A stretch of DNA of 40,304 bases, from IMG/VR virus record IMGVR_UViG_3300047564_001139, positions 1 through 40,304 of that record. One strand, given 5' to 3'. The notes under the pieces are model-generated. The model saw only the letters and a list, made by a program, of their open reading frames with translations. It was not told the origin of the DNA and ran no database searches. Numbering within the stretch: the stretch's first letter is position 1; every line of letters starts with the position of its first letter. Positions 1 to 40,304 of this stretch are shown here, one piece after another. The translations under genes were made by a program, and so were the position numbers. The stretch is from a virus.

Positions 1-498
1 TCCATTGCCACCATTTGATATACTATTTACGTTACCTGTGCTAAATCCTTGACCAGGATTGCCATCACCACCACGCAAAAAACTATCAGGGTAACTAGCA
101 CCACCAGCACCTCCACCACCGCCAGCTACAATAATCCACCCATTAGCAACAGAATCATATACGCCAGTTGCGCCGCCACCCCCTCCGCCGCCACCAGAAC
201 AACCTTGTGGTCCAGTATTACCACCTCTACCTCCACTAGCAACACCAGATCCACCATCTCCAGAACCACTGCTAGAAACACAACCAAAACCATTACCACC
301 AGATTGCCCTATGTTTAATGTTAATGTTCTAGGAGTAAAATCAGAAAGATAAAAAGTTCCTGCTCTTCCATTGCCGCCAGTTCCCCCTGGATTACCATCA
401 TTTCCACCATTACCACCTCTACCAGCAGCAACTTGAACTCTCACATTTGCTGCATTTGCTGGTATTGTTACAGTTTGATTTGTTGTGTAAGTTGCCAT
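1..498 (-). CDS. Glycine-rich fibre/adhesin-like protein (3' end outside window)
   Basis: The reading frame is open from the ATG at 496-498 to the window edge (166 codons, no stop). I translated it by hand. It begins MATYTTNQTVTIPANAANVR, then becomes very rich in Gly, Ser and Asn, with runs of GG separated by polar residues and a block of six or more glycines near residue 100. Such Gly-rich segments are common in distal fibre and adhesin proteins of T4-like phages. The opening (a threonine-rich lead into an IP motif, then a beta strand and a Gly-rich tract) resembles the start of the protein at 1913-3619, so the two may be paralogues. It begins 3 nt after the stop of the upstream gene, so it belongs to the same late operon. 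The exact role and the C-terminus are unknown. Confidence 0.75.
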   Translation of the reverse strand, partial: MATYTTNQTVTIPANAANVRVQVAAGRGGNGGNDGNPGGTGGNGRAGTFYLSDFTPRTLTLNIGQSGGNGFGCVSSSGSGDGGSGVASGGRGGNTGPQGCSGGGGGGGGATGVYDSVANGWIIVAGGGGGAGGASYPDSFLRGGDGNPGQGFSTGNVNSISNGGNG

Positions 499-501
499 TT
501 T

Positions 502-1275
502 TTATATCTGCCTTAAATCTACCCAGTTGTCTTGTCTATTTCTATCAACTTTAATAGGGCGACTTGCCTTTATTTCTACAGGAATATCTATATCGTCAAC
601 CACCAAATAATTAGATGTTACTGTGTAATCAGGAGTATATATTGGTTCTTGTTCTTTATATAACTCATCAGTTTCTGGAACATTAATATTTTCTGGTGTT
701 TCGTCAATATTAATTGTTACACTATTAGTAACTGTTCTTTCTCCGCCAGAACCAATTGCCACTAAAGAATAAGTAACTGATCTAGGACCAGCATTCGTAT
801 AAGGTATAGTAGTATTTAATGTTCCACTGACACAATTTATGCCAACGCCATCTTCAGCTGAGTTTGGTGTTGGAAGAGCGATAGCATCTCCAGTTATAGT
901 TGATGATCCAGACGCATTGGAATAACTATAGGTAGGAGTCAGTGTTAAGGAAGTATTACTATAACAACTTTGATACTCTATAGTACCCTGATTGCCATAA
1001 TCTAAAGATGTTGGTGTAGTTAAAGTGGATGTAGGTAGTTGATATACCGTAAGTCTTATGCTATCACTATCAGAACCACCCAAACCAGAAACAGTTGCAG
1101 AATACGTTTGTGATTGTGTTGGGGCAACTGTTGTGAAACTATTAAGATTACCGTTAGTAATACCTCCCGCAGTCCAAGTAATAGTGCTGGCATCTCCACT
1201 TGTTGACCACCTCAGAGTTGTAGATTCTCCAGCAGCGATTGAAGATCTATCTAAACTTAATGTAAGATTTGGTGG
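502..1275 (-). repeat. Shared Ig-like + C-terminal module, copy 1
   Basis: This encodes the last ~255 residues of the 469-residue fibre-like protein. It is a diverged copy of the module at 1913-2675. Conserved landmarks are AGESTTL.WST.GDAS.ITW, the DETPENINVPET block and the VPVEIK-type ending followed by KVD.NRQ.NW.DLR. The DNA is also similar; one identical run covers the codons around VPET. Confidence 0.85.
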
Positions 1276-1911
1276 TTGATATACAGTAAGAGTAGTTTGA
1301 GCTGTGCTTGTTCCACCTTCACCACTAGCAGAAATTTGATAAGTTCTTGTCGTTGTAGGTTGTATTGTTCTAGATCCTGATGTTCCTGGGCTACTGACAT
1401 CCGTAACGCTAACACTACTCACATTACCACTGGCAGACCAAGATAATGTAGAAGAAGATGATCCATTATTAATAATGGAAGAAGGGCTAACTGAAATACT
1501 TACAGATGGTGCTGCTGGTTGTGGAGGACCATCTAAAGTAAAAGCAATAGCAACAGGATTCTCCAGAAAACTATCAGCACTGTTACTGTTTTGCACACTC
1601 CAAGACCACGAAATATTCTGCCCCTGTGAGAAATACTTAGTATTGCTGTTTCCACTTGAAGTGAATCCCCCTGTGCTAAAACTAGTTCCAGCAAAATTCA
1701 TCGTTCCAGTATCATCTGTAGCAGCCGTCATTGTGTAGTTGCCTGAATAAGGGGCATTAATATTCCAACCACCTGTTATGTTAACACCTTTCAATCCAGT
1801 AGTTTGCTGTGGATTGTATGGCGTTGAAGCATAATTATTCATAAAGTTGCTCCAATTGCCATTGCTACAGGCATTCCATCCTACATCTCTACTAGTTGAA
1901 TATATTGGCAT
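502..1911 (-). CDS. Modular fibre-like protein with Ig-like domains
   Basis: 469 residues, Ser/Thr/Asn-rich, with no signal peptide. Residues about 1-125 form a module rich in aromatic and Gly residues (GWNINAPYSGNYTMTAATDD) that vaguely recalls PA14-like sugar-binding folds; that likeness is weak. Residues about 130-290 hold two beta-sandwich (Ig-like) repeats with the signature AGESTTLRWSTSGDASTITW. A further beta region follows, then a C-terminal module of about 65 residues (DETPENINVPET to DLRQI). The Ig-like and C-terminal modules recur in the protein at 1913-3619. A good Shine-Dalgarno (GGAG) precedes the ATG, and the gene starts 1 nt after the upstream stop. Likely a virion surface or fibre protein that contacts the host; this is inferred from composition and position. 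Confidence 0.75.
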   Translation of the reverse strand: MPIYSTSRDVGWNACSNGNWSNFMNNYASTPYNPQQTTGLKGVNITGGWNINAPYSGNYTMTAATDDTGTMNFAGTSFSTGGFTSSGNSNTKYFSQGQNISWSWSVQNSNSADSFLENPVAIAFTLDGPPQPAAPSVSISVSPSSIINNGSSSSTLSWSASGNVSSVSVTDVSSPGTSGSRTIQPTTTRTYQISASGEGGTSTAQTTLTVYQPPNLTLSLDRSSIAAGESTTLRWSTSGDASTITWTAGGITNGNLNSFTTVAPTQSQTYSATVSGLGGSDSDSIRLTVYQLPTSTLTTPTSLDYGNQGTIEYQSCYSNTSLTLTPTYSYSNASGSSTITGDAIALPTPNSAEDGVGINCVSGTLNTTIPYTNAGPRSVTYSLVAIGSGGERTVTNSVTINIDETPENINVPETDELYKEQEPIYTPDYTVTSNYLVVDDIDIPVEIKASRPIKVDRNRQDNWVDLRQI

Positions 1912-1912
1912 C

Positions 1913-2675
1913 TTACAAACTCCTTAAATCTTGCCAGTTTTCTTGTCTATTTTTATCGACCTTGATTGGAGCACTAGATTTAATTTCTACAGGAATGTCA
2001 ATGTCAAGAACTTGCAAATAATTTGATGTTACCTGATAATCAGGAGCATCTACAGGATCCTGATTTTTAAATGCATCTTCTGTTTCTGGAACATTAATAT
2101 TTTCTGGAGTTTCGTCAATGATAATTGTTATTGTAGATACAGGCGCAGAAAATTCTCCGCCAGATCCAACTACTCTCAAACTATACTGTGCTGTTCTTGG
2201 TCCATAATCATTATATGGGATCGCGGATGTAAAACTACCAGCAACTATTGTTCCAGGAGCACCACTTTCTGCGGAACTAGCAGGATTAATGCTAATGGGA
2301 GTTCCTGTTACAGTGCCATTATCATAGCTATAGGTTGGAGTTATTGTAATACTAACATTAGCATAGTTAGTATCATAAGAAATTGTTCCTTGCTGATTAT
2401 ACAATAAGCTAGATGGAGCAGTAAGAGTTGCTGTCGGTCTCTGGTAAACAGATATTCTAATGCTTGCTTCTGGAGAAGTTCCTCCTAAACCACTAGCAGT
2501 TGCGGTATATGTAGTTGATACAGATGGAGAAACAGTAGCATTACTAGTAAGATTTCCATTTGTTAATCCACCAGAAGACCAAGTAATACTAGAAGCGTCT
2601 CCAGTAGTTGACCAACTCAATGTAGTTGACTCACCTGCTGTTATAGCTGTTCTAGTAGCAGTTAATGAAATTCTA
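1913..2675 (-). repeat. Shared Ig-like + C-terminal module, copy 2
   Basis: This encodes the C-terminal half of the 568-residue fibre-like protein and is paralogous to 502-1275. The order of blocks is the same: Ig-like domain, second beta region containing PTYSY, then DETPENINVPET and the NRQ.NW.DLR end. The similarity stops upstream of the Ig domain, where the two proteins carry unrelated heads. Confidence 0.85.
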
Positions 2676-3619
2676 GGAATAATAAGAATATACAGATCAA
2701 TTAATCCACTTGCTCCATCACTTGCACTATTACCACCCCTAGATCCTCCAGCACCAATTGTTGCTGTGTGAGTAGTTCCTGGAGCATATGTTCCGCCCGA
2801 TGCCAATAACATATCTTTAGTAAGAGTGGTCTCTAAAGCTCCACCGCCACCACCACCTAATCCCCTGGCACCGACTTTCAATCCAGTTGCAGTAAAACTA
2901 TAACACCTAACGTATCCATTCTTAGCATTACCATTACAAAACCAAATTCTAAATCCGTTAGTATTTTTACCTAAAATACCAGAAAGATAATAAGGACCAT
3001 TAGTTGCTCCACCAGCTGCTTGTTGACATATGCCAAACACGCTAATACTATAATTACTATCAACAAAAGGAACATTAAAATAAACCGCATAATGTTTTGT
3101 CGAGTAATTAGGAGAGCAACTCAATGCATCTGGCGCATATTGATTTTCATACGAAACTGATAAATCAGGACTATTGCTAGAAAAGGTGGTAACATTAGTA
3201 TCATTATTAAATTCATGATACACACTAGAAGTATATGTAACTTGCCCAGCAGTTCCATTACCACCATTTCTAGTTACACCAGCAATATTACCACCAGCTC
3301 CACCATTACTAAGACCACCAGCAGATCCATTCACAGTTGAAATACTAGCACCTAAATTAGACCAATTATAACTAATACTGGTTCCACCACCAGCTCCACC
3401 TCCATTCTTTCCTCCTATACCTCCACCTTGACCTCCACCAGCAGTCAACCCCAAAAAAGAAGAACTACCACCAGAAGTTCCTGCAGTTGAAGTCAATGCA
3501 AAATTAGTACTAATAAATTCCCCACCGCCACCTGCTCCATATATGCGTATTCGCATACTATAGACATCTTGTGGTATTGTATAACTTTGAGTGTTGGTAA
3601 TAGTTGCTAACTGTGGCAT
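1913..3619 (-). CDS. Modular fibre-like protein, Gly-rich head plus Ig-like and shared C-terminal module
   Basis: 568 residues. Residues about 1-125 are a beta strand followed by a Gly-rich tract (GGGGEF, GGGQGGGIGGKNGGG). Residues about 130-250 are a different module with several Cys and aromatic residues (YAVYFNVPFVDSNYSISVFG), and a second Gly-rich stretch follows. From about residue 315 the protein matches the 469-residue neighbour: an Ig-like domain with AGESTTLSWSTTGDASSITW, then a beta region and the C-terminal DETPENINVPET module ending DLRSL. The start overlaps the upstream stop by 1 nt. The layout suggests a swappable N-terminal head on a conserved C-terminal attachment or trimerisation part. 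Probable tail fibre or adhesin; receptor unknown. Confidence 0.75.
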   Translation of the reverse strand: MPQLATITNTQSYTIPQDVYSMRIRIYGAGGGGEFISTNFALTSTAGTSGGSSSFLGLTAGGGQGGGIGGKNGGGAGGGTSISYNWSNLGASISTVNGSAGGLSNGGAGGNIAGVTRNGGNGTAGQVTYTSSVYHEFNNDTNVTTFSSNSPDLSVSYENQYAPDALSCSPNYSTKHYAVYFNVPFVDSNYSISVFGICQQAAGGATNGPYYLSGILGKNTNGFRIWFCNGNAKNGYVRCYSFTATGLKVGARGLGGGGGGALETTLTKDMLLASGGTYAPGTTHTATIGAGGSRGGNSASDGASGLIDLYILIIPRISLTATRTAITAGESTTLSWSTTGDASSITWSSGGLTNGNLTSNATVSPSVSTTYTATASGLGGTSPEASIRISVYQRPTATLTAPSSLLYNQQGTISYDTNYANVSITITPTYSYDNGTVTGTPISINPASSAESGAPGTIVAGSFTSAIPYNDYGPRTAQYSLRVVGSGGEFSAPVSTITIIIDETPENINVPETEDAFKNQDPVDAPDYQVTSNYLQVLDIDIPVEIKSSAPIKVDKNRQENWQDLRSL

Positions 3620-4524
3620 TAGAATTTAATCAGATACTCAACTAAAATAAAAGGCGTAACAACTTGATCTAATTTATTTTGATTTTGGATATCTATGTCA
3701 ACGTATGAAACTACATTATCTAACGGAGCATTAAATTGAGCATGTGAGTATGTAAATGGATTTGGATTATATGATGTTGGTCTTGTTATAGAATGACTAT
3801 GAACAGATGCGGTAGAAGTGTTTACCTGAGTCTCGTCAAAAGTATTTCCAGAACCACTATTTCCACTTAGGTTTCCTCCATCTTTACCACCAGAAGATCC
3901 TACTCTGTGAGTTGCAGAAAAATTCAAATAACTTTGTGATGCATTATGTGCGTGACCCTGAAAATTTTCAATAGACAAAGTAGTATCAGATAATCTATTT
4001 GTCATATTATACTTAGCATTTCCACTAAAGTTAATGCCATTTCTTGCAGTTACTTGCAAATTACCAACGTAATTAACTTCAATTCTATTCCCAACATTAC
4101 TAACAACTTCTATCTGAGGACCAACTCTATTTTCAACCCTAGTAGTTGCAGTATCACTTTCAACTGTATCATTTACATATGTTCCAGTCGCCCTATTTGG
4201 AAGAATAACTTTGGATCCCAAGTCTGGTAACTGAAACTGCCCCAAGTCTCCAGTAGTTTCATCTGCATTTCGAAGTAGTGTTCCTTCTTTTTTAAATCTA
4301 CAATCATCACCTACTCCCAAAATCTGAGCAAGTGCATAAAAATCTCTTACACTTTTTACCGATCCATCACATTTTAAATATCCAGCTGGCAAATTATTTT
4401 TAAACACAGCTGATGTTGGATCATTATTTACACCAACTCCAGGTGTAGAATGAATAATAATAGCACCACAATATCCACCAAATTTTGATTTTTCTCTAGC
4501 GTAATTTGCGTATCTAATTGCCAT
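3619..4524 (-). CDS. Tail-collar-domain fibre protein
   Basis: 301 residues. Residues about 35-110 carry the phage tail collar signature (LPAGYLKCDGSVKSVRDFYA, later LPDLGSKVILP), the small receptor-proximal domain found in short and long tail fibres of T4-like phages. The middle is Asn/Ser/Thr-rich and has His-rich patches (GHAHNASQ, SVHSHSITRP), which in T4-type fibre tips bind metal ions; metal binding here is inferred. The protein ends hydrophobic (TPFILVEYLIKF). The start has an AAGGT ribosome site, and the 3' end overlaps the next ATG by 1 nt. It pairs with the second collar protein at 4536-5765. Confidence 0.8.
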   Translation of the reverse strand: MAIRYANYAREKSKFGGYCGAIIIHSTPGVGVNNDPTSAVFKNNLPAGYLKCDGSVKSVRDFYALAQILGVGDDCRFKKEGTLLRNADETTGDLGQFQLPDLGSKVILPNRATGTYVNDTVESDTATTRVENRVGPQIEVVSNVGNRIEVNYVGNLQVTARNGINFSGNAKYNMTNRLSDTTLSIENFQGHAHNASQSYLNFSATHRVGSSGGKDGGNLSGNSGSGNTFDETQVNTSTASVHSHSITRPTSYNPNPFTYSHAQFNAPLDNVVSYVDIDIQNQNKLDQVVTPFILVEYLIKF

Positions 4525-4535
4525 TTTTATTTACC

Positions 4536-5765
4536 TTAGAATGCTCGGATGACATAGATGCAATTCAATCCTGGCTGAGAAGTATTGAAATTGATCTGTA
4601 AAACTGATCTATTTTGAGTGTTGTCTAATGTAGTATTTACTGGAATATTTGCATCAGCTGTGATAGAACTTTGCGGTCTAAGATTACCAGTATCAAATGT
4701 AACATCTATTTCATCATGTTGGTGAGGTTCAATAACTGGGTTAAATCCGATCGCTGCACTGTTTTGGTTAAAATCATATGCTGGATGACTATTCAAAGTT
4801 CCATAATTTGTATTATCTCCTAAATCTGCATAATAATTAGTATATCCAGTAGGAACTGTAACCGTTCCCCCGTTGATGCCATACGAAACTGTTCTACCAG
4901 ATGTCAATCTTGCATCTTGCAAAGCACCAGCAATAGGTGTTCTACGAACAGCCTGAGGGAATAAATTAATTGGAGGATTCTCCGACCAAACAGCAGCAAC
5001 AGTTCTTCCTTGCTGACCAGCACCAAATCCAGATCTGCTTTCAATATCAGACCAAGTATCTCCTCTGGTGATAGAGAAGTTTAGACCATAAACGTCACCC
5101 TGAGGTCCTGGTTCAACGTCTTGAATTCCAAGACCAAATCTAAATGTCATGTTATCCCAAGGAATAACACCATCACCAGGAGCAAAATCTGGTGTTCTGG
5201 CAATAGTTTCATAACTACCAGGATGTCTATGACCTCTAAGATGATTTCTTCCTAATTTTCTAGGAGCAATGAAAACTGTTTCAGCATCTTCGCCTGGTTG
5301 AATAGTATTTCCCCTAATTCTACCACCATAACCTGTTCTATCATTCAATGTAAAAATTACATCAGTATAAACATCATTAAAAATAACGGGAATTGCATTA
5401 TCAGAGTTGGTTCCAATGTAAGGAGAAATGATAGATCTAGCCTCAGTATTCGTATCTGCTGCTCTACCAGTTCCACCAGCTGCTACTGTTGCAAAATATT
5501 CTTCCTCCAAATCCATCAAAGCTTTTCCGTTTAAACTAGGAAGAACAATACTTCCAGTATAAGTTGGGAAGGAACCACCTAAATCAGAATTTCCTGCATT
5601 ATAAGTGTCTCCTATAGCCTGAACAAGTAATGGATACTCACTAGCAGTGAGTGTTTGCCCATTACAAAATACCCATCCTTTAGGTATGTCACTAATTGGG
5701 CCGGTCCAAGGCATGATAGTGCCTATGGCAGCAGCCCTTGCAGATTTTACTTCTTGGTAGAACAT
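4536..5765 (-). CDS. Tail-collar-domain fibre protein (larger paralogue)
   Basis: 409 residues. The N-terminus (residues about 15-80) is a tail collar domain: IPKGWVFCNGQTLTASEYPL followed by IVLPSLNGKALM. The body is beta-rich with a His-containing GHRHPGS motif near residue 180 and HQHDEIDV near 350. It ends with a hydrophobic strand (LNCIYVIRAF), as does the 301-residue neighbour. It lies 1 nt downstream of the 4046-residue structural gene, so it is co-transcribed with it. This is probably a fibre-tip or attachment protein assembled onto the giant protein; that partnership is inferred from adjacency. Confidence 0.8.
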   Translation of the reverse strand: MFYQEVKSARAAAIGTIMPWTGPISDIPKGWVFCNGQTLTASEYPLLVQAIGDTYNAGNSDLGGSFPTYTGSIVLPSLNGKALMDLEEEYFATVAAGGTGRAADTNTEARSIISPYIGTNSDNAIPVIFNDVYTDVIFTLNDRTGYGGRIRGNTIQPGEDAETVFIAPRKLGRNHLRGHRHPGSYETIARTPDFAPGDGVIPWDNMTFRFGLGIQDVEPGPQGDVYGLNFSITRGDTWSDIESRSGFGAGQQGRTVAAVWSENPPINLFPQAVRRTPIAGALQDARLTSGRTVSYGINGGTVTVPTGYTNYYADLGDNTNYGTLNSHPAYDFNQNSAAIGFNPVIEPHQHDEIDVTFDTGNLRPQSSITADANIPVNTTLDNTQNRSVLQINFNTSQPGLNCIYVIRAF

Positions 5766-5766
5766 A

Positions 5767-8700
5767 TTAGACTTCGATTAAATACCAACCTGCGATAGAC
5801 GATGGAACAGCAGTGTTGCCATCTGGAGTTGTTGAACCAGCAAATACCAATCCAAACGCTGCATATGGAGTCTGAACTACCATTTCTCCACCATTCCAAC
5901 CAGCGAAATCAGAAACTGGAATACCAGCAGCGACATTTCTTGCTGTGTTGTCAGAAGCATTCTGAACTTTTACGTTATCAGGAGCTCTTACAACAAGACT
6001 TAAGTTGTAATTTAGGTTTCCGCCGATGTCAATGATACGAATCATGTCACCGATTAGAGCATTTGTTGGTAGTTTGAATAATGTATTCTGGGTAGCATTT
6101 ACAAAGTAATTTACGTTTGCTTCTGCTTCAACCACAAATCCATCCGCATATTCCCATCTTCTACCACCCGTTTGGGTGAAATAGTTATTGATTCCAGCAA
6201 TACGCATAGAACCATTGTTATTTACCTCGAAAATAGGATTGCCACCAGAGTTAACAGTAATGTCTCCCCCATTAATAGTTAGGTCACCAGCAGCAACGAT
6301 ATCCCCACCAAATGTGCTAGGACCAGTGCCGAGAGCAGAGAATGATCCGTATGTAGTAAAGTCACCCGAAGAATTATTAAATGTCAATCTTGCGGTAGTT
6401 CCATCGGTTCCATAGATATTGATGTTGCCACCGTTCATTCTAACATTACCGTTAGCAGTGTCAATCTCAAAAGTGGTTCTTAGTGGAGTGCCAGTTGCAC
6501 CACCGTTAGTAATTCTGAAGAACTGAGTATTAGGAATTGTGGATCCATTGATGGTTAAAGTATTCTCTGTAGTTAGAGTTCCAGCAATGTTTGTATTTCC
6601 AGTAGATCCTTGAACTGTCAATCTGTTGAATCCAGTTCCAACTCCGAGATCACCACCAATAATAGTGTTACCAGTTGTAGATTCTACTCTGAAAACAGTA
6701 GCAGGAGTTGTTGATCCATCATTAACTTCGAGAACTTGAATATCACTCGCAACTGTTCTAGCAACACCAACAATTTCAGATCCAGATAGTCTTAAGAAAT
6801 CTCTGGTAGTGAGAACACCACCAAACTCAGCAACACCAATGTTAACATTTGATGTTCCAGCTTGGATACCAGTTACAGGGGTATCTAGAACACCATTGTT
6901 GTCTAAGTCAGACCCAGTAATGAAACTTGCATTAGTTTGCTTGATTAACTTAGCAAGAACACAACCTTGTGGGTGATCTGTTCTTACCTGTGTTCCTTCT
7001 TGACCACGAATAACCTGAATTCTGAAACCTTGTGGGTCATTTGGATTGCTTAAGTTAGTTAGACCAGTAACACGAACAATTTCGCTGTTAGCTTGATCTC
7101 TTAATCCAGTTACAGATCCACCACCATCTACAACTACACTATCAGGAGTTAAAGCATCTCCTCTATCGATAAGAATGAGATCACCAACTCTAAAATCAAA
7201 GATTCCTGGTGTAGAAATTGGTAGGAAGTAGCTAGATCCACCAGCATTAATACCATTTACTTGGAAAGTAAGATCGCCAGCACCAGATCCACCACCTAGT
7301 TGAGCAGCAGTAATCGTTAAAAGATCGTTATCACTATATCCAGAACCAGGGCTCACAATATCAATATTAATAGTTCTATCATTAGCAACATTAACACTGA
7401 AGGAAGCACCAGTTCCAGTTCCACCAGATACAGACAAGAAGCTGTATGTTCCTGGTGTTCTATTAGCACCACCAGTATTGGTAATATTATCAATGCCAGC
7501 AATCTGACCACCAGCAACCAAGAATGCGGTTCCACCCCATAGAGCAGCACCTTGCGTATCAATTACTCTACCAGTAGTATTATACTGGTAGAAGTCAATA
7601 TTAGTATTCTCAAGACTTCCTACATTATGTGCGACTGGTGTTGTTGAGAATCTTCCTCTTACAATTTCAATAATACCAGCATTCAGACCACCATTCAATC
7701 GAATGTTACCATTTACATTCTCGCTAGCAAGAACATTAAGAGTATTTCTAATTGTAGTATTACCGCCCAGAGATCCTAAATTGAAGGTAGTTGCGTTTGT
7801 AGCAAGATTAACAGTATTAGTTTGGTCACCATCAAAAGCATTTAGAACTCTAGTCTGAGTAAAGATTCTAGACTGACTTGTTCCAGGAGCATATCTAGTT
7901 CCAAACTCCAGTTCACCAGCAATAAGTGTTTGTCTGGTGCGAAGTTCAGTAAAGCTCGCAGTATCATTCCAAGCACCACCAATAGTTACTTCACAACTAT
8001 TTCCTACTGTATCAGCAACTGAAGCAATATCAACAACTGCATTCAGAGAATTTCTATGAATTCTAAGAACAGTTTCAGTAGCAGCGTTGCCAATCTGTAG
8101 GTAACTCGAAGAAGAATTATTACCAACATTAATTGTTTGAGCACCGCTTGTTGTGTGACCAATGTTGAATACTTCTGCGTTACCTGCAACATTTAGAATA
8201 TCTGGTGCAGATGTATTCAATAAATTAAATGCAGATGATGTGGTAGTTAAGTCGCCACCATTAACTTGTAAATCACCAGTTAGTTCAAAATCAGAAGTAA
8301 TTCTGGCAGTTCCAACAACAACAAAGTTTCTATCAAGAACATTAGATGGATTTACAGCATCAACCAACGATGTATTAATACCTACTCTACCATTATTTGT
8401 TGTTTGAACACGGAATGTAGCAGGACCATTTAGACTTAGACTATTTCCACCAACAACCAATGCATTATCAAGATTAGTTTCTGTTTTGGTTGTTGTTTGT
8501 TCTGTTAGGTAGGAATTGATAGACTTTCCACTAATAAGTGCATTACCAACAACATCTAAGTTTGCTCTTGGAGTTGTTTCTGGTGAAACAAATCCAGTTA
8601 AGTAAGCTTCATGTGCAGCACGAGCAACAGTATTAATACCTAGTTTATAATCACCAATTGTGGATGTTTCTGTTCTAAGTGCCTCTGCACCAAGAACACC

Positions 8701-11700
8701 CCATTCCTTAAATTGAGAAGAAGAACGAGAAATAGCAATGTTTGGTTGAGCAACCTGATCTACAGGATATCCCTTACCATTATTAAGATTTACTGGATAT
8801 ACAGATAGGTTTGATAGTAGAATAATATCAACATAATTTTCAGAAGCATTGAATGATCCTGGAACAATATTCCAAACACCATTTGTAACGGCTAAAGTTC
8901 CAGTTGCTCCAGTGATTCTAAGTTGAGTAGAACTATTGATGCTTAGGGAACTATTATCAACACCAGTATTCCAATATACTCTAGCATACGTTCCAGTTGC
9001 ATTACCTTGGATACCAACTACCTGAGGAGTCGAAGATCCATCGGATCTGTTAGTGATAGCAACGTAATCGTTTGCATAAATCCAACCAAGAGAACCAGTG
9101 AATGATGTTTGATCTCCCTTGAGGAGCATATCACCAGACTTCAATGGATCTCTTGTTCCAAAATTAGTATTAATAATTTGAGATGTATATCCTGTTGTCT
9201 GACCAAAAGTATTGTTGAAATCAGGTGTGATATTGCTTAGAGCAGTTCTAATTGTATAATCCTGAGTTCCTCTTGGATTGAAATCAAAGATTGCAGCACT
9301 AATTCTGTTCTGGTGAAGAACAATATCACCAGTTCTTTGACCAACAGTGTTAAACTCTAGATACTGATCAAATCCAACTGGTGTTCCTTCGCCAGTAACA
9401 ATCTTGAGTGAAGGATAATTTTCAACGGTTCCAAACGAAGTTGGATTGTTCATAACTACAGGAGAGTTGAAGAAACTCTCACTGGATCCATCACCACCAT
9501 TAACGGTAATGATATCATTAAATGTAACTGGAGTGTCAAATGTAGTTACGAGATTACCAATTGAATCACCTTCATCCTCAGACTCAACTAGAGCTGCTCT
9601 CTCAAGGAACGTCTCTTCGCCTGTAATAGCGTTGATTTTACGGTTACCGATATATAGGTCGCCATTAGAGTTTAGACCCGTGTAGAAGACGATACCGCCG
9701 TCTTCACGCTTAGCCTGAGCATAGAAGTCTTGAACATCGGTTAGAACAACTTCCTGACGAGCAGGGAAACCTGTTGAGTAGTTACCAGGACCAAAACCAA
9801 GATATTCAAACGTGTGGTTACCAGAACGTGCGATAGATGGTCTACGAAGTTCAACGTAAAGTTTTCCTTCTGTTGGATATCTGGAATCTCCAGAAATAGG
9901 AATCAATCTACCCTCAGAACCAGCAGATGCAGATCCAGGCTGAGCTTGAATTGCATTATTACCAGTGTAAGTGTAATTTCCAGTTCCAGGATCAGAAACA
10001 AAATCCAGAACCATCTCTTTGGTAACAGATCCCTTAGAATCGTTAACCGTAACTAAACCATGAACATAGTTATCTGCTGCAGAGATAGTGGCAGGAGGAT
10101 CTAGTAGTGTTGCAGTTGCTGGGCTAATTCCCTTATACCATTCTGGATCGTTCTTATAGAATTCTGGATACAACTTAGAAACTGGTTGCGAGAACTTAAA
10201 GTTTCTAAAGTTTTCTCCAACTCCAGAACCCGTTGGGAATGGGCGAATATCTCCACGCAGACATGTTAGATAGTAAACCCCATCTTGCTGACCAGGAATT
10301 CTTCTGCGAATTGTATTAATATCAAAAATATAGAAGCTACTTTGCATTTCGGAAGTATCTTCTATTTCAGCAATAGTATAAGAAACACCTTGATCATCAT
10401 TTAATGTATCACCAGGAGTCATTGTATAAACGTTTGCTCCCTCAACAACGTAGAGGAAGTTTGCGATATCAGATCTTCCACCATTAGCAGCATCAAGTAA
10501 CGTAGCAGTTACAGATCCTTGAGTGAAAGTGGTTGGATTGTTGACATCAAACTTGATTTCAGAGTTTCCAGTGAAATCCTTAAGAATCATGTAGTAATTA
10601 TTTTCGTAGGCAAAGTAAGAATGAACATATGCAGTTCCTTTACTGTTTCCATCCCAAGTAATTCTGTTAGTAGAATTAGAGTTAGGAATACTTTCCACAA
10701 ATGATCCATCTCCGCCTTCTGGGGCAGAAATCTTAACAGTAGTGAATAGTTTGGTCTTGTATGCTTCCGCATCTACCCCAACATCAAATACAGTTAATTC
10801 TAAGTATTCATTGTTATTAATTCTTCTCTTTCTAGCAGATTGAACTGTGAAAGAAATCTTAGAATCTGTTTCAATTCTCTTAGGATTACCTTGAGGACCT
10901 GGATCATAAGTAGACTCAAAATTAGGATTGAGTGTCAGTTGCTCTTCTACTGTCAAACCTAGACGCTCTCCAGTTAAAGGAGCATTAATGGTTGCTAGCG
11001 AAGATCCAGCAGCGGTGGGCTTGAGTAGAATTCTTTGGGGAAGAAGTCTTCTCTTTTCATCTGTTCTAATTTTAAGAACAAATCCACGAAGAGGATCACG
11101 AACTGTCTTAAGATTCTTAGGAATTACATAGCGTAATCTATATACACGGTCTTGTGCAGATCTATTATCTTCAATTCTTTCAAAATATGTATCTGTTGTT
11201 CTGATTCTACCAGCGTAATCAGATTGCTTGACTCTAGGAATAATTTGATTGCCATCACTTAGAGAATCTAGATACCAGCATCCATCATTTTGACCACCAA
11301 CTACAGGATCATACTTGAGTGGAGATCTTCTCTTGCTAGCAAAAGTATAGAATACAGCAGTGCTTCCTGGTTGGAATGTTACTGGATTAATATTATCTCT
11401 AGCATCAGCAAAAGTTTGGTGGATCGTGAATCTCTTTGAACTTACATATCTTACATAGTATTCTTGCTTTTCTGAAATTACAGTGCCACCAAAATTGGAT
11501 GATAATGTTGGTAGAGAGGATCCAACAATATCAGAACCAACTCGGAAGAACACTAGTTGTGGAGTTACACCATCAGCTGGTTTATCAAAGATATGTGGTC
11601 TTGATGTTTCAAACTCTGTGCTGCTGTTTTGAGCAATTCTAGTCTCGTATTGGTGTAGATCATACTTAATATCTAGAACATACTGATATACATCAATATT

Positions 11701-14700
11701 GACATCTGGATCAACACTATCGGTTTCCGATGAGTAAATGTAAATACCAGCAGCAGCATTTTCTTCGCTAGTAGCAAGCATTAATGCTTGTTGATCAGCA
11801 CCATTAAATCCAACTGAATTTGAATAATCGAATGGATCAGTTCTTCTACCTGGAGCAATTACATAATATGTGGTATTGGTGTCAAATCCTTTTGGAAGAC
11901 GAACGACTCTCTTATCTGGATTTGTTCCAGGTCTTGCTGATGGAACAAGACGAACTGGAGTTCCTGTCTCTAACTGGTGTGGGTTGGTTGTAGGATTGCC
12001 ATTGCTATCATACTCAGTTAGAGTAAATAGTGATCCTCTTTGAGCTAGACTTGCTGTATTGAGAGAAGATGCAACTCTAGGAACAGTGCCGACACCATTG
12101 TTAATGATTGTGCTAATGATGTTGAAGTAGTTGACGATGGAATTAGCAGTTGACGCACACTCTCCCCCAGGAGCACCAGTAGAAGGATCACCAGCAGCTA
12201 AGTAGTTGTAATCCTGAATAACTGCAGAGTCAGTAGATGGTTCAATAGTATTTGACCAAATACCTTCAGTCAATTCTACATATAGTTTTACAGTAGAGCT
12301 TGTTGTATTTGCACTTACAGTAACTCCTTCATCAAACTTACTTCCCTGTCTACCCAATTCTATCTGATTGCTTAATAGACCGTTCTGACCATCACCAATT
12401 TTCTTGATGTATGCATTATCTGGAATAATTGAATTGAATGTTACTACGTCATTTGGTCCTGCTGGAATTGCATCAACACTCCTAACTCTCATGCCGATGG
12501 TGAGACCAATTGTGCTAGGAACAGTTACAATTGGAGATGCGACAGTAGTTGCTGCACTATTAATATAAGTATTGTGATTTCTCATGGCAGAAATTGCCAG
12601 ATTTCTCACATAGTTATATGCATCAATAGTTTCTGGTCTTTCGTTTTCAATATAATCTAAAGTAAATCCATCTTGTCTTCCATCAACAGTATCACTAGAA
12701 AGAGGAATAGCAGTGTAATATGCTTCAGCAGCATTGATTGTATTTTCGTTACCACCTAAACGTAAGTCAGATGTAACTGCTTCAACAATATATCCAATAT
12801 CTCTCTTGCACTTACTATTCTCACTAACTTGTGACCATGGTCCCTCTAAACGAGCAGGAAGTTGATTTAGATTTCCAGTAGAAAGTGCTGTAGTGATAAT
12901 AGCAGTTAGGTTATCGATTGTGTTTCTTACGTTTGCACAATCATAAGAACCGTTCGTAACTGGTGGTAGATTAGCAAGAGTTCCCGCAGAAACTACGTTG
13001 GTTACGATTGCGAATAGGTTATCTACCGTTGCTTGAACATCTGTGCAAGTAGTAGCATTTCCAGATCCATTATAAATGATATCACCACCAGATCCACCAG
13101 CTGTAGAAGGACCATAAGACAGGTCAAGATTCTTAGCGTAAAGTTGATTAGTAATTGCTTTTTTAACAGCATCTGCTGCAGCATTAAACGCAGTTACTGA
13201 TTGTGTTTCTTCGTTGATAAGACCTGTGCTGATTGGTGATCCAGATAAATCAAAGTATTCTCTAACAGCACCTACCGTGAACTCGTTTCCACCCCAGAAT
13301 AAATCTTGAGCAACAGAGTCAACAATATATCCAATATCTCTTTTACACTTAGATTCACCAACTGGGATTGTTGGAGTTGATTCTGCTGGTAATCCAGTCA
13401 AGTTTCCTGCAGTCACTCTATCTGTAATAAGTAGAGTTAGAGAAGAGATTGCTGCTTGAACATCAGAGCAAAGAGATGCATTCAGATTATTATCAGTGTT
13501 TGATCCCGTAGTTCCATAAGGAGATCCAGGAGCAGGATCAGCAGTTATAGAAAGATCTTTAACATATAACTGGTTAGCAAGAGCACGATTCATCATGTCT
13601 CTCGCTTTATTGAAAGCAGTTACAGATTCGGCTTGCTCTCCTTGCAATCCATTACTAATCCAGTTAGTTCCACTATTATCAAAATAATTTTGAATAAACT
13701 TACGAGAGTAAACGTTTCCTCCACCCTGAACAATATCAAGAGAAACAGCATCAATAAACAATCCAATATCTCTCTTACACTTAGTTTCTCCAGTAGGAAC
13801 AGTTCCAATATTTTCTGGAGCAAGAATAGTAATATCACCAGCACCGATAACGTCGGTGACGATAGTTGTTAAGTTACTAATCGCTAACTGAACATTAGAA
13901 CATGAGTTTGGATCTGTATTGGAACCAGTTAGAGGATCAACTGTTACAGTAAGATCTTTAACCGTTAACTGGTTTGCAATAGCATCTTGCATCAAATCAC
14001 GAGCCTTATTAAAAGCAGTGATTGACTCTTGCTCTTCACCTAACAATCCATCAGCAATTGGTTGACCAGAAACTGTAAAATATTGTTGAACAAATTTGCG
14101 TGAATATACGTTTCCAGAACCGATAGAGATATCTAAAGATACAGCATCGATAAAGTAACCAATGTCTCTCTGACATTTTGCTGGATCTGGATTAGTGAAA
14201 GAAGGATACTGAATAGCAATTTCGGCATAAGCACCATCGATAATTTCTTGTCTGTTTAACTGAATTAAACGATAAGAATCTTTATAGCGTGATGTGCTAG
14301 TGGTTTGCGAATCTCCAGGATAGTAGAAATCAGGATGCTGAACTGCAATTTCTGCTGCAGCTCTATCAATGATTTCTTGCTTATTCTGTTGAATTAGGCG
14401 ATAAGAATCTTTATAACGCGAAGTTTCAGTAGTTTGTTGATCTCCAGGATAATAGAAGTCTGGATGATCAATAGCAACTTTAGCTGCAGCTCTATCAATG
14501 ATTTCCTGACGATTTAAATTAATTAGATTAGTTGCATCCTTATATCTTCCAGCAGTTACAGAATTATTTGTTGCATCAATAGTAACGGTAGAAGCATAAT
14601 ATGCACCAGTTGCAGGAGAAGCACTAGGAGCAGAAGTAACAGTATATTGGAATTCGGTTGCTGTTAATCCAGAAGATAAAACAGTAACTCTACCATTATA

Positions 14701-17700
14701 TTCCGATTCAGTAGCACCACCAACGGTAACAATATTACCAGCTTCTAATTCATGTGGATTTCCAGTAGTTACAGTAACTGTAGTTCCAGAACTAGTAATA
14801 CTAACAACGTCAAGTAAAGATGTATTTGATAGTAAATTAGAAATTGCTTTCTTAGCCCAATCTCTAGTTCTATTAAAAGCAAACACAGATTGTGTTTGTT
14901 CTCCAAGAACACCATCAGTAATTAATACACCACTATTATCAAAATATGCTCTAGTAGCATCAACAATATGAGCATTTCCTCCATCATATAGGTCATCAGC
15001 AATAGCATCTACAATATAACCAATATCTCTCTTACACTTATCATTTTCCCCATTAGGAACAGTGAATGTTGGGAATGCTGCTTGCATTTGCCCAAAAGCA
15101 TAGTCAATAATTTCCGTACGGTTTGCTTTAATTAAATTAGATGCATCTCTATATCTACCAGTCTCAGAAGTGATATTTGGGTTTACATACGATCTATTCT
15201 GTAGATATGGGTATTTCTCAAGAATATACCCAAATGCTTCAGATTGAATAAAAGTTTTGTTCGAATCGATTAGATTTGCTGCATCCTGTGCTAGATTATA
15301 ATCCCTCTCAGAAGCATTAGATGCTGGAACAACTCTAGGATATCTTTCAGTAAGAGTTGTAGATACTTCTGGAGTTGCTGCAGAATAAGTATTAGATAGT
15401 GTAGTAAGAATTAATGCGGCTGTTTGTGGTTGTGCCACAGCAACAGTTCCCAACTGTGCTCTTTCAACAACTAATTGACCGATACCTTCTACAGATACAA
15501 TTCTAACTGTCTCATTGATTGCTGTTTGATTATTAGTAATAGAAGCAAACATGTTGGGCGCAAACCCAGTAGTGTCATTGACATCAATTACTGTCTCGGT
15601 AGCATCAATTTCTTCATTTACGATTGTAGTTGCAATAGCATTTTGAACATATCTAGTAACTGTTGACCCATTGATATGATCAGACTGTAGACTATTTAAT
15701 TGAGCTCGAGCTACATTTAGACTAGAGGCATTAACAGTAGTAATTCTGAAAAATTCATCGTCAACTTTAACATAATCATTGACCAAGAAACCAACAGTGC
15801 TAGTTACATATAATGTGCTAGCATCCTCTACAGATCTAGATCCAGTTGGAGAGATTGTTGATAGCGAAGAAACCCATCTCTTGAATCCAGTAGGAGTTAG
15901 TTCTGCTTGTTTTGCAGCACTGGTATCTAGTTTAACATATAGTTTCTCATTACGTCTAGCACCAATTCTATACCCACCGATAGATGCTGCTGGGCGATCT
16001 TCTGGGCTACGAGCATCATCAGAACCGAAGTATAGTCTGGTGAGGTTAGAACTTGCTCTAGTTAACTGTGCGTCGAGAGTATAATACTGCTGCTTGACGT
16101 TTCTAAGAGTTGATAGAGATTTAGGTGGAACAATGTGTGTAACATATCCACCTTTATCTTGCGAGAACGCAAATCCTTTATAACCCTTCGAGTGCATCGA
16201 AGTGTTACCGAAGTTGGAGTTAGAGTTGGTGATAGACATGTCACCACCAGACTCAAGCAGGAAGTGATCAGCGAAACCAACCGCAAAGATCGAAACGTTC
16301 TGAATGAAGGAGTCATCAGAAGCACGAACGTGGAAGTTTCTCCAATCGTCTTTCCAGTATGCGTCACCCTTAATGTGATAAGGAGTTGTAGCAAAAGCAT
16401 CAGTTAGAGGTGCCTGGTTCCATGTGTTGCTAAATTCATCATAGCGGATAAATGCACGGTCATCTTTCTGTAGCGAAACACCCGTATACTGGGCGATAAC
16501 CATCGATTTGAAACCAGTTGCCTTGCGACCATCTGCCCAGATACCACAAATACCCCAAGTAGAGCGAATCGAAACGTTGAAAACGTATGGAGATGCAGAT
16601 TCTACCGAGTCAACTTCAGCCTGAACCGTTGCGTTTGTATCAAGAGCTGGTGCTGAAACTGCGGTATAAGTTGTTCCGCTAACTAGACCAAGACCAGTCG
16701 CTGTAGTTGCAACTCTATACTCAAATTCTTTTGGATCGGTCTGACTAATAGAAGTTACTTTAAATACACCATTAAGTGTAGTATTTAATCCATTATTTGA
16801 AATAGCAACATATTGACCAGGGAAGAATCCATGATTAATTTTTGTTCTAACTCTTACAATGACAGTTCCAGGAGGATTTGAATCGATGATTGTTACTTCA
16901 TCAAGACGAACAGCATCAGAAAGAGGACCTACGATTCTGTTTTCCTGAACTCTGTAGTCAAATTCACGACCACGAATTACAAGGCGACCCCACTTATCTT
17001 CATCTGAATCTGGAGCAATATTTGTAGATACTTCAGATGCAACATATGCGTTACCATCATAAAGAACTCTATCACCAATCTGGTAAGTAACAGTGCTTTC
17101 CCATGCATCTGTTACAGGTGTATTAGAACCTTCTACATATACGTCATCAATAGAAGGTTGATAATCGCTGAATACACGAGCAATTTTTCTATAAAGTAGA
17201 CCTAGATCCTCTCTATCAGCGAACACAAAGTTCGTCATCTTGTGGTGAGAGAACTCAGGAATAGCTAGATTGGTATTATCGTTTGGTTGAGTATAAACTT
17301 TACCAACACCAACTGGAGATCCTACATTATAAAGAGGTGAACTTGATTCTAAATCACCATCAAGAATAGTGAACTGCCAGAAGTAGCAACCACCAGTTAC
17401 ATTAAACAGAGCTGTGCGAGGAACATCCTTATCTGCAGGATCTGGAACATATAGAGCACGAACTTGTGTTCTACGAAGGTCTGTTCCAACAAGAGAAGTT
17501 CCTCTAGGAATGGTCGCGCCACCATCACGACCATTGAACTTATAAAGAATGTTATCTGGGTCTGAGAGATCGAAACTTACGTTAGTATTTGCTTCCCACT
17601 CTTGTGTTGCCTGATTGAACTGGAAAACAGGCAGCGAAGATACATCTTCTACACCAGGGCGGTTGTCGATGTAGTGATTTCCAGGTGCCAGCATGATTGT

Positions 17701-17907
17701 AAACTGGTCAAACCTGTCATTATCTACATTTGGTAGATATGAAAAACGTGCAGCTTCGAGAAATGCCCTCTGAATGCTAACAAATGGTCTTAATGGTGAA
17801 TTACCTCTGTTGTCAAGTGCATCTGTTGCATTGAAATCATCAGGAGAAACATAAAGATATTTTCCAGTTTTACTGGAAATTAGATTATCTAATCTTGTTA
17901 GTGGCAT
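5767..17907 (-). CDS. Giant virion structural / tail fibre-like protein (4046 aa)
   Basis: One uninterrupted frame encodes about 4046 residues, 30% of the window. The N-terminus (LYVSPDDFNATDALDNRG, then SIQRAFLEAARF) looks like the start of a pectin-lyase-type beta-helix, a fold common in tailspikes. Residues about 860-1760 form a Cys-containing helical repeat region (see repeat entries). Residues about 1800-2700 are mixed beta modules. From about 2730 to the end the sequence is a long beta-rich fibre shaft with recurring VNGG, INGS and NVGNN-type turns, ending SSIAGWYLIEV. Very large structural proteins next to collar proteins are known in T4-like cyanophages, but no enzyme motif is visible. 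Transcription should start at the TATAAATA site 41 nt upstream. It could be a long tail fibre, a whisker-like protein or a baseplate decoration. Confidence 0.85.
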   Translation of the reverse strand: MPLTRLDNLISSKTGKYLYVSPDDFNATDALDNRGNSPLRPFVSIQRAFLEAARFSYLPNVDNDRFDQFTIMLAPGNHYIDNRPGVEDVSSLPVFQFNQATQEWEANTNVSFDLSDPDNILYKFNGRDGGATIPRGTSLVGTDLRRTQVRALYVPDPADKDVPRTALFNVTGGCYFWQFTILDGDLESSSPLYNVGSPVGVGKVYTQPNDNTNLAIPEFSHHKMTNFVFADREDLGLLYRKIARVFSDYQPSIDDVYVEGSNTPVTDAWESTVTYQIGDRVLYDGNAYVASEVSTNIAPDSDEDKWGRLVIRGREFDYRVQENRIVGPLSDAVRLDEVTIIDSNPPGTVIVRVRTKINHGFFPGQYVAISNNGLNTTLNGVFKVTSISQTDPKEFEYRVATTATGLGLVSGTTYTAVSAPALDTNATVQAEVDSVESASPYVFNVSIRSTWGICGIWADGRKATGFKSMVIAQYTGVSLQKDDRAFIRYDEFSNTWNQAPLTDAFATTPYHIKGDAYWKDDWRNFHVRASDDSFIQNVSIFAVGFADHFLLESGGDMSITNSNSNFGNTSMHSKGYKGFAFSQDKGGYVTHIVPPKSLSTLRNVKQQYYTLDAQLTRASSNLTRLYFGSDDARSPEDRPAASIGGYRIGARRNEKLYVKLDTSAAKQAELTPTGFKRWVSSLSTISPTGSRSVEDASTLYVTSTVGFLVNDYVKVDDEFFRITTVNASSLNVARAQLNSLQSDHINGSTVTRYVQNAIATTIVNEEIDATETVIDVNDTTGFAPNMFASITNNQTAINETVRIVSVEGIGQLVVERAQLGTVAVAQPQTAALILTTLSNTYSAATPEVSTTLTERYPRVVPASNASERDYNLAQDAANLIDSNKTFIQSEAFGYILEKYPYLQNRSYVNPNITSETGRYRDASNLIKANRTEIIDYAFGQMQAAFPTFTVPNGENDKCKRDIGYIVDAIADDLYDGGNAHIVDATRAYFDNSGVLITDGVLGEQTQSVFAFNRTRDWAKKAISNLLSNTSLLDVVSITSSGTTVTVTTGNPHELEAGNIVTVGGATESEYNGRVTVLSSGLTATEFQYTVTSAPSASPATGAYYASTVTIDATNNSVTAGRYKDATNLINLNRQEIIDRAAAKVAIDHPDFYYPGDQQTTETSRYKDSYRLIQQNKQEIIDRAAAEIAVQHPDFYYPGDSQTTSTSRYKDSYRLIQLNRQEIIDGAYAEIAIQYPSFTNPDPAKCQRDIGYFIDAVSLDISIGSGNVYSRKFVQQYFTVSGQPIADGLLGEEQESITAFNKARDLMQDAIANQLTVKDLTVTVDPLTGSNTDPNSCSNVQLAISNLTTIVTDVIGAGDITILAPENIGTVPTGETKCKRDIGLFIDAVSLDIVQGGGNVYSRKFIQNYFDNSGTNWISNGLQGEQAESVTAFNKARDMMNRALANQLYVKDLSITADPAPGSPYGTTGSNTDNNLNASLCSDVQAAISSLTLLITDRVTAGNLTGLPAESTPTIPVGESKCKRDIGYIVDSVAQDLFWGGNEFTVGAVREYFDLSGSPISTGLINEETQSVTAFNAAADAVKKAITNQLYAKNLDLSYGPSTAGGSGGDIIYNGSGNATTCTDVQATVDNLFAIVTNVVSAGTLANLPPVTNGSYDCANVRNTIDNLTAIITTALSTGNLNQLPARLEGPWSQVSENSKCKRDIGYIVEAVTSDLRLGGNENTINAAEAYYTAIPLSSDTVDGRQDGFTLDYIENERPETIDAYNYVRNLAISAMRNHNTYINSAATTVASPIVTVPSTIGLTIGMRVRSVDAIPAGPNDVVTFNSIIPDNAYIKKIGDGQNGLLSNQIELGRQGSKFDEGVTVSANTTSSTVKLYVELTEGIWSNTIEPSTDSAVIQDYNYLAAGDPSTGAPGGECASTANSIVNYFNIISTIINNGVGTVPRVASSLNTASLAQRGSLFTLTEYDSNGNPTTNPHQLETGTPVRLVPSARPGTNPDKRVVRLPKGFDTNTTYYVIAPGRRTDPFDYSNSVGFNGADQQALMLATSEENAAAGIYIYSSETDSVDPDVNIDVYQYVLDIKYDLHQYETRIAQNSSTEFETSRPHIFDKPADGVTPQLVFFRVGSDIVGSSLPTLSSNFGGTVISEKQEYYVRYVSSKRFTIHQTFADARDNINPVTFQPGSTAVFYTFASKRRSPLKYDPVVGGQNDGCWYLDSLSDGNQIIPRVKQSDYAGRIRTTDTYFERIEDNRSAQDRVYRLRYVIPKNLKTVRDPLRGFVLKIRTDEKRRLLPQRILLKPTAAGSSLATINAPLTGERLGLTVEEQLTLNPNFESTYDPGPQGNPKRIETDSKISFTVQSARKRRINNNEYLELTVFDVGVDAEAYKTKLFTTVKISAPEGGDGSFVESIPNSNSTNRITWDGNSKGTAYVHSYFAYENNYYMILKDFTGNSEIKFDVNNPTTFTQGSVTATLLDAANGGRSDIANFLYVVEGANVYTMTPGDTLNDDQGVSYTIAEIEDTSEMQSSFYIFDINTIRRRIPGQQDGVYYLTCLRGDIRPFPTGSGVGENFRNFKFSQPVSKLYPEFYKNDPEWYKGISPATATLLDPPATISAADNYVHGLVTVNDSKGSVTKEMVLDFVSDPGTGNYTYTGNNAIQAQPGSASAGSEGRLIPISGDSRYPTEGKLYVELRRPSIARSGNHTFEYLGFGPGNYSTGFPARQEVVLTDVQDFYAQAKREDGGIVFYTGLNSNGDLYIGNRKINAITGEETFLERAALVESEDEGDSIGNLVTTFDTPVTFNDIITVNGGDGSSESFFNSPVVMNNPTSFGTVENYPSLKIVTGEGTPVGFDQYLEFNTVGQRTGDIVLHQNRISAAIFDFNPRGTQDYTIRTALSNITPDFNNTFGQTTGYTSQIINTNFGTRDPLKSGDMLLKGDQTSFTGSLGWIYANDYVAITNRSDGSSTPQVVGIQGNATGTYARVYWNTGVDNSSLSINSSTQLRITGATGTLAVTNGVWNIVPGSFNASENYVDIILLSNLSVYPVNLNNGKGYPVDQVAQPNIAISRSSSQFKEWGVLGAEALRTETSTIGDYKLGINTVARAAHEAYLTGFVSPETTPRANLDVVGNALISGKSINSYLTEQTTTKTETNLDNALVVGGNSLSLNGPATFRVQTTNNGRVGINTSLVDAVNPSNVLDRNFVVVGTARITSDFELTGDLQVNGGDLTTTSSAFNLLNTSAPDILNVAGNAEVFNIGHTTSGAQTINVGNNSSSSYLQIGNAATETVLRIHRNSLNAVVDIASVADTVGNSCEVTIGGAWNDTASFTELRTRQTLIAGELEFGTRYAPGTSQSRIFTQTRVLNAFDGDQTNTVNLATNATTFNLGSLGGNTTIRNTLNVLASENVNGNIRLNGGLNAGIIEIVRGRFSTTPVAHNVGSLENTNIDFYQYNTTGRVIDTQGAALWGGTAFLVAGGQIAGIDNITNTGGANRTPGTYSFLSVSGGTGTGASFSVNVANDRTINIDIVSPGSGYSDNDLLTITAAQLGGGSGAGDLTFQVNGINAGGSSYFLPISTPGIFDFRVGDLILIDRGDALTPDSVVVDGGGSVTGLRDQANSEIVRVTGLTNLSNPNDPQGFRIQVIRGQEGTQVRTDHPQGCVLAKLIKQTNASFITGSDLDNNGVLDTPVTGIQAGTSNVNIGVAEFGGVLTTRDFLRLSGSEIVGVARTVASDIQVLEVNDGSTTPATVFRVESTTGNTIIGGDLGVGTGFNRLTVQGSTGNTNIAGTLTTENTLTINGSTIPNTQFFRITNGGATGTPLRTTFEIDTANGNVRMNGGNINIYGTDGTTARLTFNNSSGDFTTYGSFSALGTGPSTFGGDIVAAGDLTINGGDITVNSGGNPIFEVNNNGSMRIAGINNYFTQTGGRRWEYADGFVVEAEANVNYFVNATQNTLFKLPTNALIGDMIRIIDIGGNLNYNLSLVVRAPDNVKVQNASDNTARNVAAGIPVSDFAGWNGGEMVVQTPYAAFGLVFAGSTTPDGNTAVPSSIAGWYLIEV
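12600..15039 (-). repeat. Five KC(K/Q)RDIG helical repeats inside the giant gene
   Basis: The coding strand holds five copies of a unit beginning KC(K/Q)RDIG. The first Lys codons start at about 15039, 14178, 13782, 13350 and 12813 (residues about 957, 1244, 1376, 1520, 1699). Each continues with a helix (YIVDAVxxDL), a GGN turn, a YF/YY, then a QS(V/I)xAFNxARD-type helix. Copies 2-4 add a second Cys in (C)xDVQxxIxNL. Spacing is uneven (861, 396, 432 and 537 nt), because other modules are inserted. Confidence 0.9.
14179..14544 (-). repeat. 129-nt tandem repeat, about 2.8 units
   Basis: Units of 43 codons start with the Tyr codons at 14544, 14415 and 14286. Each reads Y-K-D, then LI..N(R/K)QEIID, a short helix, (H/Y)P(D/S)F. 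The first two continue YYPGD.QTT.TSR before the next unit; the third breaks off into the KCQRDIG repeat. Two more diverged copies of the YRD/LI..N..EII motif lie upstream, between about 15100 and 15320. The similarity of the DNA in the first two units points to recent duplication. Confidence 0.9.
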
Positions 17908-17947
17908 GTTCTCAGTTACCCTAATTAATGGTGGATTTCTTCTGAGT

Positions 17948-17955
17948 TATTTATA
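17948..17955 (-). promoter_or_regulatory. T4-type late promoter (TATAAATA)
   Basis: An exact match on the minus strand to the T4/cyanophage late promoter box TATAAATA, recognised by RNA polymerase carrying gp55 and gp33. It lies 41 nt before the ATG of the giant structural gene and just after the terminator of the tRNA cassette, so late transcription of the fibre operon restarts here. Confidence 0.85.
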
Positions 17956-17956
17956 C

Positions 17957-17986
17957 AAAAAAACCTGGAGTCACCCCCAGGTTTTT
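17957..17986 (-). terminator. Hairpin terminator, possibly bidirectional
   Basis: CCTGG (17964-17968) pairs with CCAGG (17977-17981), and the stem is extended by A:T pairs because seven A flank one side and five T the other. On the minus strand the hairpin is followed by seven T, ideal for ending the tRNA/cpeT transcript; on the plus strand it is followed by five T. Confidence 0.85.
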
Positions 17987-18004
17987 CACTTCCTTCACAC
18001 GGAG

Positions 18005-18078
18005 AGCCCCAAGTCGGACTTGAACCAACGACCTACGGTTTACAAAACCGTTGCTCTATCCAGCTGAGCTATTAGGGC
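18005..18078 (-). tRNA. tRNA-Thr (anticodon TGT)
   Basis: The reverse complement folds into a full cloverleaf of 74 nt: acceptor GCCCTAA/TTGGGGC with one G:U pair, D stem GCTC/GAGC, perfect 5-bp anticodon stem ACGGT/ACCGT with loop TTTGTAA, and T arm GTTGG-TTCAAGT-CCGAC. The 3' CCA is not encoded. It reads ACA threonine codons. Its 5' acceptor strand overlaps the end of cpeT by 7 nt. Confidence 0.95.
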
Positions 18079-18542
18079 GATTTGACGAACTGGAAATGCC
18101 CGTTAAAGGATCCCCATATATGTTCGTCGGTATTTATATCGTATCCCTTATCAATTACGTGGTAGTAACCGTTTCCGAGGATACTTTGGGTTTGTAGATA
18201 GGTTTCTTTTCCCGACCAGGAGACAAAGCAGGTTTTACAAAGATTTTTGCCGTGAAATACATCACCTACTACATCGAAAAGTATATCACATCCAGGAAGA
18301 TATGTCAACTCTTCTTCTTCCTTATAATTTTTGACTAAAATCGAAGATTCTTGAGGAATGACCTCAATTACTGATTTACGATATGCACGTTTATCAACAT
18401 AATAACGTTGTGTGCATCTAAACTGGTTTTCACCAATTTTTTCGTGAACCAGTTCAATCATAGCAAACTTTGTCGGATAAGACATTGCTTGCATTTTGTT
18501 ATGAAAAGTTCCTTCAAAATATTCACAAAATTTGTCAATCAT
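18072..18542 (-). CDS. cpeT: CpeT/CpcT-family phycobiliprotein lyase (phage CpeT)
   Basis: 156 residues from the ATG at 18540-18542, which overlaps the previous stop (ATGATTGA); a frame extending 13 codons further upstream is open but less likely. Family landmarks are visible: an N-terminal G.F.N..QA...P..FA block (GTFHNKMQAMSYPTKFAMIE), a QRYYVDKRAYR segment where bacterial proteins have Q.Y....PYR, the GCDILF strand, FHG, TC.VSW.G..TYL, and a C-terminal D.GYD..T..HIWGS..G.F.F block. CpeT-type lyases attach bilin chromophores to phycobiliproteins, and a cyanophage CpeT is known, which fits infection of a phycobilisome-bearing host. At 156 residues it is shorter than the usual ~200 of bacterial members. 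It sits in the early tRNA cassette; its stop codon is formed by the tRNA-Thr acceptor strand. Confidence 0.85.
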   Translation of the reverse strand: MIDKFCEYFEGTFHNKMQAMSYPTKFAMIELVHEKIGENQFRCTQRYYVDKRAYRKSVIEVIPQESSILVKNYKEEEELTYLPGCDILFDVVGDVFHGKNLCKTCFVSWSGKETYLQTQSILGNGYYHVIDKGYDINTDEHIWGSFNGHFQFVKSP

Positions 18543-18801
18543 CTTTAGGCAACAATTCGGGGTTTTCGACTTCAATATCAAACATTAAAGGATGCATTTC
18601 TTCCATGATTAGATAATTACAGAATTTGAATAAATCTTCGTCATCGTAATCACGGTGAGCTAATGCTTCTGTTTGCACAGATGGATGATCCTGTATAATT
18701 TGAGGTAGTTCATCAAATGTATACGGGATATTTTGTATGAAATACATACGCACAACCTCTCCCATATAGAAGACATATGTTTGAGAAAGTGTGTATTTCA
18801 T
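18535..18801 (-). CDS. Small acidic protein of unknown function
   Basis: 88 residues, starting MKYTLSQTYVFYMGEVVRMY and ending in an acidic tail (ENPELLPKDD). I do not recognise a family. It is rich in aromatic residues and has a central acidic helix-like part (DYDDEDLFKFCNYL). It lies between tRNA-Leu and cpeT, and its stop overlaps the cpeT start by 8 nt, suggesting translational coupling. The region just upstream of its ATG is a 9-bp hairpin (18806-18832) that includes the only purine-rich stretch able to act as ribosome site. Confidence 0.7.
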   Translation of the reverse strand: MKYTLSQTYVFYMGEVVRMYFIQNIPYTFDELPQIIQDHPSVQTEALAHRDYDDEDLFKFCNYLIMEEMHPLMFDIEVENPELLPKDD

Positions 18802-18805
18802 GACA

Positions 18806-18832
18806 TTCCCACTACTTTTTATTTAGTGGGAA
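18806..18832 (-). promoter_or_regulatory. Hairpin before the 88-codon gene, possible ribosome-site sequestering
   Basis: TTCCCACTA (18824-18832 read on minus) pairs perfectly with TAGTGGGAA (18806-18814) around a 9-nt loop. It occupies nearly the whole gap between the 3' end of tRNA-Leu and the ATG at 18801. The GGGAA in its 3' arm is 4 nt before the ATG. It may protect or process the tRNA 3' end, or hide the ribosome site; which is not decided by sequence. Confidence 0.6.
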
Positions 18833-18833
18833 A

Positions 18834-18917
18834 TAGGGCGAGCGAGACTTGAACTCGCACGGGATTGCTCCCAACAGATTTTAAGTCTGGTGTGTCTACC
18901 ACTTCCACCACCGCCCC
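18834..18917 (-). tRNA. tRNA-Leu (anticodon TAA)
   Basis: 84 nt on the minus strand with the long variable arm of class II tRNAs. Acceptor GGGGCGG pairs with TCGCCCT using two G:U pairs; then the leucine-type TGGTGGAA..GGTAGACAC D arm; anticodon loop CTTAAAA (anticodon TAA, UUA codons); variable hairpin around GGGAGCAATCCC; T arm GCGAG-TTCAAGT-CTCGC; discriminator A. CCA is not encoded. The top pair of the anticodon stem (27:43) is a C/U mismatch. Confidence 0.93.
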
Positions 18918-18930
18918 GTGGTATGACAGT

Positions 18931-18959
18931 ATTATAGCATCTGCTCAAGTGACTGTCAA
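18931..18959 (-). promoter_or_regulatory. Perfect-consensus sigma70 promoter before tRNA-Leu
   Basis: On the minus strand TTGACA (18954-18959), 17 nt, TATAAT (18931-18936). Both hexamers and the spacer are the exact bacterial consensus. The start point would fall near 18924, about 7 nt before the tRNA-Leu 5' end. The -35 begins 2 nt after the 3' end of the upstream tRNA. TGACAGT at the -35 and ACTGTCA just after the -10 are inverted copies of one another. Confidence 0.9.
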
Positions 18960-18960
18960 G

Positions 18961-19033
18961 TGCTGGTTGCGAGGATCGAACTCGCCTGTATCCGATTATG
19001 AGTCGGGTGCTTTCACCAGATAGCTAAACCAGC
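18961..19033 (-). tRNA. tRNA with CAT anticodon (elongator Met or Ile2)
   Basis: 73 nt on the minus strand. Acceptor GCTGGTT/AACCAGC is perfect with discriminator A; T arm GCGAG-TTCGATC-CTCGC; anticodon loop CTCATAA, i.e. CAT. The anticodon stem has a C/A mismatch at 27:43 and the D stem has only three pairs. A CAT anticodon can be elongator Met or, if the host lysidine synthase modifies it, Ile for AUA codons; sequence alone does not settle this. CCA is not encoded. It begins 1 nt after the stop of the upstream small gene. Confidence 0.9.
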
Positions 19034-19034
19034 G

Positions 19035-19223
19035 TTATCTGTAACTGAAATTTTCCGACTTAAGAAGTTTGGAACATTTTTCTTTTAACTCAACTAACTC
19101 ATTGATTGTAGAACACTTAAATGTGAGAGTAGTTCCGTTTTCTCCTCGTATGATAACTTTCTTATTATAGAGGTCTATACAGATTCTGTCAAGAGCTTGT
19201 TCTGAAGGATTTTGGAGATTCAT
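19035..19223 (-). CDS. Small early protein of unknown function
   Basis: 62 residues from the ATG at 19221-19223, chosen because GAGG lies 9 nt upstream; an in-frame TTG at 19236-19238 would add five residues but would sit nearly at the transcription start. The sequence (MNLQNPSEQALDRICIDLYN ... KKVIIRGENGTTLTFKCSTI ... LKEKCSKLL) predicts a strand-rich core followed by a basic helix, with three Cys. I recognise no family. It is the first gene after the 19253-19281 promoter and runs directly into tRNA-CAT, so it is presumably expressed early. Confidence 0.7.
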   Translation of the reverse strand: MNLQNPSEQALDRICIDLYNKKVIIRGENGTTLTFKCSTINELVELKEKCSKLLKSENFSYR

Positions 19224-19252
19224 AAGACCAGACCTCAAAGCGCCACATTGCT

Positions 19253-19281
19253 AGTATAGCGGTATATAGGGGGTCTGTCAA
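19253..19281 (-). promoter_or_regulatory. Strong sigma70 promoter (TTGACA-N17-TATACT)
   Basis: On the minus strand TTGACA (19276-19281), a 17-nt spacer and TATACT (19253-19258). The start point would be near 19246, about 23 nt before the ATG at 19223. A-tracts upstream resemble an UP element. It should drive the small gene and the tRNA/cpeT cassette early in infection by host RNA polymerase. Confidence 0.88.
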
Positions 19282-19288
19282 GCTCGAC

Positions 19289-19331
19289 TTTTTTGACCGA
19301 TTTTTTGCCGCGATTTTTTTTGACCGATTTT
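19289..19331 (-). repeat. Three imperfect repeats with A-tracts upstream of the early promoter
   Basis: On the plus strand TTTTTTGACCGATTTT occurs at both ends with TTTTTTGCCGCGATTTT between. Runs of T (A-tracts on the coding strand) are at 19289-19294, 19301-19306, 19314-19321 and 19328-19331, 12-14 nt apart. The first two fall at about -43 to -60 from the predicted start point, where UP elements bind the RNA polymerase alpha subunit. Confidence 0.75.
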
Positions 19332-19358
19332 GGTAATTAGAGGTCAATTTTGAAATCA

Positions 19359-20879
19359 CTAATTCAGATATATACCACCCTTTAGAGCATTTATCTTGAC
19401 AAATCCAGGTGTAATAACAATAGAGTCGTCAACTGGTGGTGTTCCTGTTGGAGCAGGACCAGTGAAGAGACTTGTAGTAATTTTAGCCCCTAGACTCAAA
19501 TCATCTGCTGATGTAACATACGTTCCAGGTTTCTTCAGTAATAGAACTGACTTAGGGGTTGTTGGGGATAGGAATGGAGTGGTGATATCAGCAAATGCAC
19601 CAAAGTCAGTTCCAATAGCAACACTACCAGTCTTGCTAAAGATGCCAATGTTTCCTATACTAGCCTCAACTTTAAAACCATGCCCACCTGCAGATACAGG
19701 TGAATGGAAATATGCTAGAGGCGGTAACTCTGCTACATCTTTTCCAGGTGCAGATAAAACAGGAAACTTGTTTACAATATAGTAACCAGCAGATACACCT
19801 AAGATCATTGGTTTAGGTGGTAGCAATCCACCATCCAAACTAACACCAGGAAGCGCAGAGAAAACCTCTGTCATCTTTCTACCGCCAATCTCTTCTATCA
19901 TGTCGCCGCCAGTCTTAATACTGAGGGTTCCTGATGATTCAATAGCAAAGTTACCTTGAGAATTATTCATCTGGAATAATTTCTCACCATCAACTTTGTT
20001 ATAGGTAGCACCTTCTATGTTTTGTTGACCAGCTTGTGACTGTTTAATTATGCCTGCTTTTAGTTCAATCGTGCCACCCTGTTCTTCCTTAGACTTATTT
20101 GATCCTGTGGTTGTAGGAGCAGCACCAGCAAGTAACTTGATATCAGCACCAGTTAATTCAATAGAATCAGAGGCAGTAATAGCAACGTTCTTACCTCCTA
20201 ACTTTACATCTCCACCTCTTGACTCAATCTCAACATTGCCGTATACTACTAAAGAGAATGCTGCACCTTTAATAGAAGGATTTTCTGCTGCAAGTGCTTC
20301 ATTATCATTGTTAACTTCAATGGCAAGAAACTCACCATACTTCTGAACCCCAGCTCCTTGAGCAATTAAATCAATCCTTCCTGTTTTTGGATCAGTAGAT
20401 GGATTTTTTCCTGCTACTAAAATAACACTACCGTCTGTGTCTAAATGTATTGCACCACCAGAACTTGTAACAATAGAATAGTAACTATCACCAGTATCAG
20501 GATCACTACCATCTGATACTGTTACCTCCCCATTTGCTAGTATGGTATGATTTAAATTAGAAACCGCAGCAACCTTCGACTTTCCATCTTCTTGCTCAGA
20601 AGATCCACTTCCAAATCCTTGTAGTTCTGGTGGAATAAATGCTCCGATATCTTGGAGCACTCCCATTACCTCAGCACCAAACTGATCAATCTCTCCTTGA
20701 ACATTAGAAAGAAAATCATTAACTGGTTGAGCTGCTGATGTTAAATCAGGAAGACCAAGTATATTTGTTTGCGCTGTCTGACTAGTTGATACACCACAAC
20801 TACTATTAGGAACAGGATTAGGTAATCTAGCTGCTCCTGTTCGTAAGTTGTCTTGTAGTTCTAACCAACTTTTAGCCAT
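19359..20879 (-). CDS. Baseplate spike / needle protein with beta-helix repeats
   Basis: 506 residues. After a non-repetitive N-terminus (residues about 1-105) the protein becomes a run of short strands of the kind GGAIHLDTDGSVILVAGK, IDLIAQGAG, VYGNVEIESRGGDVKLGGKN and AITASDSIELTGADIKLLAG. This matches the triple-stranded beta-helix found at the C-terminus of T4 gp5 and VgrG. It lies 6 nt downstream of the gp5-like OB-fold gene, so the membrane-piercing needle appears to be encoded separately from the hub. It is the last gene of the hub operon; no clear hairpin terminator follows. An alternative is a structural spike tip partner unrelated to gp5. Confidence 0.7.
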   Translation of the reverse strand: MAKSWLELQDNLRTGAARLPNPVPNSSCGVSTSQTAQTNILGLPDLTSAAQPVNDFLSNVQGEIDQFGAEVMGVLQDIGAFIPPELQGFGSGSSEQEDGKSKVAAVSNLNHTILANGEVTVSDGSDPDTGDSYYSIVTSSGGAIHLDTDGSVILVAGKNPSTDPKTGRIDLIAQGAGVQKYGEFLAIEVNNDNEALAAENPSIKGAAFSLVVYGNVEIESRGGDVKLGGKNVAITASDSIELTGADIKLLAGAAPTTTGSNKSKEEQGGTIELKAGIIKQSQAGQQNIEGATYNKVDGEKLFQMNNSQGNFAIESSGTLSIKTGGDMIEEIGGRKMTEVFSALPGVSLDGGLLPPKPMILGVSAGYYIVNKFPVLSAPGKDVAELPPLAYFHSPVSAGGHGFKVEASIGNIGIFSKTGSVAIGTDFGAFADITTPFLSPTTPKSVLLLKKPGTYVTSADDLSLGAKITTSLFTGPAPTGTPPVDDSIVITPGFVKINALKGGIYLN

Positions 20880-20885
20880 GATTTT

Positions 20886-23540
20886 TTATGGGCAATCTAT
20901 TACTTGTGCTTCACCAGATGGAGCAATCGATGCTGCATATGTCTCGTAAATCTCTTGACTTATGCATGACAACAGAGGTATAACTTTTGTTCCTCCTCCG
21001 CCTCCACCAAAAACCCTCACTGATGGTAAAGAGTTATAGGTTTTCGTTTTATTTATTACTTCGATCTCAATCACATTCCCATTAGAAACAATCGCCCTTG
21101 CTATACCCTGCTCCCCATCAACAGTTACAATTGGTTCTGATGTATACCCAGATCCAGGTCTGATAATATTAAATCCATCTAGAACACAGTTGGTATTAAC
21201 TCTGTTTGGTGTATAATTTTTTCCTGGTCTCTCTATTCTAATGCGAGTTAATTTTCCAGTAGTTGTATCAAGAACAGCAGAAGCAGATGCACCAATACCC
21301 TCACCAGCAATGTTAATAAAAGGAGGAGTTATGTATGGATCACCAGGATCTATGATTGGAATGTCTAGTATTCTTCCTTCCTCATCTACTTCAGGATCAC
21401 CCAGTAAAGGAGGAACAAATGTTGGTGGTCTATCAGTTACAATAGTAGCAGGTTGAGTGTCATTGTAAATATAAAACTGTCTACTCAATCCAGCTTCTGT
21501 TACACTGAACAATACATCTGCCTCTGTTGTAATACTGATCTCAGAAGCGATAGTAATACTTACCTGTGCTACATTATTAACCATAGTTATCTGACCAACG
21601 TTGGTTCCTGATGCAAAATCAGAAGCCCTAATAAAACCGAACATTAAATAATTAAATACCGTTCCATCAGGAACATCTCCCGATGTGCATGTTAAGGTAA
21701 ATCTTATGGTTTCATTTTTAGTTACTCTTCTTCTATCAGCAGTTAGAGTATAAGTCAAACTACGATCCGATGATATAGGATTTCTAACCTCTAAAGAATA
21801 TCTATCATCTGTAGTTTCATCTGAAGAAGTAGATCTTAATGATAGGTTTAACGTAGACCTCCATGTATAATCTGTAACGTCATCAGTAGTTGCAATGTAT
21901 GTTGAATCAGTTGCCAATGAAAGATCTAGATTTCCTGATGCTGTTGCATTAATAGGAACCGCTGGAATAGATTCTGGTTCTGGATCTGATACATCATCAC
22001 CTTCCGCATCTGGATCTGGGATAATATCATCAAAGAATCCATCAAAAGGATCTTCTACTTCTGGTGGTTCATCTTCTGGTGTTCCCGTAGATTGCTCTGG
22101 GTTTGGAGTTCCGCCATAAACATTTGCTGTAGTTGTAGCTGGGCATGGCAAAGCAGTAGATTCTTCACAAGCAGATTGTAAATCCGCCACTCCATTTGAT
22201 TCTACGTCAGCAATCAATTTATCTAGAGCAGCAAAATCATCTTCTCCTGGTTTCTTTTTATTAGCACTACCTGTGCAGAACTGAGACTGCTCAGACTTCT
22301 TACACTTATTATCTGGTCCCGTGCAAACAATCCCAAATAGTTGAAAGATGTATTGTAGAATTGCTCCTAGAATATTAAGAGGGCTAGCAATAATACCTAG
22401 GATTGCTTGAAGTGGTCCTAGGATTACAGAAATAATATCTGTTAAAAATGTTTCTAACTCTGATAAAATTTGCTGAACAATCTGCTCTACTCTACAGGTC
22501 GCCGCAGAGATAACTTCAGTAACTAATCCAAAGATTAGATTAGTTAAGAAGTCTAATAGTTTGTCTTCTAGATTAGCGATAGCACAGTTGATGAGACCAA
22601 GTTGTTCGTTCAACCACTGAATAACTTTACCTAGAACACCAACTTGCTTTACCTTTACTGCTTCACCTGTCTTAGGATTCTTTGTTGGAACTGGTATTCC
22701 TAAACAGAACTGAAGGATAGCCGTAACTCCTTTCTTTATCAGTGCTAGCATCTGAAACTTTGCATTCTTCAGATAAACTCTAGCAATACCAAATACTCTT
22801 TTAATATATCCGTTTGCTGCCCCAGCATAATCATGAAGTTTTCCAGTAACATCACTGAGCATTTGGTTTCCTAATTGCCCACCGTTCTTTGATACTGCTC
22901 CAAAAAATTCTGTTAGTGTTTGTTCGAACTTTGACTTGGTTGAGTTGGTGTCTGTGCAAGTAGGATCTGCGATCTGAACACATGCATATCTACCATGTGG
23001 ATTAGTTACAGATTGCTGATCGTTAGTTGCATTTAATATTGTAGAAGAATCACCTGTTCCTTCTTTAGATCCTGGTCTAGCAGTTGCATCCTGTTGATTG
23101 CTCTCTGGGAGAGTCATCTTTGGGTTAGTATCTGGAACATATCTTGAGAATGCCAGACACTCTGCGGTCGAATTATTATTCGATAGAGATGTATTTGTGG
23201 TAGACTTAGTAACCTTTTGTAGGCTACCCATGATAACTGGATGCTGCCCTTCAGCACCATCCATAAAGAATCCTATTACCCAATCACCTTTCTGTAGTCT
23301 TGCTGGGTTATAAGTGCTGTTACCTTCTGATGAAGGTGCTGTAACTGGTAACATTACAACAGCCCATGGTAGATCATTCACATCAACAGCTTCACAACTC
23401 TTGACATGCTGACCTACTATTCTTACTCGATATCTGTTGGAAAATTTATTATCTGCATCAATCTCTACTTGACCAATCCACCAATAAAATCCATCCTTCC
23501 CAGCAAAACCAACTGGTAAATTTAATTCAGGTAACAACAT
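20886..23540 (-). CDS. gp5-like baseplate hub protein (OB-fold), no lysozyme domain seen
   Basis: 884 residues. The N-terminal ~115 residues match the gp5 OB-fold: FYWWIGQVEIDAD...YRVRIVG, DLPWAVVMLPVTAP and the KGDWVIGFFMDGAEGQHPVI strand pair. I see no T4-lysozyme catalytic block. Residues about 310-430 are strikingly hydrophobic and helical (LLDFLTNLIFGLVTEVISAA, ILGPLQAILGIIASPLNILG) with Cys around the end (KCKKSEQSQFC). A Pro/Asp/Glu-rich linker follows (about 475-550), then beta domains with repeated PG.(N/G)YT and PGSGYTSEPIV motifs. It sits between the CP12-like gene (2 nt) and the spike gene. It should form the centre of the baseplate with the gp27-like protein. Confidence 0.75.
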   Translation of the reverse strand: MLLPELNLPVGFAGKDGFYWWIGQVEIDADNKFSNRYRVRIVGQHVKSCEAVDVNDLPWAVVMLPVTAPSSEGNSTYNPARLQKGDWVIGFFMDGAEGQHPVIMGSLQKVTKSTTNTSLSNNNSTAECLAFSRYVPDTNPKMTLPESNQQDATARPGSKEGTGDSSTILNATNDQQSVTNPHGRYACVQIADPTCTDTNSTKSKFEQTLTEFFGAVSKNGGQLGNQMLSDVTGKLHDYAGAANGYIKRVFGIARVYLKNAKFQMLALIKKGVTAILQFCLGIPVPTKNPKTGEAVKVKQVGVLGKVIQWLNEQLGLINCAIANLEDKLLDFLTNLIFGLVTEVISAATCRVEQIVQQILSELETFLTDIISVILGPLQAILGIIASPLNILGAILQYIFQLFGIVCTGPDNKCKKSEQSQFCTGSANKKKPGEDDFAALDKLIADVESNGVADLQSACEESTALPCPATTTANVYGGTPNPEQSTGTPEDEPPEVEDPFDGFFDDIIPDPDAEGDDVSDPEPESIPAVPINATASGNLDLSLATDSTYIATTDDVTDYTWRSTLNLSLRSTSSDETTDDRYSLEVRNPISSDRSLTYTLTADRRRVTKNETIRFTLTCTSGDVPDGTVFNYLMFGFIRASDFASGTNVGQITMVNNVAQVSITIASEISITTEADVLFSVTEAGLSRQFYIYNDTQPATIVTDRPPTFVPPLLGDPEVDEEGRILDIPIIDPGDPYITPPFINIAGEGIGASASAVLDTTTGKLTRIRIERPGKNYTPNRVNTNCVLDGFNIIRPGSGYTSEPIVTVDGEQGIARAIVSNGNVIEIEVINKTKTYNSLPSVRVFGGGGGGTKVIPLLSCISQEIYETYAASIAPSGEAQVIDCP

Positions 23541-23542
23541 GT

Positions 23543-23761
23543 TTAGTCTTCATAGATTCTACACTCAGAAGCATCTGGATACTCATCGCAAAATAGTTCT
23601 AAAGCAGTGGGATCATGAGTATCATTTGGATGACGTTCATGATAGCGTTGCAGAGATTCTAATTCACTTTCTAGATGTCTACGTGATTGAGATGAAATTG
23701 TAGGATCATCAAGGATCTTTTTATCTTTATTGATATGATCTGTTATTGTTTTGTCTGTCAT
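23543..23761 (-). CDS. cp12: CP12-like protein
   Basis: 72 residues. The C-terminus reads ALELFCDEYPDASECRIYED, very close to the conserved end of CP12 (C, eight residues, C, then R.Y.D). CP12 is a redox switch that binds GAPDH and phosphoribulokinase and shuts down the Calvin cycle; cyanophage versions are known and are thought to favour the pentose phosphate pathway. As in phage forms, the N-terminal Cys pair is absent; the front half is a charged helix (QSRRHLESELESLQRYHERH). The gene lies between the gp27-like and gp5-like hub genes with 2-3 nt gaps, so it is co-transcribed with late baseplate genes. A structural role acquired by a CP12-like domain is the alternative. Confidence 0.75.
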   Translation of the reverse strand: MTDKTITDHINKDKKILDDPTISSQSRRHLESELESLQRYHERHPNDTHDPTALELFCDEYPDASECRIYED

Positions 23762-23764
23762 TTT

Positions 23765-25180
23765 TTAACTCCCTAGGTTATCTCTTATGAGTTCCAGATT
23801 ACAAACAGCGATCAATCCTTTATCAGAATCTCTAGTGATATCATATGATATTTTTTTAACCATATACAAACCACTATTAGCTAAATCGTATTTTTCTTTC
23901 TCTCTCTGAGATGATACCGATTGATTAGGCAATTTGACATTAATCTTATCACCTGCTCTAATTTCAAAGTTAATCGGTATAGTGATATTTAGTATCTGGT
24001 TATTCAAAATCATATTTCTACTGATAGATTGAGCAACCCATTGTTTCCTGAAGTCAGGGTATTGTGTTCCTCCCTTTCTCCCTGCCTTCTGTGGGTCAGC
24101 AATCGTATCTTCATCATGAAATGTTTCGTGATCAAAGAACTGAAGCATCACTCGTGATGGATACTCCGCTAACTTCTTGATTGATTGTGGAATATCTTCC
24201 TCAGTTCCTAGATGAACCATCTTTGGATACTCTTTACTCAAATCAAAAAAGTATTCTTCATACTCTAGTGTGGATGGATTGAAGAATGAAATCATAGAAG
24301 AGTAGACTCCATATCTCATCTTCTGAAGAATATTTTCTTGACTTCCAAAAGAATAATTTAAAATAACATATGAATTCTTTTCTGCATCTGAACCTTCTTC
24401 CTGTGCATATCCGTAGATATAATCAGAATGTTTATTTTGATTCTCTTTGATTAATGCATCGATAGATTTGAAAACATAACCATCATAAGTTTCGAAGAAC
24501 ATGTAACCAGCTGTTCCAGAAATTACAGTAGCATTATTTTTAGTTACTGCTTGTGTTGATCCACCAGAAGCAGATGATGATCCGCCACCAGATGAAGTGG
24601 AACTAGGTTGCGGTGCTAGTGGAGTATTAGTAGATGAAGATACACACTCTGGTAAGAAAGATGATATTACATCAAAAGGTCTTTTGAGTGCAGGTATCTG
24701 TTTCATTCTATACTTACATGGTTCAGACATAATTTGTTTATCTGTATCCAAATAGTTTGATAAAATTTCTTGAACAATAGCATCTCCAGTTCCAGAAATA
24801 GTTTTACCAACTCTTAATGTTTCATTCCTCAATGCTTCTGGGGAAAATAAATCAAGAATATACACCTGAACATTCTTTGATACCAACCTATTTCTAATAC
24901 CATACACAACAAATTTCCATTTATATGTTGTGTCTGATATATTAGGAGCAACCATCTCTATCTCTACAGTTTCTGTTCCGACAATAGGAGTAGAACCAAT
25001 TAAGTTGATAGCAGTATCAATAATTTGTAGCTCGGCGGCAATAGTATTCAACTCAATACTTTCATATATTCTGATAGTATTAATTTGTGCCTCTGGATTC
25101 TTTCCAGTAAGCATATGTTTTTTTCCATTGGTGTCAGTAAGAGTTACTTTCTTTACTGTTGCATTAAGATCTTGTGACAT
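23765..25180 (-). CDS. gp27-like baseplate hub protein
   Basis: 471 residues. The N-terminal half has the strand pattern of hub proteins (NTIRIYESIELNTIAAELQI, later VQVYILDLFSPEALRNE and ISGTGDAIVQEILSNYL). A low-complexity Ser/Gly insertion (about residues 185-210) separates it from the second half, which has GYMFFETYDGYVFKSIDALI and, near the end, FEIRAGDKINVKLPN and GLYMVKKISYDI. These are hallmarks of the gp27/gpD hub family that forms the trimeric ring under the tail tube. T4 gp27 is 391 residues; the insertion explains most of the difference. It starts right after the stop of the upstream gene and precedes the CP12-like and gp5-like genes. Confidence 0.7.
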   Translation of the reverse strand: MSQDLNATVKKVTLTDTNGKKHMLTGKNPEAQINTIRIYESIELNTIAAELQIIDTAINLIGSTPIVGTETVEIEMVAPNISDTTYKWKFVVYGIRNRLVSKNVQVYILDLFSPEALRNETLRVGKTISGTGDAIVQEILSNYLDTDKQIMSEPCKYRMKQIPALKRPFDVISSFLPECVSSSTNTPLAPQPSSTSSGGGSSSASGGSTQAVTKNNATVISGTAGYMFFETYDGYVFKSIDALIKENQNKHSDYIYGYAQEEGSDAEKNSYVILNYSFGSQENILQKMRYGVYSSMISFFNPSTLEYEEYFFDLSKEYPKMVHLGTEEDIPQSIKKLAEYPSRVMLQFFDHETFHDEDTIADPQKAGRKGGTQYPDFRKQWVAQSISRNMILNNQILNITIPINFEIRAGDKINVKLPNQSVSSQREKEKYDLANSGLYMVKKISYDITRDSDKGLIAVCNLELIRDNLGS

Positions 25181-27862
25181 TTATACTATGCTCCATGGTG
25201 ATGTGTTTAGCACACCAGATAATCCTCCAGGCCAAGGATCACTAACATATTCTGCTGTCGATTGCGACTGTGATTTAGACATTGGCATAGACTGAGATCC
25301 AGATGCAGCAACAACATTAATAATTGCTGCGGAACTAACATCCGAAGTTGTTTGATTTGTTGCACCAACTGGTGCTGATGATGGTGTTGATCTTGGTGCA
25401 GGTGCTTTTGCTTTTGGTTGAGTTGCTGATGTTATCGCAGTTACTGCTACAATATTTTCGAGTGCCTTTACTCTTGCTTCTAATGTATTTGATACTGTTG
25501 CTTCAGTTCCAAATGCAGACCCACCTTTCTCATATCCAAGTTCTTTCATCATCTTATTTCTTTGCGCTGCCGCTTCACCGATCTTACCCATTGGAGAATT
25601 AGTGTATATTCCAGTCGTTCCTTTTTGAACTTCTTTAGCACCAGTTACTAACCCCAAGAAATCCCACCAAGGCTTTTGAACTGCTCCGCCTTGTGCCATA
25701 GTAGGTTGAACAGTTCCACCTACCTGTTGATTTCCCTGAGATCTCTGGAGATTTTGTTGCCTAATTCTATTTTGAACATCCTCTTGACTAATATAACCAA
25801 ACTGAATACCAATGTCTTGACCTTGACTTAAATAATTTGCTCTAACTTCATTATATGCTGCAGCAAATAAAGGATCTTTATACTTCCCTGTTTCCTTATC
25901 TCTTGCATTACCAACATACTTTGGTTTGTTTCCAAACACACCCCACAATCCTTTTTCCCATACCTCAAATTTACCGTTAGATCTATCGGATAATACAAAA
26001 TGATTTGGGTGACCAGCAATAGGTAATGTTCTTTGATTTGCAGTTTTCTTTGTTCCTTTTGTCAATCCTTGAGCTTCATTGGAAGTTAAATTTGGTTCGA
26101 AAGCAAATCCTTTTTTATCTTGCCCACCTTTATTGTTATCCATAGGAGCTTGGGATCCAGATGGAGCAGCTGAAGGTGGCGCTGCTGGGTCTCCTGGTGG
26201 GTTTGGATCATTTTTATTATCATCTGGTTTTACTCCTGGATCTTCTGGTGGTTTTGGAGTTGGTCTTCCAGTTGCTTTTTCCTCTTCTTTTTTTGCACCC
26301 AATGCTTCCAAAGATCCAGAAATAAGTTCTTCTAAAAATTCATTTCTTTTCTTAGTAGCAGTTCCATCTTCCTTAAACTTTCCTCCACCTATCTTTAGAT
26401 TAGGTAATGTCTGTGACATTCCAAATGTTCTTGCTAGATTTTGTATATCAGGACCAAGTGCTTGTGATACAGGAGCACCTAAAGATCCCATACCTTTAAT
26501 GAATTGATCAACAACAGCAAGTGTTGCAGCACCTGATGCTTTCATTCCAGGATCACCAGACTGTTGACCCATCAAATTCCTACCTTGTTTTGAATTGATA
26601 TCAACAACTGCTTCCTTACCCGCCTCACCTAACATTACACCGCCAGAAGAAAGTTTCATCTTTCTTTTTGCCACCTCTTCTCGTAAAGCATTATAAGCAT
26701 CTAGAGATCCATCTGGTTCTCCCATCATATTGAGTAAAGGATTTTGTTGTCTATATGCTCTTGCTTTTTCTATCTTTTGTTTTTCATAAGTATACTCTCT
26801 CTGCAATTCTTCATTAGACATTGCAGTTGGTCCTACTCCCAGTGAAGCCCACATGTTACCAGTTGCTTCTTGAATCTGTGGTTTAAATATCTCAGCTCCT
26901 GCTAATGCTGCTGTGCCTAGTAATCCTCCTCTTCCACCTCTAACATTTTTCAATCCACTTAGATTTGGAAGTTTGAAATTTTTTGGATTGAGCATCGAAC
27001 CCAATCCACCACCCCTCGTAGGCTTAGCTAATGCTTCTACACCACCCTTGGTGAACAACTGACCAGGACCTATCTGACCTCTACGAAGTAGTCTTAATCT
27101 ATCACCAAAGTTAGATGTTCCCTGTAAGAATCTATCATAGGATCCTGTCATCCTACCAAGTGGTTTTGGTTTTAGTGATGTTGATCCTGGTGCAGGCGCA
27201 GCAGGTTTTGCTGATCCTGGTGCTCCTTTTGGTTTGAATAGATTTTTTAATTTACCCAACTGACTACCAGCAAATCCAGCTAAGGCAGTTAATACTTTAT
27301 CTTTTACTTGATCCCAAATAAATCCTGTTAATGTTTTTCCTCCAGCCGCAGATGACCTGGAAGATCCAAACATACTCTTTCCACCACCACCAGATCCACC
27401 GCCAGGCTTCAATGATTTCACTGTGGATAATATAGAACTTTGATTTTCAGTAAAACTCGGTGCTCTTAATGAACTGTTGAGTAACTGTGTTACTGATGCT
27501 AGACCAGATGAGAGACCCATCGTGTCTGCAGTGAGAGACCCAAATCCCTGAGTTAATATCTTTGCTAATCCAGTAGTGCCTCCAGATGTTCTTGCTCCAG
27601 AAGATTGCGCTGACTGTGTTGGTGCCTTCTTGAAAGAAAAAAGATTTCCTAATGATGGAAAACTACCCAGTAATTTGTTTGATGCACCCTGCTTTTGCTG
27701 CTGCTTATTTTCTTTCTTGGTCTGCTGTTCTTTCTTTTCTTTACGCTTCTCTTTTCTGTCTTCTTTCTTCGCATCTTTGCGAGACTGTAGTGCTTTAGAT
27801 ACTATGAAACCTGTGAGGGTAGTTCCTCCTACGGGTGTTGCGTTTTCGGTTCCAAAAGACAT
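25181..27862 (-). CDS. Large hub / tape-measure-type structural protein (893 aa)
   Basis: 893 residues. After a short Gly-rich start comes a very Lys/Glu/Gln-rich helix (about residues 27-62), then Gly/Ser/Pro-rich low-complexity linkers. Near residue 405 it has KLSSGGVMLGEAGKEAVVDI, the GEAG.E.V motif typical of tail tape-measure proteins. A Pro/Asp-rich stretch covers about 540-590, and a compact domain near 620-700 follows (HPNHFVLSDRSNGKFEVWEK). Another MAQGG and KPWWDF occur near 720. It is one of three consecutive large proteins carrying (A/S)(Q/S/A)GG motifs. I cannot say which of the three sets tail length; no enzyme motif is seen here. Confidence 0.65.
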   Translation of the reverse strand: MSFGTENATPVGGTTLTGFIVSKALQSRKDAKKEDRKEKRKEKKEQQTKKENKQQQKQGASNKLLGSFPSLGNLFSFKKAPTQSAQSSGARTSGGTTGLAKILTQGFGSLTADTMGLSSGLASVTQLLNSSLRAPSFTENQSSILSTVKSLKPGGGSGGGGKSMFGSSRSSAAGGKTLTGFIWDQVKDKVLTALAGFAGSQLGKLKNLFKPKGAPGSAKPAAPAPGSTSLKPKPLGRMTGSYDRFLQGTSNFGDRLRLLRRGQIGPGQLFTKGGVEALAKPTRGGGLGSMLNPKNFKLPNLSGLKNVRGGRGGLLGTAALAGAEIFKPQIQEATGNMWASLGVGPTAMSNEELQREYTYEKQKIEKARAYRQQNPLLNMMGEPDGSLDAYNALREEVAKRKMKLSSGGVMLGEAGKEAVVDINSKQGRNLMGQQSGDPGMKASGAATLAVVDQFIKGMGSLGAPVSQALGPDIQNLARTFGMSQTLPNLKIGGGKFKEDGTATKKRNEFLEELISGSLEALGAKKEEEKATGRPTPKPPEDPGVKPDDNKNDPNPPGDPAAPPSAAPSGSQAPMDNNKGGQDKKGFAFEPNLTSNEAQGLTKGTKKTANQRTLPIAGHPNHFVLSDRSNGKFEVWEKGLWGVFGNKPKYVGNARDKETGKYKDPLFAAAYNEVRANYLSQGQDIGIQFGYISQEDVQNRIRQQNLQRSQGNQQVGGTVQPTMAQGGAVQKPWWDFLGLVTGAKEVQKGTTGIYTNSPMGKIGEAAAQRNKMMKELGYEKGGSAFGTEATVSNTLEARVKALENIVAVTAITSATQPKAKAPAPRSTPSSAPVGATNQTTSDVSSAAIINVVAASGSQSMPMSKSQSQSTAEYVSDPWPGGLSGVLNTSPWSIV

Positions 27863-27885
27863 CTATTTATCTCTCCTAGTAAAAG

Positions 27886-27893
27886 TATTTATC
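27886..27893 (-). promoter_or_regulatory. Possible late promoter (GATAAATA)
   Basis: GATAAATA on the minus strand, one mismatch from TATAAATA, 24 nt before the ATG of the 893-residue gene and overlapping the upstream stop codon. The spacing equals that of the better site before the tube gene. Confidence 0.4.
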
Positions 27894-30123
27894 GAGCGCG
27901 TTTCATATTCAGCTCAGTTTTCACCCTATGTGGATTGAATATCATATTGGTAAATGTAACAACTGCACTTTGAGCTTGTTGTATTATGTTTGGTTGTGCT
28001 GGAGCAGAAACTTTATTGACTATAACCTTAGGTGCTGGTTTAGTTGTTGCGGCAGTTACTCTAGTTTGTGTAGATACCATCTTAGGAACTGCTGCTGCTT
28101 TTGGTAGACGAGCATCATAAAACCACCCATGGAAATTGTATCCCTTTCCTCTAGTAATATCCCCTGGCTTCATGTGTGGTTTTTGACTTTCACCCATGAA
28201 ATCAGTTCTTCCTCCAACAAATTTTTGTGCTTCTCTCTGTAGACTTGGATTTGTTATTGATCTTGCAGCCATGTCAACCTTCTGTGCATTTCCTGTAGCA
28301 GCAGCGGCAGATTGTCTATCTTTAATAGCATTCCATTTTGCTGCATTATTAAATGTCGGTTGGTATTGACCAGGGGATGTGATGATTGCAGATATACTTT
28401 TGCCACCAGGATAAGAACCAATTGCCGCACGATTGTATAATGATTGGGCAACATCAGCCTGCCCTTGTGGATTTAAACTATCTTCTTTAGAAGCAAGTGC
28501 TGCTATCTTCCAAAACTCTGCTGATCCTCCAGTCATAAAAGACAGAACATGCTGAGTGTTAGCTCCTCTGGCAATTTCACTCCAACGTTTACCAACCTCG
28601 TCAGGATTTTTGAAAATATTATATCTTCTATTTCTTACTGGATAAACTTGGAAACCATCTTGATTCTCTGCAATCACTTCATCACCGTGTAGAGTAACTG
28701 GAGTTCCCTGAATTAATGCTTTGTATCCAGCATCAGGACCAGACATTAGGTATGGAGTAACTGGTGAGGCTCCGCTTAGTTTTTGATATCCACCTTTTTC
28801 ATATTCGATACCAAAATTTTTGCCAACTCTTCTGACTTCATCATCATAATCTTGAACGGTTATCTTTCCATCGTTGTTGAAATCTAGTCTTGCATTGTCA
28901 GAATATGCACGACCATCAGCAGAAGTAGCAACAACTGCGTTCATTCTTTCAATAGATCCTATTGGTTTACCTTCGACTGCTGACTTATACCAATTCGGAA
29001 CATGCGTGAGACCATAGATATCACCCGCAGTCATACCTTTTTGCAACCCACTTTTGACCCAGTAATTAACTACATATGGCCACTGTTCTGAGCGAGTCAT
29101 TTTTGATAGTTCTTGTGCAGTCTTTCCAGTTCCACCCAATCCTCCACCTGGGCAAAACTGAATAAGACCTACACATCCACCACTATTAAATTTAGAGGGG
29201 TCAATACCACTTTCACTTGCCATCAAAGCTAACAATCCAGGAGCACTGAGTTGCCATTCTTCAGCAAATGCATTAACTAATGCAACAAATTCTGGATCTT
29301 CATCCCACTTAGCAGGAACAAATCCAGGTGGTCTATTTGGATCAGACGCATCTGCATCCCTATCAATATATTTTTCAACAAAAATTGGGTCGTTTAAAAA
29401 CTTTCCCCACGTTTTACCAAAATGTCTTTGTTGTTTTTTGAGATCTAGTGTTGCTGCTTTAACAGGTGATCCCAAAAGAGAATTAAGTAAATTACCACCA
29501 ACCCCAAGTGCAGATACAAATGGTTTAACGATACTATTTAAATACGGAGCAAAGAATGCACCTAATGCACCTGTTCCTTTTATAAACTCACCTAGAGTTG
29601 TTAGTGCAGAAATACCAGATGCTCGTAAAGATACAACTAGAGTATCTGCATACGCAGCATTAACAGATGTATCTTTCATTGCCGAGTCATAACCAACTGG
29701 AGGTGCTATTCCACCAGCCGCTAGTTTTTTTGGAGGTTTTTTCGACGATGCCTTTGGTTTGACTGTGCTAGGTTTTCCTTGTTGTGGAGTATTCTGTTGT
29801 TTCTTCTGTGATTGTTCTACCTTTAATTCTTCTTCCGTCTTCTTCGGAAACTGATCTAATTTACTATTGATCTTAGAATACACCAAAGACTCCAGCAAAG
29901 CATTCTTAGAAAACATTGCAGATAACTTTGCTACTCTATTAGCAATATCATTTTCTTTTTCTGCTTGCTCAATTAATAGATCTACCTGTTCATTTACCTT
30001 GTTAACATTCTCACCACTCTTCGTTGACAATGATCTGAACTGAGACGCCAAAGAACTTTCGAAACTTGATGCTTCCTCCCTAGTTTGCGTTGCTTTTTGT
30101 TGTATAAGATCGTTGAGTAACAT
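27889..30123 (-). CDS. Hub/tape-measure-type protein with two peptidoglycan hydrolase domains (744 aa)
   Basis: 744 residues. The N-terminus (about 1-100) is a coiled-coil-like helix, followed by a Lys/Pro/Gln linker and KKLAAGGIAPP. Residues about 280-370 match soluble lytic transglycosylases: ALMASESGIDPSKF, with the likely catalytic Glu near 303, then GLIQFCPGG. An EF-hand-type loop (DFNNDGKITVQD) sits near residue 418. A tape-measure-like GTPVTLHGDEVI lies near 475. Residues about 540-660 resemble SleB-type cell-wall hydrolases (SKEDSLNPQGQADVAQSLYN, YPGGKSISAIITSPGQYQPT). The domains would open the host cell wall when DNA is injected. The gene starts 1 nt after its upstream neighbour. 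Confidence 0.75.
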   Translation of the reverse strand: MLLNDLIQQKATQTREEASSFESSLASQFRSLSTKSGENVNKVNEQVDLLIEQAEKENDIANRVAKLSAMFSKNALLESLVYSKINSKLDQFPKKTEEELKVEQSQKKQQNTPQQGKPSTVKPKASSKKPPKKLAAGGIAPPVGYDSAMKDTSVNAAYADTLVVSLRASGISALTTLGEFIKGTGALGAFFAPYLNSIVKPFVSALGVGGNLLNSLLGSPVKAATLDLKKQQRHFGKTWGKFLNDPIFVEKYIDRDADASDPNRPPGFVPAKWDEDPEFVALVNAFAEEWQLSAPGLLALMASESGIDPSKFNSGGCVGLIQFCPGGGLGGTGKTAQELSKMTRSEQWPYVVNYWVKSGLQKGMTAGDIYGLTHVPNWYKSAVEGKPIGSIERMNAVVATSADGRAYSDNARLDFNNDGKITVQDYDDEVRRVGKNFGIEYEKGGYQKLSGASPVTPYLMSGPDAGYKALIQGTPVTLHGDEVIAENQDGFQVYPVRNRRYNIFKNPDEVGKRWSEIARGANTQHVLSFMTGGSAEFWKIAALASKEDSLNPQGQADVAQSLYNRAAIGSYPGGKSISAIITSPGQYQPTFNNAAKWNAIKDRQSAAAATGNAQKVDMAARSITNPSLQREAQKFVGGRTDFMGESQKPHMKPGDITRGKGYNFHGWFYDARLPKAAAVPKMVSTQTRVTAATTKPAPKVIVNKVSAPAQPNIIQQAQSAVVTFTNMIFNPHRVKTELNMKRAR

Positions 30124-30124
30124 A

Positions 30125-32986
30125 TTACATGCGCCTCATTTGAGTAGTGTTGAGAACAGTGTTTGTTGGTATATCTATATTCACAAACTGTGGTTTTGAT
30201 GATGATTGGGAAGAAGGTGATGTAGAGGGAGCAGTAGGTATTTCTATGGTGGTAGATTTAACTGCTGGTTTAGATGCTTCTGGTGTTACCCATCCCTGTG
30301 ATCTAGCATAGTCTAAAGTGCCAGGTGCGGTCGCTTCTGGGAATATCATGTCTCCAACTACAGGAGCATTCAACACACCAATTGCTTTACCAAACAATTT
30401 ACCTAATCCAATACCAACATTTTGAGCAGTGCCAGTAAGCAACTGCATACGAAGTTTGTTTGCCAAAGGGCTGTTTGCATATGCACCCTTGAGAAGTTTA
30501 TCAGCAAGTAGTTTACCCTTATCAAATGTTGCTGGTGGAACTACAGATTGGGGTTCAATAAAATTTATTCCTTTTGCTCTTCCAGGAACAATACTTTTTA
30601 CTATACCACCGCCAGGTTTTACATACCTACTAGCACCAGAAGCAGTAGGAGCAGAATATGCACCATGACCTAACACTGGAGTAGATCCTTTACCAATTAA
30701 AGATGCTTTATTTGGGTTTCTAAATTTAGCACCCTTCATAATAGCTTCAAATCCTTCCTTTGCCATGCCAGTGAACCCAGCCTGAACACCTTTAATGCTA
30801 AGACCTTTTGGTTTTGTAAATTTAGATACTAAATTTGCCAATGGTTTTAACCATCCGCCAGACTGAAGAGAAACTTCATCACCTATTGCACCCTTGTCAT
30901 TTAGTTTATATAACTTATTTCCTAGGCGAACTATCTTTCCTTTATCATACTCAGTATACCTATCTAATTCATACTCGGGATAGTCTTCTAATCTTTTCTT
31001 TGGAGTTGCTGATGAAGTAGTTTTATTTTGATGTGTCCAAGCAACAGGATCTATTCTTTGACCCCAACTACTTGTTCTAACTTCCCAGTGTAAGTGAACT
31101 CCTTCAGAACGACCAGTCGTTCCTGTTGTTCCAATTACTTGACCTGCAGAAACTTTTGCTCCAGGTCTCATGCTATCTGCTACATCTTTCAAGTGACCAT
31201 AGAATAGAAATGCTTTTGGATTCTCATGCTGAATCTCAACATAATTTCCATATCCACCACCACCATCAGCAGGCCAATTTCTATTAACGTCAGATACCTT
31301 ACCTGCGAATGGAGATATTACTTTTAGGTTAGCATATCCAGCTGGTGCTAGATCTATACCAGTGTGTTCTTTGCCCCATCTTCTTCCAAACCCAGAGATA
31401 TAATAAATCTTCCCAGCATCAGACTTAGAATAAGGAATCCATGCAGGTGCTTGAGTGACATTCGTGCCACCCATGCCTGCTAAACCTTTTCCTCCTTCAC
31501 CAATTAATAATACATCACCAGCAAGTTCAACTTCTTTGGGTTTCCTACCTCTAATGCCTATGCTTCCAAGAAAGCGCAGACCATTTTTGATCATGTAGTC
31601 TTTCCAAGAATCATAAAATGATGTCAATTCTTTTGTGTTTGATGAGAATCCAGCATAGTTGGATCCACCCAACATGCTTATAACTTCACCTTTAGATATT
31701 CCTAGAATAGATGATAGAACAGGAACAAGACCAGGAATATTTTGATTGAAATAACCAGATAACGGACCAAGTGAACGGAGAGTATTTCCAAATATAGATG
31801 CAGCAGCACCAAGTAAAGCACTTCTAGTCTTCCCTAATACTTCTCCTAAAGATTGCTGATACTTTTGTGAATCATATTGACCTAGTGCCTTTTCACCGTA
31901 ATTTCTGTTCAGTGGAACAACTGCAGTTCCAGGTGCTAATTGACCCTGAACAGGATTATCATATATGCCAGGTGGAATTATCTTTCCTCTTCCTGTTCCG
32001 CCAACTGATACACCACCAGAAGCAAGTTTCTTTTTTGTTTGTGGTTTGTTATCCCACAGATTCCACCATGGTTTATCTTGCTGTTGTTGTTTGGTAGTTC
32101 CTGATGTCTTTACAGGTTCTTGTTTTCTCTGGAAAGGAGAAGTTATTTTAGCAACAAATCTTTTTCTTGCTTCTCTTTTTCTTTCCTCAGTCTCGAAATC
32201 ATCAAGTGCTTCCTGATAATTCTCACTCATCTGACCGAGTAAGAATTCTACATCACCAAGATCCTCGTCTATTCTTCTTAGCTGACCTAAGCTTCTAGTA
32301 AGAACAGAATTTTGTTTTGATAATTCGTTGCCAATAGCATCCAATGCATCGCCATATTTTGCCATCGCTCTGGAAACGTTGGATGGCATCTGACGAGGTG
32401 CAACCAGATCCTCATCCCTGAGAGGCGCTGGCTTTGGTTTGCGTGCCTCAGGGGGGATAGGAGCAGGCGCTGCTGGAGCAGGAGGGGGTTCCAGAACAAC
32501 AGGTGCTGCAGGGGCGGGAGCAGGTGTCTCGGGGGGTTTGATCTGCTCGCGTTCTTTTTTCTTTCTTTCTCTCTCTTCCTGTTCTTCTCTTGCTCTCTTT
32601 CTCTGTTCTTGTATTTCTTGTAGTCTTCTTTCTTGTTCAGCCTCTTCAATTTTTTTATTTACATCTTCACGAAAAGGATTCTCAAGATATGCTTCTACTA
32701 ACCACCTTTGATATTTCTCTTGCCTCTCCATCCATTGAATAGGAGTGCCACTCTCTTGATCCAAAGAAGGATATCCACGAGGATCCTTCTTCATATTTGC
32801 AATCAATCTGTCAGCATCTGCGTCAGATAGATTTACATATGAAGTATAGCTCTCGTCTCCCTGTCTTCTACCAGTTAATTTCGATTTTAAAACTAACCAC
32901 AACCTAGAGTTAGGATTAATCCTACTCCAGGGTATCTTAGGATGTAATACACCTTCTGGTGGTTGTGGTAAGTTGTCGTAGTTCAT
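30125..32986 (-). CDS. Hub/tape-measure-type protein with M23 peptidase domain (953 aa)
   Basis: 953 residues. Residues about 110-160 are a highly charged coiled coil, and 160-200 a Pro/Ala-rich linker. KKKLASGGVSVGG occurs near 325. Residues about 535-650 are an M23 metallopeptidase domain with the zinc site intact: EHTGIDL (His and Asp), then YGH and HLHWEV. M23 enzymes cut peptide crosslinks in peptidoglycan. The rest is helical and low complexity, ending NTTQMRRM. Its ATG overlaps the stop of the 54-codon ORF by ATGA, so it is coupled to the gp26 region. Position after a chaperone-like frameshift pair is where tape-measure genes usually lie. Confidence 0.75.
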   Translation of the reverse strand: MNYDNLPQPPEGVLHPKIPWSRINPNSRLWLVLKSKLTGRRQGDESYTSYVNLSDADADRLIANMKKDPRGYPSLDQESGTPIQWMERQEKYQRWLVEAYLENPFREDVNKKIEEAEQERRLQEIQEQRKRAREEQEERERKKKEREQIKPPETPAPAPAAPVVLEPPPAPAAPAPIPPEARKPKPAPLRDEDLVAPRQMPSNVSRAMAKYGDALDAIGNELSKQNSVLTRSLGQLRRIDEDLGDVEFLLGQMSENYQEALDDFETEERKREARKRFVAKITSPFQRKQEPVKTSGTTKQQQQDKPWWNLWDNKPQTKKKLASGGVSVGGTGRGKIIPPGIYDNPVQGQLAPGTAVVPLNRNYGEKALGQYDSQKYQQSLGEVLGKTRSALLGAAASIFGNTLRSLGPLSGYFNQNIPGLVPVLSSILGISKGEVISMLGGSNYAGFSSNTKELTSFYDSWKDYMIKNGLRFLGSIGIRGRKPKEVELAGDVLLIGEGGKGLAGMGGTNVTQAPAWIPYSKSDAGKIYYISGFGRRWGKEHTGIDLAPAGYANLKVISPFAGKVSDVNRNWPADGGGGYGNYVEIQHENPKAFLFYGHLKDVADSMRPGAKVSAGQVIGTTGTTGRSEGVHLHWEVRTSSWGQRIDPVAWTHQNKTTSSATPKKRLEDYPEYELDRYTEYDKGKIVRLGNKLYKLNDKGAIGDEVSLQSGGWLKPLANLVSKFTKPKGLSIKGVQAGFTGMAKEGFEAIMKGAKFRNPNKASLIGKGSTPVLGHGAYSAPTASGASRYVKPGGGIVKSIVPGRAKGINFIEPQSVVPPATFDKGKLLADKLLKGAYANSPLANKLRMQLLTGTAQNVGIGLGKLFGKAIGVLNAPVVGDMIFPEATAPGTLDYARSQGWVTPEASKPAVKSTTIEIPTAPSTSPSSQSSSKPQFVNIDIPTNTVLNTTQMRRM

Positions 32987-33147
32987 CGATTCTTACTGTT
33001 CTGTTCTTCTATGTAAGCATTCAACATAGTGATATAAACAGTTCTCTCCCATGGGAGCATGTTGTCAAGTTCAGTCAAACTAAACTTATGTATATACATG
33101 AGATTAAAGTTAGACTGATAATAATTTGCCATGTTCTCATGGAACAT
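32983..33147 (-). CDS. Short -1-frame ORF after gp26, probable frameshift extension
   Basis: 54 codons: MFHENMANYYQSNFNLMYIH, then FSLTELDNMLPWER and VYITMLNAYIEEQ. The PWER..Y...L helix pattern resembles the second product of tail-assembly chaperone pairs in other phages; that likeness is from memory. The frame is -1 relative to gp26 and stays open back through the gp26 stop to an AAATTTT site at 33159-33165, so it can be read as a C-terminal extension of gp26 (about 294 residues in total). Both candidate ATGs (33145-33147 and 33130-33132) lie inside a hairpin and lack a good ribosome site, which speaks against free initiation. In T4 the small hub-assembly protein gp51 is a possible counterpart. 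Confidence 0.7.
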   Translation of the reverse strand: MFHENMANYYQSNFNLMYIHKFSLTELDNMLPWERTVYITMLNAYIEEQNSKNR

Positions 33148-33165
33148 GCTCACCCGAAAAAATTT
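33130..33165 (-). promoter_or_regulatory. Predicted programmed -1 frameshift signal
   Basis: On the coding strand the codons GTA AAT TTT TTC contain A-AAT-TTT (33159-33165) in the phase needed for simultaneous -1 slippage. Ten nt downstream CATGTTC (33142-33148) and GAACATG (33130-33136) form a perfect 7-bp stem with a 5-nt loop. The gp26 stop TGA (33150-33152) lies between the slip site and the hairpin. Confidence 0.7.
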
Positions 33166-33866
33166 ACCAGACCCTCAATAGTATATTCAGACTCAACTCC
33201 TGTATTAGGATTAGTAATTTTAAATGTATGTGATAGTCTTGGCATTGTAGCAAAGAAATCTTTTACTTTCTCAAACTGCTTTGATGTCATGCCACCAAGC
33301 CATTCTTCGATCTCTTTCTTTGGAGTTGTCTTTGCTTCAAACACATCTTCACCTGAAAAAATTTGGTGAACTGAGTCTACAATAATATCAAAAACCTCTT
33401 CCGCATTCAATGACTTCATCATAATCTGAGTCTGAATAAACTGTTCCATACCAGGATATTTCATGACAATACCAGTGGTATCATCAAGCATAATCTTATT
33501 AGTATGTGCTGGATCTTTCTGAACTTCAACAGTGCTGAGATCTAAAGTGTAATCAACTTCAGTCTCATTGTCATCAGTGCAGGTAATCTTCATCTGCACT
33601 TCTTCTCCCACAGATTTACCGCGAATATTCAGGAATAGATATTCGATATCAAAAGAAGCAAGTTCTTCAATTTTAATTCCTCTTGTCATCACACAAGATT
33701 TCACAATATCTTTAACAGCACTTGTGATTTGCTTCTCATCTTCAGACTCCATAGCCATTAGAAGAATCTTTTCTTCACTGACTAGAAATGGTCTATACTT
33801 AATAGTCTTTCCGTTTGATGGTAATTCCAATTCATAAGTGGGAACTGGTGGTCTTGGTAAAGCCAT
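33150..33866 (-). CDS. gp26: gp26-like baseplate hub / tail assembly protein
   Basis: 238 residues, close to T4 gp26 (208). The N-terminus has the family pattern LPSNGKTIKYRPFLVSEEKI, then LLMAMESEDEKQITSAVKDI and FDIEYLFLNIRGKSVGEE, followed by a strand-rich acidic middle and a helical C-terminal part. T4 gp26 acts in assembly of the central baseplate hub. The last codons contain the predicted -1 slip site. The gene starts 28 nt after the tube-protein stop, and a weak late-promoter-like GCTAAATA lies 26 nt before its ATG. Alternative view: this is the short product of a tail-assembly chaperone pair. Confidence 0.78.
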   Translation of the reverse strand: MALPRPPVPTYELELPSNGKTIKYRPFLVSEEKILLMAMESEDEKQITSAVKDIVKSCVMTRGIKIEELASFDIEYLFLNIRGKSVGEEVQMKITCTDDNETEVDYTLDLSTVEVQKDPAHTNKIMLDDTTGIVMKYPGMEQFIQTQIMMKSLNAEEVFDIIVDSVHQIFSGEDVFEAKTTPKKEIEEWLGGMTSKQFEKVKDFFATMPRLSHTFKITNPNTGVESEYTIEGLVNFFG

Positions 33867-33891
33867 AATTACAATAATATGTTCGTAAAAT

Positions 33892-33899
33892 TATTTAGC
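33892..33899 (-). promoter_or_regulatory. Weak late-promoter-like box (GCTAAATA)
   Basis: Six of eight bases match TATAAATA, and the distance to the gp26 ATG (26 nt) is close to the 24-nt spacing of the other candidate sites. It overlaps the stop codon of the upstream gene. Weak on sequence alone. Confidence 0.3.
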
Positions 33900-34539
33900 T
33901 GATTGTTGGTAAACGTTGGAATTCAACATCCCAGTTTGCATAATAGAAGTTAGCAGTAACTTTAACTAATTGAGACGATCCATATGATAATGGAATCGAA
34001 TCAATAGAATATACCCAAGCATCATTTAAAGTATATGTTGCTGCAGTCAAACCAATTTCAGATGAACTGTTGCGCTCATGTTTTTTAATAATCATTCTGC
34101 ATTGATATTCATTTGGATAATTTAATCTATAGTTTTTATTTTTACCAGTTCCTTCTACACTATAGATTCTAGCATACCAATCATTCAGAAAGTTGAGTGC
34201 TTGCATCTCGGCATCACACATGAATGATAATTGAATATCATTGTAGATAGTATTTGTTGGATAGTATACTGGGTTTGCACCAGCATATCTATTGACACTT
34301 CCTGTAGATGTTTGAACTCCAGGCAGAGTTGCTTCATCACACATCAAAAGAATTCTATCACCGACTTCATACACAGTATTAGAGGGTGTTCTGTTCAATC
34401 CACCATACTTTCGTATCAGTGGTTCTTGACCAGCAACCGAATTTTCTATAGGACCACCAGAAAAATGCACAGAATAGAGATTGCTTTTCGCCATCCCTCT
34501 CCCATTAGCTATTGCACTTAAATAGGTCTGAATGCCCAT
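33895..34539 (-). CDS. Tail-tube-fold protein (gp19/gp54 family)
   Basis: 214 residues. The sequence has the family pattern of T4 gp19-type tube proteins: a short N-terminal helix (TYLSAIANGRGMAKSNLYSV), GDRILLMCDEATLPG, NTIYNDIQLSFMCDAEMQAL followed by FLNDWYARIYS, and a C-terminal strand pair (YTLNDAWVYSIDSIPLSY, VTANFYYANWDVEFQRLP). T4 gp19 is about 163 residues and gp54 is 320. The location next to hub genes rather than a sheath gene slightly favours the tube-initiator gp54, but the tube monomer cannot be excluded. Its promoter TATAAATA is 24 nt before the ATG, with AAGG as ribosome site. Confidence 0.7.
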   Translation of the reverse strand: MGIQTYLSAIANGRGMAKSNLYSVHFSGGPIENSVAGQEPLIRKYGGLNRTPSNTVYEVGDRILLMCDEATLPGVQTSTGSVNRYAGANPVYYPTNTIYNDIQLSFMCDAEMQALNFLNDWYARIYSVEGTGKNKNYRLNYPNEYQCRMIIKKHERNSSSEIGLTAATYTLNDAWVYSIDSIPLSYGSSQLVKVTANFYYANWDVEFQRLPTIS

Positions 34540-34541
34540 TA

Positions 34542-34549
34542 AATAAATA
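34542..34549 (+). promoter_or_regulatory. Possible late promoter for the plus-strand operon (AATAAATA)
   Basis: Seven of eight bases match the late box, 24 nt before the gp4 ATG at 34574, the same spacing as the divergent site on the other strand. Confidence 0.5.
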
Positions 34550-34562
34550 CCTTGAGAAGTTA

Positions 34563-34570
34563 TATTTATA
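34563..34570 (-). promoter_or_regulatory. T4-type late promoter (TATAAATA)
   Basis: An exact late box on the minus strand, 23 nt before the ATG of the tube-fold protein. It should start the minus-strand tail/hub operon. It lies inside the 34-bp gap shared with the divergent gp4 operon. Confidence 0.75.
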
Positions 34571-34573
34571 TTT

Positions 34574-35008
34574 ATGGCATACTCGGGATTTTATCGCCCT
34601 ATAAATCCCAAAAAATATAGGGGAAACCCTATGAACATTGTGTATCGTTCATTATGGGAAAGAAAATTTATGATATTCTGTGATAGGAATGCAAGTGTAA
34701 TTGAATGGGGCAGTGAAGAAGTTGTGATACCTTATCGTTCCCCCTTAGATGGCAGGATTCATCGTTATTATGTTGACTTCTATATCAAAGTAAGAACAAA
34801 ATCAAATGAAATTAAAAAATATCTCATTGAAGTTAAACCAAAAAACCAGACAGTTCCTCCACCCCAATCAAAAAAGCAAACTAAAGTATACAAAGATAAA
34901 GTGCTAACGTTCTTAAAGAACCAAGCAAAGTGGGAAGCAGCAAGTGACTGGTGTGAGGATAGACAAATGGAATTTCTTATTCTCACCGAAGATCACTTAG
35001 GAGTATGA
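34574..35008 (+). CDS. gp4: gp4 head completion protein
   Basis: 144 residues, matching T4 gp4 (about 150). Conserved family pattern: YRPINPKKYRGNPMNIVYRS, LWERKFMIFCDRN..VIEWGSEEVVIPY, HRYYVDFYIKV, and KYLIEVKPKNQT. The WE, YVDF and IEVKPK blocks look like the active site of TnsA/PD-(D/E)XK-type nucleases (D in YVDF, E.K in IEVKPK). In T4, gp4 is added to filled heads before tail joining. It is the first gene of the plus-strand operon, facing the tube gene across a 34-bp promoter region. Confidence 0.85.
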   Translation: MAYSGFYRPINPKKYRGNPMNIVYRSLWERKFMIFCDRNASVIEWGSEEVVIPYRSPLDGRIHRYYVDFYIKVRTKSNEIKKYLIEVKPKNQTVPPPQSKKQTKVYKDKVLTFLKNQAKWEAASDWCEDRQMEFLILTEDHLGV

Positions 35009-35009
35009 C

Positions 35010-35693
35010 ATGGCAAAAGGATTTGCACAGAAAAATACACCAGCAAAAAGTAAAGGATATAAAACTATCTTCGAACAAGTTAAAGATATATCTGGAGACG
35101 AAGAACAATCTTGGCAGTGGTATAGATCTACAGTAAAAAAAATAGCTACAAAATACAAAGACAACGAAGAAAAATTAAACGTTGATGAACGCCGTGATAG
35201 ATCAGATGATCTCTCAAATCGAGATGGCAATCAACTGAGGAGATACGCTAGAGTTGGTAGATTATTTCTCTTTGAATATAAAGCAAAGATGAAATATCTA
35301 CCATACTATGATACATTTCCATTGGTATATGTAATCAAAGCAAATGCAGATCATTTCTTTGGTGCTAATCTACATTACATGCATCCAAAGAAAAGAGTAT
35401 TGGCAATAGAAAAACTTAAGCAAGACAGAATTGATATACCTCGCATATGTTTTCATAAATATATTACAGACCATGTAGATGGATTTCTATTAGATCTTGC
35501 TATCGATGAATGGGATACCGCTATCCATTTACCTGTTGAACATTTTGTTAAAGAACGTGGGAATGTATTGGTTCCATACAAGTCATCTGAAGTGTGGAAA
35601 GAAACCAACGAAAAATATAACGACAGAATTAAAGCGAAGAGAATCATCAAAGGTTATGGTAGACCAGAAGACATCGAGGTAGTAAGTCAATGA
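35010..35693 (+). CDS. Probable gp2-like DNA-end protector / head completion protein
   Basis: 227 residues. A basic helical N-terminus (about 1-80) is followed by RVGRLFLFEYKAKMKYLPYY, DTFPLVYVI and FFGANLHYMHPKKRVLAIEK, a pattern I associate with T4-like proteins annotated as gp2. T4 gp2 (about 274 residues) caps DNA ends inside the head and protects them from RecBCD. The gene order gp2-gp4-gp53 in T4 also places gp2 here. The name rests on memory of the motif and synteny and needs a profile search. It starts 1 nt after gp4 and overlaps the next gene by 4 nt (ATGA). Confidence 0.6.
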   Translation: MAKGFAQKNTPAKSKGYKTIFEQVKDISGDEEQSWQWYRSTVKKIATKYKDNEEKLNVDERRDRSDDLSNRDGNQLRRYARVGRLFLFEYKAKMKYLPYYDTFPLVYVIKANADHFFGANLHYMHPKKRVLAIEKLKQDRIDIPRICFHKYITDHVDGFLLDLAIDEWDTAIHLPVEHFVKERGNVLVPYKSSEVWKETNEKYNDRIKAKRIIKGYGRPEDIEVVSQ

Positions 35694-36553
35694 CATTAAA
35701 ATATCCTGCGAATATTGATGGCAGTAGAGATTTTATGAAATTTACTATTGGAGATTATACTCCTCCGATTGCTGGTGGAAACTATGTAAGTAATTTATCT
35801 GATCTGAGAGGGGATACTATAATCTTAAACATGCCATCTGATATAGGAAGTTCTTTCACTGGCGGATGGGGAGGAAAAAATACCACTGGTTTAGCACAAC
35901 TAGCCTTAAATGCAGTTAAAAGTGTTGGAGCTGCAACTAAAAATGGTGACACGTTTAGAGATCCTGCTGCATTTAAGACTCAGATTGACACAAAAACATC
36001 AGGAAACTTATTGAAAAACATATATGGAGCTGCTATAGAAGACGCAGTAACATTTCTAGGAGATACATTAGGTCAAGCACCTGGATTGGGCGGAAACTTA
36101 ACGGCAAATGATTTTCTACAAATTGGAACAGGAACTATTATAAACCCAAACACAGAACTATTTTATGGTGGACCATCATTAAGAACACATGGTTATTCAT
36201 TCAAGTTAATACCACAGTCAAGAGATGAAGCCAGTCAGATACTACAGATTGTAGAAAGATTTAAAAAAGCATGTCTTCCATCTGGATCTCAAGCAGTATT
36301 TGGTGGTCAACTTAGAAACTTTATTGGTGTTCCCGAAGTATGTCAAATACAATTCTGTGGAGCTGGTGGAGGAGAAAATCCAAACCTACCAAAATATAAA
36401 ATCTCTGCATTCACTGCTGTAAGCACAAGTTATATAACAGATGGAGGATACATGTCTTTCCGTGATGGAGAACCAATCGGTATTAATCTTACACTAGCTC
36501 TTACAGAATTGAAACTTGTATTCAAAGATGATATAGGAACAACTGCAAGATAA
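35690..36553 (+). CDS. gp48-like baseplate tail-tube cap protein
   Basis: 287 residues. DTIILNMPSDIGSSFTGGWG sits near residue 45, and YGGPSLRTHGYSFKLIPQSR, DEASQILQIVERFKKAC in the middle; the C-terminus has YKISAFTAVSTSYITDGGYM followed by PIGINLTLALTELKLVFKDD. The last part is shared by tube-related baseplate proteins gp48 and gp54. T4 gp48 (364 residues) sits on the baseplate hub and starts the tail tube with gp54. The neighbour gp53 supports a baseplate role. I prefer gp48, but gp54 is possible. Confidence 0.65.
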   Translation: MTLKYPANIDGSRDFMKFTIGDYTPPIAGGNYVSNLSDLRGDTIILNMPSDIGSSFTGGWGGKNTTGLAQLALNAVKSVGAATKNGDTFRDPAAFKTQIDTKTSGNLLKNIYGAAIEDAVTFLGDTLGQAPGLGGNLTANDFLQIGTGTIINPNTELFYGGPSLRTHGYSFKLIPQSRDEASQILQIVERFKKACLPSGSQAVFGGQLRNFIGVPEVCQIQFCGAGGGENPNLPKYKISAFTAVSTSYITDGGYMSFRDGEPIGINLTLALTELKLVFKDDIGTTAR

Positions 36554-36556
36554 CTT

Positions 36557-37207
36557 ATGGCATACTTCAACCGCCTACCAAACATAGAATATGACAAGAA
36601 ACCATTAACCTTTCCATTCTCCGAAAGGGAATATGTTCTTGCAAAAAATTTCTTCAGAAGATTTAAACTGTCAGAAAGTTCATACAACTTTCAGAATTTC
36701 TTCAATGAGTATGTAATGACAGATCAAGATCGTATTGATTATCTTTCATATAAATTTTACAATACATCTGAATTTGACTGGGTGATACTAATTACAAATA
36801 ATATTATCAATTCTTATTTTGATTTGGCAGTAAGAGAGTCTGATCTCTATGAAATTGTTCAGAAGGCTTATGGAAACCCAGAAGGAATTCATCACTACGA
36901 AACCTTTGAAGTGAAGAACAGTTCAAATCAAGTAGTATTAAAAAAAGGATTGAAGGTAGAGAAATCTTTTTACGATGGTGTATACAAATACTATGATAAC
37001 GGTCAGGTTGTATCTGTAAATGGAAATGATATTTCTATTCCCGTAACTAACTTCGAATACGAAAGAAATCTTAATGACGAGAAGAGAAAGATCTATATTC
37101 TAAGACCAGAATATGTTCAAGAATTTATAAGTCAGTTTGATGATGGAATGGAATATGCAAGATCTTCATCATACATAAACAAAACTACCAAGAAAGCAGG
37201 CATATAA
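36557..37207 (+). CDS. gp53: gp53 baseplate wedge protein
   Basis: 216 residues, near T4 gp53 (196). Family pattern: FNRLPNIEYD near the start, DRIDYLSYKFYNTSEFDWVI, then LITNNIINSYFDL and a HYET segment (GNPEGIHHYETFEV), and a C-terminal helix with KRKIYILRPEYVQEF. gp53 joins adjacent wedges around the hub in the baseplate. It starts 3 nt after the gp48-like gene and is the last gene of the plus operon. Its stop codon overlaps the T-tract of the terminator serving gp32 on the other strand. Confidence 0.82.
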   Translation: MAYFNRLPNIEYDKKPLTFPFSEREYVLAKNFFRRFKLSESSYNFQNFFNEYVMTDQDRIDYLSYKFYNTSEFDWVILITNNIINSYFDLAVRESDLYEIVQKAYGNPEGIHHYETFEVKNSSNQVVLKKGLKVEKSFYDGVYKYYDNGQVVSVNGNDISIPVTNFEYERNLNDEKRKIYILRPEYVQEFISQFDDGMEYARSSSYINKTTKKAGI

Positions 37208-37228
37208 AAAAGGGGGTCATAGACCCCC
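37206..37228 (-). terminator. Terminator of the gp32 transcript
   Basis: GGGGGTC (37212-37218) pairs with GACCCCC (37222-37228) around a 3-nt loop. On the minus strand the stem is followed by six T (complement of 37206-37211), a textbook intrinsic terminator just downstream of gp32. On the plus strand no T-tract follows, so it would act weakly for gp53. Confidence 0.88.
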
Positions 37229-37235
37229 CGTTGAT

Positions 37236-38150
37236 TCAATCTTCCTCAGCGAGTCGAGCGAAGTAACTCAGAGCATCATCTTCATCCTCATCTACTGCAG
37301 CAGCAACAGCAACCTTAGGAGCAGGTGCTTCGCGGCGAGGAGTAGGAATCACGAACTCTTCATCTTCTTCTTCATCCATCTTGCTAACAACAGTAGCAGC
37401 ACGAGCTTGAACTGGAGTTTGAGTAATACCCAGAACCAGATTCAGACGGTCTTCAAGTTCTTCATAGGTCTTGAAGTTAGACGGAGAGACAAACTCTTGG
37501 AGAGAATTGGCTTTACGCCAGATGTTTTCAAGCGCAGTATCATCCGCTGCGAGCGCACTCGGGGCGGCGAACTCAGACTTATCATAGTTCCAATAACCAG
37601 CAACATTAGTGATCTTCAGTTTGAAGTTAGCACCTTCCCAGAGATCGAAAGGATTCACAGGAGACTCATCTTCAAACTCAGGTTGCATAGCAGCAGTGAT
37701 CTTATCAAAGATCTTCTTGCCATACTTGTAGAGGAACACGCGACCCTCGTTCTCAGGGTTTGCTTTGTCACTTACAACATAGATGTTGGAGTAGTAAGAC
37801 AGCTTGCGCTTCTGTTTGCGAGCAGTTTCTTTATCTGCATCACGACCACTATTCCACAGGCGACGATTTACTTCGCCCACAGGATCTTTCTGACCAAGAG
37901 TAGTCAGAGAGTTTTCGATATACCAACCACCATCACCTTGGAAGGCATGGGAGTAGAGTTTCACGAAAGGAAGTTCCTCACCATCAGGCGCAGGGAGGAA
38001 ACGAATAACAGCATACCCATTGCCAGCGGCGTCAACGCTAGGCTTCCAGAAACGATCATCGCCAGTGGAAGCAGAGTTTGCTTTCTCAAGTTCCTTAGTC
38101 AGAGAAGCAAAGGAGTTTTGAGACTTGCGCTTAAGGTCAGCAAAAGACAT
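37236..38150 (-). CDS. gp32: gp32 single-stranded DNA-binding protein
   Basis: 304 residues (T4: 301). The N-terminus has the basic cooperativity region (MSFADLKRKSQNSFASLTKE), and the core has RFWKPSVDAAGNGYAVIRFL, LSYYSNIYVVSDKANPENEG, RVFLYKYGKKIFDKI and FDLWEGANFKLKI. The tail is acidic (KMDEEEDEEF, DEDEDDALSYFARLAEED), which in T4 binds partner replication proteins. There is no cysteine in the whole protein, so the zinc site of T4 gp32 is missing. It coats ssDNA in replication and recombination. A sigma70-type promoter and GAGGT ribosome site precede it, and a strong terminator follows. Confidence 0.95.
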   Translation of the reverse strand: MSFADLKRKSQNSFASLTKELEKANSASTGDDRFWKPSVDAAGNGYAVIRFLPAPDGEELPFVKLYSHAFQGDGGWYIENSLTTLGQKDPVGEVNRRLWNSGRDADKETARKQKRKLSYYSNIYVVSDKANPENEGRVFLYKYGKKIFDKITAAMQPEFEDESPVNPFDLWEGANFKLKITNVAGYWNYDKSEFAAPSALAADDTALENIWRKANSLQEFVSPSNFKTYEELEDRLNLVLGITQTPVQARAATVVSKMDEEEDEEFVIPTPRREAPAPKVAVAAAVDEDEDDALSYFARLAEED

Positions 38151-38205
38151 AGGATTACCTCGGATTTGTTTAGATTTGGTCTGTGTGACGCCTGATCACC
38201 TGTTC

Positions 38206-38234
38206 ATCATACCACGGGCAGGGGGCGGCGTCAA
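38206..38234 (-). promoter_or_regulatory. sigma70-type promoter of gp32 (TTGACG-N17-TATGAT)
   Basis: On the minus strand TTGACG (38229-38234), a 17-nt spacer rich in C and TATGAT (38206-38211). The -35 overlaps the stop codon of the upstream DUF1825-like gene. The start point would be near 38199, giving a ~49-nt leader that begins with a small hairpin (38185-38199). Confidence 0.78.
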
Positions 38235-38575
38235 CCCTCTGCCTCGATCTCCCGCTCGAACTCTTCGAGCTTATCGAGCATGTTACGCATAAGAGTCATA
38301 ACATTCTCAGTTTCCCACCATCCATATAGCATCTTAGCACCTTCTTCAATCTGCTCACACATTTCTACTGCGCGAGGATCGTCAGAAAGTTTGAGACGCA
38401 TGTAGAACACTTGTTGTTTTTCAACAAGTGAACGAACAACATTAATATATTCGAGTTGATCTTCCTTAGTGCCCTTCATGGGAGCAGAAAGGGTCAACTC
38501 CATCGCCTTCATTTGAAGACGTTCCATTTCTTTCGCCTCTTCCTGGACGATATCAGAATCGAAGAAGTCGCTCAT
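38231..38575 (-). CDS. DUF1825-like protein
   Basis: 114 residues. FFDSDIVQEEAKEMERLQMK at the start, and LVEKQQVFYMRLKLSDDPRA in the middle, resemble the cyanobacterial DUF1825 family (FFDSEIVQ.EAK, then ERYRIFMKRFELSDD). The phage copy is longer and more acidic at the C-terminus. All-helical; function unknown in host and phage. Its ATG overlaps the gp33 stop (ATGA), so it is translated with the late co-activator. Host origin is inferred from the family's distribution. Confidence 0.7.
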   Translation of the reverse strand: MSDFFDSDIVQEEAKEMERLQMKAMELTLSAPMKGTKEDQLEYINVVRSLVEKQQVFYMRLKLSDDPRAVEMCEQIEEGAKMLYGWWETENVMTLMRNMLDKLEEFEREIEAEG

Positions 38576-38826
38576 ACTAACATTAATTTTGCACGGGATG
38601 TTTTACGAATGAAGTTCAGTTGTTGAGCTTCGAATCTCAGTTTTTCTTTTAGTGATTTGGAAATCAATTTAGGAACACTTTCTAATTCAATTTCGTTTAG
38701 GTCACAATAATGAATGATAGCATCAATGTAACTCATAGAATCATCTTTCACCAAACTCTCTACTTCTGTAGAGAATCTCATAGTAGTCATAAATTTATCC
38801 TCTATTAGTTTATCTTTATCCTCCAT
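38572..38826 (-). CDS. gp33: gp33 late-transcription co-activator
   Basis: 84 residues. The segment DSMSYIDAIIHYCDLNEIEL with PKLISKSLKEKLRFEAQQLN aligns with T4 gp33 (MSYLEATTAFLEENSIPE, later IEKIQSEAIDEN). T4 gp33 binds the RNA polymerase beta flap and links gp55 to the sliding clamp for late transcription. The start used here overlaps the upstream nuclease gene by 11 nt; an in-frame ATG at 38788-38790 has GAGG 8 nt upstream and would give 72 residues, so the true start is open. It fits the late boxes found elsewhere in the window. Confidence 0.75.
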   Translation of the reverse strand: MEDKDKLIEDKFMTTMRFSTEVESLVKDDSMSYIDAIIHYCDLNEIELESVPKLISKSLKEKLRFEAQQLNFIRKTSRAKLMLV

Positions 38827-39490
38827 AGATCTCTTGGTAAAGTGTGCGTAGTTCTATTAGTCGGTCTAAGTATTCTTTTTTGGGTCGCTTAATAACAACT
38901 TGTGTATTGCCATCTTCACAGGCAACAATAGTTACAAGTTGTTTGATGCGTGTATTATATAGTTCATAAAACATACACCCATATGCAGTTTCTTGAATAT
39001 AATAATCTTCCATCCACTCTTCACGCTTCTCTTCCTTTGAGGTTTTGAAGTCAATAATAGATGGAACACCATCAAACTCACCGATACAATCAACTCGCCC
39101 AGCTACTTCCAGGTGATCTGAGTATAATGCTGCTTCTTGTAAATAGACTTTGGTGATTCTATTGAGAGTTGGAACAGCATTTTTAAACATCAAGAGGGGG
39201 AGGTGTTTCCCTTTGAAGTTGCTCTCATTATAACAGTTATTCAGCAAATCTTCAACCATCTTATGAAAGTCAGTGCCACGAGTAGCAGCACGGGTTGAGA
39301 TCGCTTGAGCTTTGTCAACACCTACCCGTTGTTTCCATTCATTGAGTTTCTTTTTCTTCTTCGGGCATACTCCTAGAACTGTAGTGATCGAAGGATACTT
39401 GCCACCCGAAGGTGTTGGATAGAGCCTACGACCATCTACCATGATAGGTTCCAGTTCAATAGGAGCAAATGACGAAGAATGAATAAACAT
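38816..39490 (-). CDS. PD-(D/E)XK nuclease (RecB/Cas4-like exonuclease)
   Basis: 224 residues. It has the ordered motifs of RecB-type nucleases: RGTDFHKMVED (residues about 70-80; H and E), VAGRVDCIGEF with the metal-binding Asp near 134, IIDFKTS (D and K near 146-148) and YYIQETAYGCMFYEL with the Q..Y motif near 165. Proteins of this type are often annotated as exonuclease in T4-like cyanophages; a role in DNA recombination or host DNA breakdown is likely but not specified by sequence. It overlaps the PhoH stop by 1 nt and the gp33 start by 11 nt. Confidence 0.82.
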   Translation of the reverse strand: MFIHSSSFAPIELEPIMVDGRRLYPTPSGGKYPSITTVLGVCPKKKKKLNEWKQRVGVDKAQAISTRAATRGTDFHKMVEDLLNNCYNESNFKGKHLPLLMFKNAVPTLNRITKVYLQEAALYSDHLEVAGRVDCIGEFDGVPSIIDFKTSKEEKREEWMEDYYIQETAYGCMFYELYNTRIKQLVTIVACEDGNTQVVIKRPKKEYLDRLIELRTLYQEIYGG

Positions 39491-40248
39491 TAGAATCCCA
39501 AATTAATTTTACTAATCAGATAAGAACGAACAAGACCAGAACGAACAATGTCTTGAACACCAAATTCAACCGAAGAAAACTCTTCCATTGTAGAAATAAT
39601 TTTTTGGAAGTCAAGAATACCATTACGTTCGTTAGTGCGAACAAGGTCTGTCTGTTGAACATCACCAGAGAAAATGATCTTACAATCTTGACCTACACGA
39701 GTGATGATAGAATCAAGTTCATGGAAGTTTAGGTTCTGCATTTCATCAACGATGATGATGCAGTTATCCATTGTAGTTCCACGAAGGAATGAAGTAGACC
39801 AAAAACTAATTGTTCCTTGGTTCTTCAAGTTCCCATACAGTAGTTCAAACTCCTCATCAGTAGGAAGTTCGAACATATACTTCACCATATTCTTATATGG
39901 AATTTGATAAAGGGAAGACTTGTCTTCGTGATCACCAGGAAGGAAACCAATTTCCCTAGTAGCGACAAGCGAGCGGACAATATATACCTTTTCATATGGG
40001 GTATTTTCATTAAGAACATCTTTCAGTGCAAGATAAAGTGCTACAAATGTTTTACCAGTTCCAGCGGCACCATAAGCAAAGAGATGCTTATCGTTCTCCC
40101 ACTCCTCAAACATTTTACGTTGTGAATCTGTAAGAGGTTCAATGTCTTTCGCAAAATATTCTTGATTTAGAGGCTTCTTGCGCTTCATCTGCTTCACGCT
40201 CATTCCGTTTGGAACGGCTTGCTTGGTCTTACGATTTCTTACAGGCAT
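39490..40248 (-). CDS. phoH: PhoH-like P-loop ATPase
   Basis: 252 residues. Walker A GAAGTGKT near residue 60, VYIVRSLVATREIGFLPGD (PhoH-specific), Walker B IIIVDEMQN near 165, and IIFSGDVQQTDL (sensor-type) near 190. PhoH is widespread in marine phages and used as a diversity marker; its biochemical role in phages remains uncertain. The ATG is 2 nt after the stop of the upstream partial gene, and no clear ribosome site is seen, suggesting coupling. It belongs to the early replication-side operon with the nuclease and gp33. Confidence 0.93.
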   Translation of the reverse strand: MPVRNRKTKQAVPNGMSVKQMKRKKPLNQEYFAKDIEPLTDSQRKMFEEWENDKHLFAYGAAGTGKTFVALYLALKDVLNENTPYEKVYIVRSLVATREIGFLPGDHEDKSSLYQIPYKNMVKYMFELPTDEEFELLYGNLKNQGTISFWSTSFLRGTTMDNCIIIVDEMQNLNFHELDSIITRVGQDCKIIFSGDVQQTDLVRTNERNGILDFQKIISTMEEFSSVEFGVQDIVRSGLVRSYLISKINLGF

Positions 40249-40250
40249 AA

Positions 40251-40304
40251 TTAGATTCTATTAACGGTTGAACCAGGAGTGTCGGCAGCACGATTGATAA
40301 TATG
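40251..40304 (-). CDS. C-terminal end of an upstream gene (partial)
   Basis: The last 17 codons and TAA of a frame entering from the window edge: HIINRAADTPGSTVNRI. The ending is 2 nt before the PhoH ATG, as expected for packed phage genes. Too short to name. Confidence 0.5.
   Translation of the reverse strand, partial: HIINRAADTPGSTVNRI

Follow-up and report, generated by a model that had tools for sequence, protein, structure and literature searches.

Gene order and reading frames at the locus

The window analysed here is the whole of a 40-kb record of a cyanophage-like virus (40,304 nt, IMG/VR record IMGVR_UViG_3300047564_001139). The tail genes in question are all on its minus strand, in the order tail-tube-like gene, gp26, a small frame in the -1 register and a 953-aa gene with an M23 domain:

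33895..34539, minus strand: upstream gene, tail-tube-like protein by domain and family match (Phage_TTP_2)
33150..33866, minus strand: gp26, putative short chaperone (TAC-N) of 238 aa, matching Pfam T4_baseplate PF12322 and PHROG 150
32983..33155, minus strand: -1 frame past the slip site, the gp51 or TAC-C domain, 57 codons plus stop, by reading frame and PHROG 634
30125..32986, minus strand: gene downstream of gp51, coding for 953 aa including an M23 peptidase domain, in the tape-measure position; putative tape-measure role by position and length

The window gp26 ends with TGA at 33152-33150 and matches PF12322 with 233 bits, against a Pfam gathering threshold of 24.5. The -1 frame has no stop between 33171 and its own TGA at 32985-32983, where the start of the 953-aa gene overlaps the gp51 stop (ATGA). 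The initial annotation had proposed that this frame passes the gp26 stop, stays open and gives a product of about 294 residues, and the computed translation of a -1 shift agrees, with a gp26-gp51 fusion of 294 residues. It had also called the frame hidden, which does not hold. The frame is gp51, with a match to PHROG 634 at 4e-22, and is annotated in many cyanophages. A tblastn search with it found matches in 551 phage records (E up to 0.01), many of them annotated as gp51 or 'baseplate hub assembly catalyst', and many of the matches start upstream of the start codon, inside the overlap with gp26. The frame encodes a C-terminal domain conserved in cyanophages and in phages of seven other named host genera (Vibrio, Rhizobium, Agrobacterium, Acidovorax, Stenotrophomonas, Nitratidesulfovibrio and Pelagibacter).

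The position and length of the 953-aa gene suggest a tape-measure role. Its matches to tape-measure families come only through the M23 domain; the upstream neighbour of gp26 is tail-tube-like, and in phiM12 a tape-measure-like gene is annotated at a roughly equivalent place. Besides the M23 domain, the protein has an N-terminal part rich in Pro, Ala, Glu and Arg. The minus-strand gene at 27889-30123 encodes a 744-aa protein with weak matches to lysozyme/transglycosylase-like and cell-wall-hydrolase families.

The probable slip site

Two overlapping heptamers lie in the gp26 phase near the end of the gene:

33156..33162, minus strand: slippery heptamer T TTT TTC (U UUU UUC), with T TTT TTN in 78 of 78 clusters
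33159..33165, minus strand: A AAT TTT, the heptamer proposed earlier, in phase and not conserved

The second was the slip site of the initial annotation, and it is present as described, in phase and 10 nt from the downstream stem. T TTT TTC (33162-33156), which the initial annotation had not mentioned, overlaps it and places the slip site three bases later, with a spacer of 7 nt. The string TTTTTTC itself occurs four times on the minus strand of the window and six times on the plus strand.

Conservation was examined in 78 gp26 clusters with less than 90% identity to one another. All of them carry T TTT TTN, a count that rests on clusters related by descent, in a set selected by gp26 homology together with the presence of FF or FL close to the C-terminus. 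The heptamer is TTTTTTC in 69 clusters, TTTTTTT in eight and TTTTTTG in one; among clusters below 50% identity it is TTTTTTC in 20 of 26 and TTTTTTT or TTTTTTG in the other six. The Phe-Phe pair is written TTTTTC at 69 of 77 slip sites, versus 2 of 63 FF pairs elsewhere in the same genes. The residue ahead of the heptamer varies (S, N, D, A, T or H), yet its codon invariably ends in T, compared with about 58% for such codons elsewhere in these genes. Viral contigs gave 79 readable relatives, and in all of them TTTTTTCG stands directly ahead of the gp26 stop. The bases before this conserved T run change among the same relatives (AAA, AAAG, CAGAG, CAATC, ACTGC), which breaks AAATTTT.

A slip on A AAT TTT is therefore very improbable. 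The window and its closest relatives have this heptamer in phase, but it is absent from many relatives that keep TTTTTTC (AAAGTTTTTTC, CAGAGTTTTTTC, GCTTTTTTC and others). The conservation that goes well beyond chance is that of T TTT TTC, and A AAT TTT was rejected as the slip site of the family. In the clade of the window, both heptamers could slip, and the same -1 frame would be entered either way.

A second set collected with phiM12 as query, together with the named phages of the seven host genera above, has one of T TTT TTC, T TTT TTT and T TTT TTG, and the stop of the zero frame follows 0 to 8 codons after it. In contrast, the T TTT TTN site is missing from all eight T4-type phages examined in which gp51 is a full-length gene of its own. 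Searches of viral contigs with gp26 of ACP17 and of T4 gave one and six loci, respectively.

A gp26 homologue followed by a conserved domain in the -1 frame, with no U6 run, is also seen in Ackermannviridae, Vibrio phage D492 and Pseudomonas phage Cygsa01. At these loci an NTT TTC pair two codons ahead of the stop is invariant. Among the loci lacking U6, several (e.g. Klebsiella phage KpS110) lack an ATG around the junction, and others have TAATG.

Elements upstream and downstream of the slip site

Two further elements flank the heptamer:

33172..33176, minus strand: SD-like GAGGG, separated by 9 nt from the slip heptamer downstream of it; a probable stimulator of frameshifting by anti-SD pairing and GAG bias
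33130..33148, minus strand: 7-bp hairpin starting 7 nt past the slip site, a local version of a family-wide stem by folding and covariation in relatives

Across the 78 clusters, pairing with the 16S rRNA anti-SD is strongest in windows whose start lies 14-18 nt upstream of the heptamer; compared with 20 rounds of synonymous shuffling, z there is about -7 to -8. In the Glu-Gly motif upstream of the slip, Glu is encoded by GAG in 47 of 59 cases, versus 546 of 1750 (31%) gene-wide (Fisher p=7e-14). Because the clusters share descent, these test values overstate their independence.

Downstream, RNA folding in 40-nt windows was compared with synonymous nulls. It is stronger than these in windows that begin 0 to 20 nt past the slip (mean z -0.8 to -1.3), and the excess nearly vanishes in windows from 30 nt on. 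The perfect 7-bp hairpin reported earlier is present exactly (CATGTTC/GAACATG, 33148-33142/33136-33130, minus strand, 5-nt loop), but the nearest relatives of the window mostly keep only 4-5 of the seven pairs, and this exact hairpin was rejected as a conserved element. Compensatory changes were found instead in lineage-specific stems at the same place, at two pairs of a 12-bp stem in S-PM2-like phages and at two pairs of a 13-bp stem in another group, the covariation being modest in both. The stems differ by lineage, and hairpins are common at this place. A stem at this place downstream of the slip is a trait of the family.

In the E. coli dnaX frameshift cassette, an SD-like element lies upstream of the slip site A AAA AAG and a stem lies downstream. 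The three parts seen here are the same in kind, whereas the heptamer and the gene differ. The SD-like GAGGG and the downstream hairpin fit the stimulators of a bacterial -1 frameshift.

Entry into the -1 frame

An ATG lies within ten -1 codons of the slip in 30 of the 78 clusters, an ATG or GTG in 33, and an ATG, GTG or TTG in 43. Since the first ten -1 codons hold no ATG or GTG in 45 of 78 clusters, the slip is apparently the only way into the frame there; in 35 of 78 no TTG is found either. In clusters with no start codon, the conserved residues past the slip would be reachable only by a shift from gp26.

Reading gp51 as a separate small gene, translated by termination at the gp26 stop and reinitiation at a closely following GTG or ATG and giving no fusion protein, would suit the window itself, where the gp26 stop and the gp51 starts adjoin (GGGTGAGCATG), and it would suit public records, in which gp51 is annotated as its own CDS. 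It would leave unexplained the many clusters with no start codon, the offset between gp26 and the second frame, which is -1 in every locus read, and the conservation of the heptamer at the nucleotide level; moreover, the annotated gp51 starts of S-PM2 and P-SSM2 fall inside the downstream stem. Reinitiation as the sole route is thus quite improbable. Transcriptional slippage, in which mRNAs of altered length would fuse the frames, could draw on the run of six T, or seven in some relatives. A six-T run is short for polymerase slippage, however, and the conserved SD-like and stem elements sit at distances that suit a ribosome; this explanation is scarcely credible. In the clade of the window, the -1 frame has a GTG and an ATG near the gp26 stop, so a restart beside frameshifting is possible there.

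A programmed -1 frameshift at U UUU UUC yielding a gp26-gp51 fusion is the reading that we prefer, with a probability of about 0.93. What the sequences show directly is where the sites lie, how well they are conserved and which frames are open; the slip and its efficiency are inferred. Most ribosomes would read through to the gp26 stop one codon later and produce the 238-residue short chaperone. A minority would slip back one base on the U run near the gp26 end and then read through gp51 to give the 294-residue fusion; the SD-like GAGGG (9 nt upstream) and the stem (7 nt downstream) would probably assist the slip. By analogy with lambda G/GT and P2 E/E+E', the short and long forms may coat the tape-measure protein and recruit tail-tube subunits while the tail assembles.

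A more elaborate joint reading is tentative and rather unlikely: a dnaX-like three-part cassette (SD-like element, U6C and lineage-specific stem) across very divergent T4-related phages, to which the clade of the window may add a restart at the ATG in the hairpin, giving three products.

Comparison with tail assembly chaperones

The AlphaFold model of gp26 has a mean pLDDT of 87. Its top PDB match is the HK97 tail assembly chaperone 2ob9, weak by Foldseek (E 0.77, probability 0.77) and middling by VIA-align (Z 7.8 over 84 residues); the uncharacterised 3fgx gives a VIA-align Z of 8.2. A sequence search among solved structures found no convincing gp26 homologue. The resemblance of the predicted N-terminal fold to the HK97 chaperone is suggestive, and a chaperone function of gp26 and gp51 is likewise proposed by analogy with known systems. 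The core of the initial proposal is supported, namely a -1 shift that fuses gp26 with the frame after it and would serve tail-assembly chaperoning as lambda G/GT does.

The lambda locus runs tail tube, G, T and tape measure, an order that the window would share given its putative tape-measure gene, and has a -1 shift near the G end (PMC5009743). In P2, the -1 shift of E/E+E' occurs at the same kind of site, T TTT TTG, shortly before the short chaperone gene ends, and the tape-measure gene lies downstream. The slip heptamer of lambda is another one, and neither gp26 nor gp51 has detectable sequence similarity to lambda G/T or P2 E/E'.

The proteins of T4 genes 26 and 51 are homologous to those studied here. 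Both match PF12322 (gp26 at 9e-64, gp51 at 4e-52), and T4 gp51 consists of a gp26-like domain plus the same C-terminal domain, covering positions 13-280 of the 282-position PHROG 150. In T4, the short and the long form are therefore products of two paralogues. Unlike the arrangement in the window, these are separate genes on opposite strands, and T4 gp26 has no slip site. In Campylobacter phage CP220, the C-terminal domain is fused in a single 244-aa ORF; in CP21 the same ORF is broken by a frame change near its end, which may be a sequence error or a real shift.

T4 was still excepted from conserved G-T frameshifting in 2016 (PMC5009743). The initial annotation held that the frameshift may be new for T4-like phages, which it probably is not. 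Vladimirov, Gautam & Davidson (Virology 2022) are cited for two points: in T4-like phages, poly-T sequences within TAC-N genes are known as -1 signals (PMC12846349), and some of these phages have one short and one fused long chaperone gene in place of frameshifting (PMC10885494). As cited there, their system has the same short and long chaperones, with poly-T slip sites in the short gene of some phages and two separate genes in others; against that account, what the present analysis adds is the quantification of the stimulatory elements. The probable gp26-gp51 frameshift is a known kind of switch, for which the slip site is corrected and the stimulators are quantified here.

Implications for annotation and evolution

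Public cyanophage records call gp26 a 'baseplate hub subunit' and treat gp51 as an 'assembly catalyst' of its own. The evidence indicates that in these phages the two are halves of one tail assembly chaperone probably made by frameshifting, which would correct hundreds of annotations. If the three-product reading were true, the short form, the fusion and a free gp51 domain would all come from one site. Together with the paralogous genes of T4, the family would be a clear example of gene duplication replacing a recoding signal, or of a recoding signal replacing gene duplication.
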